This document shows positions 1 to 53,694 of a stretch of 53,694 nucleotides of DNA, one piece after another; the stretch's first letter is position 1; every line of letters begins with the position of its first letter. The translations under genes were made by a program, and so were the position numbers. Where the stretch lies: positions 1-53,694 of IMG/VR virus record IMGVR_UViG_3300026382_000022; one strand, given 5' to 3'. The DNA is from a virus. Under the pieces are notes generated by a model. The model had not been told where the DNA came from. It saw only the letters and a program-made list of their open reading frames with translations, and did not search any database.

Positions 1-1
1 C

Positions 2-310
2 GCTACTATAGCTAAAACATCCTGGGTAGGTACTAGATACACTCCTTTAATTAAAAAACATGTATCTAATAAGACTAATGACTTCACATTACATGCTGAA
101 CAAAACATCATAACATATTGTGCTAAAGAAGGTATTCCTACTAGGGATACAACTATGTACATAACAACTTCACCATGTAAAAACTGTGCTAAACTAATAG
201 CACAATCTGGAATTAAGCATATTTTATATAAAGAAAAATATAAAGATACTTCCGGTATAGATTTTCTAAAAGAAGTAGGTGTGGAAGTAAACCAATTAAC
301 TATAGACTAG
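2..310 (+). CDS. dCMP deaminase, C-terminal part (5' end outside window)
   Basis: The reading frame is open from the window edge and ends at TAG 308-310, giving about 102 residues. It contains the zinc-dependent cytidine/deoxycytidylate deaminase signature: His-Ala-Glu (codons 92-100), where His binds zinc and Glu is the proton shuttle, followed after about 25 residues by Ser-Pro-Cys-x-x-Cys (170-187), the other two zinc ligands. This order and spacing are those of dCMP deaminases, which convert dCMP to dUMP for dTTP synthesis; many large phages carry one. The start codon and N-terminal part lie outside the window. It is the only plus-strand gene in the first 22 kb and converges on the minus-strand virion block, from which a 14-bp-stem hairpin separates it. 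A related tRNA or free-cytidine deaminase is possible but less likely. Confidence 0.85.
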   Translation, partial: ATIAKTSWVGTRYTPLIKKHVSNKTNDFTLHAEQNIITYCAKEGIPTRDTTMYITTSPCKNCAKLIAQSGIKHILYKEKYKDTSGIDFLKEVGVEVNQLTID

Positions 311-334
311 TAGCTAATATGCTACTAGTCTATA
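301..334. terminator. Bidirectional hairpin between convergent genes
   Basis: A perfect 14-bp inverted repeat encloses the loop TAATAT (315-320). It overlaps the stop codon of the deaminase gene and lies just before the end of the minus-strand gene at 344. Symmetry and position suit a terminator working on both strands. The apex AGTAGC-TAATAT-GCTACT recurs in the hairpin at 47729-47764. Confidence 0.7.
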
Positions 335-343
335 TAATATATT

Positions 344-1315
344 TTAATTTATTTCATTTGTACCATCATCTTGATCTTGATCAGCGCCATTATCGTCTAC
401 ATCATCATTATCATCTTGTGCATACTGTGTACTTTTAGTACTTATTTCTTTATATACTTTATCACTAACAGTACCATCTTCATATGTAGCTGTTATTTTA
501 AAATAATATTTTTCATATTCTCTTAAATCTCTAGCTGGTATGATAATAGTTCTTGGTTTACCTATTACATTAGTATAAGTTTTAAAATGTTTTAATCCTG
601 CTTCACTAACGCTATATACATCCCATTTAGTACTAACTATATCACAATTATAAGCTATAGTGAATTCATTATCAACACTTACATCTAAATCATAAATAGG
701 TCCATAAATCTCTAATTCATCTTTCTTAACATTTATAACTCTAGTAACCATTTGTGAAACATCACCACTACTAGAATGTAACATAGCTTTTATTTTATAA
801 ACACCGCCGTCTTTTAAAACTACTTCATCTATCAATATACCATCTTTATATATTTCAGAATTTAAAGTACTCCAAAGATGATTATCATATAGATCTGTTA
901 TAAAATAACTAGTAGCTACATGACTACCTGTTCCTGTTGTAGAGAATCCAGTAACACTAATATTGAATAATGTAGGTATATGATTTTTAACATCACTATC
1001 AGTAGTTATAACGGGTGGTGTTATAACACCTGGCATATCTAAGTTATCGTCAGTAGTGTATACATCATCAACTATAAATACATCTAAGTTACCCCAGATA
1101 GTCCAACCTGTGCTAAGTAGACTTCTTGCTCTAGCGTAATATTTATCATCAGGATCTAATATTTCATTAAAAATTATAGAAGTTAAATTAACTTCATCAT
1201 TCATAGATTGTAATATTACATTAGAAAATAAAGGATCTGTAGCTATTTGCCAATCAGTAGCATTATGTGTAACTCCTACTGGTAAGTCTAAATCTGTTAT
1301 TCTTATTACTACCAT
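344..1315 (-). CDS. Virion protein with fibronectin/Ig-like repeats
   Basis: 323 residues, starting at ATG 1315 behind the ribosome site AGGAGT. The first 85 residues have the fibronectin-III-like pattern often seen in phage tail or neck proteins: a 'HNATDWQIATDPLF' strand followed by 'YYARARSLLSTGWTIWG'. At least two more beta-sandwich-like stretches follow (about 95-200 and 205-290). The last 25 residues are strongly acidic (Asp/Asn/Gln). No catalytic motif is visible. It is the last gene of a tightly packed minus-strand block of similar beta-rich proteins, so a tail-fibre, baseplate or head-decoration role is likely. The precise place in the particle cannot be deduced. Confidence 0.7.
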   Translation of the reverse strand: MVVIRITDLDLPVGVTHNATDWQIATDPLFSNVILQSMNDEVNLTSIIFNEILDPDDKYYARARSLLSTGWTIWGNLDVFIVDDVYTTDDNLDMPGVITPPVITTDSDVKNHIPTLFNISVTGFSTTGTGSHVATSYFITDLYDNHLWSTLNSEIYKDGILIDEVVLKDGGVYKIKAMLHSSSGDVSQMVTRVINVKKDELEIYGPIYDLDVSVDNEFTIAYNCDIVSTKWDVYSVSEAGLKHFKTYTNVIGKPRTIIIPARDLREYEKYYFKITATYEDGTVSDKVYKEISTKSTQYAQDDNDDVDDNGADQDQDDGTNEIN

Positions 1316-1324
1316 TATTTACTC

Positions 1325-1690
1325 CTAAGGCAATCTAGCATTTATTATTTTAAGCATTTTTAACATAGCATCATGTGTTGGTTTATCTGTTATATCTGAA
1401 AGATCTATTTCTTTATCAACATAACCACCCATTACAAATTTACCATAATAAGTATTATTATGCTCATCTTTCATTTCATATAGTAAATTATTATAATCAT
1501 CTATTCTAGACATATCTAAATTTAAAGTAGACCATAAATATATACCAGGAATAACTTTACTCTCTTTACACTTATATACTTGTAAAGGTATTTCTAAATC
1601 ATGATCAATATCTAGTATTTTAATAGTTACATTAGAACCTGGTTTGAACTGTCCAACTAATACAGCTGCTTCTTTATCAGAATATCTCAT
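1325..1690 (-). CDS. Small beta-rich virion-type protein
   Basis: 121 residues, ATG 1690 preceded by GGAG. It is a single beta-rich domain with the segment 'KCKESKVIPGIYLWSTLNL' near residues 40-58. This resembles small Ig-like modules found in phage tail operons, where ligands or neighbouring fibres are bound. The C-terminus is an amphipathic helix followed by a short Arg-Leu tail, a feature shared with several genes upstream in the same block. It lies 9 nt from the next gene and 3 nt from the previous one, so it is co-transcribed with them. Function is unknown beyond a likely structural role. Confidence 0.6.
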   Translation of the reverse strand: MRYSDKEAAVLVGQFKPGSNVTIKILDIDHDLEIPLQVYKCKESKVIPGIYLWSTLNLDMSRIDDYNNLLYEMKDEHNNTYYGKFVMGGYVDKEIDLSDITDKPTHDAMLKMLKIINARLP

Positions 1691-1693
1691 AAT

Positions 1694-2317
1694 TTACTCC
1701 CACTCTATATATCTAATAGAACTGTTATTATCATTAACCACGGTATCACCAACAGCTAAAACAAATTCTTTACTAGCATAAGCTGTTAACATACTTCCAA
1801 AAACAACATATCCAGTTATCATATATTCCCCAGAATGTGGGAAATTTAAAGTAAGAGTTTGTTTGTCTATCATAACTGATGATATCTCTTTATATTTACC
1901 TTCATATTTATAATATAATTTATATAATATATTTCTATATAAGTTAGTTATAAAATTTACAGTTACTTTAGATAAATTATTTTCATCTTTAATCACATTA
2001 ATAGCTACATTATAATTCCAATTTTTTATAAGATCAGCATTAAGTCTAGTAGTTGTAGTTAATACATTAATAATAAAATAAAGTCTAGTAAAGAAAACCT
2101 CTTCTCTAGTATTAGTATATTCAAATTCTAATGAAACTACATCACCATTATTAAATTCAGTTTCTGCAAAATTAGCTAAATTTAAACTATAAAATCCATC
2201 TATTGATTTCATAACAGTACTAACATAACCAGTAGTTAAATTTCTTAATGTATAATTAGCCGTTACTTTAGACTGATTAACTAATACATTACCATAAACA
2301 GTATACTGTGTAAGCAT
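1694..2317 (-). CDS. Beta-rich virion-type protein
   Basis: 207 residues, ATG 2317 after a GGAGAAAC ribosome site. The protein alternates short hydrophobic strands and polar loops and looks like two Ig-like domains (about 5-95 and 100-185). The N-terminal module 'TANYTLRNLTTGYVSTVMKS' suits carboxypeptidase-regulatory-like or BIg-type folds used in phage fibres. It ends in Tyr-Ile-Glu-Trp-Glu, close to the Asn-Tyr-Glu-Trp-Glu-Ser end of the upstream neighbour at 2371, which may be a shared assembly tail. No enzymatic motif is seen. Structural role inferred from context. Confidence 0.55.
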   Translation of the reverse strand: MLTQYTVYGNVLVNQSKVTANYTLRNLTTGYVSTVMKSIDGFYSLNLANFAETEFNNGDVVSLEFEYTNTREEVFFTRLYFIINVLTTTTRLNADLIKNWNYNVAINVIKDENNLSKVTVNFITNLYRNILYKLYYKYEGKYKEISSVMIDKQTLTLNFPHSGEYMITGYVVFGSMLTAYASKEFVLAVGDTVVNDNNSSIRYIEWE

Positions 2318-2351
2318 AGTTTCTCCATATATATTTAAAAATAGTCCAGAA

Positions 2352-2368
2352 CTATGCTATAAGCACAG
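2352..2368 (-). terminator. Weak intergenic hairpin
   Basis: A 7-bp stem with one mismatch (CTATGCT/AGCACAG) lies between the genes ending at 2371 and starting at 2317. On the minus strand a TATTTTTA stretch follows about 10 nt later. It could be a weak terminator or a processing site. Confidence 0.3.
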
Positions 2369-2370
2369 TC

Positions 2371-3216
2371 CTAAACATTAGATTCCCATTCATAATTGAT
2401 AACTTCGTCATCAGGATAGTTAGAACCACTTAAATCAAAAGGTTTTGTTTTTACCCAGAAACCAGTAATTTCATAACTACCATTATCATTATACATTAAT
2501 TTAAAGTTATATTTAGAACCAGTAGGTGTTACTCCTGGTATGAAGTCTAACATCTCACCTTTTTGAGCATTACCTATAGATGGGTATGCTGAAAATACTC
2601 TAAATAGATCAGAACCTTCTAAACCATATTTACTTTCAACAGCAGATACAAAATCAGAAATTTTATAGCCGTCGATAGGTAATGATAGTAACATCCAACG
2701 ATCTGGTTCTAATCTAACTTTACCAGACATTTTAGTAGCTGATACATCTAATACATAGTTACTGTGTACTGCTTGTGGTGCGATACCCTCTACATCAAAA
2801 ATATATTCACCAGTATTAGCTAACTTATGTGCATAAAAACCATAACCAATTTCAGTTAATGTTGAATCAACAACTGTTGTTCCTTCAAAATCATATAATT
2901 TAAATGGTAAAGATAAGCCAGTATCTACTGCATATACAAATAATCTTGTTGTAGGTGAACCAACTCTAAAAAATTGTGGTAATCCATTAAGTTTAACTAC
3001 TAAATAACAATCTTCATTAGGTGCTGTAAGTGTATATTGTTCGAACGCACCATCAGCAATACTAGTTATAGTAGGATCACTTTCAGTAATGTCATAAATA
3101 ACTGCATCACCGTTATCATCTTCAGTTATTCTATATACAAATAATTCTTCACCAGTTGTATTACTAGTTACCTTTATATTAGATTGACCTTTCTCAACCA
3201 TTTCATATTTTAACAT
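2371..3216 (-). CDS. Virion-type protein
   Basis: 281 residues. The open frame extends upstream to 3504, but that extension is the antisense-frame shadow of the neighbouring gene. The start chosen is ATG 3216, with AAAGGA 5-8 nt upstream and the intercistronic UUCG hairpin in front. The protein is beta-rich and acidic, with a repeated strand-turn pattern such as 'EDCYLVVKLNGLPQFFRVG' and a more globular C-terminal part (about 150-281) rich in aromatic residues. No recognisable enzyme motif. It lies in the tail/fibre block and probably encodes a structural or adhesion component. The family is not one I recognise. Confidence 0.65.
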   Translation of the reverse strand: MLKYEMVEKGQSNIKVTSNTTGEELFVYRITEDDNGDAVIYDITESDPTITSIADGAFEQYTLTAPNEDCYLVVKLNGLPQFFRVGSPTTRLFVYAVDTGLSLPFKLYDFEGTTVVDSTLTEIGYGFYAHKLANTGEYIFDVEGIAPQAVHSNYVLDVSATKMSGKVRLEPDRWMLLSLPIDGYKISDFVSAVESKYGLEGSDLFRVFSAYPSIGNAQKGEMLDFIPGVTPTGSKYNFKLMYNDNGSYEITGFWVKTKPFDLSGSNYPDDEVINYEWESNV

Positions 3217-3245
3217 AAGTGTTCCTTTATATTTTGAAATATTCG

Positions 3246-3263
3246 TACAGCCCGAAGGCTGCA
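3246..3263 (-). promoter_or_regulatory. C(UUCG)G tetraloop hairpin in mRNA
   Basis: On the minus strand the sequence GCAGCC-TTCG-GGCTGT folds into a GC-rich stem closed by C(UUCG)G, the exceptionally stable tetraloop. It is one of the few GC-rich stems in the window and sits 24 nt after the stop codon of the gene 3287-4807. There is no strong U-run after it, so mRNA stabilisation or partial termination fits better than full termination. T4 is known to use the same tetraloop at intercistronic sites. Confidence 0.7.
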
Positions 3264-3286
3264 CTGATAAAACAAAATCTATATCA

Positions 3287-4807
3287 CTATGCGAAGATAG
3301 AGAATTTAGATTCGTTTTTAAGAGATGCGATACTACCAAGTACCTCATCAAATCTACCATCAATATGTGTTGTTTGGTCATTAATAGCAGTAGCGAGTTG
3401 ATCAAGAGCAGTATCGATATCATCGATTCTAACTTCAATAGCACCACCATCTGCGAATAATCCAGCAACATTATCAAGAGCATTTTTAATAGCAGATAAA
3501 CCAAAACCAGAATCTTCTAGAGTTGTTTTATTAGCATCTACTACAGTTTTAACTGCATTGATTTTAGAAATTAATGAGTTTTCATCATCAGTATCTGTAA
3601 GTGCATCAATTTTAGATTCAATAGAAATACGTGCATTATCTACAGCAGTTCTAATTGCAGAGAAACCATAAGCAGCATCTTCAGCAAGTGTTCTGATTTC
3701 AGAAACATCATCTTTAGCAACAGCTAAATCATCAAAGATTTGAATTAAACCTTTACCAGCAGTAGGGTTATCAGTTGTACCATCAGCAAGTTTATCGTCA
3801 CCTTTAAGCATTGCTTCAATGTCAGCATTAATAGTTTTAAGTGCTTCTAGTGATGAACCACCTTCAGTAAGTGCTTCATTAATTTTCTTAACGAAATCAA
3901 TTACATTATTAACAATATCATTTACAATACTCTGGATAGTACCAGTAGTAGAGTTTGTTCCATCATTAAGAGTTTCACCAGTAACAAATGTACCGTCAAC
4001 ATTATTAACAGCGATAGTTGTAGTATCTGCATCAGAATCATAAGATGAAGAAGTTACTACACCAGTAGCACCAGAAGTATCACCAGTAACAGTAGCGTCT
4101 ACTACAAGAATACCTGTTTCATCACCATTAAGAGTAAGAACAACATCTTGTGCGTCATCTAAAAGTTCTTTAATATTTGTTACAGTGCTATCAACAGTTT
4201 CAATCTTACCAGCAAGAGAGTTAAGAGAATCTTCATCTAAAACATCTACTTGAGTTTTAATAGAAGATACTTCACTAGCAACAGAATCTAATAGTTGCTT
4301 AACATCATCAGTAGTAGCTGCTTCAATAGTTAGTGGGTAAGAAGTATGTCCCATATTCAATTCATAGTTAGAAACGAATACCACATAATCACCAACATTA
4401 TTAATAGTAACAGATGCTTTGTATGTACCTGTGTTACCACGTTTATCAACAGTATCACCAGATGCAGCAGCGCCTTCAAGACCATGATCAAGTGAGAATG
4501 TATTAGCGCCAGTATCGATCGCCATAATAACATAAAAAACACCATTAAGTAAAATAGTGTTACCTAGTTCAAATCCTGATGCATCATCAACAGAAATAGT
4601 TCTATCATCTTTAGATGCAGCTGCTGAAAGTGTTGTACTAGCAGCAGTAATTGTTTCGATTACCTCTGTAAATGAACTAGTAGCTACCTCAGAACCATCT
4701 GCGTTAGAAATAATTTTACCAGAAAACCCTGATGGTTTACCAAGTATATCTTTTGCGGTATCTACGAATATTTCAAATTCAACACCAGCTTTTTTAATAG
4801 AAGCCAT
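3287..4807 (-). CDS. Elongated virion protein, Ig-like head plus long helical tail
   Basis: 506 residues, ATG 4807 after AAGGA. Residues 1-160 form a beta-rich head with a module ('TISVDDASGFELGNTILLNG', about 58-77) that is paralogous to the protein at 4840. Residues 165-300 hold a further domain with the 'GDTSGATGVV' pattern, also present in the gene at 7126. The rest is long amphipathic helix with regular hydrophobic spacing, typical of trimeric fibre stalks. The whole architecture is shared with the gene at 7126-8391, so the two are tandem paralogues. The C-terminus ends in a short Ser-x-Phe-Ser-Ile-Phe tail. A fibre, whisker or baseplate protein is likely. The UUCG hairpin after it hints at high expression. 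Confidence 0.7.
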   Translation of the reverse strand: MASIKKAGVEFEIFVDTAKDILGKPSGFSGKIISNADGSEVATSSFTEVIETITAASTTLSAAASKDDRTISVDDASGFELGNTILLNGVFYVIMAIDTGANTFSLDHGLEGAAASGDTVDKRGNTGTYKASVTINNVGDYVVFVSNYELNMGHTSYPLTIEAATTDDVKQLLDSVASEVSSIKTQVDVLDEDSLNSLAGKIETVDSTVTNIKELLDDAQDVVLTLNGDETGILVVDATVTGDTSGATGVVTSSSYDSDADTTTIAVNNVDGTFVTGETLNDGTNSTTGTIQSIVNDIVNNVIDFVKKINEALTEGGSSLEALKTINADIEAMLKGDDKLADGTTDNPTAGKGLIQIFDDLAVAKDDVSEIRTLAEDAAYGFSAIRTAVDNARISIESKIDALTDTDDENSLISKINAVKTVVDANKTTLEDSGFGLSAIKNALDNVAGLFADGGAIEVRIDDIDTALDQLATAINDQTTHIDGRFDEVLGSIASLKNESKFSIFA

Positions 4808-4839
4808 ATAAAATCCTTATTTTTGTTTATTTTTAAGTT

Positions 4840-5415
4840 TTAGATTACTATTCTAAAACTTGTTGTGTTATTGATATCTTCTACAACATTATCGACATCG
4901 TCCATAAGTTGATCGAATCTATCATCAACTAAATACGTTTTAACATCTACTGATTCAGTATATTGTAAACCATATTTACTATCTTTAGCTTGTACTAAAA
5001 AGAAACCTAGTTTAGTAACATATAATTCAACATAAAATACACTTAAATTACCAACTCTGTCTACAGATACACCAGCTGCAACTGCGTTAACTAATCCTCT
5101 GTTTAAAGTTAATATATTTTCATCAGTATCTATATTAACTATTCTATAGATATTATTATCTATACTAACTCTATCAGCTTTATTAAAGACTGATGCATCA
5201 GCTACTTTAACATTAACGGCATCTTTAGGTTGATCACCATCAGTAGTTGTGCTAGCATCATCAATTGGTTCAATACCCTCAGTCATTGTTGCGCTATCTA
5301 TAATTTTTGTATTAGTAGCCATATCAAAGATACTGACTTTAAAGTCAGCACCATATGCATCTTTCGCACTAAAAGCAATCATGTTACTTGTGTTAATTTT
5401 CATTACATTAGACAT
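4840..5415 (-). CDS. Virion-type protein paralogous to the head of its neighbour
   Basis: 191 residues, ATG 5415 after AGGAG. The central part (about 50-150) matches the head module of the protein at 3287: 'KVADASVFNKADRVSIDNN' aligns with the 'DASGFELGNTILLNG' element, followed by an 'RVGNLSVFYVELYV' strand that aligns with 'RGNTGTYKASVTI' there. The helical stalk is reduced to about 25 residues before the C-terminal Phe-Arg-Ile-Val-Ile tail. It looks like a short version of the same fibre subunit, produced by gene duplication. Structural role inferred. Confidence 0.65.
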   Translation of the reverse strand: MSNVMKINTSNMIAFSAKDAYGADFKVSIFDMATNTKIIDSATMTEGIEPIDDASTTTDGDQPKDAVNVKVADASVFNKADRVSIDNNIYRIVNIDTDENILTLNRGLVNAVAAGVSVDRVGNLSVFYVELYVTKLGFFLVQAKDSKYGLQYTESVDVKTYLVDDRFDQLMDDVDNVVEDINNTTSFRIVI

Positions 5416-5435
5416 TTATTAATCTCCTATTTTTT

Positions 5436-6791
5436 CTATTTACAATTTGGTCTAAACATGAAGAACATGTCATTACCAATACTAATATCTGAACATGTAC
5501 CATCACCACTACATGTTATATCAAACTCTTTCTCAAAACTAGCTGACTCACCATAATCATCTGTTGCAGTAAGAACCATTCTATAATGACCTTCTGAATC
5601 AAAATCTATAGTTTGTTCATCGCCATCTACGTCTAGTATAGTTTTAGCTAATGTAAATTCACCATCACTAAACGGTACTAATACATAAAGTTCCCATCTA
5701 TATTTTTCTATAGTACCATCAATATCACTACAGTTTGGAATAAATTTAATAGTTTTATCAGAAATTACACTTAATGAAAAGTTAACTAATGGTAACCAGT
5801 TAGTTATATGTAATTCTTTACTATAAGTAAATTGTTGGTCATCAAAACCATCATTCCAAGAAATAACCTGTGTACCATAGTGTAGTTGTAGTACTTCAAT
5901 AGTTTTATCATAACTATAATCTAAAGTAGTATTAGTATCAACAGTATCATCTGAAATAAGACTATTGTCGTCTCTATCTCTAACAATCCAATGATGTTCT
6001 ATATTAGTTATTCTATTATCCTCATCTGTAATACCAGCAGTGATAGTATCAGTTTCAGTAGTATGTATTAATGTAGTAACGCCATCAGGATCAAATGTAA
6101 TATCACCAATTGGTACATTATATTTAATTCTAATATTTTTACTATTAGTATCATCAAGATTCCAAGCATTAGTTACATGTATCGTTGGTGAATAATCACC
6201 TATAGCAGTATATTGGTGTACATTATTACTTTCATAACCATCTACATTATCATTATCATCATTCCAATCATATTCTGTAGTTAAATTACCTACTGAATCG
6301 AATATTGTAACACCATAATATGTTTTTCTATGGAAGAAACTATGATCGTTATAATCCCAAGTCATCCAGTCATAAGAATCATTATCAGCAGTTATATCTC
6401 TATTGATAGTTCCTTCTGAAGGTATATTCCATTTTATAGTTGGTTTAACTTTAGGTTGCAATTGTACATCTATAGTGTAAGTAGATTCACTACCGTCATA
6501 AGTAATAGCATGAACAGCAAATCTATCAAAAATACCGTCTCTACTTTCTGATGTAGCACCACCACTACCATCACCTTGCCAGAATGTTAAAATTATAACA
6601 TCACCAGCATTTAATGTACCATCTTGTGTTAATGAATCATTGTCACCAGCATTAGCGCTGTAATATTCACTATCAGTATCACGTACATCATTCCAAACAT
6701 TTTGGGTAACATAATGTACTTGGTATTTACAATTTATAGCATTACCGTTTTCATCATATACGTTACCGTTAAAACCTACATTCAAGCCCAT
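5436..6791 (-). CDS. PKD/Ig-like multi-domain virion protein
   Basis: 451 residues, ATG 6791 after AAGGAA. Several polycystic-kidney-disease-like beta-sandwich domains are visible. Their typical strand ends are 'GYESNNVHQYTAIGDYSPTI' near residue 190 and 'GHYRMVLTATDDYGESASF' near 400-420. The Asp- and Asn-rich loops suggest calcium-binding surfaces. Such domains occur in phage adhesins and in extracellular proteins that bind polysaccharide. The C-terminus carries two cysteines and a Phe-Met-Phe-Arg stretch. Neighbours are short fibre-type genes. A receptor-contacting or decoration protein is likely; the ligand is unknown. Confidence 0.65.
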   Translation of the reverse strand: MGLNVGFNGNVYDENGNAINCKYQVHYVTQNVWNDVRDTDSEYYSANAGDNDSLTQDGTLNAGDVIILTFWQGDGSGGATSESRDGIFDRFAVHAITYDGSESTYTIDVQLQPKVKPTIKWNIPSEGTINRDITADNDSYDWMTWDYNDHSFFHRKTYYGVTIFDSVGNLTTEYDWNDDNDNVDGYESNNVHQYTAIGDYSPTIHVTNAWNLDDTNSKNIRIKYNVPIGDITFDPDGVTTLIHTTETDTITAGITDEDNRITNIEHHWIVRDRDDNSLISDDTVDTNTTLDYSYDKTIEVLQLHYGTQVISWNDGFDDQQFTYSKELHITNWLPLVNFSLSVISDKTIKFIPNCSDIDGTIEKYRWELYVLVPFSDGEFTLAKTILDVDGDEQTIDFDSEGHYRMVLTATDDYGESASFEKEFDITCSGDGTCSDISIGNDMFFMFRPNCK

Positions 6792-6800
6792 TTTAATTCC

Positions 6801-7115
6801 TTACGTAAAAATTCTTTTACTGTTAATTTGTTCTAATTTATTAAAATCTTTTTCAGATAAATCATTTTCAACAACTTGTACTCTATCCATAAGATACCTA
6901 TTAGTGTTTTTATTAACAACTCTTATTAGATATATATCAACAGCTACAAAAGTATGTGTGACGGTATAAACACCATCACCTATATCCAAAGGTTCAGACA
7001 TAGTATGCCATTCACCATTAGCAGTCATTGATTTATATTCCACTACTAAATCAGGATTTTCTTCAGCCCATAATATATTTATTATATTTTGCTTATCTTT
7101 ATACCATTTATTCAT
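6801..7115 (-). CDS. Small Ig-like virion protein
   Basis: 104 residues. The open frame could begin at 7154, but ATG 7115 has the only good ribosome site (AAGGG, 6-7 nt away) and lies 10 nt after the upstream stop codon. The protein is a single beta-rich domain of the same kind as the N-terminal heads of its neighbours: 'DGVYTVTHTFVAVDIYLIRV' matches the 'GVYTAPVTFDTVGDYIFIV' strands of the gene at 7126. A short helix then leads to the C-terminal Lys-Arg-Ile-Phe-Thr tail. It probably assembles with the adjacent fibre subunits. Confidence 0.65.
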   Translation of the reverse strand: MNKWYKDKQNIINILWAEENPDLVVEYKSMTANGEWHTMSEPLDIGDGVYTVTHTFVAVDIYLIRVVNKNTNRYLMDRVQVVENDLSEKDFNKLEQINSKRIFT

Positions 7116-7125
7116 TATTAGACCC

Positions 7126-8391
7126 TTATACGAAGAGTCTAGATCCTGTAGCAACAGCTAAACCATCTATTTTATTATCAATGATATCTAGTTTATCCAT
7201 GATTGTTGTTTTTATAGCATCCAGACCACTAGTGGTATCATTAAGAATACCTATAACATCGTCGTTATTAATATTATCTACAGTAGTTTTTAACTCAATA
7301 AGTTTATCAGTTATAGTTGATAACCCAATATCAGCATCTTCTAATATATTTTTATTAGCAGACACTAATACATTAACAGAATTGATACTATCTAAAATAG
7401 TAGACTTAGCAGTATCAATATTAGTATTGACATTTTCCATAGCATCATCTATACTATTAGATAAATTACCTAACCTAATAATTAGATCATTATACTTATC
7501 AGATATATTATTATTAGTAACAGCAACCATATCAAAAATTTCTTTAAGACCATGACTATCTAAAGCACTAACAGCATTGCCTTCAGAATCTGTATACTCT
7601 TTACCTTCTAACATTAATCTCATATTGTCAATAGCACTATTTAAAATAGTAGTACTAGTCCCGCTATCTGAAATACCAGCATTAATCTCATTAATAAACT
7701 CCATTACAGAATCTATAGGACTCAATACTATTGAATCTATCGTACCAGTAGTAACAGTACCATCAGGCATTGTTAATGTTTCGCCAGTAATATATTTACC
7801 AATAACACCATCTACTATTACTTTAGTTAAATCAGTATTAGCGTCATAATTTGACTCAGTAATTTTACCTTTAGCACCACTATCAGTACCTGTTATTTCA
7901 ATACCAGCAGTTAATGCTGCAGTCTCATCACCAGTTACATAGATGATAGCTGTATTATTTATAATTAGTGTTTTAAGATTATCAACAGTTACATTAATAC
8001 CATTTATAGATTCTTGTAAATTAGCTAACGCGTCATTATCTAATGTATCTAATTGTGACTTAACAATATTGATATCTGTTTGTAAATTACTAATACCAGC
8101 ACTGATATCGTCTAAACTAGCATTTACTACTATTAAATTACCTACTAAAGTTTCTACTAATGGGTGAGTAGATTCTACAATAAAAATATAATCACCAACT
8201 GTATCGAATGTTACTGGTGCAGTATATACACCAGGATCTTCTTCTGTAAATGTTGTATCATATTCCTGAAATGTTATATCAGTACCTCTTAGTTTATATT
8301 TAATAGATAAGGTATCTTCTATACCTGACAAATTATGTTTAACCATTATACCAGGGTAAAATGGAACACCTGCTTTTCTTATAGTTGACAT
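7126..8391 (-). CDS. Elongated virion protein, paralogue of gene 3287
   Basis: 421 residues, ATG 8391 after AGGAG. The N-terminus (Met-Ser-Thr-Ile-Arg-Lys-Ala-Gly-Val) matches that of the protein at 3287 (Met-Ala-Ser-Ile-Lys-Lys-Ala-Gly-Val). Domain order is also the same: Ig-like head (1-90), coiled-coil linker (about 95-145), 'GDETAALTAGIEITGTDSG' module (about 150-230), and long helical stalk to the end. The C-terminus is Gly-Ser-Arg-Leu-Phe-Val. It is rich in Asn, Ile and Asp and has no Cys. A trimeric fibre or baseplate component is the best guess. Confidence 0.7.
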   Translation of the reverse strand: MSTIRKAGVPFYPGIMVKHNLSGIEDTLSIKYKLRGTDITFQEYDTTFTEEDPGVYTAPVTFDTVGDYIFIVESTHPLVETLVGNLIVVNASLDDISAGISNLQTDINIVKSQLDTLDNDALANLQESINGINVTVDNLKTLIINNTAIIYVTGDETAALTAGIEITGTDSGAKGKITESNYDANTDLTKVIVDGVIGKYITGETLTMPDGTVTTGTIDSIVLSPIDSVMEFINEINAGISDSGTSTTILNSAIDNMRLMLEGKEYTDSEGNAVSALDSHGLKEIFDMVAVTNNNISDKYNDLIIRLGNLSNSIDDAMENVNTNIDTAKSTILDSINSVNVLVSANKNILEDADIGLSTITDKLIELKTTVDNINNDDVIGILNDTTSGLDAIKTTIMDKLDIIDNKIDGLAVATGSRLFV

Positions 8392-8411
8392 ATAGTTCTC
8401 CTGTTATTATA

Positions 8412-9686
8412 TTAAAGTATTAATCTGGTATTACCAGTATTACTTTCTATTATTGTTTGGTTTTCTTCTACTTCTTCACCTAATGTTATTAATACACTAG
8501 ATATATCCCTATTACCACTAACTACTTCATTTTTAATTTCATTTAGTTCATCAATAATTATATCTTTATTTTCAGTCATCATAGATCTTATTTTTTCATA
8601 GTCTATAACTGGACTAGGTTCTACTGTATTTTGTAGTATAATAGGAAATTTTTCTAAATTTCTATCTATATACAAAGTGAACTCTAATGATTTATTACCT
8701 TTAGTAATAGTAATATTATGTGGTGTTTTAATACCAGCATCACCATTAGCTTTATCTATATAGTAAGGCACCCATAAATCTATTTCACCATTACTATCAC
8801 TTAATTCATTAAAAACAATATCACCATTTTTATCTTTTATAAGAATATTAGCATGAGATATAATGCCACTATCATTATTTGTAACCACAGCATTAAATCT
8901 ATATGAATGTATTAGATCTACATTATCAGATTGTCTAAGTAATTTATAACCATCTAATAATTCAGAACCTCTAAACTCTATAGTGTTATGGCCTGGTGAA
9001 TCTAATACATTAGCTAAATGTTCATAACCACCGAATCTACCATAGTAAATAGTTAAATCACCTGTTAACTTAGGGTAATAATAAAAAGCACATCTTCTAT
9101 TATAAATTTCTAAAGTTTCTAAACAATTAATATTATTCATTTCTTTAATTTGCCCAGCTGGTATAATGATACCATATGTACCATTTGAATATCTAAAATT
9201 TATATTTTTTAATATAGAATCCATACCAGAAATTCTACCAAATCCTCTAATACTACAATCTATAATTTCTACTAAATTAGTACCTTCGAAAAATCCCCAA
9301 AAACACCAAATATCTATATGCGAATCATAAAGTAATAAATCACCACTATTATCTTTAGTCTTATGACCAAATCCATAAGTGTTATCAGGTTCAGTCATAC
9401 GTAATCTACAACCACCATAAGTTGAGCCATCTAATCGTTTTTTACCTAATTGTAATTTAGAATTTTTTTCTATCTGAAATACTTTACCAGTATGTTCAAT
9501 TATAACGTCAGAATCAACTATAGCGCCATTATTTATAATATATATGTCTAATGTTATTTTATAAAAATTATCTCTTTTAAATACTTGTCTAGCTTTACCA
9601 GAGCGTCTAGCTTTATCATAAATATCTTTAAAAGATACCACTGTGTCACTTATAGTTATTTTATTACTAGTGATACTTATACCCAT
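8412..9686 (-). CDS. Beta-helix-like tail/fibre protein
   Basis: 424 residues. An upstream GTG at 9692 is in frame, but ATG 9686 has AAGGAG at the right distance (5 nt) and is preferred. Residues 60-260 show irregular, short hydrophobic turns with many Gly, Asn and Asp residues, as in right-handed beta-helices. An Ig- or carboxypeptidase-regulatory-like domain follows at about 265-345 ('GEIDLWVPYYIDKANG'). The end is a coiled coil (about 360-420) and a Thr-Arg-Leu-Ile-Leu tail. Beta-helix domains in phage fibres often bind or cut surface glycans; no catalytic residues can be assigned here. It is the first gene of the fibre block. Confidence 0.65.
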   Translation of the reverse strand: MGISITSNKITISDTVVSFKDIYDKARRSGKARQVFKRDNFYKITLDIYIINNGAIVDSDVIIEHTGKVFQIEKNSKLQLGKKRLDGSTYGGCRLRMTEPDNTYGFGHKTKDNSGDLLLYDSHIDIWCFWGFFEGTNLVEIIDCSIRGFGRISGMDSILKNINFRYSNGTYGIIIPAGQIKEMNNINCLETLEIYNRRCAFYYYPKLTGDLTIYYGRFGGYEHLANVLDSPGHNTIEFRGSELLDGYKLLRQSDNVDLIHSYRFNAVVTNNDSGIISHANILIKDKNGDIVFNELSDSNGEIDLWVPYYIDKANGDAGIKTPHNITITKGNKSLEFTLYIDRNLEKFPIILQNTVEPSPVIDYEKIRSMMTENKDIIIDELNEIKNEVVSGNRDISSVLITLGEEVEENQTIIESNTGNTRLIL

Positions 9687-9731
9687 AGACACTCCTTATA
9701 TATTAAAAATAAAAATTTCGATATTCAAGAA

Positions 9732-9770
9732 ATACTAACGCTTACTCTTTTTGAGTAGCGTTAGTATCTT
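9732..9770. terminator. Intrinsic terminator at end of lysis cassette
   Basis: A 15-bp stem with one bulge (outer arm ATACTAACGC, inner arm TACTC, loop TTTTT) overlaps the last codons of the o-spanin gene. On the plus strand a TCTTTTTTT run follows; on the minus strand the weaker ATTTCTT follows. As the genes here run on the minus strand, it most likely ends lysis-cassette transcription before the fibre block. Confidence 0.65.
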
Positions 9771-10062
9771 TTTTTAAAGCATCAATTATATTTTCTAACT
9801 TACTACAATATTCTTCTTTATTAATTATAGTAATAGTTAAATCAACAGCTTCATTTCTAGTAATCCCATAATAAATCTTATTATCAAAAGATATTTTTTT
9901 AAATTTAACTTTTGTAATAGATTTAGGTTTAATTGGTATTTCTGGAAGTTCTCGCTGTACATAAACTACTTTAGTAGGACCTGGTACTTTAACATACTGA
10001 ACTTTTTCAAAACAACCAGTTAAGAAAATAGTTATAGTAAATAATAATAAATATTTTAACAT
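9742..10062 (-). CDS. Outer-membrane lipoprotein spanin (o-spanin, Rz1-like)
   Basis: 106 residues. The N-terminus is a lipoprotein signal peptide with lipobox Leu-Thr-Gly-Cys, so Cys17 would be lipidated and the mature protein anchored in the outer membrane. A Pro-rich stretch follows (about 25-45: Pro-Gly-Pro, then Pro-Glu-Ile-Pro-Ile-Lys-Pro), typical of Rz1-type o-spanins, then a short helical C-terminus. Its start codon overlaps the stop of the i-spanin gene (TAATG), so the two are translationally coupled. Together they would span the periplasm and fuse inner and outer membranes at the last step of lysis. The pairing is the main evidence for a Gram-negative host. Confidence 0.8.
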   Translation of the reverse strand: MLKYLLLFTITIFLTGCFEKVQYVKVPGPTKVVYVQRELPEIPIKPKSITKVKFKKISFDNKIYYGITRNEAVDLTITIINKEEYCSKLENIIDALKKDTNATQKE

Positions 10063-10502
10063 TATAATCCTCCTAACTGTTTATTAAGATTAAACAATAT
10101 TTTATCATTATTGTCTTCTTCACTAATTATAACCTCACATTTTTTAAGCTTATAGACAGTCTTAACTTTAGGTTTAGTGTTAACTTTAAGTTTTAAAGAT
10201 TCTATAATATTTAATAATTCTATTTCTTTATGTTTAGTAACAGAATATTGTGATTTACAAAGTGCTACAGATTTATTAGCATCTCTTTTAATATCATCTA
10301 AAGTTTTTAAATTATCTAAATTCACTTTTGATAATCTTTCAACTTCTCTAGAAGATTTATCTAATTCAGTTTTATACATGTGTATATCTTCATTAAGATT
10401 ATTTATAGTGGATTTTAAATTTATTATATAAATACCAATAAATGCTATTATTAAAGCAACTAAAATAGTTTTCCAATTTTTTAATAAAAATGAAATACCC
10501 AT
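10062..10502 (-). CDS. Inner-membrane spanin (i-spanin, Rz-like)
   Basis: 146 residues. One N-terminal transmembrane helix (about 11-29) is followed by a long periplasmic coiled coil (about 30-110) with regular Leu/Ile spacing, then a short Lys-rich tail. This is the topology of Rz-type i-spanins, which bind the o-spanin lipoprotein across the periplasm. Two cysteines (about 81 and 122) could form an intermolecular disulphide. ATG 10502 overlaps the TAA of the upstream gene, and its own stop overlaps the o-spanin start. The family has low sequence conservation, so the call rests on topology and context. Confidence 0.78.
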   Translation of the reverse strand: MGISFLLKNWKTILVALIIAFIGIYIINLKSTINNLNEDIHMYKTELDKSSREVERLSKVNLDNLKTLDDIKRDANKSVALCKSQYSVTKHKEIELLNIIESLKLKVNTKPKVKTVYKLKKCEVIISEEDNNDKILFNLNKQLGGL

Positions 10503-11194
10503 TATTTATCCTTTAGTACTTTACCAAATTCCCAAGAATATGCTGGTATCTTTTTACCGTCCATAACTATATAACCATGTTCCATCCAACCAAATATTCT
10601 ACCTTTTATAACAAAAGAAAATACTTTAGCAGGATCTAAAGTTTGGTTAAATTTATAATTAAAATTATATGCAGGGTTTCTTAAAGTCCACCAGAACACA
10701 CTCCAGAATTCATATAATGGACATCTAGATCTATTATCACCAAGATCAAATGTATTACCTTTTATATCGGAATTATCAGCATATTCAACTGCTTTTTTAA
10801 GTTTTTCAACTATGAATTCAGGCATCCATTTTTTTCTTTCTTTATTAATAATAGTTAAGTTAAAACCTTTACTATATGTATCCTCATTAGCATCATCATC
10901 TAACAATAGCCAAAATGGTAATAAGAAATAATATTGTAATGTATTAACTTTATTCTTTTTAACAAAACCATCAATATTACCATGTCCGTGATTAAATAAT
11001 ATCCAACCACCTAACACTCTCTTAGGTTCTCTTTCCCAAAGTCTTTTTAATATAATACCATTTTCTAAATGATAGTTATAAATTCTATTTCTAAGATATG
11101 CTCTAAAAGGTATAACTAAGAAAATGAATGGAAAAACTATACGTCTAATAATCACTGTAAATAATACAAATAAATAATATGAATACTTATACAT
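10502..11194 (-). CDS. Conserved phage membrane protein, paralogue of 46666-47328
   Basis: 230 residues, ATG 11194 after GAGGAG. Residues 5-32 form one or two transmembrane segments; the rest is a cytoplasmic or periplasmic domain with many aromatic residues. Conserved-looking motifs are 'WLLLDDDANEDTY' (about 95-107) and 'FDLGDNRSRCPL' (about 148-160). The same motif order occurs in the protein at 46666 ('WIWLDDTAECDTY' and 'YNIGDLRISEPM'). I recognise the pattern as a type found in other phages but cannot name a function. Its place between holin-like and spanin genes suggests a role in lysis timing or membrane remodelling, but this is inference. Confidence 0.6.
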   Translation of the reverse strand: MYKYSYYLFVLFTVIIRRIVFPFIFLVIPFRAYLRNRIYNYHLENGIILKRLWEREPKRVLGGWILFNHGHGNIDGFVKKNKVNTLQYYFLLPFWLLLDDDANEDTYSKGFNLTIINKERKKWMPEFIVEKLKKAVEYADNSDIKGNTFDLGDNRSRCPLYEFWSVFWWTLRNPAYNFNYKFNQTLDPAKVFSFVIKGRIFGWMEHGYIVMDGKKIPAYSWEFGKVLKDK

Positions 11195-11196
11195 AA

Positions 11197-11427
11197 TTAC
11201 TCCTCTACTTTAGTTTCGAAATGACTTTTTAAAATTAATGTTAACGCACCGAATACAGCACCAACTATCACATTTAATGTCATAGGATCAATACCTTTAA
11301 CATCATTAATCCAAGTAGGACTAACTATTAACCAAGCTAAATACATAAAAAATGCTAAAACTATATATCTAGCGCCTAATTTAATATTAGGTTTTTTACA
11401 ATCACATTTTTTCTTTTCTTCACTCAT
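11197..11427 (-). CDS. Holin-like small membrane protein
   Basis: 76 residues, ATG 11427 with AGGAG upstream, overlapping the preceding gene by 8 nt. Two transmembrane helices (about 20-36 and 50-67) are joined by a short loop, with a charged, Lys/Cys-rich N-terminus and a charged C-terminus. This suits a class II-type holin, which would open the inner membrane and release the endolysin. The 'MTLNVIVGAVFGALTLILKS' second helix is typical of holin-superfamily proteins. Its position within the spanin/endolysin cassette supports the call. Confidence 0.7.
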   Translation of the reverse strand: MSEEKKKCDCKKPNIKLGARYIVLAFFMYLAWLIVSPTWINDVKGIDPMTLNVIVGAVFGALTLILKSHFETKVEE

Positions 11428-12064
11428 GGTTTAACTCCTCTTTTAATTTGTCACAATCTATAATCATAGACTGTAATTTGTATATATTATTATCATTAGG
11501 TATTTTAAAACATTGTTGAAAATCTTTATATTTTAAAATCTTATAATAATCTTTTGGTATTTGTATATCTTTAAACTTTTCTTCAGTATATGTAATTATA
11601 GTTAAAACATCTATATAAGGGTACTCAGTAGCTAAAGTTCTAATATAGTCCTCTACTACCAGATAACTATATTTATTCGTTCTAGGGTACTGCAATGTAA
11701 CATTAGACATAACATATGTCTCTTTTAAAGATCTTATAGAAAAATCCTGACTAGCATCAGACACTATAGTATGTCCTAAATTAAAATTAGAATTTTTAAA
11801 TTTAGAAGAATACACTCTATATTTTCTAGGTATTCTAGTATCAGATCTAAAATAATATTTTGTTGTAATATTATATTTATTAACTTTATCATCTAACCTA
11901 ACATACCCAGCTATAGGTGATTTATAATTTAAATCATAACATACATTATAATACCTATTAACTAATAATACCTCACAATTATCTATATACTCTTTTTTTA
12001 AATCTGTGAACATACCAGCTATCAATAATACTGGTAACCAAACTAACACTAAAATCTTTCTCAT
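11420..12064 (-). CDS. Secreted DNA/RNA non-specific endonuclease (NUC1-like)
   Basis: 214 residues. An N-terminal signal peptide (about 1-18) predicts export. Residues 70-130 resemble the beta-beta-alpha-metal nuclease core: 'NFNLGHTIVSDASQDF' with His98 in place of the family's Asp-Arg-Gly-His element, followed by 'YVMSNVTLQYPRTN', where Asn121 would hold the Mg ion and Gln125 matches the usual Asn-x-x-Pro-Gln region. The usual Arg before Gly-His is replaced by Leu, so activity may be altered. It overlaps its neighbours by 4 and 8 nt within the lysis cassette. A periplasmic or extracellular nuclease could degrade host or biofilm DNA around the time of lysis. Confidence 0.65.
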   Translation of the reverse strand: MRKILVLVWLPVLLIAGMFTDLKKEYIDNCEVLLVNRYYNVCYDLNYKSPIAGYVRLDDKVNKYNITTKYYFRSDTRIPRKYRVYSSKFKNSNFNLGHTIVSDASQDFSIRSLKETYVMSNVTLQYPRTNKYSYLVVEDYIRTLATEYPYIDVLTIITYTEEKFKDIQIPKDYYKILKYKDFQQCFKIPNDNNIYKLQSMIIDCDKLKEELNHE

Positions 12065-12456
12065 GAATATTCTGTCCTTATTTTATTATTTTCTATATAA
12101 ATTTTCTTTATTAAACTAACACCATTAGGTACATCACCTGATAATGTAAAGATTATTAAATTCTCATTTCGCATATCAGTTATCTTAGTTATTACTTTAT
12201 CATCAGGTAATAAATACTTAGTAACATAGTAATCATCATTACTTGTATCTACAATATAAGGGAAACTTAATATATTTTGTGCTATGATTTCATATGTTGC
12301 TGGCAACACTACTGTTTTAATATTTTCAGTTATTTCATCGCCAGTTATGTTATCTTCATCACCATTACAATTATCTAAAAGATTACATAATGGATAGTTA
12401 TTAGTTGCTAATAATTTAAGATTATTTAATTTTTCTACTAATAATTCATTCATCAT
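12061..12456 (-). CDS. Hypothetical protein of the lysis cassette
   Basis: 131 residues with two adjacent possible starts (12456 or 12453); AGGA lies just upstream. The protein is acidic, with a cluster of Asp/Asn/Glu at about 28-42, then a beta-rich second half. There is no signal peptide or membrane helix. It overlaps the upstream gene by 11 nt and the nuclease gene by 4 nt, so the three are translated together. It could be an immunity-type or chaperone partner of the downstream nuclease, but nothing in the sequence proves this. Family not recognised. Confidence 0.55.
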   Translation of the reverse strand: MMNELLVEKLNNLKLLATNNYPLCNLLDNCNGDEDNITGDEITENIKTVVLPATYEIIAQNILSFPYIVDTSNDDYYVTKYLLPDDKVITKITDMRNENLIIFTLSGDVPNGVSLIKKIYIENNKIRTEYS

Positions 12457-12946
12457 TATTATGTCCTAATCTATGTTTAGATAATCTATACATATCAGCA
12501 GGTGATAGATCAGATGGTGTAACATCAATATATTCATCTACTAATAATAGTTGTAAAATTTTACTAGCTATCTCACTACAGAACCATTTATTCTTATCAT
12601 CCATACCTAATTTAATAAATTGTGATAAAAATATACCACACATATCATATGGGTTACCATCTCTTTCAAATATAAATTTATAAATTTTATCATATTGTTC
12701 ATCAGTAACCAATATTTTACCAAAATCTATAATTGTCCATTTATCAGTTATATATGGTTTAAGTGGGTGTATGTAAATACCTTCTTTAGGATCTGCAGAG
12801 ATCCACATATTATCTAAAATTAATTCTACATGATAATGTATACCTTTAGTTCTAACTTGTATACCTTTAGCTATTATTTTATCTATCATAGTAGCATCAT
12901 CACTAACTTTATGTTTTAAAGCTATTTTAACTTCCATACTTTTCAT
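12446..12946 (-). CDS. Permuted NlpC/P60 (YiiX-like) papain-fold protein
   Basis: 166 residues. The frame could begin at a TTG (12970), but ATG 12946 has AAGGAATTC right before it. The key pattern is His before Cys: 'HYHVELIL' (His39) and 'KWFCSEI' (Cys123), as in circularly permuted NlpC/P60 proteins such as YiiX, where these form the catalytic pair. The segment 'NPYDMCGIFLSQF' (about 98-110) also matches the family. Members cut amide or thioester bonds in peptidoglycan or lipids. Next to the endolysin, a peptidoglycan amidase or envelope hydrolase is plausible. No signal peptide is present, so it would need the holin to reach the wall. Confidence 0.65.
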   Translation of the reverse strand: MKSMEVKIALKHKVSDDATMIDKIIAKGIQVRTKGIHYHVELILDNMWISADPKEGIYIHPLKPYITDKWTIIDFGKILVTDEQYDKIYKFIFERDGNPYDMCGIFLSQFIKLGMDDKNKWFCSEIASKILQLLLVDEYIDVTPSDLSPADMYRLSKHRLGHNNDE

Positions 12947-12983
12947 ATTGAATTCCTTATTTGTATTCAAAAAAAAGAGATAT

Positions 12984-13012
12984 ACACTACTAGCTATATT
13001 AGCTAGTAGTGT
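12984..13012 (-). terminator. Intrinsic terminator after endolysin gene
   Basis: A perfect 12-bp stem (ACACTACTAGCT / AGCTAGTAGTGT) has a 5-nt loop. On the minus strand it is followed by ATATCTC and then a run of eight T. It lies directly after the endolysin stop codon, separating it from the rest of the lysis cassette. Confidence 0.8.
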
Positions 13013-13014
13013 GT

Positions 13015-13644
13015 TTAATACAGATTATCTAATCTATTATTCCAACCTTTTAAATATAAAAGATATTTATCAGGATTAGAAACAACTAAGTCAGCATAAT
13101 ATCTACGCATATTAGAAATAGTTTCAAACTTAAAAACATAAGTCATTAATGGTTTATTAAAATCTAAAGACTCTAAAGCATTTTTAGTTTTAGTACCATA
13201 CTGACCATCTACAGTTGAGAGTTGTTCTTTAGGTATATCTAAAATATTAGATTTTTGTAAATGTATCAATGTTCTTTGTATAGATTTCCAAGTACCTGTT
13301 ATAGAATTAGTATAGAGATTAAAAATCATTATTTGTAACTCTTTAGGAAATAGTTCTAAATGAGCACCATAAAGATACCTATCGTAAAATTCACTTAACA
13401 TGACTTTTATCATAGTTTTATCTAAATGTTGATCTACTAGATCTATTTCTTCTTTAGTCCATTCTGAAGAAGGTGTTTCTATATTTAAAGTAGAAGCAAC
13501 TGTATCTATATAACTAAATATAGCTGCATCACCATGTGCTTTTCTATATACACCACCTGGTGTGGTGATATCATCTTCAGTAGAATTTCTGTGTAAATAT
13601 TCACCTTCTACTTTTAAAATGTAATTCAATAACTCATCTGTCAT
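13015..13644 (-). CDS. Endolysin, GH108-type muramidase with peptidoglycan-binding domain
   Basis: 209 residues. ATG 13644 has AAGGA 7 nt upstream and is preferred over the longer frame from 13677. The N-terminus 'YILKVEGEYLHRN' contains the catalytic Glu13 in the Glu-Gly context of glycoside hydrolase family 108 (N-acetylmuramidase), followed by 'TTPGGVYRKAHG', matching the family's Asp-x-Gly-Gly-x-Thr-x-x-Gly element. A peptidoglycan-binding-3-like part ('DGQYGTKTKNAL') covers about 150-205. It would cut the glycan backbone. No signal peptide is present, so holin-dependent release is expected. Hairpins flank the gene on both sides, so its dosage may be set separately. Confidence 0.78.
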   Translation of the reverse strand: MTDELLNYILKVEGEYLHRNSTEDDITTPGGVYRKAHGDAAIFSYIDTVASTLNIETPSSEWTKEEIDLVDQHLDKTMIKVMLSEFYDRYLYGAHLELFPKELQIMIFNLYTNSITGTWKSIQRTLIHLQKSNILDIPKEQLSTVDGQYGTKTKNALESLDFNKPLMTYVFKFETISNMRRYYADLVVSNPDKYLLYLKGWNNRLDNLY

Positions 13645-13660
13645 ATAAAATCCTTGTATG

Positions 13661-13682
13661 GAGTAGTGTGTGACCACTACTC
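13661..13682. promoter_or_regulatory. Intergenic hairpin before endolysin gene
   Basis: An 8-bp perfect stem (GAGTAGTG / CACTACTC) with loop TGTGAC lies between the end of the propeller gene and the endolysin start. No U-run follows it on the minus strand, so it may slow transcription or stabilise mRNA rather than terminate. Confidence 0.45.
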
Positions 13683-13697
13683 TAAGTTTGTGATATA

Positions 13698-16600
13698 TTA
13701 GCTTAACATATCTAATTGTGTTGTTAATGGTTCAACAACAGTAGTATCTTTTTTAGAAGCTCTTATTTTACGTTGGATAGCTCTACCTTGTTTAGTAAGA
13801 GTATCGTATTTATTAATAAAATAAGTTCCGTCGAAAGTTTTAGAAACAACTGGTAATTTAACAGATTTATCTAAAATGTATGCTTCATCAGGAGCTTCTG
13901 TTAATTCATCAAATGATAAAGTGTATTGATTTAAATCTTTTCCTAATTTAAAAGTATAAACTTTACCAGCACCAGAAGCTGTAGTATCTTCACCATAAGC
14001 ACCTACTAGAGCCACTAGTCCATCACTAGATAATGCTACACCACTACCAAAATAATCACTAGCTTCTATATCACTAGATTGGAACATATTTACTTCAGTC
14101 CAATCATCATCTATAGTAGCTCTTTTATAAGTATATACTTTACCAGCATTAGTAGCTGTAGCATCTTCATTAAAAGCACCTACTAGAGCTACTAAACCAT
14201 CACCAGATAATGCTACTGATATACCAAAATAATCATCAGCTTCTACATCACTAGATTGGAACATATTTACTTCAGTCCAGTCATCATCTATACTATCTCT
14301 TTTATATGTATAAACTTTACCAGCATTAGATGCTGTGGTGTCTTCATATAAAGCACCTACTAAAGCCGTTAAACCATCACTAGATAATGCTACTGATATA
14401 CCAAAATTATCACCTTCTTCTATATCACTAGATTGGAACATATTGACTTCAGTCCAGTCATCATCTATAGTAGCTCTTTTATAAGTATATACTTTACCAG
14501 CACCATCAGCAGTAGTATCTTCAGCATGGGCACCTACTAAAGCTACTAGTCCATCACTAGATAACGCTACTGATGTACCAAATTTATCATCAGCTTCTAT
14601 ATCACTAGATTGGAACATATTAACTTCAGTCCAGTTATCATCTATAGTATCTCTTTTATAAGTATATACTTTACCAGCATTACCAACTGTAGTATCTTCA
14701 TAATATGCACCCACTAGTGCTACTAATCCATCACCAGATAGTGCTACCGATCTACCAAAATAATCATTAGCTTCTATATCACTAGATTGGAACATATTTA
14801 CTTCAGTCCAGTCATCATCTATAGTATCTCTTTTATAAGTATATACCTTACCAGCATCAGAAGCTGTGGTATCTTCTTGATAAGCACCTACTAAAGCTAC
14901 TAGTCCATCACCAGATAATGCTGTACTGATACCAAAATAATCACTAGCCTCTATATCACTAGATTGGAAACTATTGATTTCTTTAGGATGTTCTAAATCT
15001 AAATCATACACTATTTCAGATGTAACATTATTCACTGTAACTTCAGAACCATCTAAAATAACTTTATCATCTACCATTATAGGTAAATCTTTTTCAGTTT
15101 TACCAACATATTCAGTTGTTGTAGAACTTACTTTTTCTAATTCTACATTACCTTTATAATAAGCATCTATGATATTAGAAGTTAAATTATGGTTAGGTAG
15201 CATCATTTTATATTTAGTAACACCATTATCATCAATAGTAGTAATATCACCAGGCATTGCTTCTACACTATTAACTATTAATAATGAATTTTTAAGTGGA
15301 TTAACAGATACTAAATAAGAACCATCAGAAACTGTTAATGGATCTAGTTCAATATGTTCTTCTGGTAATGTTAACATTTTAGAAGGAGTATCTTCTAAAC
15401 TAATAGAAACTTCTACTTCATCACCATAGTAAAATGATACTGGTAATGTTGATACTGGAGTTTGAAGTTCCATTTTGAAACCATTTAATAGCTTATAAGT
15501 ATAAACCTTTCCCGCATTAGATACTGTAGTATCTTCATTAAAAGCACCTACTAGAGCTACTAACCCATCACTAGATAATGCTACTGATCTACCAAATCTA
15601 TCATCAGCTTCTATATCACTAGATTGGAACATATTTACTTCAGTCCAGTCATCATCTATAGTAGCTCTTTTATAAGTATATACCTTACCAGCATCAGTAG
15701 CTGTAGTATCTTCTCTTGTAGCACCTACTAGTACTACTAGACCATCACCAGATAATGCTACTGATACACCAAAATAATCACTAGCCTCTATATCACTAGA
15801 TTGGAAACTATTTACTTCAGTCCAGTCATCATCTATAGTAGCTCTCTTATAAGTATAAACTTTACCTGCATTAGAAGCTGTAGTGTCTTCAAGAAATGCG
15901 CCTACTAGAGCTACCAGACCATCATCGGATAATGCTACTGATACACCAAAATTATCATTCTCTCCCACATCACTAGATTGGAACATATTTACTTCAGTCC
16001 AATCATCATCTATAGTAACTCTTTTATAAGTATAAACTTTACCTGCACCAGGAGCGGTAGTATCTTCAGCATGGGTACCTACTAGAGCAACTAACCCATC
16101 ACTAGATAACGCTACTGATACACCAAAATAATCACCTTCTTCTATATCACTAGATTGAAAACTATTTACTTCAGTCCAGTTATCGTCTATAGTAGCTCTT
16201 TTATAAGTATAAACTTTACCAGCATTAGAAGCTGTAGTATCTTCATTACGAGCACCTACTATAGCCACTAGACCATCGCCAGATAATGCTACTGACCCGC
16301 CAAAATAGTCACCTTCTTCTACATCACTAGATTGAAAACTATTTACTTCAGTCCAGTTATCATCTATAGTAGCTCTTTTATAAGTATATACCTTACCAGC
16401 ATTAGAAGCTGTAGTGTCTTCATAATGAGCACCTACTAATGCTACTAACCCATCATTAGATAACGCTACTGATATACCAAAATGATCACCTTCTTCTACA
16501 TCACTAGATTGGAAACTATTGATTTCATCAGCTATTAAAATTGGTTCAGTATTTTCTACGATATTTCCTAATTTAAAAGTATAAACTTTACCAGCACCAG

Positions 16601-17882
16601 AAGCTGTAGTATCTTCACCATAAGCACCTACTAGAGCCACTAGTCCATCACTAGATAATGCTACACCATTACCAAAATAATCATCAGCTTCTACATCACT
16701 AGATTGGAACATATTTACTTCAGTCCAGTCATCATCTATACTATCTCTTTTATATGTATAAACTTTACCAGCATCAGTAGCTGTAGTATCTTTTTTACGT
16801 GCACCTACTAAAACCATTAAACCATCACCAGATAATGCTACTGATCTACCAAAATAATCACCTTCTTCTATATCACTAGATTGGAACATATTTACTTCAG
16901 TCCAGTCATCATCTATAGTATCTCTTTTATAAGTATAGACTTTTCCAGCATTAGTAGCTATGGTATCTTCAGTTTCAGCACCTACTAAAGCCACTAACCC
17001 ATCACCAGATAATGCTACTGATCTACCAAAATGATCACCTTCTTCTATATCACTAGATTGGAACATATTGACTTCAGTCCAGTCATCATCTATAGTAGCT
17101 CTTTTATAAGTATAGACTTTTCCAGCATTAGAAGCTGTAGTGTCTTCATCACGTGCACCTACTAGAGCCACTAATCCATTACTAGATAACGCTACCCCAG
17201 CACCAAATAAATCACTTTCTTCCACATCACTAGATTGAAAACTATTTACTTCAGTCCAGTCATCATCTATAGTAGCTCTCTTATAAGTATATACTTTACC
17301 AGCAGCAGTGGCTGTGGTGTTTTCAGAATCTGCACCCACTAGAGCTACTAACCCGTTACCAGATAATGCTACTGAACTACCAAAATGATCATCAGTTTCT
17401 ATATCACTAGATTGGAACATATTTACTTCAGTCCAGTCATCATCTATAGTAGATCTTTTATAAGTATATACTTTACCAGCATCAGAAGCTGTAGTGTCTT
17501 CAGCGTAAGCGCCTACTAGAGCAACTAATCCATCACCAGATAATGCTATTGCTGTACCAAAATGATCATTTTCTTGTATATCACTAGATTGGAACATATT
17601 GATTTCATCAGGTGTATCTAGTAATACTAATTTTTCATTAAATGCTTTACTAACAATATTAGACTCAACAGCACTACCATCAACACTTAATACTTTCTCA
17701 CCAGCTTTAGGCATTCTACCTAGAGTTTTAACTTCTATTTTATCATCTTTAGAACCAACTACTTCTATTACATTAGTAGCATACTTTAACTCTGTTTCTT
17801 TTGCAGCAACCCAATCTTTTTCACCACTATCTTGTTCTGTAATATTCTCTATATATACAGCATTATCTTTTATAGAAATCAT
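13698..17882 (-). CDS. Giant FG-GAP beta-propeller adhesin
   Basis: 1394 residues, ATG 17882 after AAGGA. It contains 18 copies of a ~59-residue FG-GAP-type repeat with core 'DxFGxSVALSxDGLVALVGA', then 'AGKVYTYKR' and a linker 'DDWTEVNMFQSSD'. They form three blocks of six (about residues 93-438, 452-799 and 968-1313). Each block opens with Glu-Ile-Asn and ends with a Lys-Leu variant instead of the linker, suggesting three closed six-blade propellers. An unrelated beta-rich insert (about 800-967) separates blocks 2 and 3. The N-terminal 92 and C-terminal 80 residues are non-repetitive and probably bind the virion. FG-GAP propellers mediate protein or glycan binding, so a receptor-binding protein is likely. 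The repeats vary most at one surface loop. Confidence 0.75.
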   Translation of the reverse strand: MISIKDNAVYIENITEQDSGEKDWVAAKETELKYATNVIEVVGSKDDKIEVKTLGRMPKAGEKVLSVDGSAVESNIVSKAFNEKLVLLDTPDEINMFQSSDIQENDHFGTAIALSGDGLVALVGAYAEDTTASDAGKVYTYKRSTIDDDWTEVNMFQSSDIETDDHFGSSVALSGNGLVALVGADSENTTATAAGKVYTYKRATIDDDWTEVNSFQSSDVEESDLFGAGVALSSNGLVALVGARDEDTTASNAGKVYTYKRATIDDDWTEVNMFQSSDIEEGDHFGRSVALSGDGLVALVGAETEDTIATNAGKVYTYKRDTIDDDWTEVNMFQSSDIEEGDYFGRSVALSGDGLMVLVGARKKDTTATDAGKVYTYKRDSIDDDWTEVNMFQSSDVEADDYFGNGVALSSDGLVALVGAYGEDTTASGAGKVYTFKLGNIVENTEPILIADEINSFQSSDVEEGDHFGISVALSNDGLVALVGAHYEDTTASNAGKVYTYKRATIDDNWTEVNSFQSSDVEEGDYFGGSVALSGDGLVAIVGARNEDTTASNAGKVYTYKRATIDDNWTEVNSFQSSDIEEGDYFGVSVALSSDGLVALVGTHAEDTTAPGAGKVYTYKRVTIDDDWTEVNMFQSSDVGENDNFGVSVALSDDGLVALVGAFLEDTTASNAGKVYTYKRATIDDDWTEVNSFQSSDIEASDYFGVSVALSGDGLVVLVGATREDTTATDAGKVYTYKRATIDDDWTEVNMFQSSDIEADDRFGRSVALSSDGLVALVGAFNEDTTVSNAGKVYTYKLLNGFKMELQTPVSTLPVSFYYGDEVEVSISLEDTPSKMLTLPEEHIELDPLTVSDGSYLVSVNPLKNSLLIVNSVEAMPGDITTIDDNGVTKYKMMLPNHNLTSNIIDAYYKGNVELEKVSSTTTEYVGKTEKDLPIMVDDKVILDGSEVTVNNVTSEIVYDLDLEHPKEINSFQSSDIEASDYFGISTALSGDGLVALVGAYQEDTTASDAGKVYTYKRDTIDDDWTEVNMFQSSDIEANDYFGRSVALSGDGLVALVGAYYEDTTVGNAGKVYTYKRDTIDDNWTEVNMFQSSDIEADDKFGTSVALSSDGLVALVGAHAEDTTADGAGKVYTYKRATIDDDWTEVNMFQSSDIEEGDNFGISVALSSDGLTALVGALYEDTTASNAGKVYTYKRDSIDDDWTEVNMFQSSDVEADDYFGISVALSGDGLVALVGAFNEDATATNAGKVYTYKRATIDDDWTEVNMFQSSDIEASDYFGSGVALSSDGLVALVGAYGEDTTASGAGKVYTFKLGKDLNQYTLSFDELTEAPDEAYILDKSVKLPVVSKTFDGTYFINKYDTLTKQGRAIQRKIRASKKDTTVVEPLTTQLDMLS
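13945..14981 (-). repeat. FG-GAP repeat block 3 (six ~177-bp units)
   Basis: Six tandem coding repeats of about 177 bp, the last closing with a Lys-Leu-Gly end. They are highly similar at DNA level, so recombination between units is likely. Confidence 0.85.
15486..16531 (-). repeat. FG-GAP repeat block 2 (six ~177-bp units)
   Basis: Six tandem coding repeats with the same unit length as the other blocks, closing with Lys-Leu-Leu. The units differ mainly in the Glu/Asp-Thr loop after Val-Gly-Ala. Confidence 0.85.
16568..17606 (-). repeat. FG-GAP repeat block 1 (six ~177-bp units)
   Basis: Six tandem coding repeats following a unique N-terminal region. The last unit (near 16590-16760) is almost identical to the last unit of block 3, suggesting duplication of a whole six-unit block. 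Confidence 0.85.
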
Positions 17883-17899
17883 TTATATCTTCCTTATTA

Positions 17900-18472
17900 T
17901 TAAAATTTAAAATTTGTACTAAAATATTTATTAGTATTAAAATCTGCATTACTTAAAGCAGTATCACCAATGATAGGTACATAAACTATATTTAAATTAT
18001 ATGTAACTAAATTACTTCTAACTTTACCAACAACACTACCATAAATAGTTATTGTATCTGTAGTGTCAACACCATCACTAATATCTGGTGCTCTATATTT
18101 AAAAGTACCATTAGTATTATTTATATTACTTATAGTGCCCTTATCTACAGTTATCTCATAAACTGTACCAGGTACATGATTAGTTATATTAACACTAATT
18201 TCTTCATTTTCATTTATACCAGTTGGTATATCTAAAACAGGACTAGGTGCAATAGGTAATAAATCTAAAATATTATCTACAGTAACCAACTCATTAGCAG
18301 GAACACCACCAACTTTTAAAGTATTGACAGCCTGTTGTACTAGTAATCCTACAGGAGTGCCGTCTATCAATGTAGCCATTCCATTAGAAGCTATTAAAAC
18401 TTCTCCAAAACTTAATTTTCTATTATTATAAACTAAATATCCATCTCTACTTAGTCTCCAAGTATCAGCCAT
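17900..18472 (-). CDS. Virion-type protein, paralogue of 18491-19099
   Basis: 190 residues, ATG 18472 after AAGGAA. It shares with the next upstream gene an N-terminal 'RDGYLVYNN' element, the central 'NTLKVGGVPANELVTV' (about 50-65) and a C-terminal tail ending in aromatic residues (Asn-Phe-Lys-Phe). The 'KVGGxxAxxxxT' motif is common in phage tail-fibre proteins just before the distal domain. Residues 75-165 look like an Ig/cadherin-like domain. It probably assembles with the large propeller protein downstream, perhaps as a fibre adaptor. Function inferred from context only. Confidence 0.65.
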   Translation of the reverse strand: MADTWRLSRDGYLVYNNRKLSFGEVLIASNGMATLIDGTPVGLLVQQAVNTLKVGGVPANELVTVDNILDLLPIAPSPVLDIPTGINENEEISVNITNHVPGTVYEITVDKGTISNINNTNGTFKYRAPDISDGVDTTDTITIYGSVVGKVRSNLVTYNLNIVYVPIIGDTALSNADFNTNKYFSTNFKF

Positions 18473-18490
18473 AATTATTCCTTATATTTT

Positions 18491-19099
18491 TTAATATTCA
18501 AATCCATCATTATAATCTTTATTAGCTTTATAATCAGGATTAACTAATGCTTGATCTGCTCTAACATTATCAGTATATATGTTTATATTTTTACTAAATG
18601 TATCAGATCTAATACAGCCTTTATCTATAGCTATAACATTTAAAGTAGTTATTACATCAGAATCTAATTCTGGTGTAACTAATTTTATTTCACCAGCAGC
18701 AGTAATACTAACATCACCCACTACACTAGTAGCTTGGTATAAAAATTCACTATTATAATTTTCTATAGTACCAACTAATGTATCACCACCATTTACACCA
18801 TCACCAATAGTAATTATTGGTGTTTCAGTAACTGGTATAGTGTCTCTATAATTTAATTTAGTTAAAACATTTTCTGCTAAAACTCCACCTACTTTAAGTG
18901 TATCATCAGCTAGTAATGCTCTTTGAGCTATCTCGGTTTCATCATTAAAGATATCTCCTAATAGATTAGCAATATCTATAATATTATTATATCCATCTAT
19001 TAGTTTACCGTCATTATATCTTATAAATTCACCTAACTTTACTTTGGTATCTTGAAAAACAAGATTACCATCTTTATCAACTCTCATCTTTACAGACAT
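18491..19099 (-). CDS. Virion-type protein, paralogue of 17900-18472
   Basis: 202 residues, ATG 19099 after AAGGAG. N-terminus 'RVDKDGNLVFQDTKVKLGEF', central 'DTLKVGGVLAENVLTKLNY' and C-terminus 'DYKANKDYNDGFEY' align with the corresponding parts of the downstream gene. One Ig-like domain (about 90-175) lies between. It is the first gene of the propeller operon; a strong terminator separates it from the helicase gene upstream. A fibre or adaptor role is likely. The two genes are diverged enough to suggest an old duplication. Confidence 0.65.
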   Translation of the reverse strand: MSVKMRVDKDGNLVFQDTKVKLGEFIRYNDGKLIDGYNNIIDIANLLGDIFNDETEIAQRALLADDTLKVGGVLAENVLTKLNYRDTIPVTETPIITIGDGVNGGDTLVGTIENYNSEFLYQATSVVGDVSITAAGEIKLVTPELDSDVITTLNVIAIDKGCIRSDTFSKNINIYTDNVRADQALVNPDYKANKDYNDGFEY

Positions 19100-19152
19100 A
19101 TAATCTCCTTGTGGATTACTCTATTACTACTTACATAACAGTATTTCAAGAA

Positions 19153-19192
19153 AAAGAAAAAAGACCACAGTTAGCATAAGCTAACTATGATC
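19153..19192 (-). terminator. Intrinsic terminator after helicase gene
   Basis: The stem AGTTAGC-ATAA-GCTAACT is extended on both sides with two mismatches (19163-19192). On the minus strand it is followed by CTTTTTTCTTTTTCTT, a classical U-tract. It lies directly after the stop codon of the helicase gene. Confidence 0.88.
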
Positions 19193-19194
19193 TG

Positions 19195-20730
19195 TTACTT
19201 ACTAAGCAGTTGTTTTTGATATTCTAAATGATTATAACTTTTAGCTATACTATTAAAAATATCTATACGCTCTCTATTCACATCTAAATGGTTAGGTATA
19301 TCTTTACAATAAAAATAATAGTATCTCATCTCTTTACCTTTGAGATTTCTAAGCCTACCAATATTTTGCTTATTAGCTTGTATAGATTTTAAAGATACTG
19401 TTTGTAACACAGTTATAAGATTAGGTAAATCATAAGCTGTACCAGAAGAGAAGTGTGTTGATACTGTTATATCTGCTTCCATAATATTTTCATATGGATC
19501 ATCTTCTACATATCTATTAACTACTAAATTAGGATATAAATTTCTTATTTTATTAGTTAATAAAGTAGCCATATTTACACTAGCGACAAATATTAAACAT
19601 TTATCTTTTTCAACTCTACGTTTGATATAACCTTCTTTTAAATAATGTAATACCATTTCTATATAACTATGTAATAGTCTAGATCTTCTTAACATAGAAC
19701 TTTCAAACAGGTTATGATTATACCCTTGTGGTCTCTTATATTGTATAATTTTAGTATTAGAAATACTATATCTAACAGCATATACATTTATATACTTATC
19801 AATCTCTACAAGATTTGATATTCTAGCATCACCAGGGAACATTAAATCATACATTCGTTTTAAAGACTTATCTTTAGTTACTAATGTAGCAGTTAACCCT
19901 ATGAATTGTTTACCATCTAAAAATAACATAGATCTAAATATACTATGAAATTGTTGATGTGTTTCATCATTAACTATAGTACCCACACCTAATATTCTTG
20001 TTAAATCCATAGGTGTAATAGGGTATTTATAATCGTTCCTATAATTTTGTTCATAATCTTTAATGAAATTATACATAGTATTAGTAGTTAAAATAATAAA
20101 TTTATAAGGTAAATCTTCTACGCCAACTTCTTCTACTTCATCCAGAATCTTTAAAACTTTACTACTACCTTGTAATACAGCTATTTCATCTAATGTAGTA
20201 TCAGTCACTTCAGTTATCTCTTCTACCCATTTATCTACATATCTAGGTAAAATTAAAATAAGTGTACGTCTATTCATTTCCACCATAGCATGTATAGATA
20301 AAATACCTTTACCTTTACCAGTAGCTAAATCTACTAACTTATATTTTTTATTATCATTTTTAACAAGTATGTCATTACCTTGTTGCTGATAATCTCTAAG
20401 TTTTATATCAGGAGAAAACTCAGCATCTAAAGGCATAATTGGATAATCTCTATCTAGAGTAATATTTATATCCTCTCTAGTTATACCTTTATATGCTAAA
20501 GTTAGCATAAAATCTTTTAACATATTAATATTGAAATGATAAGTATCATCATGATTAATATGTGCTAAATAGACTTTATCTATTCTCTTCTGCATTTTTT
20601 TAATTCTAGGATTATAATCCCATCTATGTGTTGTTAACTTAAAAGTAGCTATATCTATACACGATGTAGCTAAACTGCTGTATGTCTTAACTATAAAATA
20701 CATATTTCTAACTGTTATAGCTACATGCAT
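19195..20730 (-). CDS. SF2 DNA/RNA helicase (UvsW-like)
   Basis: 511 residues, ATG 20730 with AAAGGAG upstream. Superfamily 2 motifs occur in order: motif I 'LATGKGKG' (about 135-142), motif Ia 'TLILILPRYVDKW', motif II Asp-Glu-Thr-His (DExH type), motif III 'GLTAT', and motif VI 'QNIGRLRN' with the arginine finger. The first 105 residues are a separate N-terminal domain, as in UvsW-type helicases, which remodel branched DNA in replication and recombination. It starts 13 nt after the RNA polymerase beta' gene and is probably co-transcribed with it. A transcription-linked role is equally possible. Confidence 0.85.
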   Translation of the reverse strand: MHVAITVRNMYFIVKTYSSLATSCIDIATFKLTTHRWDYNPRIKKMQKRIDKVYLAHINHDDTYHFNINMLKDFMLTLAYKGITREDINITLDRDYPIMPLDAEFSPDIKLRDYQQQGNDILVKNDNKKYKLVDLATGKGKGILSIHAMVEMNRRTLILILPRYVDKWVEEITEVTDTTLDEIAVLQGSSKVLKILDEVEEVGVEDLPYKFIILTTNTMYNFIKDYEQNYRNDYKYPITPMDLTRILGVGTIVNDETHQQFHSIFRSMLFLDGKQFIGLTATLVTKDKSLKRMYDLMFPGDARISNLVEIDKYINVYAVRYSISNTKIIQYKRPQGYNHNLFESSMLRRSRLLHSYIEMVLHYLKEGYIKRRVEKDKCLIFVASVNMATLLTNKIRNLYPNLVVNRYVEDDPYENIMEADITVSTHFSSGTAYDLPNLITVLQTVSLKSIQANKQNIGRLRNLKGKEMRYYYFYCKDIPNHLDVNRERIDIFNSIAKSYNHLEYQKQLLSK

Positions 20731-20743
20731 ATTTGCTCCTTTG

Positions 20744-22780
20744 TTATTTTATAATTTCAGTACTTGTTAGACTACCATAGTAATCTAAAATAGTTTCGTT
20801 AGGCTTCACTAAAGTATCTAATAAGTGATCACTTCTCTTTTGATCAGAAAATGATCTAGGGTCAGCAATTTGTTTTGGTACTCTTTGGTAAGCATATCCT
20901 GAACCTAAACTTCTATTAGAGACAACATCCATAATACCAGCCATTTGTGGATTATCACAAAATCTACCTAATCTATAATCTCTTTCTTTTAAAGACACCA
21001 CTGTAAACGCATAGACTATAACTTCAATAACTGCTATATTAACTTCTAGTTTACTATTAACAGTATCGAATATTTTTTGTAATAAAGACTCTCTAGTCTC
21101 TATACTATATTCACCTTTTACAGTCTTTACAGATTTTAACATAGACTTAACTTGACTAGCTAAAACTATATAACTAAATTCTATTTGTGGTAGTTTTAAT
21201 ATAGGTAAATTAGACTTCCATTTATTTAGATTTATCACATATCTATCACGAGCATCTAAAGTATATCCTACTTGTACTATGTATTCTAGAAATTTATATG
21301 TGAACGAACCTTTTTTACTTCCATCTTTAACTACTATAGGATAATATTCAGTTTTACCATTTTTTTCTATAGATAAAATGAATGACTCTATTCTAGATAT
21401 TCTAGCTGGATCAAACTTTAGCATGTTTTTACCAGAAATTATATCTTTTAAACCAAATGCATTGGACTGTGATACTATTAAATTTATATTAACATCTTTA
21501 TTAATAATACCTTTTTTAAATGCATACCCATCGTTATCTTTAATGATGAAAAACTTATCAGCAGTGGCGTCTAAAGAGATGGTAGTAGAAGTAGCGGTAC
21601 CTGTTAAGTGTTTAGTAGATAAAATACTTTGTGTGAATTTTTGTGTTAATGTAGCTGCTGATATGTGACCTATGTTAGTATGTTCATGTATACTATAAAA
21701 TAATTCACCATAACAAGCTTTACATATTTTGTGTTTATTGTTATGTTTACAATGTAACACACTTCTAATTAAAATAGTTTTACCTATAAGATGTGTATCT
21801 GTAGATTTTATAAACCCACATTCCTCACTTTTAGGCATTTTATAATATTTACCAACTAAGTTATTTAAATCACTTTTACCAGAAACATTCTCCTCACCAG
21901 ATCTAACATACCATTCTAAATATTCTGTGTTACCACAATCACAGTCATCTACCTGTTCTACCTCCATACAAACTAATTGTAACTCTCTAGCAAAATATTC
22001 GCTATCCTGAATTGCTTTATCTGCTAGAAATAGTGCCTTAGCTGCTGATCTAGATTCAGCGCTAATATCATACATACTATTCATACCTAATGTAAATGAA
22101 GTAGCTAATGGTTTCTTAAAAATACTACCATCCATCTCAGAAACATAACCTCTAGATGCTAAAACTTGTTTAGCCTGGTTAGCATTAATCTGTCCAGAAA
22201 TATAACTTCTAGCTAATGGTGATGATTTTATTCTCTCATCACTATACATTATTTTATCTAAAATTTTATATGACTCTTCTATACTATCAGGAGTTTCTTC
22301 ATTAGATACTTTCTGCATAGCTTTTATTAATTCAGGATCTAATTGTATTTCCAAAAGATCTAAGATATTCATAGATGATGAAAAGTTCAAATTATAATAA
22401 ACAACTTCATTATAAATTAAATTTAATATCTGATACATTCTTTCATAAAGCTGATCTCTGAATGATAAATTATTACCAGGTATTAAAATATTTTGTATCA
22501 TATCTTTAAATATGACTTCAAATACTTTATTAATACTTTTAGATGTGAATATATTATTACTGTAATAATTAGAAATATTATATTCAGATTTAATGGGTAA
22601 CTCTGGTATTAATAAAATTAATTCCCACAAATATCTATTCATTATCATCTCTGATGATTTTACTTCACATACTTTATTATCCTCGAATAATATGTGATTA
22701 GTACTTCTATAACCACGTAACATCTCTAGTCTATCTATACCCATAAATTCTCTTACTGGTATCGCTTTTATTTTACCCAT
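20744..22780 (-). CDS. Phage multisubunit RNA polymerase, beta' C-terminal part
   Basis: 678 residues, ATG 22780 after AGGAGT. It matches the C-terminal half of bacterial beta'. Residues 240-270 ('ESRSAAKALFLADKAIQDS') correspond to the region before the trigger loop. Cys280/282, Cys344, Cys353 and Cys356 match the second beta' zinc site, the last ones in 'HKICKACYG'. Residues 370-391 ('GHISAATLTQKFTQS') match the bacterial 'VGIIAAQSIGEPGTQLT' helix. The catalytic Asp triad lies in the N-terminal part, which must be encoded elsewhere, as in phiKZ and AR9 relatives with split subunits. A conserved promoter element precedes the gene. It works with the beta part at 25465 or with another polymerase set. 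Confidence 0.85.
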   Translation of the reverse strand: MGKIKAIPVREFMGIDRLEMLRGYRSTNHILFEDNKVCEVKSSEMIMNRYLWELILLIPELPIKSEYNISNYYSNNIFTSKSINKVFEVIFKDMIQNILIPGNNLSFRDQLYERMYQILNLIYNEVVYYNLNFSSSMNILDLLEIQLDPELIKAMQKVSNEETPDSIEESYKILDKIMYSDERIKSSPLARSYISGQINANQAKQVLASRGYVSEMDGSIFKKPLATSFTLGMNSMYDISAESRSAAKALFLADKAIQDSEYFARELQLVCMEVEQVDDCDCGNTEYLEWYVRSGEENVSGKSDLNNLVGKYYKMPKSEECGFIKSTDTHLIGKTILIRSVLHCKHNNKHKICKACYGELFYSIHEHTNIGHISAATLTQKFTQSILSTKHLTGTATSTTISLDATADKFFIIKDNDGYAFKKGIINKDVNINLIVSQSNAFGLKDIISGKNMLKFDPARISRIESFILSIEKNGKTEYYPIVVKDGSKKGSFTYKFLEYIVQVGYTLDARDRYVINLNKWKSNLPILKLPQIEFSYIVLASQVKSMLKSVKTVKGEYSIETRESLLQKIFDTVNSKLEVNIAVIEVIVYAFTVVSLKERDYRLGRFCDNPQMAGIMDVVSNRSLGSGYAYQRVPKQIADPRSFSDQKRSDHLLDTLVKPNETILDYYGSLTSTEIIK

Positions 22781-22842
22781 TACATACTCCTGCTCATAGT
22801 CAAATTCATTTAATATACGTATGTATAATTTTAATACACGGC

Positions 22843-22872
22843 ATATCTCTATATTAGTGATATATGGTTATA
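22843..22872 (-). promoter_or_regulatory. Conserved promoter element (minus strand)
   Basis: Read on the minus strand: TATAACCATATATCACTAAT and then ATAGAGATAT. It is identical at 29 of 30 positions to the element at 34485-34514. It lies about 65 nt upstream of the beta' gene. The core TATATCAC differs by one base from TATATTAC, the early-promoter core reported for phiKZ-like phages. Confidence 0.6.
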
Positions 22873-22933
22873 AAATACTCCAAACTAAAATTTTAAATAG
22901 TTTATTGAATTTAACTTTTTTAAGGAGTCTACC

Positions 22934-23557
22934 ATGCACGATAATAAAATAATTATAGACTCTATCAAAAATACTATAAATGATATATCATACGATAAAA
23001 AACGGCTTAATAAAATAATTGAGTCCATAAATAAAGGTGATGTGACTATAGATATAAATGATAGATTAATAAATAATTTAAATAATTTAGAAATTGAAGA
23101 TAGTGTTATAGAAACAGCATTTGAATACTTAACACTAATATTAAGTAATTTAGAATCACAAAAAATAAATAATACTAAAAATGTTACTAACGAAATGATC
23201 GTTATATTAACACATGTGCTTAATGGTGTTAGAAATTTAGAATACTGTGCATTACAACTAACTAATGAAATAGAAGAACATAAAATTAAACTATTAGAGT
23301 ATAAAGAAAAAAATAGTGTAGCTATAAAAGAACCATCTGTTGATAGTACAAAAAAAGAAAATAATAAATCTGATATGCTTAAATCTTTTTTACCTAATAA
23401 TAAGGTTTCTAATATAGTAGTATGGCTTATGGGTTTTATATTGTTTTTAGTTATTTTATTTAAAATTGATAATATAGCTACTTCTAAAAGTTTAGAATCA
23501 ACTTCCGAATTATTACATAATATTAAAGGAAAAGAAAATGTTACAAAAAATAGATAA
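22934..23557 (+). CDS. Membrane protein of the two-component operon
   Basis: 207 residues, ATG 22934 with AAGGAG upstream. The first 130 residues are largely helical and probably form a coiled-coil bundle. A Lys/Ser-rich linker leads to one transmembrane helix (about 158-178) and a short C-terminal tail. There is no signal peptide, so the N-terminal part should face the cytoplasm. It is the first gene of a three-gene operon and overlaps the response-regulator gene by 20 nt. It could be the receiver's target, a scaffold for the kinase, or an effector controlled by the system. I do not recognise the family. Confidence 0.7.
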   Translation: MHDNKIIIDSIKNTINDISYDKKRLNKIIESINKGDVTIDINDRLINNLNNLEIEDSVIETAFEYLTLILSNLESQKINNTKNVTNEMIVILTHVLNGVRNLEYCALQLTNEIEEHKIKLLEYKEKNSVAIKEPSVDSTKKENNKSDMLKSFLPNNKVSNIVVWLMGFILFLVILFKIDNIATSKSLESTSELLHNIKGKENVTKNR

Positions 23558-24104
23558 TATCGTATATAAATATCTAGATAAAGAGTATTTAGATACTATA
23601 GAAGGTTTAGATATAGATTATGATCCATCTAAACCTACCATAGTTATAGCTGATGATTTTTCATCTATAATTTCATTATTTAAAAAACTAATGAAAAGAG
23701 CTAAACTAATAGATAAATTTAATATTATTTATCTAGAAGGTACATTAGCTCCAGTTATTTTATTAAAAACATTATTAAAATATCCTGAAATTAAAATAGA
23801 TATTATAATAACTGATATAACGTTTGGGCTAATGGGTATTGATAAAGATAAGCATAAAAAATTTATAGATGGTATCTTTATAACTAAAATACTAAAAGAA
23901 TATAATGATGATATGGTGTATCTATTTGTAACAGGTCACATCATTAATAAAAGCTCTACTCATGAATATTACGATGAATATAAAGAATTTTCTAACGATG
24001 AACTTTTAGACCATGTAGTTTATAAAGATACACCAATTTCTACTAATCTTTCTTTAATAGAAAACTTATTTAAAGGAACAGAGTTTGAAAAATATATTAA
24101 ATAA
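23538..24104 (+). CDS. Stand-alone response-regulator receiver protein
   Basis: 188 residues, ATG 23538 with AAAGGA upstream inside the preceding gene. Residues 33-165 follow the receiver (REC) fold. They have the acidic pair Asp39-Asp40 after strand 1 ('TIVIADD'), the phospho-acceptor Asp93 at the end of strand 3 ('IDIIITDI'), Thr132 after strand 4 ('YLFVTG') and Lys163 after strand 5 ('HVVYKD'). All five key residues of a phosphorylatable receiver are present. There is no DNA-binding or enzymatic output domain, so it would act like CheY or Spo0F by protein contact. The usual Lys-Pro is Lys-Asp. About 20 residues (99-114) form a longer loop after the active site. It overlaps the kinase gene by 20 nt. 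Confidence 0.8.
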   Translation: MLQKIDNIVYKYLDKEYLDTIEGLDIDYDPSKPTIVIADDFSSIISLFKKLMKRAKLIDKFNIIYLEGTLAPVILLKTLLKYPEIKIDIIITDITFGLMGIDKDKHKKFIDGIFITKILKEYNDDMVYLFVTGHIINKSSTHEYYDEYKEFSNDELLDHVVYKDTPISTNLSLIENLFKGTEFEKYIK

Positions 24105-25425
24105 AATAAAATTTAAAAATCTAGAAAATTGGATAAAAGCATTTAAGATAACTTTCATGTATGCTAATATATTACTTATTCTGATCATTATAACTAACGG
24201 TATGCTCATGTACACTACTGATAAATTAATTTCTAAAACTGTCATATCTGCTATAGATACTTTTTATAGTATAAATGATGAAAAAATTAAAAATAATTTA
24301 TTAGACACATATTTAAAAGATCTTGGTGATACATTTTACATATTATATAAAGATGATAAAGTGGTAAAAAGCAATATAAGTAGTGATCTTTACTATAGTG
24401 AACATACAGATGATCATATTAAAAAATGTATATTTGTTAATAACGATATATATTTAAAAACAAGAACTAAAGATATGGTGCTGTATGTACCAATAGTTTC
24501 TATTAATAAAGATCATTTTATAATAATGATAATATTTTATTTTCTTTTTATAATTTTAATTACTGCAATGTTAAATAAGTTAGTTTTTAAAGAAAGAAAT
24601 AGTTATTTAGAAGCTATAACATCTAAAGAAAGAGAATTACATAGAGAGATATTAACTAACATAGCTCTTAATATTAATCATGAAATGAATAGTCCCTTAT
24701 TAGTAATAAGAAGCATTTTTGATGAAATAAGATATGTGTTACATGAAGAACTTAATAAAAAGAAACAATGTCCGTATAATGACAATGAATGCGTTAGTGA
24801 TTTTGTAGAAGTAATAAATGATGTTTTAAATGATATTGACTTAGGTGAAGATAGTTTAGAATCTATATACAGTATCATAAGACCTTTAGGTGATTATAAG
24901 AGTATCGAATATAGTAATGGTAATAAGAACTTCTATATGCTAATACAATCTGCCATAAATATGATTAAATATAATAAATCTTATTTAATAAATGATATAG
25001 CTATAGATGAAACATTAGAAAAATATTCTTTATACCATGATAATGGTATGACTAATGGAACATTCTTAACTATGGTTATCAACCATATAAAAAATAGTTT
25101 AGAAGCTAATGCTGACAAACTTAAATTCTATATACAAAAAATAGATGAAAAATATATTTATTTAGCTATAGAAGATAATGGTAACGGTATACCAAAAAAA
25201 ATAGTTAAAGATATATTTAATGTTAACATAACCAGTAAAGCTGATATTAGTAAATACGAACGAGGTGTTGGTATGTATATTAATAAAATTTTACTTAAAG
25301 AAAAATATGATGGTGATGTTTGGGTTGAATATACTGAAACTAATAAAGGAACTATATTTATATTAAAAATTAGATATGAACCTTTTAAATACTACAATGA
25401 TGGTGTAAACCATATTAAAAAATAA
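24085..25425 (+). CDS. Membrane sensor histidine kinase
   Basis: 446 residues, TTG start at 24085 with AAAGGA 7 nt before it. The two transmembrane helices (about 20-43 and 144-164) enclose a ~100-residue periplasmic sensor domain (about 44-143). A short juxtamembrane coil leads to the H-box 'LNINHEMNSPLLVI' with phospho-acceptor His199. ATPase motifs follow: N-box 'VINHIKNSLEA' (Asn333, Asn337), G1 'EDNGNGIP' (Asp364) and G2 'RGVGMYI' (Gly394, Gly396). It is thus a complete, apparently active HATPase kinase. The linker between the H- and N-boxes carries a Cys-x9-Cys insertion. It is the last gene of the operon, next to a cognate-looking receiver. Kinases in phage genomes are rare, and a full pair is rarer. 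The sensed signal is unknown. Confidence 0.88.
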   Translation: MKNILNKIKFKNLENWIKAFKITFMYANILLILIIITNGMLMYTTDKLISKTVISAIDTFYSINDEKIKNNLLDTYLKDLGDTFYILYKDDKVVKSNISSDLYYSEHTDDHIKKCIFVNNDIYLKTRTKDMVLYVPIVSINKDHFIIMIIFYFLFIILITAMLNKLVFKERNSYLEAITSKERELHREILTNIALNINHEMNSPLLVIRSIFDEIRYVLHEELNKKKQCPYNDNECVSDFVEVINDVLNDIDLGEDSLESIYSIIRPLGDYKSIEYSNGNKNFYMLIQSAINMIKYNKSYLINDIAIDETLEKYSLYHDNGMTNGTFLTMVINHIKNSLEANADKLKFYIQKIDEKYIYLAIEDNGNGIPKKIVKDIFNVNITSKADISKYERGVGMYINKILLKEKYDGDVWVEYTETNKGTIFILKIRYEPFKYYNDGVNHIKK

Positions 25426-25427
25426 CA

Positions 25428-25459
25428 TATACTAAGTAGCATATTAGCTACTTAGTATA
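25428..25459. terminator. Bidirectional hairpin between kinase and RNA polymerase genes
   Basis: A perfect 13-bp stem (TATACTAAGTAGC) has loop ATATTA. It separates the plus-strand kinase operon from the end of the minus-strand beta gene, so it can terminate both. Confidence 0.78.
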
Positions 25460-25464
25460 GTTAA

Positions 25465-27606
25465 TTAATCTTCTTTACTGTATACTATTTCAATACCAGA
25501 GGCATTGAAAATACTTTCTACTAACTTAAGACCAACATCACCACCATAAGGTAGTTTATTCCTATCAATAATAGTATCTATATTAGTAGGAGTATCTGAT
25601 CTAAGTATCGTGTTATAGATAGTCTCATGTGTTTTAGGACTACTAGCTCTATCTTTAAGTTCAGCAATAGCTTTACGACCACCATAGGCAGCTATTAACC
25701 TAACCTCAGTTTCACCAAGAACCCTAGTAGCACTATTTTTATAGTTTATATTTGGTCTATCGAATTTAGATACACCAACTGGTAACCCGTAATGGTTTGC
25801 TTTAGCTGATGCTGCTGATAAAAAGTTATCTGCATTTTTAGATAAACATATCATATACAATGGTGCTATCAGTATATCCTCTAGAGAAGTTTTAACTGTA
25901 CCATCAATATTAAATAGTAATTTACCTATCTTAGGTGCATAGATACTATTGTGTATTTCTGTAACAATACTATAAGCCTTTTTCTCATTAGATACTTTAT
26001 AATAGATATAGAATTCTTTTTCTATAATCTCTAAAAGTATAGTTCTTTTAACTTCTAATGAATTAACCGCAGAATAAGCTTCATATTGTTCATTACCAAT
26101 AATTCTTAATAAACCTAGAATATGGTCGAATAAAGTATTAATAGTATTATCATTAGCATTTTCTACTAATTCAATATTACTAATATTATCTTTATTATTA
26201 CCAATTAATGTTGTTTTAACATGGTGTTGTATTTCTCTAGAAGTTGCTGAGAAATATTGTATATATAATTTAGCTAAGTTCATACGACCAATAGTAGATG
26301 TACTATCTGCTATAATATCTGCTCTATTACCATATTCATCTATAGGCATCTGATCATCTGGTAATATACTAACAATAACACCTTTACCACCATTAAGACA
26401 ACTTAATTTAAGTCCTTTCTTACCTTTAATAACATGTTCCACAACAAATGTTACACGGAAAAGATCTAATTCTTGCTTCTTAAAAGTTTTCTTTAGCTTA
26501 ACTCCTTCTTTATTAACCATAGCATATGCCTCTACCATAAGTCTTGAAAGTTTTTCACTTGTAGGTAATTGCCAGTTACGAACTCTGTGATAATGTTCTT
26601 TCTGAACTTTTTCATAAACGTCTATCAATTTTTCATAATAGTTGATTAAACTTTTATTATATTTCTCAGCTATCTCATTAACACCTGTGTATATAGATTT
26701 TTTAAATCTATCGTTAGTATGTACTATTATGTCTACTACTTTACCTTTAGGATGTTTAGTATAGAAAGGTTTATCAAACACACTATCATATTCTAGAACA
26801 TCTTTCTTAGATATAAGTGCTGGTGCTAGTTCTGTATTATATTTTCTTAAAGCTATAATAACACCATCTTCATTAACATACTCACCTATCTCTGGAAATG
26901 GTTTATAATTATCCTCATCACCATATAAGTTTAAAGGAAAACTATCTGAACCATATTCAATAGTTATCGTTTCAAATGTTTTATGTTCTAGCTTTTCAGC
27001 ATATGATTCGGATATAACAAAACCATCTTCAGCAACCTCAGGCATAGTCATTAAAGCCAAGTTAGCATTTAATCCAAACCCGAATCCGTTATTTTCTTTA
27101 ACTGATGGTGAAGTAGCTAATACAGTTCCTGCTGGGATTACATAACCAGGTACTAATGATTCTAATAGTTCATAATTCCATTTATATTTAAAACCATAAT
27201 TTTGATGTATATTAAATTTATATGGTACTGAATAATAATCTATCTCCCCTGTAATTAAATCTTCATAAACTATAACTATTTCAGCTATAGCGTTAACTTC
27301 ATCAGCAGAAATACCACTATATCTATCTATAACAGCGATCACTCTAGAATCATGCTCAGCTTTAACATTCCATACATTATCAGCTAGTTGTCTCTCTAAC
27401 CCAGTTTGTACTATTGGTTCTTCACCATGCTCTAGTGTTACTGTTTGTGATAAATGTGCTGCCATCATAACATTTCTAGATGCACTATTATAATTAGTAA
27501 ATGGGTTAATAGCATGTATAGATAATAACTCCTCTTGTACTGGTAATCCTTCTAACTCTTTTTCTCTATCGAAAATATTTCCTGTCACTGGTATATTATA
27601 ACTCAT
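25465..27606 (-). CDS. Phage multisubunit RNA polymerase, beta C-terminal part
   Basis: 713 residues, ATG 27606 with GAGGAAAT upstream. Key beta features are in order. 'NYNSASRNVMMAAHLSQTV' (about 38-56) matches the bacterial 'HNQSPRNTYQCAMGKQA' segment. Glu193-Asp194 in 'AEDGFVISE' match the Glu-Asp of the beta active-site region. Lys400 and Lys408 in 'LKLSCLNGGKGV' are spaced 8 apart like the two catalytic lysines. 'DIIADSTSTIGRMNLAKL' (about 430-446) matches 'DIVLNPLGVPSRMNIGQI'. The C-terminus 'ETEVRLIAAYGGRKAIAEL' matches the beta clamp end. The N-terminal half of beta is not in the window. It forms a two-gene unit with the small upstream gene. Confidence 0.88.
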   Translation of the reverse strand: MSYNIPVTGNIFDREKELEGLPVQEELLSIHAINPFTNYNSASRNVMMAAHLSQTVTLEHGEEPIVQTGLERQLADNVWNVKAEHDSRVIAVIDRYSGISADEVNAIAEIVIVYEDLITGEIDYYSVPYKFNIHQNYGFKYKWNYELLESLVPGYVIPAGTVLATSPSVKENNGFGFGLNANLALMTMPEVAEDGFVISESYAEKLEHKTFETITIEYGSDSFPLNLYGDEDNYKPFPEIGEYVNEDGVIIALRKYNTELAPALISKKDVLEYDSVFDKPFYTKHPKGKVVDIIVHTNDRFKKSIYTGVNEIAEKYNKSLINYYEKLIDVYEKVQKEHYHRVRNWQLPTSEKLSRLMVEAYAMVNKEGVKLKKTFKKQELDLFRVTFVVEHVIKGKKGLKLSCLNGGKGVIVSILPDDQMPIDEYGNRADIIADSTSTIGRMNLAKLYIQYFSATSREIQHHVKTTLIGNNKDNISNIELVENANDNTINTLFDHILGLLRIIGNEQYEAYSAVNSLEVKRTILLEIIEKEFYIYYKVSNEKKAYSIVTEIHNSIYAPKIGKLLFNIDGTVKTSLEDILIAPLYMICLSKNADNFLSAASAKANHYGLPVGVSKFDRPNINYKNSATRVLGETEVRLIAAYGGRKAIAELKDRASSPKTHETIYNTILRSDTPTNIDTIIDRNKLPYGGDVGLKLVESIFNASGIEIVYSKED

Positions 27607-27919
27607 GTTTCATTTCCTCTAATTTTGATATTATTAACAATGCTAAATCATCTATAGTTTTTTCACTATATTTCCTAATTACTTTATTAGTGTTACCATA
27701 CGGGTTGTTAGACTCATTTCCCAGTAATAGTAAATCTTTGTTACCATAATGTACATTCACATACCTATAGTTACCTCCTGTTATTTTGTAATTAAACATT
27801 TCATTACCTAATGTTTTTGAATAATGTTGATTAAGATATTCAACTACATCAATAGCCTGTGTTACTAATAGTTCCCAATATGGTGATTCTATTACTCTTT
27901 GTTCCTCTGGTGACCACAT
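27596..27919 (-). CDS. Small protein co-transcribed with RNA polymerase beta
   Basis: 107 residues, ATG 27919 after AAGGAAA; it overlaps the beta gene by 11 nt. It is a mixed alpha/beta protein with an aromatic-rich centre ('NYRYVNVHYGNKDLLLLG') and a helical, charged C-terminus. The coupling suggests an accessory factor of the polymerase or a chaperone for it. It does not resemble sigma or omega subunits. Function unknown. Confidence 0.6.
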   Translation of the reverse strand: MWSPEEQRVIESPYWELLVTQAIDVVEYLNQHYSKTLGNEMFNYKITGGNYRYVNVHYGNKDLLLLGNESNNPYGNTNKVIRKYSEKTIDDLALLIISKLEEMKHEL

Positions 27920-27982
27920 ATAATTTCCTTTTTTTAAAATTTAATTTAATGTATGAATAGTGAACATTATTCCCATCATATT

Positions 27983-28009
27983 AATTAAGTGATATATGTT
28001 TATATTTTC
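27983..28009 (-). promoter_or_regulatory. Conserved promoter element (minus strand)
   Basis: On the minus strand: ATATAAACATATATCACTTA. It shares the CATATATCACT core with the copy at 22843 and lies 64 nt upstream of the small gene that leads the RNA polymerase beta unit. A plus-strand gene begins 21 nt to its right, so a role on both strands cannot be excluded. Confidence 0.5.
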
Positions 28010-28029
28010 ACCCAAATTAAAGGACCAAC

Positions 28030-28341
28030 ATGATAACTGATATGATTAAGAATAATGAAATAAATAAAAAACTTATAAGTGATTGGTATAACTCTATAGA
28101 TGTAATATTACATAATAGTGATATTAAGACAATCAATATACCAGGTAACATTGGTGATAAATATAAAGGTGATCTATATGGGTTATTTTTAGAATTAGGT
28201 ATAGCTCCAGAATATATTTATCCACATATTTTAGCTAATGGATATGTTAATAGTCAAGATTATAATGGTAAAAAATTAGATATGGTTATTTTAGATAATA
28301 TGGTATTAAAAAATTATTTAAATTATTTTAAATCTGAATAA
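28030..28341 (+). CDS. Hypothetical small protein
   Basis: 103 residues, ATG 28030 with AAAGGA 7 nt upstream. No signal peptide, membrane helix or known motif. The central 'INIPGNIGDKYKGDLYGLF' followed by 'GIAPEYIYPHILANGYVNS' resembles a small globular domain seen in phage proteins that carry a 'GY' loop. It is bounded by a promoter-like element on the left and a 34-bp palindrome on the right, so it is a one-gene unit. Function unknown. Confidence 0.6.
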   Translation: MITDMIKNNEINKKLISDWYNSIDVILHNSDIKTINIPGNIGDKYKGDLYGLFLELGIAPEYIYPHILANGYVNSQDYNGKKLDMVILDNMVLKNYLNYFKSE

Positions 28342-28342
28342 C

Positions 28343-28376
28343 AACACTAGTAGAACTTATAAGTTCTACTAGTGTT
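28343..28376. terminator. 34-bp perfect palindrome between convergent genes
   Basis: A perfect 17-bp inverted repeat with no spacer; the apex is CTTATAAG. It starts right after the stop codon at 28341 and overlaps the stop of the GGDEF gene. Suited to termination on both strands. Confidence 0.75.
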
Positions 28377-28875
28377 AACTACGTCTATCAAATTCTTGTT
28401 TCTTATACCACTTTGCTTTTTCAGAAGATAATTTTTTACTAATATAAATCATAAGATCATCTTTAGTTTCATAATCTTTTAAATTAGCTATAGCAAAAAC
28501 ACACTGATCTATTTCATCAATATTTGGTTTATCTTTAGTAAATATAGCAAACTCATCACCGCCTATACGAAAATAATCACCCTTAGGAAATTGTTTTTTA
28601 ATTTCATTGGCTACATTAATTATTAGTTTATCGCCAGCAGTATAACCAAATTTATTATTTGTATAATGTAATCTATTAATATCAACTATAGTTAAATAGA
28701 TATCTTCAGTACTATTGTTATAATCTATAAATGCTAATTCATAATCTCTTCTTAATAACAATCCTGTTAATAAGTCATATTTATAAATTTCTAGTTGTTT
28801 TTCTAAATAATTTATTTTCTTTTTTAATAAGCTATTCTCTTCTGTGAGTAACGTGGACATATTAGTGATCTTCAT
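28375..28875 (-). CDS. GGDEF-domain protein (diguanylate cyclase-like)
   Basis: 166 residues. ATG 28875 has AGGA 6 nt upstream; the longer frame (to 28902) lacks one. A coiled-coil helix (about 8-32) leads into the domain, which starts with Asp-x-Leu-Thr-Gly (34-38). Asp65 ('TIVDIN') is the metal ligand. Asn73 and Asp82 ('TNNKFGYTAGD') match the guanine-binding pair of known cyclases. The signature 'RIGGDEFAIF' (103-112) is intact. The usual inhibitory Arg-x-x-Asp site is absent (Pro-Lys-Gly-Asp). The domain is cut short after about 150, so activity is uncertain. If active it would make c-di-GMP and alter host motility or biofilm state. It lies 3 kb from the two-component operon. Confidence 0.82.
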   Translation of the reverse strand: MKITNMSTLLTEENSLLKKKINYLEKQLEIYKYDLLTGLLLRRDYELAFIDYNNSTEDIYLTIVDINRLHYTNNKFGYTAGDKLIINVANEIKKQFPKGDYFRIGGDEFAIFTKDKPNIDEIDQCVFAIANLKDYETKDDLMIYISKKLSSEKAKWYKKQEFDRRS

Positions 28876-28933
28876 TTTTATTCCTAGTTTGTATATATTC
28901 AATTAATTTAATGTTAAAAAAAAAAGGATACTT

Positions 28934-29674
28934 ATGTTATATACCTCTTATATGGGTAATTTAAAAAATATTAAAGAAAAGAAAATAGCTATAATGCGTT
29001 TTTTACCAGATTGGAGTAAACCATATATAGACTCTAATTATATTAAATTAGCACCTAGTAAAGACTTATTAACAAAATATAAAGATAAAATAGTGAACTA
29101 TGAAGAATTTAAATTAAAATATTTAGAAGAAATTAAAGATATTGATATTAAAAAACTTTATAAGAAATTTAAAAATACTACATTGTTATGCACTTGTAAA
29201 CCTGGTATTGGTTGTCATAGACATATATTAGCAGAACACTTAATAAACAATGGTTATATGGTTAAAGAAAAAGATATAGATCGTGTACTTAAAAATATTA
29301 AAGTTAAAATATTTAAAAAGGTAACACCGAATACTGTAAATAAAAATAAAGATATCTATTTTCTATACACCGATAGTTTATTAAAAGAAAAGAAAAATCA
29401 TTTTAGAGATTTAGATAACACATTACCTATTACGATTAAAAGAAGTGATAAGAACGTGTATAACAGATTTTTAAATGATAGTGAGTATCATAGTAGTATT
29501 TTAGAGAAAGATGTCTATATGGTACTTCTAAAAGCCATACAGGGATATGTTATAGGTATATCTGAAGATTTCTTTAATACAGATTTAAAAGATCTAAGAG
29601 ATCATGCTCCATTATTATATATAATGGTGTATACAAGAATAAGAAATAAAATAGAAAATAAAAAAATATACTAG
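28934..29674 (+). CDS. DUF488-domain protein with C-terminal extension
   Basis: 246 residues, ATG 28934 with AAGGA upstream. Residues 1-105 match the DUF488 family, including the terminal 'LLCTCKPGIGCHRHILAEHL' element with Cys86, Cys88 and Cys94-His95-Arg96. A ~140-residue extension follows that I do not recognise; it has a short helical, Lys-rich linker and a globular end ('VYMVLLKAIQGYVIGIS'). DUF488 proteins are of poorly known function and occur in many phages and bacteria, sometimes in defence or stress loci. The gene is alone on its strand and is closed by a perfect palindrome. Its place next to GGDEF and two-component genes suggests an accessory or host-takeover role. Confidence 0.68.
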   Translation: MLYTSYMGNLKNIKEKKIAIMRFLPDWSKPYIDSNYIKLAPSKDLLTKYKDKIVNYEEFKLKYLEEIKDIDIKKLYKKFKNTTLLCTCKPGIGCHRHILAEHLINNGYMVKEKDIDRVLKNIKVKIFKKVTPNTVNKNKDIYFLYTDSLLKEKKNHFRDLDNTLPITIKRSDKNVYNRFLNDSEYHSSILEKDVYMVLLKAIQGYVIGISEDFFNTDLKDLRDHAPLLYIMVYTRIRNKIENKKIY

Positions 29675-29706
29675 ATAACTAACCAACTTATAAGTTGGTT
29701 AGTTAT
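29675..29706. terminator. 32-bp perfect palindrome
   Basis: A perfect 16-bp inverted repeat with no spacer and apex CTTATAAG. It directly follows the stop of the DUF488 gene and precedes the end of the minus-strand gene at 29709, so it can act on both strands. Confidence 0.75.
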
Positions 29707-29708
29707 AC

Positions 29709-29960
29709 TTACAATGACTCAATGAGCTCATCAACTTTTTTATCATAGTATTTTTTAATTTCTTCTTTGGACATGTTTGTTAAATCAACATCATCAGTTG
29801 TAACTACACCACCATCTTTAGGTCCATATACAGTGTATTCTAGTTCATCATTAGAATTAATGAATATTTCAACTACACGATCTTTTAATTTAACTACTAA
29901 ATCATCATCGAGAACATCTACATCATTAACTTTTACTATTTCACTTTTTTCTACTTCCAT
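29709..29960 (-). CDS. Small acidic protein
   Basis: 83 residues, ATG 29960 after AAAGGA. It is very acidic (about 25 Asp/Glu residues). A Val/Asp-rich first half ('VNDVDVLDDDLVVKLKD') and a beta hairpin precede a C-terminal helix. No cysteines, membrane helix or known motif. Acidic small phage proteins often bind and inhibit host enzymes or mimic DNA, but no specific function can be proposed. Hairpins on both sides make it a single-gene unit. Confidence 0.6.
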   Translation of the reverse strand: MEVEKSEIVKVNDVDVLDDDLVVKLKDRVVEIFINSNDELEYTVYGPKDGGVVTTDDVDLTNMSKEEIKKYYDKKVDELIESL

Positions 29961-29987
29961 TTTATTTCCTTTATTAATATACTAGCC

Positions 29988-30015
29988 TACTCCATACCTT
30001 ATAAGGTATGAAGTA
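29988..30015 (-). terminator. Hairpin with CTTATAAG apex
   Basis: A 9-bp perfect stem (CATACCTTA / TAAGGTATG) extended by 4 bp after one mismatch. It lies between the end of the Gln-rich gene and the start of the acidic gene, and most likely ends the former. Confidence 0.65.
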
Positions 30016-30033
30016 ATGCGCTATCTGTATGCA

Positions 30034-31446
30034 CTATCTAAATCTATTTATACCACTAGGTCTAACTTGTTGTGGTTGTTGCTGATACATAGGTTGTTGT
30101 TGATACATAGGTTGTTGTTGCATCATAGGTTGCTGCATCATAGGCTGTTGCATCATAGGTTGCTGCATCATAGGTTGTTGTTGCATCATAGGTTGTTGTC
30201 TATTAACACCCATTGGTTGCGCTTGTTGTACCTGTTGTTGATATACAGGTTGCACCATTTGTTGTGGTTGCATTTGTGGCATTTGTTGTTGCACTGGTTG
30301 CACAGGAACACCACCACCATATAATAGTTTTTGCTCTAATGTTAACTCAGGAGGCTGTACTGCTTGTTGTGGTTGTGCTGTTTGTTGTTGTACCACTTGT
30401 TGTTGTCCCACAGGAGCTTGTTGTGTTACAGTTTTAACATCTTTAGTCATAGCATTAGCTAATGCTTGGTTAGTATTAGCATTATTAGCTGTAGCTTTCA
30501 TACGGTTAATATCTAAGTCACTAGGGATAGTTAAAAGTTCTGAAGAGAATTTAGATAACTCATTAAGTTCTTTTTGTGCTATTTTAAGATTAAACTTATT
30601 TTCATCAACAGTTTTCTCATCCACAAATTTTAGTAACTTTAATAGCGTGTTGAATCTATTAGCTACTTTAAGGAATAATGTAAATAGTGCTATGAATCCA
30701 GGAGACTCATTGTCATTACTACCTACAGTGATAGTGTTGTTTTCATCCATATCTTTAAAAACATATTTATAAAGAACTTTGAACACTTTGATATCTTTAG
30801 GTCTTAATCTAAAACCAGAAATCTTAGTTTCTTTATCAGCTTCTTCTAACGCTTCTAATAACGGGAATGTTAGCACTGCTAATCTGTTATATTTAACTCC
30901 TTTATAGTTACCAGTCTTTTTAAGATACAGTTTAACTAGTTTAGGATTAACAGATGACTCAAACGATTTAGCATATAGTTTAACCCAAGTATCTATAGAT
31001 TTAGGATCTATAATTTCTTTAGTTCTACCATTATCAGCTACGGATAAGCTAGAGATAAATTTATTCAACTCTAGAGGAGTTTTAGTTTGTAGCTCTTTTT
31101 TCATACCTAGTTCTAAAAGAAGTTCACCTATAGCCGAAAATGCATGTGCTATTTTAGCTTCAACTATATCTTTAGTTTTCTTTAAAGAAACTGTATCTCC
31201 TTTAATAACATCCTCATTAAGAGGATTATATAAAACTTTAGTAGTTTTAAGTTCACCATTTTCATCTGGTTCATTAAGAGTATCGATGTGTTCTTTTAGT
31301 GGTAACACCATTGGTTTACCATTAACTGTGAATAGTACAGATTTACCATTACCTGGATCAATCTTTATATAACCTTCTTCATCATACTCAATACCTAGTG
31401 ATGTTAAAACATCTTTATAAAAATCTATTAAATTATTATGTTGCAT
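30034..31446 (-). CDS. Virion or scaffold-type protein with Gln/Met-rich C-terminus
   Basis: 470 residues, ATG 31446 after AAGGAAA. Residues 1-325 form a helical globular part without known motif. Residues 345-460 are low complexity, Gln/Pro/Met-rich, with a tandem Gln-Gln-Pro-Met-Met/Tyr pattern in about nine units. The last ten residues (Arg-Pro-Ser-Gly-Ile-Asn-Arg-Phe-Arg) are conserved-looking, and a similar Met-Gly-Val-Asn-Arg stretch occurs near residue 400. Such tails are prion-like and favour multivalent binding or condensates. It is the last of three genes in a unit driven by the element at 34485. A role in capsid assembly or in a phage compartment is possible; neither is shown. Confidence 0.62.
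   Translation of the reverse strand: MQHNNLIDFYKDVLTSLGIEYDEEGYIKIDPGNGKSVLFTVNGKPMVLPLKEHIDTLNEPDENGELKTTKVLYNPLNEDVIKGDTVSLKKTKDIVEAKIAHAFSAIGELLLELGMKKELQTKTPLELNKFISSLSVADNGRTKEIIDPKSIDTWVKLYAKSFESSVNPKLVKLYLKKTGNYKGVKYNRLAVLTFPLLEALEEADKETKISGFRLRPKDIKVFKVLYKYVFKDMDENNTITVGSNDNESPGFIALFTLFLKVANRFNTLLKLLKFVDEKTVDENKFNLKIAQKELNELSKFSSELLTIPSDLDINRMKATANNANTNQALANAMTKDVKTVTQQAPVGQQQVVQQQTAQPQQAVQPPELTLEQKLLYGGGVPVQPVQQQMPQMQPQQMVQPVYQQQVQQAQPMGVNRQQPMMQQQPMMQQPMMQQPMMQQPMMQQQPMYQQQPMYQQQPQQVRPSGINRFR
30061..30210 (-). repeat. Tandem Gln/Met coding repeat
   Basis: Short in-frame units of TTGTTGcatcat type encode repeated Pro-Met-Met-Gln-Gln and Pro-Met-Tyr-Gln-Gln. The copies are nearly identical, so length variation by slippage is likely. 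Confidence 0.8.
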
Positions 31447-31455
31447 TTCATTTCC

Positions 31456-32889
31456 TTATATCATTATTGTTTCATTACCAGCTGTTACATTAGTAACTGT
31501 ATCTAATACTAACCCCATATCATCAGACATTCTAGAGCTATTTATTTCATCAGAAATAACAGGCACATATAGACTATCTGAAAAAGTAGGATATCTAAAA
31601 ACCACAGGCGGATTTCCATTTAAACTAACACTAACAGTAGTATCTACCAGTAATGAACTTGTTACTAGTATATCTACTATTAATGAATTATTTCTTGTTA
31701 TCTCAGGCATGAGTATAGTATCTATAGTACTCATAACTTTATTAGCATAAACTGTTGTGTTGATACCCTCTATTAAAGATCTTACATCAATGATAGATGT
31801 AATAGTTGGACCAGTAATATTAGTACTACTAAAACTTATTTCTGTTAATAAATTACTTACCAACATGTCATTCACACTGTGCGCTATAGTCATAGCTATA
31901 GTAGATTCATAATTTGGTTTATAATTCACTTCTGTAATATCACTATCTAAGATAGTAGGTGTTGTGTTAACCATACCAGCGTTATTGTCGATAAGCAATA
32001 TTTTATTAGCTATATCAGGATCTAATTTAGATAACTGATTTAAGGTAAAAGATACTGGTGGTGTTAAACCTGTAATACTTCTTAAATGTGCTATGAATGG
32101 TATTGCTAATAAATTAGTTTCACTAGCAACTTCACTAGCAGCAATTAATAAATTTTCATTATCCATATACCCAACACTATTAGTATTTCTAGTGTTAATA
32201 TAACTATTTACTGTTTTAGTAAAATGTTTAACAGCACTATTATTACCTCTTGCTGAAGTAAACACACCTCCTGATAAATTATCAGAAAATATATTAACAT
32301 TAGGATCATCACCAAATGTATGGATGTGTCCAATATTAGCTATAACATCAGTTGGTCTTATTAGTTTTAAATTATCATCTTGTACTTCTTGATAATGTGC
32401 ATTATTAAAACTATCTTTTACTATATTAAAATTGCTGTGAGGTGTAGCAATTATAGCACCTGTAACAGGATCAACCATTCTTGTAACAGTAGCGATACTG
32501 TTTATATTGAAAATCATATTAGGATCAATATGACCACTTAATGATGGATCATGATATTCTGAATATCCTTGTATATAAGATACCATAGATAAACCATTAA
32601 CATTAGATTCTACTTCTAATATAAATGTTAATCTTTGTGTTTGCCATCCATTAGCTATAGTAGCTGTACCTATTGGTGTTGCTGATAATGACATTATTTC
32701 AGGTATATTATTTACAACTGAAACATCATGCAATTTACCATTAAGACCACCACCTGTTCTAGAAAGAATATTTTCTAGATTATTCATAGTCTCATGTGTG
32801 GCATTTAAATTATAACTTCTCACATACATATCGTTAAAACCTGACTTTCTTGTAGGTATCATAAATGCTTTATTTATTCTTAAACTCAT
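31456..32889 (-). CDS. Probable virion structural protein
   Basis: 477 residues, ATG 32889 after AAGGAG; it overlaps the preceding gene by 4 nt. It is Asn/Ser/Thr/Val-rich with many short beta strands and few charged clusters, a composition usual for phage capsid, tail-tube or sheath proteins. A recognisable element is 'QTQRLTFILEVESNVNGLSM' (about 83-102). No enzymatic motif. Length and position in a three-gene unit suggest a major or minor structural protein. I cannot say which, and it resembles no family I can name. Confidence 0.6.
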   Translation of the reverse strand: MSLRINKAFMIPTRKSGFNDMYVRSYNLNATHETMNNLENILSRTGGGLNGKLHDVSVVNNIPEIMSLSATPIGTATIANGWQTQRLTFILEVESNVNGLSMVSYIQGYSEYHDPSLSGHIDPNMIFNINSIATVTRMVDPVTGAIIATPHSNFNIVKDSFNNAHYQEVQDDNLKLIRPTDVIANIGHIHTFGDDPNVNIFSDNLSGGVFTSARGNNSAVKHFTKTVNSYINTRNTNSVGYMDNENLLIAASEVASETNLLAIPFIAHLRSITGLTPPVSFTLNQLSKLDPDIANKILLIDNNAGMVNTTPTILDSDITEVNYKPNYESTIAMTIAHSVNDMLVSNLLTEISFSSTNITGPTITSIIDVRSLIEGINTTVYANKVMSTIDTILMPEITRNNSLIVDILVTSSLLVDTTVSVSLNGNPPVVFRYPTFSDSLYVPVISDEINSSRMSDDMGLVLDTVTNVTAGNETIMI

Positions 32890-34427
32890 ACTTTTCTCCT
32901 TTTTTCTATATAAATAACCATTTTAGTTATTAATGTTTTTAAATCAGCTGGTAACCCAGATCTAGATCCATCTACAACATTAACATACTTATCCCCGCAT
33001 ATATAATGCCAATCCTGACCATACATTTCATTTGTTAATTTAGTTATAGCCTCCTCAGCTTCATTAGCTGTAGTTGTTTTATTAATAACTCTTTCATACG
33101 GAAACCAATACTGTAACTCTTCTTTAAGTTCAATAGGTAACCTACTTCTATTGACAGTTATGTTAACTTGTAAAACACCATCATCAGTATTAGTATTTAC
33201 TACTGAACCTAATAATAATGCTAAATAATTATGGTTATTCATCCATAACCATGTAAACCCTACTCGCATGAGATTATAAATACTTTCTATATTTAGATAT
33301 TTAATACCTAATGGTGTTATAACATCTTTAAATATATAAGTTAGTAATATCTCTTGTTCTATAGAAATAGATCTATCTAAAAATATTTTACAGAACTCTG
33401 TAGCATCTTCAAATATCTCTTTATCAGGATTCAAATTAAGTAATTTGAATATATCATCAGTGTCTTCTAATGACCAATTTAATTCTATAGGTATATTAGG
33501 TGCTACTGATACTGTCATCCTGTAACTTTCTACTATAGATTCCTTTTCACCTATTTCCGCATCCATATAACCATCTTTAGCTCTAATACTATTAGATGTA
33601 TCACCTTTAACAGAAAGTTTATTATTGATAAAGGTATATATCATAGTTATGATATTTTTAGAACTAGTATCATTAACAATAGATGCTATAGAAACTTTTT
33701 GTAACATGATCGCAGCTAATATATAATCAGCAGTTTCTTCTTTAGGAATACGTTTTTCTATAATCCTAACAGCAGTTACTGTAGATTCTTTTAAAGCAAT
33801 GGAAACTAATTTTTCCGTAAATGCTTTTAACCTTAATGTAGGTGGTAATTTAGAAACAGGGTGACCATCTATAAAGTTATATAAGATATACTCTTTATGA
33901 GCACCATTTATTTCTGAATTTTTAAGATAACCATAATGTGCTATAGGTCCTATAACCGATTTAATTATGATAGTTAGCGCCACTAATTCTAAATATTCAG
34001 ATTTTAAATAAGTTTGTGCTCTAGTAAACTCTGAATCATTAGCATCATCACTATCAAATTTATCTGCTAGATTAGGTAAAGTTGGTACTTTTCTTATATT
34101 TATAACCCAGTTTAATATATCATTATAATCAAACATATCTAGTATCTCATATACTATAGATACTGGTAACGGATATACTTCTGGCATAGTGATCGTACCC
34201 ATTAGTCTATCATCAGCATTTAAATATGCTATCATAAGTTTATTCTTAAACTCTGGTCCTTTATAATCTATATACTCCTCTAAGAGAGTAAATTGATTTT
34301 CTGGATCTAACTCCACTTTATTTCTCTTATTTAAAAGAGAACTAAGATTAAACTCGACATCTTTCCCATTATGTTCAATAGCCATAATTAAATTACTTTT
34401 ATTGTACACATTCAATAGTTTAAACAT
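32886..34427 (-). CDS. Large phage protein of unknown function
   Basis: 513 residues. ATG 34427 is chosen because GAAAGGA lies 5 nt upstream; a longer frame to 34463 lacks a site. The protein is mostly helical with mixed alpha/beta segments and no cysteine motifs other than a 'YGQDWHYICGDKYVNVVDGS' loop near residue 470-490. The first gene after a conserved promoter element. A homologue-type protein is common next to structural genes in large phages, but I cannot assign a role. The 4-nt overlap with the next gene shows co-translation. Confidence 0.6.
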   Translation of the reverse strand: MFKLLNVYNKSNLIMAIEHNGKDVEFNLSSLLNKRNKVELDPENQFTLLEEYIDYKGPEFKNKLMIAYLNADDRLMGTITMPEVYPLPVSIVYEILDMFDYNDILNWVINIRKVPTLPNLADKFDSDDANDSEFTRAQTYLKSEYLELVALTIIIKSVIGPIAHYGYLKNSEINGAHKEYILYNFIDGHPVSKLPPTLRLKAFTEKLVSIALKESTVTAVRIIEKRIPKEETADYILAAIMLQKVSIASIVNDTSSKNIITMIYTFINNKLSVKGDTSNSIRAKDGYMDAEIGEKESIVESYRMTVSVAPNIPIELNWSLEDTDDIFKLLNLNPDKEIFEDATEFCKIFLDRSISIEQEILLTYIFKDVITPLGIKYLNIESIYNLMRVGFTWLWMNNHNYLALLLGSVVNTNTDDGVLQVNITVNRSRLPIELKEELQYWFPYERVINKTTTANEAEEAITKLTNEMYGQDWHYICGDKYVNVVDGSRSGLPADLKTLITKMVIYIEKRRKV

Positions 34428-34484
34428 ATGTATCCTTTCTATGTTAGTACTCTGCAGTTGCACTAACTTTTAGATATACGTAGT

Positions 34485-34514
34485 ATATCTCTATATTAGT
34501 AATATATGGTTATA
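34485..34514 (-). promoter_or_regulatory. Conserved promoter element (minus strand)
   Basis: On the minus strand: TATAACCATATATTACTAAT then ATAGAGATAT. It carries an exact TATATTAC core and lies 58 nt upstream of a minus-strand gene start. Downstream on the plus strand there is only the end of a minus-strand gene, so the minus orientation is the sensible one. A short hairpin (AGATATAC/GTATATCT, 34472-34490) overlaps its 3' end. Confidence 0.68.
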
Positions 34515-34572
34515 ATTAACCCCAAAAACAAAATTACACACAGAGAATATCCTGTGTGTAATGTAGTTTAAT

Positions 34573-35229
34573 TTAGAAAAGATCGTCGTCGCTAACACTA
34601 CTAGTGTCAATAGATTTACTAGGTGCTTCATTTAGTGTTGGTGCTTTTCTCTCGATAGCTTTACTTTTAACAGTATCAGCAACCATATAATGACCCATAA
34701 GTCTTCTAGCTTGTGCGAAATAAGCTTTAGCATAAATTCTAGAAATAACTCCTTGATCTGTTACTAAGTCACCTTTAATATAATACTTATGCCATTTACC
34801 ATCATCTTTAGGTTTTATATCGAATCTAACTTTTTTCTTACCGTCAGAAAGCACACCCATATAGATAACACCATTATCATCTTGACCAACTTCAACTGTA
34901 GCTTGTAAGACTACTTCATTAGTTCTAGCACCATCTACAAATTTAGTATTATAACAAGCAATTTGTTTATTAATACCCTTTTCACCAGAAATAATTTCAT
35001 CTGCTATGTTGAATAATGTTTCCATTGTAGTATAGTCAAATGGTGCGATAATCATAGAGTTATAATCAAACTCTTTATTATCTCTAACTTTACTCTTATC
35101 TGTAAATACTACCAATCTAGGATAACCACTTCTGATACTCCACGTCAATTGAGCGTACTTTGCTTCGTCTAACGATTTGTTAATCGTTAATGAACTTAAA
35201 CTTACCATTTTGATATTGTCTGCTGCCAT
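34573..35229 (-). CDS. Single-stranded DNA-binding protein, probable
   Basis: 218 residues, ATG 35229 after AAAGGA. Residues 10-165 look like an OB-fold-type beta barrel ('RLVVFTDKSKV', 'EVVLQATVEVG', 'VRFDIKPKDDGKWHKYYIKG'). The C-terminal 30 residues are flexible, Ser/Pro/Lys-rich and end in Asp-Asp-Asp-Leu-Phe, the acidic-hydrophobic tip typical of single-stranded-DNA-binding proteins that recruit replication partners. It sits beside replication genes. The fold has no strong signature, so this call rests on the tail and context. It may also be a phage-specific replication accessory protein. Confidence 0.6.
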   Translation of the reverse strand: MAADNIKMVSLSSLTINKSLDEAKYAQLTWSIRSGYPRLVVFTDKSKVRDNKEFDYNSMIIAPFDYTTMETLFNIADEIISGEKGINKQIACYNTKFVDGARTNEVVLQATVEVGQDDNGVIYMGVLSDGKKKVRFDIKPKDDGKWHKYYIKGDLVTDQGVISRIYAKAYFAQARRLMGHYMVADTVKSKAIERKAPTLNEAPSKSIDTSSVSDDDLF

Positions 35230-35262
35230 ATTTTTTCCTTTTATTATGATGTATATTCTCTA

Positions 35263-36117
35263 TTAATATACTCGTTTATAATTTTTAACTAGAGGTTCTA
35301 GTATACTATTTTTATACATATCCTGTAATACCTTTAACCTGTTGGTATAACTACTCCATTTGTTTTCTACTGCTAAATTATGTAACTCCCTCCTTATAGT
35401 TAGTTTCATAGGTTTAGAAATAATTTTATCCCCTAATATATAAAGTAATTCTTCTATAAAAGGAAACACATCTAATGTTCTTTTTCCTAAAGGATGATAC
35501 TTAGTATTAAAAAACTTTTTATCTTTTAATCTACCTGTATGTGACTCTAGTAAATATAGATTAGGTACTTTAAAATAGTTTAATAAATCTACATAAATAT
35601 GTGTTGTTATTATAACTTTTTTACTAGTAGGAGTTAACTTATAACCATTAGCTAACACATCTAATTCTAAATTATATTTCTTTTTCTTAAGATGGTATAA
35701 TACATACTGCATAAGTATATAGTTTTCATCAGATATAACCACATCCTTATCTTTATTTAAACCTTTATAAACCTTATCATAATTTGGAATGAATAAAACA
35801 GGTTTACAAGTAAAACCATCATAAAGTGTAGCTATTTGATTAACTTCATCTATAACTAAATCTAAAAGAGTGCTATCTTTCATCAAGAACATTTTGATAT
35901 TCTTTCTTTCCTGGTAAGGAAATGATGCTAGATAGTTCCTAGTTAATGTAAATAAATTATAATAATGAATACTATATTTATTCAAATCTACTTTATTAGG
36001 AATCTCTCTAGACTCATCATATCTTTTACCATTAGGAACAAATAGGGATTCGAGCATGATGTCAGTACCTATACTGACACCAAACCCACCTATTACTCTG
36101 TTATCTAAATCTAACAT
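35263..36117 (-). CDS. Hypothetical protein in the replication region
   Basis: 284 residues, ATG 36117 after AGGGA. The protein is mixed alpha/beta with a Gly-rich N-terminus ('RVIGGFGVSIGTDIMLES') and a basic C-terminal helical part. The fragment 'LYLLESHTGRLKDKKFF' near 185-200 is its most distinctive element. No catalytic motif can be assigned. It lies between the SSB-like gene and a small zinc-ribbon/topoisomerase cluster, so a DNA-metabolism role is possible. Family unknown to me. Confidence 0.55.
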   Translation of the reverse strand: MLDLDNRVIGGFGVSIGTDIMLESLFVPNGKRYDESREIPNKVDLNKYSIHYYNLFTLTRNYLASFPYQERKNIKMFLMKDSTLLDLVIDEVNQIATLYDGFTCKPVLFIPNYDKVYKGLNKDKDVVISDENYILMQYVLYHLKKKKYNLELDVLANGYKLTPTSKKVIITTHIYVDLLNYFKVPNLYLLESHTGRLKDKKFFNTKYHPLGKRTLDVFPFIEELLYILGDKIISKPMKLTIRRELHNLAVENKWSSYTNRLKVLQDMYKNSILEPLVKNYKRVY

Positions 36118-36126
36118 ATCATATCC

Positions 36127-36297
36127 CTATTTATTAGTTAACTTCCTGTTAGAATATTTTTCACCAATACCTCTAAGTTCATCGGGAAGATTATTATCGT
36201 CCATATTAGGATATACGTCTTTACCATAAAGAAATTTATCTTCATAGTTATGAAATTTAAACAAACTTAAAATATAATTGTAAATATAATTAAGCAT
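36127..36297 (-). CDS. Small protein (56 aa)
   Basis: An intact 56-codon frame with GAGGA 5-6 nt before ATG 36297 and a TAG stop at 36127. It overlaps the upstream zinc-ribbon gene by 8 nt, the same coupling seen elsewhere in this phage. The first 14 residues are hydrophobic and aromatic ('LNYIYNYILSLFKF') and could touch a membrane; the rest is polar and charged. It fills what would otherwise be a gap. Function unknown. Confidence 0.6.
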   Translation of the reverse strand: MLNYIYNYILSLFKFHNYEDKFLYGKDVYPNMDDNNLPDELRGIGEKYSNRKLTNK

Positions 36298-37042
36298 TTT
36301 TTAGTTCCTCTCTTTTAGCTTCTATTTTAGCAAGAACTTCTTCTTTATTTTCTGTTGTAGATAGAGATTTTTTAAGTTCTTTAATTTCTCTTTTAAGTTG
36401 TGCTTTTTTTAACATAGACTCACGCTCTTCCTCAGATTGTGTTTCTTTCCAATGTTTATCTTTTTCTTGCATTTCTAACACCTTAGCAAGTTGTTGGTCT
36501 GGATTAGATTTTAAATCTTTTCTACCATTTAATTTAGTTTCTCTAATATGTTTACCAATATCTCCTGTAAAGTTTTTAATTTTCTCAATATCAAAATCAT
36601 CACCTTCCGCAACCCATTCATCGTATAAAGGATGGTCAGTCATTTTAATATTTTTAACATTATTATCTATAGCATACATAACCATTTGATTATAGATACC
36701 AATAGCTGGTGGATTAAGTTTAAAACCAAATCTTTTAGATTTATCAGGAGTAAGACAACTTTCAGGATGATCATATTGTGTTACAAAATTATATTTAGAA
36801 AAACTAGCTATAGCTAGCTCTTCGCCATCTGGTTTAACATCATCTAATGATTTTTTAAATTCACTAACAACACCAGCATTACATTCTTGACACAACATAT
36901 TTATTTTCTTAGAGTCACCCTCACCCATCATCTCTTTTAACGTTAGATTAGGTAATTCATCATTAGTGATAACCATATCTTCATCAACACCAAATAATGC
37001 TTCTTCTAATTCTCTACATTTGTTACAAACATATACATTCAT
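36290..37042 (-). CDS. Zinc-ribbon protein with coiled-coil C-terminus
   Basis: 250 residues. ATG 37042 overlaps the topoisomerase stop (TAATG). The N-terminus has Cys-x-x-Cys ('VCNKCRE', about 5-8) and a second Cys-x-x-Cys ('LCQECNAG', about 51-54), a probable zinc ribbon. Residues 180-250 are a Lys/Glu-rich coiled coil. Direct coupling to topoisomerase I suggests it acts with it, perhaps in place of the zinc fingers usual at the C-terminus of bacterial TopA. This is inference. A transcription- or replication-accessory role is also possible. Confidence 0.62.
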   Translation of the reverse strand: MNVYVCNKCRELEEALFGVDEDMVITNDELPNLTLKEMMGEGDSKKINMLCQECNAGVVSEFKKSLDDVKPDGEELAIASFSKYNFVTQYDHPESCLTPDKSKRFGFKLNPPAIGIYNQMVMYAIDNNVKNIKMTDHPLYDEWVAEGDDFDIEKIKNFTGDIGKHIRETKLNGRKDLKSNPDQQLAKVLEMQEKDKHWKETQSEEERESMLKKAQLKREIKELKKSLSTTENKEEVLAKIEAKREELKNA

Positions 37043-39363
37043 TATTTTTTCCTTTTAAATTTTTTATTTTTACCACTAGGAGGATTTTCTGCTATAAGAG
37101 CTTTTACTTCTTCAGTAGTTAACTTTTTAATAGCTTCTGTATCCTCTTTAAGTTTTTTAGGTAACTTATAATTTTTCTTACCAACTTTCATGTAGACACC
37201 ATATCTACCATTGATAAATTCAGCACCAGTTTTTTCGTCAGTGTGTATCTGGGCTTTTCTACGTTCTTCCTGTATTTGCTCTATAACTTCTTTAGCTCTA
37301 TCAAAAGTTATAGTATATGGATCATCTTCTTTTAAACCATAATACTTACCATTATGTGTTAACATAGGACCGAATCTACCAATAGTAACATTCACAACAT
37401 AACCATCTATCTCACCTAATTTTTTAGGTAATTCTAATAGATGTAAAGCATATTTTAAATCTACATCATCTTTAGAAACATCTTTAGGTACAGATGCTAC
37501 TCTTGGTTTGTGCTTTTTATCCTCAGGATCTTTCTCTCCTAATTGAACATAAGCTCCATACGCACCTGTTTTATAATAGATTGTTTTACCAGTAGCAGGA
37601 TCTTTACCTAATTCTTTTTCTTCAGAATAGTTAAATCTATCACCATCAGCTTTTTCTTCTATGTTTTTCATAAAAGGAATATAAAACTCTCTGATAACTT
37701 CTTGCCATTTTATTTTACCTTCATTTATAGCATCTAATTTCTCTTCCATATTAGCTGTGAATTTAACATCAATAATATCAGGGAAATTTTCTACTAAATA
37801 ATCTCTTACAGCTTTACCTATAACTGTTGGTTCTAATCTTTTATCTTTAGTTTTAATTACATATTCACGCATTAGAATAGTTGCGATCATACTAGCATAT
37901 GTAGATGGTCTACCAACACCTTCTGATTCTAGTTTTTTAACTAAAGAAGCTTCAGTATATCTAGCTGGTGGTTTAGTAAATAACTGTTCAGCTATAAGTT
38001 CAGTATCTTTAAAAACAGTATTAACAGGAACATCTGGTAAGAATTTCTCTTTATCATCTAGGGTAGCTTCTGGATCATCACTACCTTCAGTATAAGCTTT
38101 CATAAATCCAGGAAAAAGTATCTTAGTACCTTTAGCTACAAACTCATACTGTTTATTACTACCTCCATTGATATAATATGTAGTAGTAGCTACTTTAGCT
38201 TTAGCCATTTGAGTAGCCATAGTTCTTTTCCAAATTAAACTATAAAGTTTAAATTCATGTGGATCTAAATAACCTTTAACTTTTGATGGTTTAAGACTCA
38301 TGTTAGTTACACGGATAGCTTCATGAGCTTCTTGACTACCTTTACTTTTATTAGTATATTTTCTAGGATAATCTAAAGCATACTCTGAACCATATTCGGA
38401 TAAGATAACTTCCTTAGCTGCATCTGTAGCTACTTTAGAGAGATTTAAACTATCAGTACGCATATAAGTAATTAACCCACCAGAGTGGTTAGGAACTACC
38501 ATAGAACCTTCATAAAGTTTTTGTGCTACACTCATAGTTTGTTTAACACTAAAACCTAATTTTCTAGAAGCTTCTTGTTGTAATGTTGAAGTTGTAAATG
38601 GTGGAGGAGGTGTTCTAAAAGATTCTTTTTCTTCTATATTAACTAACACATAATCGTTTTTATCACAATCATTTTTAATAGCATTAGCTTCTTCTTCATT
38701 AGAAATTTTTATCTTTTTACCATTAGCTTTATTAAACTCTGCTCTAAATTTAGGATTAGATAAAATATCTAATTTAAGTTTCCAGTACTCTTCTGGTTTA
38801 AAAGCTTCAATCTCTCTTTCTCTATCAACAACTATACGTAATGCAACAGATTGTGTTCTACCTGCTGATAATCCATACTTTATCTTTTTCCATAATAGAG
38901 GAGAAAGTTTATATCCTAATAATCTATCTAAGATACGTCTAGCTTGTTGTGCATTAACTTTATTCATATCTACATCTCTAGGATTAGCTACAGCATGTAA
39001 GATAGCTGGTTTAGTTATTTCATGGAAAACTATACGTTTAAAAGTAACATCTTTTCTTTTTAAAACTTCTCTAAGGTGCCAGGCAATAGCTTCACCCTCT
39101 GAGTCATCATCACTAGCTAACCAAATTGTTGTACCTGGTCCTACTAGTTGTTTAAGTTCTTTAACAACTCTTCTTTTATCTGGATATACTTCATAGTTAG
39201 GTTGGAAATTATTCTCTGGATCAAAACCTAAATTATTTTTAGGTAAATCTCTAATATGTCCAAAACTAGCTTTTACTACATACCCATTACCAAGTATCTT
39301 AGTTATAGTTTTTGTTTTAGCTGGTGATTCAACTATAACTAAATTATCTACATATCTACTCAT
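37042..39363 (-). CDS. topA: DNA topoisomerase I (type IA)
   Basis: 773 residues, ATG 39363 after AAAAAGGAA. The TOPRIM domain has the catalytic Glu in 'IVESPAKTKTITKILG' (Glu12) and the metal motif 'ASDDDSEGEAIAWHL' (about 83-97), where Arg of the usual Asp-x-Asp-Arg-Glu-Gly-Glu is Ser. The DNA-cleaving tyrosine is Tyr300 in 'GLITYMRTDS'. The C-terminal ~170 residues contain two glycine-rich topo-C repeats ('GAYGAYVQLG' and 'GRYGVYMKVG') but no Cys4 zinc fingers. It relaxes negative supercoils via a 5'-phosphotyrosyl link. It is a bacterial-type enzyme of slightly less than usual length (E. coli has 865). Two separate zinc-ribbon genes flank it. Confidence 0.92.
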   Translation of the reverse strand: MSRYVDNLVIVESPAKTKTITKILGNGYVVKASFGHIRDLPKNNLGFDPENNFQPNYEVYPDKRRVVKELKQLVGPGTTIWLASDDDSEGEAIAWHLREVLKRKDVTFKRIVFHEITKPAILHAVANPRDVDMNKVNAQQARRILDRLLGYKLSPLLWKKIKYGLSAGRTQSVALRIVVDREREIEAFKPEEYWKLKLDILSNPKFRAEFNKANGKKIKISNEEEANAIKNDCDKNDYVLVNIEEKESFRTPPPPFTTSTLQQEASRKLGFSVKQTMSVAQKLYEGSMVVPNHSGGLITYMRTDSLNLSKVATDAAKEVILSEYGSEYALDYPRKYTNKSKGSQEAHEAIRVTNMSLKPSKVKGYLDPHEFKLYSLIWKRTMATQMAKAKVATTTYYINGGSNKQYEFVAKGTKILFPGFMKAYTEGSDDPEATLDDKEKFLPDVPVNTVFKDTELIAEQLFTKPPARYTEASLVKKLESEGVGRPSTYASMIATILMREYVIKTKDKRLEPTVIGKAVRDYLVENFPDIIDVKFTANMEEKLDAINEGKIKWQEVIREFYIPFMKNIEEKADGDRFNYSEEKELGKDPATGKTIYYKTGAYGAYVQLGEKDPEDKKHKPRVASVPKDVSKDDVDLKYALHLLELPKKLGEIDGYVVNVTIGRFGPMLTHNGKYYGLKEDDPYTITFDRAKEVIEQIQEERRKAQIHTDEKTGAEFINGRYGVYMKVGKKNYKLPKKLKEDTEAIKKLTTEEVKALIAENPPSGKNKKFKRKK

Positions 39364-39381
39364 TAAGTTTCCTTTTTAATA

Positions 39382-39546
39382 TCAACTTTTAAATCCGTCT
39401 CCCGTGGAAATAGATGCTGTGTTAAATATTCTGATCAATGTACTGTTACACTTTTCACATTTTTCTTCTCTAGAAGATACAGACATTGGTTTATCTATTA
39501 TTTGTATTGTTTTACATTTTTTGCATTCATATTGATATCTCATCAT
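39382..39546 (-). CDS. Small zinc-ribbon protein (FmdB-like)
   Basis: An intact 54-codon frame with AAAAGGA upstream and a double ATG (39546/39543). Two cysteine pairs ('YECKKCKT' and 'EKCEKCNS', about 20 residues apart) form a zinc ribbon, and the C-terminus has 'ISTGDGFKS', typical of FmdB-type regulatory zinc ribbons. It lies between the MBL-fold gene and topA on the same strand. It may substitute for the missing zinc domain of TopA or act as a small transcription regulator. Confidence 0.68.
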   Translation of the reverse strand: MMRYQYECKKCKTIQIIDKPMSVSSREEKCEKCNSTLIRIFNTASISTGDGFKS

Positions 39547-39555
39547 TTTTCCTTT

Positions 39556-40335
39556 TTATATATTTACATCAGGCATATATGTACCCATTAAACTACTGCT
39601 ATTATTATGATAATATCTAAGTTTACTTATGAAATCTATTGTGTATTCCTGTTTAATATTAGTTTCACATGCATGCACATTTTCATCAGGATTATCCCAA
39701 AAACTATAATCATGTAAGAATAGTACTTTTTTTATTTCATTATCTTGAATTCTTTCTGTTATTTCTAACATTAATTCTTTAGAAGCAGTAGTATCACCAC
39801 TTATCCAAATAGCTTCATTGTTAGGTATCATGAACAAAATACCATTACTGGGTAAATGATGTATACACTTTGTTGTACTTATGATTAAATTAGTTTCAGC
39901 ATCGATAGCATCTGCTATAAAATTTAGTTTATTAATATTAACTATGTTAGCATATTTAAATTTTATCTTACCTGAATCATCTTTACCATTTGCTGATTTA
40001 TTAAATTCTTTTACGTTTATATAATCACACATATCATTATATACATCAGAACCAACAAAAATTTCAGTAGTTTTTCCATATATAAAATATCTATAATACA
40101 TTAATGACTTAAGACCACCTATATGATCATCATCCATATGTGTTATGAAGATATAGTTTAGATCTTTAATAATATTATTATCTTCAATTTCTAATTCTTT
40201 TAATTTAGAAAATACATTATATCCACAATCTATTAACCATTTACTTATAGGTGTACTAACTATGAAACTACTATTAGTTAATTCTGTATCAAATGCACCG
40301 CCAGTGCCGATTATTTTTAAACTTAATTTATTCAT
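39556..40335 (-). CDS. Metallo-beta-lactamase-fold hydrolase
   Basis: 259 residues, ATG 40335 overlapping the stop of the upstream gene. Features of the fold in order: 'IIGTGGAF' (8-15), 'LIDCGYN' (34-40), the metal motif 'THMDDDHIGG' (65-74), 'CIHHLP' (about 157) and 'WISGDTT' (about 176), then 'FLHDYSF'. The usual His-x-His-x-Asp-His is His-x-Asp-x-Asp-His here, so the first site has Asp instead of the second His. This pattern suits phosphodiesterase or RNase Z-like relatives. The substrate is unknown; nucleotide signals, RNA ends or DNA are options. In a phage it could process RNA or remove host signal nucleotides. Confidence 0.72.
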   Translation of the reverse strand: MNKLSLKIIGTGGAFDTELTNSSFIVSTPISKWLIDCGYNVFSKLKELEIEDNNIIKDLNYIFITHMDDDHIGGLKSLMYYRYFIYGKTTEIFVGSDVYNDMCDYINVKEFNKSANGKDDSGKIKFKYANIVNINKLNFIADAIDAETNLIISTTKCIHHLPSNGILFMIPNNEAIWISGDTTASKELMLEITERIQDNEIKKVLFLHDYSFWDNPDENVHACETNIKQEYTIDFISKLRYYHNNSSSLMGTYMPDVNI

Positions 40336-40823
40336 TATATTTCCCTTTTTGTATAAATATCTATATATTTAGATATTATTCTATTTATTCTAGCTTCTTC
40401 TTCTAAACGAAGCTTTTCCTCTTTTTTAATCTTTTTAATTTTTCCATAACACACACGATTAATACTACCCCAGTATTCTTTAACATATGAATCTGGATGA
40501 TGTTTACTTATTATGTAAGCTGCAGATATAACATGTTCTACCCAATGTTTATTATTCAAATATTCTTTAATAAGAAAATTTACTACAACATTAACTCTAA
40601 CAACATCAGAACTCATATAGTTAAATTTCTTACCAAGATCTTTCTGGATTATATATCTAAACATTTTAGTTATCTTTTTAGATTCAATGCACGCACCATT
40701 ATCTTTATCTGTACCTCTTAATATTGAAAATAATGTTGATTGTAATCTAGGATCTATTTTGTTAACCCATGACCTAGTTGGTACTAACCTACCACATAGT
40801 TTCTCTTTTATACCTTCTAACAT
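40335..40823 (-). CDS. Hypothetical helical protein
   Basis: 162 residues, ATG 40823 with AGGAG 5 nt upstream; only about 20 nt separate it from a conserved promoter element. Helical and basic: a central 'HWVEHVISAAYIISKHHPDS' helix and a Lys/Glu-rich coiled-coil C-terminus (about 128-162). No known motif. It leads the short unit with the MBL-fold gene, with a 1-nt overlap. Possibly a nucleic-acid-binding partner; not recognised. Confidence 0.6.
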   Translation of the reverse strand: MLEGIKEKLCGRLVPTRSWVNKIDPRLQSTLFSILRGTDKDNGACIESKKITKMFRYIIQKDLGKKFNYMSSDVVRVNVVVNFLIKEYLNNKHWVEHVISAAYIISKHHPDSYVKEYWGSINRVCYGKIKKIKKEEKLRLEEEARINRIISKYIDIYTKREI

Positions 40824-40842
40824 AACTACTCCTAACTTTGTT

Positions 40843-40871
40843 CTAATTTAGTAATATATAGTTATAATTTT
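40843..40871 (-). promoter_or_regulatory. Conserved promoter element (minus strand)
   Basis: On the minus strand: AAAATTATAACTATATATTA then CTAAATTAGAA, carrying an exact TATATTAC core. It lies just upstream of the minus-strand gene at 40823 and after the stop of the SbcD-like gene, so only the minus orientation serves a gene nearby. Confidence 0.65.
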
Positions 40872-40873
40872 GT

Positions 40874-42004
40874 TCAAGCTACAGTAGATAGTTCTTTTTT
40901 AAGTAATTTTAATTTATCTATATCTAAATCATATTTATTCATTACTTCAGTTATAACTAATTCCTCTATATTATCTTTAGTAATATTAAAACTATCTAAT
41001 TTATTAAATTCTAATGGTTTAGTAACCTGACTATAACCATCTTCCTTTTCTTTCTTATTTTCTATCTTGATAACATAATCTACATATTTATTAACAATTT
41101 CTTTTTTATTTTTATATAAACCTGAATCTTTACTAACCCATATCCTGACAGCACTTCCCTTAGGAATATTACCCATATCTTTTTCTAATTTTAAATTTAT
41201 ATCTTCTGTATCTATATCACTGTAATCTAATGTTATAAACTTCATAGCATTAGTATTTTCTAAAAACACATAACTACTATCCCCATATTTATTTAAAGTT
41301 AAAATAACACCACCTTTAGCTTCTTCTTCATTATGTGCTAATCTATCAAAACTACCTTGTGCTATAACTTTACCATTAACACTGTGTTTATGTATATGTC
41401 CTATAGCTATAAATTTATCTACTATATTTTCATACTCTTCTAGATCATGACTGCTATCTAATTTTATCATAGGTATTTGGTAATCAAATTGACCATGCAT
41501 TACAGCTAAATCAACTTTTGATAGATTAGCTTCTTGTAATTTAGCTTTAACTACTTCTAGAGTCTCACTAGCATTATGTTTATATTCATCAGGTATATAT
41601 AAAATGTTTATACCAAATTCTGTAATATGTTCTATAACTAGATCATTGATGTATTTAAAATCTATATCTATCTCTAACTCTTTTAATGCTGTATTTAAAA
41701 CACTTGCTTGTTTCCAATCATGAGATGGAGTTCCTTCTAGTATACGTAATTTAATATTATGTTTTTTACAATACATAGCTAGATTAGTTAACCATTGTAA
41801 ACTTATTAAAAAATCACTACTACCATTTACTAATAATGTATCATAGATATCACCAGCTATAACTATCATCTTACATTGTTTAATATATTTATTATATTTT
41901 ATAAAATATTTATTTAAATTATTAACTATGTTAGATGTTTTATTTATATTATGTCCTAAATGTATATCACTTAGAACTAAAATATTGAGTTGGTCTATAT
42001 TCAT
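40874..42004 (-). CDS. SbcD/gp47-like metallophosphoesterase
   Basis: 376 residues. ATG 42004 has AAAGGA 6 nt upstream and is preferred to the in-frame ATG at 42022. Calcineurin-like motifs occur in order: 'LSDIHLGH' (11-18), 'AGDIYD' (50-55), 'EGTPSHDW' (90-97, in place of Gly-Asn-His-Asp), 'MHGQF' (169-173) and 'GHIHKH' (202-207). This is the order of SbcD/Mre11 nucleases, such as T4 gp47, which trim DNA ends together with an SbcC-type ATPase. The partner gene is not in the window. The C-terminal ~130 residues form a smaller capping or partner-binding domain. Confidence 0.78.
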   Translation of the reverse strand: MNIDQLNILVLSDIHLGHNINKTSNIVNNLNKYFIKYNKYIKQCKMIVIAGDIYDTLLVNGSSDFLISLQWLTNLAMYCKKHNIKLRILEGTPSHDWKQASVLNTALKELEIDIDFKYINDLVIEHITEFGINILYIPDEYKHNASETLEVVKAKLQEANLSKVDLAVMHGQFDYQIPMIKLDSSHDLEEYENIVDKFIAIGHIHKHSVNGKVIAQGSFDRLAHNEEEAKGGVILTLNKYGDSSYVFLENTNAMKFITLDYSDIDTEDINLKLEKDMGNIPKGSAVRIWVSKDSGLYKNKKEIVNKYVDYVIKIENKKEKEDGYSQVTKPLEFNKLDSFNITKDNIEELVITEVMNKYDLDIDKLKLLKKELSTVA

Positions 42005-42074
42005 ATTATATCCTTTAATCACTAATTAATTATTAAATTTTCAATTTTAATGAAATACAAAATAAGGAGTATTC

Positions 42075-42284
42075 ATGTTTAATCATTTAGTAGCTACTGA
42101 AGATAGCAAAATTCACATAAAAAAAGAAAATGAAGGTAAATTCACGCAATATTGTAAAGATCATGGTTACACTAAAGTAACTAATGCATGTATTAAAGAA
42201 GGTTTAAAAGATCCAGATCCTACTGTTAGAAAAGAAGCTAACTTCGCTAGAAATAGTAGAAAATGGGATCACGACAAAAAATAA
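42075..42284 (+). CDS. Small basic conserved phage protein
   Basis: 69 residues, ATG 42075 with AAGGAG upstream. The pattern 'FTQYCKDHGYTKVTNACIKEG' (shown in part as Tyr-Cys-Lys-Asp-His-Gly-Tyr) and 'RKEANFARNSRKW' occurs in small proteins of many phages and some large eukaryotic viruses. It is basic and helical, probably DNA- or RNA-binding. It is the only plus-strand gene between 29.7 and 45.7 kb and is closed by a perfect hairpin. Its role is unknown. Confidence 0.62.
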   Translation: MFNHLVATEDSKIHIKKENEGKFTQYCKDHGYTKVTNACIKEGLKDPDPTVRKEANFARNSRKWDHDKK

Positions 42285-42290
42285 AATATA

Positions 42291-42316
42291 TACTAGTAGC
42301 TTATAAGCTACTAGTA
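42291..42316. terminator. 26-bp perfect palindrome
   Basis: A perfect 13-bp inverted repeat with no spacer (TACTAGTAGCTTA and its complement) lies 6 nt after the plus-strand gene. It suits termination on both strands. Confidence 0.75.
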
Positions 42317-42424
42317 CATATCACAATTTGAACATTCACATGGTTTAAGTACATTATCAATTATTAAAATAGCTGTATCAGACTTTTCTACTATGTTAGA
42401 TATATTTCTTTCAAATGCTGGCAT
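42311..42424 (-). CDS. Possible short ORF or frameshifted tail
   Basis: An open minus-strand frame of 37 codons from ATG 42424 to TAG 42311. It overlaps the end of the gene at 42391 by 34 nt in another frame. The peptide ends in 'KPCECSNCDMY', with a Cys-x-Cys-x-x-Cys zinc-type cluster, and looks coding. It may be a separate small protein or the original C-terminus of the upstream protein displaced by a frameshift. No good ribosome site is seen, which favours the second reading. Confidence 0.4.
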   Translation of the reverse strand: MPAFERNISNIVEKSDTAILIIDNVLKPCECSNCDMY

Positions 42425-42957
42425 ATATACGATATTAGAGCAGCTCTAAGTTTTCTATTCACATATTCACCATCTATACGCAGTGTACATCTAAGTTGAT
42501 CTGGTACATTAACATTAACTGTAGTTTCTACTTTAACACTCTGATGCAACATTGGTATCTCTTTAAGATTGTTATTGTAATTATTAGCAGCGACTAACAT
42601 CTCGTTGAATACTTCATTACACTTATCAGTATGTGTTGCATCGATATAACAATCACTAGAGCCCTCATGACCACCACAACTATACATAGTTTCAACACCC
42701 TCTATATCATTTAGGACTACTATTAAATCAACTATAATACTATCAATCGGTACAATTTGATATTTATTATTAGGATTAAAAAATTTTTTATCACACTCAT
42801 ATATATGCCATAATGTAACCATTTTATTAATATTTACATTATAAGCTATTTCTATATCATCCTTATACGACAAATTTCCAACAAAACACTCAAGTACCTT
42901 CGTTAGTTTATGAAAACAATCATTATTCTTTTTTGTGAATTTACTATCAAAACTCAT
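42391..42957 (-). CDS. Hypothetical phage protein with Ser-Cys-Gly-Gly-His motif
   Basis: 188 residues, ATG 42957 with AAAGGA upstream. The segment 'GVETMYSCGGHEGSSDCYID' (about 78-97) is the most characteristic part; similar 'YSCxGH' segments occur in unrelated-looking phage proteins of unknown role. It has a few Cys and His residues that could bind metal. The C-terminus may continue in another frame (see 42311-42424). It lies among short minus-strand genes upstream of the SbcD-like gene. Function unknown. Confidence 0.6.
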   Translation of the reverse strand: MSFDSKFTKKNNDCFHKLTKVLECFVGNLSYKDDIEIAYNVNINKMVTLWHIYECDKKFFNPNNKYQIVPIDSIIVDLIVVLNDIEGVETMYSCGGHEGSSDCYIDATHTDKCNEVFNEMLVAANNYNNNLKEIPMLHQSVKVETTVNVNVPDQLRCTLRIDGEYVNRKLRAALISYICQHLKEIYLT

Positions 42958-43064
42958 CTTTTTTCCTTTTTGTTTATATTTGCTCTAGAAATCATTTTAA
43001 TACAGATACAAGTATCATATCCTGTTTCTGTTTAAAATAGCTTCTAGGTACCTTAAAATGATCT

Positions 43065-43280
43065 TCATCTACAGTTATGCAACTTTACATCATTAACTTT
43101 AGTTCTATATCTACCCAATATAGATGGTGCTAGTAATGTAGGAACTATTATTGCTAACATATTTAATCCTAACATTAAAAATATTTTAACCATAATACTT
43201 AAAGCTAATATTTCTAATAACAAATATACTCTAACTTTAGTTAAACTATATTTTCTACGATCTCTTTTCATCCTATTCAC
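43065..43280 (-). CDS. Small membrane protein
   Basis: 71 residues, GTG start at 43280 supported by AAGGAG 5 nt upstream; the in-frame ATG 9 nt later has a worse site. A basic N-terminus (about 1-17) is followed by a long hydrophobic stretch (about 18-53), probably two transmembrane helices, and a short polar end. A coding-looking stretch in another frame (42992-43084) follows, which may mean an altered C-terminus. Possibly an envelope-modifying or superinfection-exclusion protein; no direct evidence. Confidence 0.58.
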   Translation of the reverse strand: MNRMKRDRRKYSLTKVRVYLLLEILALSIMVKIFLMLGLNMLAIIVPTLLAPSILGRYRTKVNDVKLHNCR

Positions 43281-43281
43281 A

Positions 43282-43662
43282 TTAACTCCTTAAGTCCACA
43301 TGCATACCTTTAGTTAGTTCTTTACTATCTAGTCTTTCTTTTCTACTAAGACTGATAGCATTACTAAGCTCTAGTTTTTCAACTACTTTATTATAGTCTT
43401 TTTCTAACTTATTAAAATTACTTTGTAACTTCAACATTTTGTTATAATAGTTTTTCTCTTTAGAGAGTTCTTTCTCTAAATCTTTTACCATACCAACTAG
43501 TTTCTTATTACTAGTGCTTAATTTACTAGTAACTTCTTTTAAGTTACTGTTATCTTCTTTTAATGCTTTATTCTCTAAGATTAAATCTCTTAACTCTAAA
43601 GCACCTACTGTTACTGTGTCATCTTTACTTAATTTCATTTTTAAGAATTTCTCTTTATTCAT
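43282..43662 (-). CDS. Coiled-coil protein
   Basis: 126 residues, ATG 43662 after AAGGA; its start overlaps the end of the upstream gene by 4 nt. Residues 20-108 form an almost continuous coiled coil with Leu heptads and many Lys/Glu/Asn residues. No other motif. The neighbours are a small membrane protein and a large unknown protein; it may serve as an oligomerising partner for one of them. Confidence 0.6.
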   Translation of the reverse strand: MNKEKFLKMKLSKDDTVTVGALELRDLILENKALKEDNSNLKEVTSKLSTSNKKLVGMVKDLEKELSKEKNYYNKMLKLQSNFNKLEKDYNKVVEKLELSNAISLSRKERLDSKELTKGMHVDLRS

Positions 43663-44924
43663 CTTTTTTCCTTTTTATAATATTCATCTTCGTGTATAAC
43701 ACATTTAGATATCCAAACTTTTTTACCACTTTTATAGTGACGCCAATGTCCACTTCTAACATGACTACTTTTATGCTGTCTATACCCATCAGGTCTAACA
43801 CTATAAGTAACTAATATTTTACTTAATTCATCGATAACAGTTTTAACTACACGTTTTTTCTTTTTGCTAAGTTTAGCTTTTTTACGCACTGTTGTTAAGA
43901 ATCTAACTACTGCAGTTATCTTATCGAATCTTATACCCTCTTTTAAATACTCTTCTAGCATAGTATCAACATCATCAACTATATCATCAACTACTTTAAA
44001 TTTATTTAAAAATTCACTTTTAGTTAAATGTATGACCTTACGCACATTGACTATCTCTTTATCTTTAGGTTTAAACAAATAGTCTTTATCGATATTAATA
44101 ATAGTATCTTCAGTTATTTCATTATTACTATCATCACACATATCTTCAACAGTAGTTTCTGTTTCACTAATAAGTTTATTTAAAATATCTTTATTTACTT
44201 TTATAAAGACTTCTTTATTACTTATATCGATATAAGTGGATATTAATTTATTTAAAGTATGTTGTGTAATGTTATCTGGTACCATAGTAGATGGTATGGT
44301 ATATCTACTAGGAGTATCATCTATCATAGTAGTTATTTTTTTCATTTTCATTTTTTTAACACCAGGTAGATTAAAGAAACTTATACCTTCATTTATAATA
44401 GTTGGAAAATACTTCATAAGGATAGTACTTATTTTAGTTTCTCTAGGTATCTCAAGATCAACATAGTTACCTTTACCATAACCATTATCAAACACTATTC
44501 TAAATTTTATATAATTTAGATTTTGTTTTCTAGCTAATGCTAATGACATATTCCATAACTCGGATAAAATAAAGTTCATACTATGTTTCATAAAGAACTC
44601 TTTACTAATAACAGCTAATCTAGTTAACACACCAGGATCAAGTATACCGTTGTCTAGTGTCATAACATGTATAGAATCATTACGTACATTTATATATCTA
44701 CCATATTTACCTTCTAGTTTAAAATAATCGAATATAATATCATCTACATCTGGATCAGTATTAACAATAACAAATTCATCTTTTTCTAATTTACATATAT
44801 CTGGATTAGATATCATATATTTATCAGGTATTTTTTTAAACTCATTTACTAATGATGTATTGCCGTCTAGTACAATTACATTATCATCACTTATTTTAAT
44901 TTTGATTATGTGGTTCGTATTCAT
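43659..44924 (-). CDS. Phage protein with basic C-terminal His-rich motif
   Basis: 421 residues, ATG 44924 after AAAGGA. Most of the protein is mixed alpha/beta without a known fold. The C-terminal 40 residues are basic and contain 'HKSSHVRSGHWRHYKSGKKV', a pattern (Ser-His-x-Arg-x-Gly-His-x-Arg) found at the ends of several hypothetical phage proteins. It could bind nucleic acid or metal. It is the first gene of a four-gene minus-strand unit, which has a promoter element about 107 nt upstream. Confidence 0.6.
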   Translation of the reverse strand: MNTNHIIKIKISDDNVIVLDGNTSLVNEFKKIPDKYMISNPDICKLEKDEFVIVNTDPDVDDIIFDYFKLEGKYGRYINVRNDSIHVMTLDNGILDPGVLTRLAVISKEFFMKHSMNFILSELWNMSLALARKQNLNYIKFRIVFDNGYGKGNYVDLEIPRETKISTILMKYFPTIINEGISFFNLPGVKKMKMKKITTMIDDTPSRYTIPSTMVPDNITQHTLNKLISTYIDISNKEVFIKVNKDILNKLISETETTVEDMCDDSNNEITEDTIINIDKDYLFKPKDKEIVNVRKVIHLTKSEFLNKFKVVDDIVDDVDTMLEEYLKEGIRFDKITAVVRFLTTVRKKAKLSKKKKRVVKTVIDELSKILVTYSVRPDGYRQHKSSHVRSGHWRHYKSGKKVWISKCVIHEDEYYKKEKR

Positions 44925-45030
44925 CTTTTTTCCTTTTTCGATTTTGCATAACAGATTCTCCTGTGTTACAATATATTAACTAACTAGTGAACTAATGATG
45001 TATCTAGTTAGCAACTAACGATCGTTACTT

Positions 45031-45063
45031 CTATTTTAATAATATATGTTTATAATTTTGTTC
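45031..45063 (-). promoter_or_regulatory. Conserved promoter element (minus strand)
   Basis: On the minus strand: AAAATTATAAACATATATTA then TTAAAATAG. The core is TATATTAT, one change from TATATTAC. The leader of the gene at 44924 is about 107 nt and includes the palindrome TAACGATCGTTA (45017-45028), which may be an operator or a hairpin. Confidence 0.6.
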
Positions 45064-45171
45064 AATTAGAAATATATCAACCATATACCAGATAGCTAAT
45101 AAGCTACCTGATATATCATTCTAAGAAAAAAGAACCAAAAAAGAATATATTCTTATATTCTAATATTATTA

Positions 45172-45270
45172 GCTACTATATCCATTACTATTCTTTTATT
45201 ATATTATTATTAAATTATCTATGCTACTATAGCTATTACTATTCTTATTATATATTATTAAAATAATTAT
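45172..45270. repeat. Imperfect tandem repeat, AT-rich
   Basis: Two copies of about 48 bp begin with GCTACTATA and share the run TTACTATTCTT before an AT stretch. Copies are 45172-45218 and 45223-45270. They could be iteron- or unwinding-type elements. Confidence 0.6.
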
Positions 45271-45339
45271 TTAAACTATTTACTATTATATGAACTATTA
45301 TAGTTTATCAATAATAATAGTACAGTCTTTTAACTACTA

Positions 45340-45700
45340 CAAGTAGGTTCTATACTTCGTCACATTAGTGATACTATTCTCAATTGCAGTAATCATCTCT
45401 TAACAGAGATACCCATACCAGGACTAGATACCTTTTATCTAGGGGAGGGATAGTGAAGCATGAAGAGCAGCATCGAGATGGAAGAGAGAAGAAAAGAGAG
45501 AGCGCAACGCCTAGTATTACTACAATGAGTTATAGTCTGAAGGTGGAAATAAACTTTATATACATACATACTCACTAAAATGGTAATAGTTAAATTTTTA
45601 TTTATAATAATAATAGAAAGTAATATAATAGCTATATAGGCTATTAATAAGAAGATATATGAGATATAATATACATAGTAGTACATAGCTACTATGTATA
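45340..45700 (+). ncRNA. Possible structured non-coding RNA
   Basis: The stretch has a purine-rich segment (45450-45505), two short stable hairpins and ends at a 12-bp hairpin (45670-45700) followed by TATTAATTTGTTTT. Base composition differs from the flanking AT-rich repeats and no gene fits. Strand is inferred from the T-rich stretch after the hairpin. No known RNA family is recognised. Confidence 0.3.
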
Positions 45701-45761
45701 TATTAATTTGTTTTAAAATGAAACATAGGATATTGTTTGATTAACAATATATAAAGGAATA

Positions 45762-46721
45762 ATGATGAATAACCCATTAGCTATACCATACAATACTACT
45801 TATGGTAGTTTAATAAATAATAAAAAGACTATTGATGCTATTATGAAATATCTAATAGAGAATGATACTAATTTAAATTATGAGTACATTAACTCTAGTG
45901 AAACTAAATTAGTTATCATTACAGGTAAGAATGAAAAAGAACAATCTTTACCTATATGGGAATTCCCTTTAGTATTTAAAGATATTAAAGATAACACTAT
46001 TATAGCAGTAGATGTCAGAATGTATGTAGATGTTAAAAAGAATCCATCTTTTTTAAATCTTTCAGAGATAGTAAAAGATAAATCAGCATTTACATTTAAA
46101 ATATTGAATGCTTTATTGGTAGGAGATATGTTATCAGAGTCTTATGATAAATTAATACCTACAGAACAACATGTAGTTACAGCAGCTACATTATGGTTAT
46201 CAGAATCTATAAATTCTATAGTTATGCTTAACCCTGTAGAGAAAGTTACTTTAGAAGTAATCTTAAGTGCATATTTTTATAAATTCTATCTTAATAGTCC
46301 TTTAGATAAATCTACAGAAGAAGTTATCAGAATGAAAGTTTCTAAAACTAAACTTTCTTTACCTGTTAATAATGCATTCATTACTGATGTATTTACTAAA
46401 TTAGATATGTCTATGTCTAATGTTAATGAATTAGTATCTAATATTAAAAATGTACTAAATAGTGATAAAGGTAATATGTTAACATCTGATGTAATAGTAT
46501 CTGCTGTATCTAATAGCTGGTATGGTCCTGGTACTAATGAAACTACATTAGTATCTTTAGAAAACTTACCAACATTGATTACCTTAGTATATGCTGCTTT
46601 AAGTGATAAAACATATAAGAGAAGTAGAATATCTACTATCCTAGATAAATATAAGAGAAAAATAGATGACAAAAAATTTATTAAATATATGGAGATCTAT
46701 CTTTCAGAGAGTATCTTTTAA
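45762..46721 (+). CDS. Hypothetical protein, start of plus-strand unit
   Basis: 319 residues, ATG 45762 (or 45765) with AAAGGA upstream. Mixed alpha/beta in the first 120 residues ('LPIWEFPLVFKDIKDNTII'), mostly helical afterwards. No cysteine, signal or membrane segment. It is the first of three plus-strand genes; the next one overlaps its 3' end by 56 nt. Its length and Ser/Thr/Asn-rich composition would fit a virion or head-assembly protein. Not recognised. Confidence 0.6.
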   Translation: MMNNPLAIPYNTTYGSLINNKKTIDAIMKYLIENDTNLNYEYINSSETKLVIITGKNEKEQSLPIWEFPLVFKDIKDNTIIAVDVRMYVDVKKNPSFLNLSEIVKDKSAFTFKILNALLVGDMLSESYDKLIPTEQHVVTAATLWLSESINSIVMLNPVEKVTLEVILSAYFYKFYLNSPLDKSTEEVIRMKVSKTKLSLPVNNAFITDVFTKLDMSMSNVNELVSNIKNVLNSDKGNMLTSDVIVSAVSNSWYGPGTNETTLVSLENLPTLITLVYAALSDKTYKRSRISTILDKYKRKIDDKKFIKYMEIYLSESIF

Positions 46722-47328
46722 AAACAAGTACGTTAAATTCATTTTAAGGGTGCTTATCATCGAGATAGGGATGTTGGTTAGGATAATGGTCTATTGGATG
46801 ATAAAAGTCCATAGAGCGCATGCTAGACATATTGTTTATAACTATATGTTACAAAATAATGTTTTTAATTATTATCTAAAAAAATATAATTTAAAAATAA
46901 CTGAAAAAAATAATGATGGGTATGTAGAATATGAAGAAGTTAGTTACTTAGATTATTTGTTATATAAATATTTAGTATGGATATGGTTAGACGATACAGC
47001 TGAATGTGATACATATCATGAAGTCATGTTATCAGATATTCTAAGTGATAGAAAATTAGTTAATAAATATGCTGATAGTAATATCATAGGACCTAGTTAT
47101 AATATAGGTGATTTAAGAATATCTGAACCTATGGAATGTTTAAAGTTAGAATTTAAAAATATTATAGAATATGAAAATTTTAATTTAACACATGAAATAT
47201 TCTATACCACTAATATACATGATGTTTTTAGTTTGAATATATTCGGTATAACTATAGGGTATAAATATATAAATACTGTTGATAAAAAAGATGTATATAA
47301 ATTAATAATAGAAAAAAATAAGGAGTAA
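46666..47328 (+). CDS. Phage membrane protein, paralogue of 10502-11194
   Basis: 220 residues from ATG 46666, which overlaps the preceding gene by 56 nt; an internal ATG near 46771 would give a shorter form. A transmembrane segment (about 22-48) precedes 'HIVYNYMLQNN', which aligns with 'RIYNYHLENG' of the paralogue. Further shared elements are 'WIWLDDTAECDTY' and 'YADSNIIGPSYNIGDLRISE', and near the end 'DVFSLNIFGITIGY'. The copy here has lost several Arg and Trp residues of the other, so it may have changed function. Role unknown; lysis control and membrane remodelling are candidates. Confidence 0.6.
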   Translation: MTKNLLNIWRSIFQRVSFKNKYVKFILRVLIIEIGMLVRIMVYWMIKVHRAHARHIVYNYMLQNNVFNYYLKKYNLKITEKNNDGYVEYEEVSYLDYLLYKYLVWIWLDDTAECDTYHEVMLSDILSDRKLVNKYADSNIIGPSYNIGDLRISEPMECLKLEFKNIIEYENFNLTHEIFYTTNIHDVFSLNIFGITIGYKYINTVDKKDVYKLIIEKNKE

Positions 47329-47330
47329 GT

Positions 47331-47726
47331 ATGGCTAATGTATATACTGAAGAAGAACAGGACATACTGAATCTTACTAAAAAAATAAGAGTTGATGCTC
47401 TTAAGGAACTTAGTAAAGAAGGTCCTATTACTGATACAAGAGTATTGAGAATAGTTAATGAATTATCATCTTCATTAGAAACACATGTTAACAATACAGC
47501 TAATACTAGAATAAAATCTCAGGATAGTGAAAATAATAAAGCTAATGCTGAGATGATAGTAGCAGCTATCATGAGTAAACGTGATAATAATGTACAAGTT
47601 ACACCAGATCAAAGAGTTTTAAATGATGAAGATGTTATAGAGATAGAAGTAGTTGAGGGTCAAACAGATATTAATCCTGGACAATTGAATCCTAGTGATT
47701 TTATAGATGAGTATGAAGATGAATAA
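47331..47726 (+). CDS. Small acidic protein, possible terminase small subunit
   Basis: 131 residues, ATG 47331 with AAGGAG 5 nt upstream. Residues 1-60 are helical with a helix-turn-helix-like spacing ('LKELSKEGPITDTRVLRIV'), residues 55-85 form a coil, and the last 40 are acidic and disordered. This general layout, a helical N-terminus, an oligomerising helix and an acidic tail, is also that of several phage terminase small subunits. The large subunit lies 3.6 kb downstream on the same strand. The resemblance is weak and the call is tentative. Confidence 0.45.
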   Translation: MANVYTEEEQDILNLTKKIRVDALKELSKEGPITDTRVLRIVNELSSSLETHVNNTANTRIKSQDSENNKANAEMIVAAIMSKRDNNVQVTPDQRVLNDEDVIEIEVVEGQTDINPGQLNPSDFIDEYEDE

Positions 47727-47728
47727 GA

Positions 47729-47764
47729 TATAACTACAGTAGCTAATATGCTACTGTAGTTATA
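47729..47764. terminator. Bidirectional hairpin between convergent genes
   Basis: A perfect 15-bp stem with loop TAATAT; the apex is identical to that of the hairpin at 301-334. It follows the stop of the plus-strand unit and lies upstream of the end of the minus-strand gene at 47798. Confidence 0.78.
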
Positions 47765-47797
47765 AAGTTGTTTTTGATATTAACTCTATGTGAACTA

Positions 47798-48343
47798 CTA
47801 ATCATTTAATCCACAATGCAATAGCTCATATAGATAATCACCATAATATGATCCGTCACACCAGTCATATTTTTCATCAGAGACATCTTCTTCATTAGTA
47901 AGATTATCTAAGTTATAATCTTCAATACAATTTTTATATTCAACTAGTGACTCTTTAATATTTTTGAATTCTAAATATATATCTGATGTCTCTTTAATAT
48001 CTACTTCCCTAGTTATATCTTCGTTATATAAGAAAATACTACCACTTTTAATATATGGTTTTAAAAGCAATATTAGATTTTCTATATCATTATCTTTATT
48101 CTTGTTACCAATACACACATCTAGTAGGACATCATTAACATTACTTATATCTATATTTTTTTTAAGATTATCTGTGAAAGTATTATCTAAGAAATCACAT
48201 CTAGAATTTTTAATCATACCATCTGGTAGGTTTAAAGTATCTAATTTCTCTTCTTTAACTTGTTTTAACCATTTAACTATATCTGGTCTATCACCAAGAT
48301 CTAATTTAAGATCTTTAAATCTACACTCATAATATGTACTCAT
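47798..48343 (-). CDS. Hypothetical acidic protein
   Basis: 181 residues, ATG 48343, overlapping the stop of the endonuclease gene by 4 nt. It is acidic, with six cysteines spread over the protein and an Asp/Asn-rich centre. The C-terminus 'YDWCDGSYYGDYLYELLHC' is rich in aromatics. No known motif. The tight coupling suggests a partner or immunity-like factor of the endonuclease, or simply an independent passenger gene of that mobile unit. Confidence 0.55.
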   Translation of the reverse strand: MSTYYECRFKDLKLDLGDRPDIVKWLKQVKEEKLDTLNLPDGMIKNSRCDFLDNTFTDNLKKNIDISNVNDVLLDVCIGNKNKDNDIENLILLLKPYIKSGSIFLYNEDITREVDIKETSDIYLEFKNIKESLVEYKNCIEDYNLDNLTNEEDVSDEKYDWCDGSYYGDYLYELLHCGLND

Positions 48344-51021
48344 TTTTCATCCTTTTTATATATTAGATATTTTTCAACATCTTTTAATTTAGTATCTCCT
48401 GGCAAATTTTCTCCTCTACAAAGTTCTAAGAAGTCTTTATACCAATTGTTACCAACTCTGTATTTAAAATATTTAGATAATCTAAATAATAGGTATTCTT
48501 CTAACATATCAAATTTATCATATTTAATACGTATTAAATAATAACCATGTTGTTTAGCTAAATTATTCTTTAATTCATCACGATCCTTACTTGCTTGTAA
48601 TTCTTTATCACCACCCCATTTTTTTATAGATTTAAAATGTTGCTCACCATCATATTCTATTAAAATATTGAGTTCAGGTAGAAAGAAATCAAAACGAAGT
48701 CTTTTATTATCAGCTTCAGGCATCACATATTCTGGTATATTTTTAATATCGTTATCTTGTAGAAATCTATTAATTTTAATTATAGCTTCTGATGAAGAAC
48801 ATATTGGACACCCGTGTCCATCTAGGTGATCATTAGGTCTTTGTTTAAAATCACCATGTTCTTTACATGTAATAATAACTGGGGCTTTACTGTTATAGTA
48901 ATCAACCTTATCATAATTATATCTATTACCATGTATTACTTTAGCTTTCTTAACAAATTCTTCTGTATCAGAGACATGTAATCTAGAACATTTAGAACAT
49001 CCATGTTTTGATCTAATATGATGTTCTGGTGTTTGTTGGAATTTACCATGTAATGGACAAATTATAGTAGCATGTGAAGTATATCCAATATAGTTCATTT
49101 TACTATAGTCAAATTTATTACCAAATTTTTCTTTAGCTCTTTTTATGAACTCTTTTTCATCTATAGTCCTAACTGTGCTACATTTTAAACAACCACCACT
49201 AACTGTTGCTGCTAAATGGTTATTTGGTATTACAGAGAAATCACCATGCTCTTTACATGTAACCATAATAGGTGTGGTCATTTTTTTAAAATTTACTTTA
49301 TCATAACTAAATCTATCACTATGTACTTCTCTAGCTCGTTCTACGAATTCATCTTTAGTTATTCTAGTTGCCTCCATAGCACATTTCTTACACCCTCTAG
49401 CTTTGGCTCTGACGTGTTCACCAGCTATTTGCCAAAATGAACCATGTGTTGGACAAATGATTTCTACTTTAGTAGCTTTATTAATATAGTTAACTTTACT
49501 GTAATCGTATTTATCACCATGTAGTAATCTAGCTTTCGCAACCCATACATCTTTGCTACTAGTTTGTTTAGAGTCTGTTAATTCTCTACTACATTTAGGA
49601 CAACCTGTTTCTGATGTTAAATGGGATTTAGGTAGCATAGTTACTTCACCATGTTTAGGACAATCAAAAGTGATTTTTTTATACATACCAGCATATACTA
49701 CTTTGCTGTAATCGAATTTATCACCATGTTTAGCTTTAGCTTTTTCTATAAACTCTGAAGTACTTGTTTTAGGTATTCGTCTATTCTCTATAGAACATCT
49801 TGGACACCCAGTACCAGACAAATGTGTTGTTGTGTTTTGTTCGAATATACCATGTTTAGGGCATATGATTTTAACTTTATTGTTAGTACCACTACCTTTA
49901 TAATCCACTAATGAATAATCATATTTATCACCATGTTTAAATCTAGCTTTTTCTATAAATTCATTAGTATTTATTTTAGGCTTATGTACTTTTTCAACGC
50001 CACATTTAGGACAACCATATCCATATAAATGTGAATCTGCTCGTTGTTTAAAAATACCATGTTCAGAACATACTATATCTGTATAATCAGAACCAATAGT
50101 ATATACTACTTTGCTATAATCATATTTGTCACCATGTTTAGCTCTAGCTCTCTTTATGAATTCTTCAGTAGTAAGTTTTTTAGAATTACTCATATTTTCA
50201 ATAGCACATTGCTTGCATCCTTTATTACGTAAATGATTATGTGGCTTCTGTTCATACTCACCATGTTTTTTACATATAAGAGTAACTGGTGTATTACTAT
50301 CTACAAAATTTACTTTACTATAATCTACACTATCACCATACAGTTCTTTTGCCTTAGCTAAGAATATCTCTTTAGTTAAAGTGAAAGGTTTTTTTAATAC
50401 TTCTTTCTGGTGCTCAATACTGCACTTAGGACACCCAGTTACACTATTCACATGTGATACTGGTAACATTTGAAATTCACCATGTATAGGGCATATAATG
50501 TTCACTGGTTTATCTTTAGTAAAATAAATAACTTTATTATAATCATATTTGTCACCATGTTTAGCTTTAGCTTTTTCTATCCATCTATTTGTTTTAAATT
50601 CAGTTGGTATAGTATTTTTACCTATAGCACATTTAGGACACCCCATACCAGACATATGGTTACGCGCTAGTTGTTGAAAATCTCCATGTACAGGACAACC
50701 AATAGTAATATTTTCAGATCCTATAGTGTAATTAGATTTACTGTAGTCATATTTATCACCATGTACTTCTTTAGATTTTTTTATAAAATCAGCAGTTGTT
50801 AGCTTACGTGCATTTACTCTTTTTTCAATTGAACATTTAGGACACCCAGATCCTTCATAATGTGCTTTAGCTTGTTGCTGAAAATCTCCGTGTATTGGAC
50901 ATGTTATTGTTATAGGTTTTTTACTACCTTTATATATAGATTTAGCATAACTATATTTACCATCATGTGTTTTTCTAGATTTAATAATCCATTCCTCAGT
51001 TGTCATTTTTTTATTAGCCAT
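48340..51021 (-). CDS. Multi-repeat DUF723 endonuclease (VSR/EDxHD-like)
   Basis: 893 residues. ATG 51021 has AAGGAG upstream; a GTG one codon earlier is less likely. It starts with 11 tandem repeats of about 66 residues (about 1-755) of the type 'HGDKYDYSKVxY', then 'IxCPxHGxFxQ', then 'HLxGxGCPKC'. Each has one Cys-x-x-His plus one Cys-x-x-Cys, so each probably binds one zinc and reads a few bases of DNA. The C-terminal ~135 residues are a PD-(D/E)xK-like nuclease: 'RLRFDFFLPELNILIEYDGE' then 'YLIRIKYD'. This layout is known from VSR-related EDxHD homing endonucleases. Eleven recognition units suggest a very long target. It is a free-standing mobile gene 340 bp from the terminase gene. Confidence 0.8.
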   Translation of the reverse strand: MANKKMTTEEWIIKSRKTHDGKYSYAKSIYKGSKKPITITCPIHGDFQQQAKAHYEGSGCPKCSIEKRVNARKLTTADFIKKSKEVHGDKYDYSKSNYTIGSENITIGCPVHGDFQQLARNHMSGMGCPKCAIGKNTIPTEFKTNRWIEKAKAKHGDKYDYNKVIYFTKDKPVNIICPIHGEFQMLPVSHVNSVTGCPKCSIEHQKEVLKKPFTLTKEIFLAKAKELYGDSVDYSKVNFVDSNTPVTLICKKHGEYEQKPHNHLRNKGCKQCAIENMSNSKKLTTEEFIKRARAKHGDKYDYSKVVYTIGSDYTDIVCSEHGIFKQRADSHLYGYGCPKCGVEKVHKPKINTNEFIEKARFKHGDKYDYSLVDYKGSGTNNKVKIICPKHGIFEQNTTTHLSGTGCPRCSIENRRIPKTSTSEFIEKAKAKHGDKFDYSKVVYAGMYKKITFDCPKHGEVTMLPKSHLTSETGCPKCSRELTDSKQTSSKDVWVAKARLLHGDKYDYSKVNYINKATKVEIICPTHGSFWQIAGEHVRAKARGCKKCAMEATRITKDEFVERAREVHSDRFSYDKVNFKKMTTPIMVTCKEHGDFSVIPNNHLAATVSGGCLKCSTVRTIDEKEFIKRAKEKFGNKFDYSKMNYIGYTSHATIICPLHGKFQQTPEHHIRSKHGCSKCSRLHVSDTEEFVKKAKVIHGNRYNYDKVDYYNSKAPVIITCKEHGDFKQRPNDHLDGHGCPICSSSEAIIKINRFLQDNDIKNIPEYVMPEADNKRLRFDFFLPELNILIEYDGEQHFKSIKKWGGDKELQASKDRDELKNNLAKQHGYYLIRIKYDKFDMLEEYLLFRLSKYFKYRVGNNWYKDFLELCRGENLPGDTKLKDVEKYLIYKKDEK
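48830..50990 (-). repeat. Array of 11 zinc-ribbon (DUF723-like) coding repeats
   Basis: Eleven in-frame units of about 195-205 bp. They are diverged at the DNA level but keep the Cys/His pattern. The array makes up five sixths of the gene. Confidence 0.85.
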
Positions 51022-51024
51022 CAC

Positions 51025-51363
51025 AGACTCCTTAATTTTCTTTTCACTATTACATTAATTACTATTACTATAATGCTAAATAGGCTATTTTAATGACTAT
51101 ATTAAAGTTACCATATATAGCTATAGGAATGGTTGTTGTGAACTATTCCTATTTTAGTAATATATGTTTATAATTTTTTTCAAAACAAACATATTCATAT
51201 TAGTGGGCGAAGTTAAAAATTAATATAGGTGTTTATATTAAACAATTATTAAACAGATTAAAAACAAAAGATGTTTAAATGTAGATGGTGGCACTAGTGC
51301 AGCAATCTATTTACTGATGTTAATATACTAATTTTCTCTATAACTAATAATAAAGGATATTGA
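51025..51363. other. Intergenic region between endonuclease and terminase genes
   Basis: It contains the endonuclease leader and, at 51149-51181, a conserved promoter element, just upstream of which (on the transcript side) lies an 8-bp hairpin (ATAGGAAT/ATTCCTAT, 51123-51152). The part right of the element (51182-51363) has no gene and only a ribosome site AAAGGA before the terminase start. Confidence 0.6.
51149..51181 (-). promoter_or_regulatory. Conserved promoter element (minus strand)
   Basis: On the minus strand: AAAAATTATAAACATATATT then ACTAAAATAGGA, with an exact TATATTAC core. It lies about 130 nt upstream of the endonuclease gene. It could also affect the divergent terminase gene 190 nt away. 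Confidence 0.6.
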
Positions 51364-53484
51364 ATGATATTGTACAAAAGTGATTGGGATTTATATCCTG
51401 AAGCGATAATAGATACTAAGACTAGTAGTAAGACAGCTTTAGAATTAATGTCATTACTTAAAAAAATGGGTGTTGAAAATTGTTATTTCTTTTTAGCATT
51501 ACATGATCCAACATTACAAGGCGTTGATCCATATGATCCAAATCTTACGCAAGAACAAAAAATTAGAATAGCTTCAGAATGTTCTATTAATCCATGGTAT
51601 TTTTTTAGAGAGATAGCTAGAGGACCAGCATCTTCTGGTACTGAACCTATTAAGTTTAGATTCAATAGAGCTAACTTAGCATTATATTGGTTATTTTTTA
51701 ACCATATTACATCATTACTTATACAACCAAGACAAACTGGTAAATCATTTAGTACTGATATATTAATGACTGCACTAATGTCAACAGTTGTTAAAAATAC
51801 TAAAATACATTTATTAACAAAAGATGATAGTCTTAGAGTATCCAATATTACCAGACTAAAAGATATTTATAATGAGTTACCAGATTATCTACAGCTCAAA
51901 ACTAGAAAAGACACTAACAATACGGAAAAAATCACCATTTTAGCACTTGGGAATGAGTACATAACCTCAGTACCTCAGGCCTCAGTAAAGGGTGCATTAA
52001 ACCTCGGGAGGGGGCAAGTCTTGAGTATCCAACATGTGGATGAGTTGTTTTTCTTGAAAAACATACATATCACATTGCCAGCAATGTTAGCAGCTGGGGG
52101 TGCGGCTCGTGATGCCGCGGCTGCTAATGGTGAACCATATGGTAATATCTTTACATCTACAGCAGGATATCTAAATTCACCAGAGGGTAGATTTGGGTAT
52201 GAAGAAATTTATAAAAAATGTATGCCGTGGACTGAGAAACTTTATGATTGTAAAGATGAAGAAGAGTTAGTAGAAACCATTAAGAAAAATTCTCCTGGTA
52301 ATAAAGTAATGGTTCTTTTAGAATTCAACCATAGACAACTAGGTTATACTGATGATTGGTTACGTGGTAAAATAGCTGACGCTATGGCGTCTGGTGATGC
52401 TGTGTTAGCCGATTTTCTTAATATTTGGCCAGAGGGTAATGCAAGTTCACCTATTAGTAAAACATTACTTAAAGTAATGACCGATAGTAGAATAAATGAA
52501 CCATATACAGAAATTACTTCGTTCGGGTACGCCATCCGTTGGTATGTTACACAACGTGAATTAGAAACCATATTACCATCTAGAAAAATAGTTATAGCAC
52601 TAGATACATCTGATGCTGTTGGTAAAGATGATATAGCTATGATCATTAGAGATGTTAGGTCTGGTAAAACATTAGGTGTTGGTGTTTATAATGAAACTAA
52701 CTTAATAACATTCTCAGAGTGGTTAGGTTCACTATTCGATAGATTTGAAAATATGGTTATGATAATAGAGCGTAGAAGTAGTGGTGTTGCTATCATAGAT
52801 AATCTACTTAAAATATTACCAGCAAAAGGTTTAGATCCATTCGCTAAATTATTTAACTGGGTAGTAGATGAGAAAGAAGAATACCCTAAAAGATTTGAAG
52901 AAATAGCTAGAGGTGTTAAACATAGAGATTATAATGTCTATGTAAGGTATAGAAAACATTTTGGATATGCAACTGCTGGTAGTGGTAAATCTAGTAGAGA
53001 TGGTTTATACGGTGATAACTTATTAGCTGCTATAAAATATACTGGTAATGTTATGCATGATAAACAATTAATAGATCAAGTATCTGGGTTAACAGTTAAA
53101 AATGGTAGAATAGATCATAAATCTGGTAGTAACGATGACTTAGTTATAGCGTGGATGTTAAGTTATTGGTTCTTAGTAAAAGCTAGAAATAAAGAATTTT
53201 ATGGTATTAGGAATAATGAAGTATTGTCTATAGTTATAGATAATGAAATGCGTAAAGGTGAAACCAGAGATATGGTTGAACAAAAATATCAGTTAGCTCT
53301 TAAAGCTAAGATAGATGAGTTATTAGAGATGTTGAAGAATGAATCTAATCCATTTAAAATAGATATTTTAACTAATAAAATAAAAATGATGTATAGAGAT
53401 ATAGATACTAGTTATATACCATCGTTTAACATAGATGATGTTATAGAAAATATCATGATAGAAAAAAGAAAACGTTATAGATAA
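51364..53484 (+). CDS. terL: Terminase large subunit (ATPase and nuclease)
   Basis: 706 residues, ATG 51364 with AAAGGA upstream. ATPase: Walker A 'QPRQTGKS' (121-128), Walker B 'VLSIQHVDE' with Asp226-Glu227, coupling motif 'FTSTAG' (263-268). Nuclease (RNase H-like): Asp in 'KIVIALDTSDAVG' (about 410-422), Glu in 'MVMIIERRSSG' (about 460), Asp in 'GSNDDLVIAWM' (about 587-597). All catalytic residues of both halves are present. It cuts concatemeric DNA and pumps it into proheads. DNA coding residues 192-258, which include Walker B, has a different base composition and codon use from the rest of the gene (see findings). A hairpin follows the stop codon. Confidence 0.92.
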   Translation: MILYKSDWDLYPEAIIDTKTSSKTALELMSLLKKMGVENCYFFLALHDPTLQGVDPYDPNLTQEQKIRIASECSINPWYFFREIARGPASSGTEPIKFRFNRANLALYWLFFNHITSLLIQPRQTGKSFSTDILMTALMSTVVKNTKIHLLTKDDSLRVSNITRLKDIYNELPDYLQLKTRKDTNNTEKITILALGNEYITSVPQASVKGALNLGRGQVLSIQHVDELFFLKNIHITLPAMLAAGGAARDAAAANGEPYGNIFTSTAGYLNSPEGRFGYEEIYKKCMPWTEKLYDCKDEEELVETIKKNSPGNKVMVLLEFNHRQLGYTDDWLRGKIADAMASGDAVLADFLNIWPEGNASSPISKTLLKVMTDSRINEPYTEITSFGYAIRWYVTQRELETILPSRKIVIALDTSDAVGKDDIAMIIRDVRSGKTLGVGVYNETNLITFSEWLGSLFDRFENMVMIIERRSSGVAIIDNLLKILPAKGLDPFAKLFNWVVDEKEEYPKRFEEIARGVKHRDYNVYVRYRKHFGYATAGSGKSSRDGLYGDNLLAAIKYTGNVMHDKQLIDQVSGLTVKNGRIDHKSGSNDDLVIAWMLSYWFLVKARNKEFYGIRNNEVLSIVIDNEMRKGETRDMVEQKYQLALKAKIDELLEMLKNESNPFKIDILTNKIKMMYRDIDTSYIPSFNIDDVIENIMIEKRKRYR
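51937..52136 (+). other. Foreign-composition tract inside terminase gene
   Basis: In 51961-52140 I count 87 G+C in 180 bases (48%), against 17 in 60 (28%) in 51841-51900. Codons rare elsewhere in the gene, such as GGG, AGG, CTC, TTG, GCC and GCG, cluster here. The tract codes for the Walker B region and keeps the frame. It looks like a gene-conversion footprint. Confidence 0.7.
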
Positions 53485-53510
53485 TTTTTTTAAGTTATAT
53501 TATATTATGA

Positions 53511-53545
53511 GTAGATATATTACCTCCTGAATATAATATATCTAC
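53511..53545. terminator. Hairpin after terminase gene
   Basis: A perfect 12-bp stem (GTAGATATATTA / TAATATATCTAC) with an 11-nt loop that contains CCTCCT. No strong T-run follows. It lies 27 nt after the terminase stop codon. Confidence 0.6.
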
Positions 53546-53694
53546 GTGTATTATAATGTTATATACATTATGTACTACATCCTATCAATATAGGTTAGTA
53601 ACTAACCTTAGGGATCTTATGATCTTCTAGAAATTCCATCTAGCATGGGTGGAGTAGTTCACGTGTTGTTTCCACTATGTGATATGTTTTCCTG
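53546..53694. other. Gene-free end of window with short hairpins
   Basis: No gene fits. Two overlapping hairpins compete: CCTAT-CAAT-ATAGG (53581-53594) and AGGTTAG-TAA-CTAACCT (53592-53608). A CTAGA/TCTAG pair (53627-53643) follows. It may be the start of a structured RNA or leader that continues past the window. Confidence 0.4.

Follow-up and report, generated by a model that had tools for sequence, protein, structure and literature searches.

A stand-alone mini-GGDEF protein in a phiKZ-like jumbo phage fragment is a candidate unregulated diguanylate cyclase

The stretch of DNA analysed here (the window) is a 53.7-kb virus record of 53,694 nucleotides. It contains the genes of a split multisubunit phage RNA polymerase at 20744-22780 and 25465-27606 (PHROG 3295, E 1e-172; PHROG 3015, E 1e-142), a terminase gene at 51364-53484 and related phiKZ-like genes. 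The terminase matches PHROG 2, and tblastn gave matches to PhiPA3, FLC9 and others. As judged from its sequence, the combination of a split multisubunit RNA polymerase and a related terminase identifies the window as a fragment of a phiKZ-like jumbo phage. A viral-contig search with an RNA polymerase subunit alone returned a single intron-split fragment.

Several minor features recur among the relatives. In the related contig G009 (3952-7862), a homing endonuclease gene of the HNH type splits the RNA polymerase beta gene after approximately residue 430. The window encodes a related HNH endonuclease of 894 aa at a different place (48340-51024, minus strand), and a 481-aa HNH endonuclease-like gene lies beside the beta gene in the sister phage L190 (13178-14623). 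The window also encodes a 470-aa protein (30034-31446, minus strand) with a C-terminal Gln/Met/Pro-rich repeat run (MQQQPMMQQP...); the repeat tail is present in G009 and L190 as well.

The GGDEF gene occupies 28375-28875 on the minus strand and encodes 166 aa from an ATG, or 175 aa if an upstream TTG is the start. The product consists of an N-terminal heptad helix (approximately residues 1-32), a compact GGDEF palm and a C-terminal helix bearing the catalytic Lys. The gene is on the opposite strand to both of its neighbours, namely a gene for a 103-aa phage protein on the left (28030-28341, plus strand; homologues in L190, 43%, and G009, 34%) and a gene for a DUF488/DUF7831 protein on the right (28934-29674, plus strand). 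A perfect 17+17 bp inverted repeat, forming a 34-bp palindrome, lies at 28343-28376 between the stops of the left neighbour and the GGDEF gene. Its predicted RNA fold has an energy of -22.3 kcal/mol (z -5.8); it has no T-run, is not scored as a classic terminator, and is probably a bidirectional terminator. The divergent intergenic region of 58 bp (28876-28933) must carry the start signals for both the GGDEF and the DUF488 genes, and no promoter consensus was found in it. The DUF488/DUF7831 protein is 40% identical to its L190 homologue and is absent at this place in G009; it also hits models of candidate defence systems (PDC-M45C, E 1.6e-10).

Comparison with L190 defines the insertion site. 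L190 is 65% identical to the window in beta', 50% in beta and 54% in the helicase, and is collinear with it across the GGDEF region except for extra genes between the kinase and beta. In L190, both flanking genes have homologues on the plus strand, separated by an empty 14-bp gap: the left one stops at 18341 and the DUF488 one begins at 18356. There is no GGDEF anywhere in the 107-kb L190 contig, nor in G009 or G010, the other two relatives where it could be sought. Because the flanking genes of L190 are 14 bp apart and the GGDEF gene is missing, the gene in the window is a single-gene insertion (moron). Its loss from all three relatives would be a less parsimonious alternative.

Consistent with the sequence-only reading, the protein contains a true GGDEF domain. 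It matches PF00990 with an E value of 2.3e-11 (44 bits against a gathering cut-off of 23.8) and TIGR00254 with 41.5 bits against 37.4, and phmmer matches it to diguanylate cyclases of the PDB. The PF00990 match covers only profile positions 3-104 of 161, so that the complete canonical fold (approximately 160 positions, five strands) is not present. The DxLTG motif, the metal Asp65, the guanine-binding Asn73 and Asp82, RxGGDEF and the C-terminal Lys153 are all intact, as had been claimed for the GGDEF motif, Asp65, Asn73 and Asp82. Numbers count from the ATG; the four residues are 66, 74, 83 and 154 in P0001, which begins one residue earlier. Specifically, Lys153 lies in the C-terminal helix, and its counterpart in the alignment is the Lys of the canonical ALYxAK helix. 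The phage protein thus shares with PleD and WspR the DxLTG motif, the metal Asp/Glu, the guanine Asn/Asp and the C-terminal Lys, but it differs from them in several respects. It has no receiver domain; in the canonical DxDxFKxxND segment, Phe-Lys is changed to Leu-His and ND to NN or NR (typical GGDEFs have Lys at the position of His71 and Asp at position 75); and the Arg four residues past the catalytic Lys is not kept, with basic residues nearby. There is also no RxxD (I-site) upstream of GGDEF, and the inhibitory Arg-x-x-Asp is indeed missing.

The AlphaFold2 monomer model, computed on the family alignment, is a confident palm with mean pLDDT of 92.6 and pTM of 0.79. The N-terminal half contains helices 2-33 and 43-54, strand 61-67, and helices 70-77 and 79-96. 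In the C-terminal half, GGDEF sits in a hairpin of strands 101-104 and 109-114, which is followed by strand 126-132 and helix 139-160. The model thus has four core strands, and lacks the helix between the hairpin and the fourth strand as well as the last strand. The sequence-only reading described a shortened C-terminal end. This is correct in that the last strand is lost, but it is not a simple truncation, since strand 126-132 and helix 139-160 with Lys153 remain and an internal helix is lost. That reading also counted a predicted fold without the C-terminal strands against a cyclase; one strand is lost from the predicted fold, but the palm core and the catalytic helix are kept. Decay by C-terminal truncation was rejected, because the compact form is common to the whole mini-GGDEF family described below.

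The best Foldseek matches in the PDB are all diguanylate cyclases or GGDEF proteins, namely DgcR, DgcB, SiaD, SadC, DgcZ, WspR and PleD. The top set includes coiled-coil DgcB and a GCN4-WspR fusion. Caulobacter DgcB (6ttr), the GCN4-WspR fusion (3i5c) and Pseudomonas SiaD (7e6g) likewise run from a helical N-terminus straight into GGDEF, but their GGDEF domain is full, with the internal helix and last strand that are missing from the phage protein. The N-terminal helix of the phage protein has heptad periodicity, with two heptad positions 83-85% hydrophobic, and 0 of 2000 shuffles scored as high. This helix could give a constitutive coiled-coil dimer. Among viral models, the best matches are Bordetella phage CN1, uncultured phages, Bacillus phage G gp350 and SP-15.

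A viral-contig search with the single GGDEF protein as query gave no matches. An alignment with Yuavirus proteins retrieved L013, L014 and L038, and a second alignment retrieved L072-L083, L085 and L108. The resulting mini-GGDEF family comprises 18 proteins, the window protein and 17 homologues in other phage contigs. They are 138-201 aa long (some starts are uncertain) and sensorless, most have the N-terminal heptad helix, and all 18 match PF00990 at E<=0.001. The 17 homologue contigs are 15.7 to 235.6 kb long, and each of them contains a single GGDEF match. Twelve residues are invariant in P0001 numbering (D35, T38, D66, L70, N74, G82, R104, G107, D108, E109, F110 and K154). R43 is kept in 17/18, H71 in 16/18, the guanine Asp D83 in 16/18 (Asn in two homologues) and R/K at position 75 in 15/18, which gives the family signature L-H-x-x-N-R. 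RxxD at the canonical place, five residues before GGDEF, occurs in 0/18. Three related pairs have dN/dS of approximately 0.08-0.25, with synonymous sites partly saturated in two of them, and on these ratios the pairs are under purifying selection. PHROGs has no model for the short family, its GGDEF models being longer, and the PADLOC defence-system models gave no match for the GGDEF protein. Many GGDEF matches labelled "phage" in databases are bacterial contigs or large sensor proteins (DgcM beside dbpA in ON470595; Acinetobacter "MD-2021a" contigs) and were excluded.

In a tree of 68 GGDEF domains, including 35 bacterial domains and Yuavirus proteins, the 18 mini proteins lie on one side of a branch with support of 96/85, with a core of 16 at 99/96, and the Yuavirus and bacterial domains lie opposite; the tree is midpoint-rooted, so that the status of the 18 as a clade depends on the root. 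The closest relative of the window protein is L072 (40%), on a 235.6-kb contig in which no member of the phage RNA polymerase family and no related terminase was seen. The L014 contig has a related terminase (43%). Spread of mini-GGDEF between phage lineages is likely. None of the 78 GGDEF frames from the 80 best bacterial and archaeal loci, among the matches listed, is a stand-alone short protein of the mini-GGDEF type; the two listed frames shorter than 230 aa are a fragment of 83 aa and a protein of 203 aa from an archaeal MAG. By sequence comparison, the family thus appears to be phage-only in this sampling, among the matches listed.

Phage GGDEFs have been recorded earlier in single genomes, in Vojvodinavirus/Yuavirus (PMC8471281) and in a Mu-like marine contig (PMC7785012). 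Searches of the accessible literature, subscription papers and preprints aside, turned up no account of a cyclase family specific to phages. The stand-alone GGDEFs of Yuavirus/Vojvodinavirus siphophages (AN14_48, YuA gp44, Bordetella CN1/CN2/LK3) are likewise short (approximately 155 aa) and sensorless, with a short N-terminus, a compact C-terminus and largely similar catalytic residues. However, they fall in a different clade from the window protein, are 23-28% identical, keep the canonical ND, in some cases have SGDEF or AGDEF, and belong to temperate siphophages rather than a jumbo phage. Biofilm overproduction has been reported for B. bronchiseptica lysogens of LK3 (PMC8471281). Bacillus phage G gp350 (254 aa) and the Bacillus phage SP-15 diguanylate cyclase (183 aa) are also GGDEF proteins of large phages, matched by fold and sequence; the match of gp350 to the family spans half of the query, at 33%, and both are outside the tree. 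Panoptes OptS/mCpol resembles the phage protein as a small stand-alone palm-fold cyclase, but it is a host defence protein in which GGDEF is nearly absent and which makes 2',3'-c-di-AMP (PMC12657218). The phage protein, in contrast, has a PF00990 match and an intact GGDEF motif, and membership of the Panoptes mCpol type was rejected.

An operon at 22934-25425 (plus strand) encodes a membrane protein, a receiver and a histidine kinase, as identified by profile and fold matches. By fold the receiver matches CheY-like receivers, although searching the window for Pfam receiver domains, and the PDB with the sequence of the receiver-like protein, returned nothing. The receiver-kinase pair may be a phage-specific two-component system. 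Corresponding pairs occur in L190 (8546-10948), where the upstream membrane-protein gene is also kept, and in L109 (1189-3517, minus strand). In the window and L190 the operon separates RNA polymerase beta' from beta, whereas the two polymerase genes are adjacent in G010. The sequence-only reading joined the operon and the GGDEF gene in a single cluster for signal manipulation. Both are signal-transduction modules within 6 kb of each other, and G018, an otherwise different 227-kb contig, bears both a mini-GGDEF gene and a receiver-kinase pair, though approximately 48 kb apart. However, in the window the GGDEF gene is approximately 3 kb from the operon, on the other strand, with RNA polymerase beta between. 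Moreover, L190 has the operon and no GGDEF, so the two are not one cassette and independent gain and loss is already suggested, and a relative of the kinase is found in only 1 of the 17 GGDEF-bearing contigs, some of which are fragments. Functional linkage was rejected on the L190 and kinase counts, and joint action is highly improbable.

We propose that the moron of this phiKZ-like jumbo phage encodes a minimal, sensorless diguanylate cyclase, constitutively dimeric and insensitive to feedback, and that this enzyme raises c-di-GMP in the course of infection; we put the probability of this reading slightly above one half (about 0.56). Specifically, the short N-terminal coiled coil would permanently join two GGDEF palms, giving an enzyme that needs no input signal. 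Lacking RxxD, the enzyme would not be inhibited by its product, and while the phage infects the cell it would turn host GTP into c-di-GMP. c-di-GMP governs motility, pili and surface sugars, and many of these are phage receptors. The infected cell would probably be affected in its surface properties or its motility (e.g. receptor or pilus display, superinfection, attachment). Catalysis is suggested by the invariance of the catalytic residues and the low dN/dS, constitutive activity by the coiled coil and missing sensor, and freedom from product inhibition by the lack of RxxD. The earlier suggestion of an active, feedback-insensitive enzyme is supported indirectly. Against an active cyclase stand the Leu-His and NN/NR changes, the Arg not kept past the catalytic Lys, the missing internal helix and last strand, and the replacement of the guanine Asp in two homologues.

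The same changes bear on the alternatives. A GGDEF-fold enzyme with another product, in which the Leu-His/Asn-Arg signature marks another (possibly cyclic) nucleotide acting on the nucleotide-based immunity of the host as a decoy or counter-signal, would account for the family-specific residues (L70 in 18/18, together with H71 and R/K at 75) and for the confinement of the family to phages in this sampling, and related palm enzymes such as Panoptes mCpol do make other cyclic dinucleotides (PMC12657218). The invariant guanine-specifying Asn and its largely kept Asp partner point instead to GTP, and no known defence-system model is matched; this alternative is unlikely. Less likely again is a broader version, in which several unrelated large-phage lineages share a phage-only family of minimal, unregulated GGDEF cyclases. 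Their altered LH..NR active site would make a different signal, alone or alongside c-di-GMP, with a role in counter-defence and not in the control of biofilms.

Many bacterial GGDEF domains are inactive, and the lost helix and strand and the non-canonical residues around the active site would fit a catalytically dead domain that binds GTP or a host protein (e.g. in dead heterodimers with host diguanylate cyclases) or acts as a sponge. Inactive GGDEF domains usually lack GGDEF or the metal residues, but here these are all invariant and the tested family pairs are under purifying selection, so we regard a dead domain as doubtful. Sequestration of c-di-GMP, which the sequence-only reading had offered for an inactive protein, is less likely, since the usual c-di-GMP site of GGDEF domains (RxxD) is the very part that is missing. 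A neutral passenger from a host genome would be consistent with a single-gene insertion on the opposite strand that G009, G010 and L190 lack. Such a passenger is improbable, given a phage clade that spans several phage backgrounds and is not a host GGDEF lineage, dN well below dS in homologue pairs, and an intact ORF and catalytic set.

If the proposed cyclase is active, these proteins would be very small cyclases (138-201 aa) with neither input nor feedback, and possible simple tools to set c-di-GMP levels. Phage rewriting of host c-di-GMP during infection would become directly testable, and some viruses may directly hijack this host signal. In one homologue contig (L073, 7180-11049), the mini-GGDEF gene lies amid NAD-salvage-like genes, judged by eye to be nicotinamide phosphoribosyltransferase-like, NadM-like and NAD-kinase-like.
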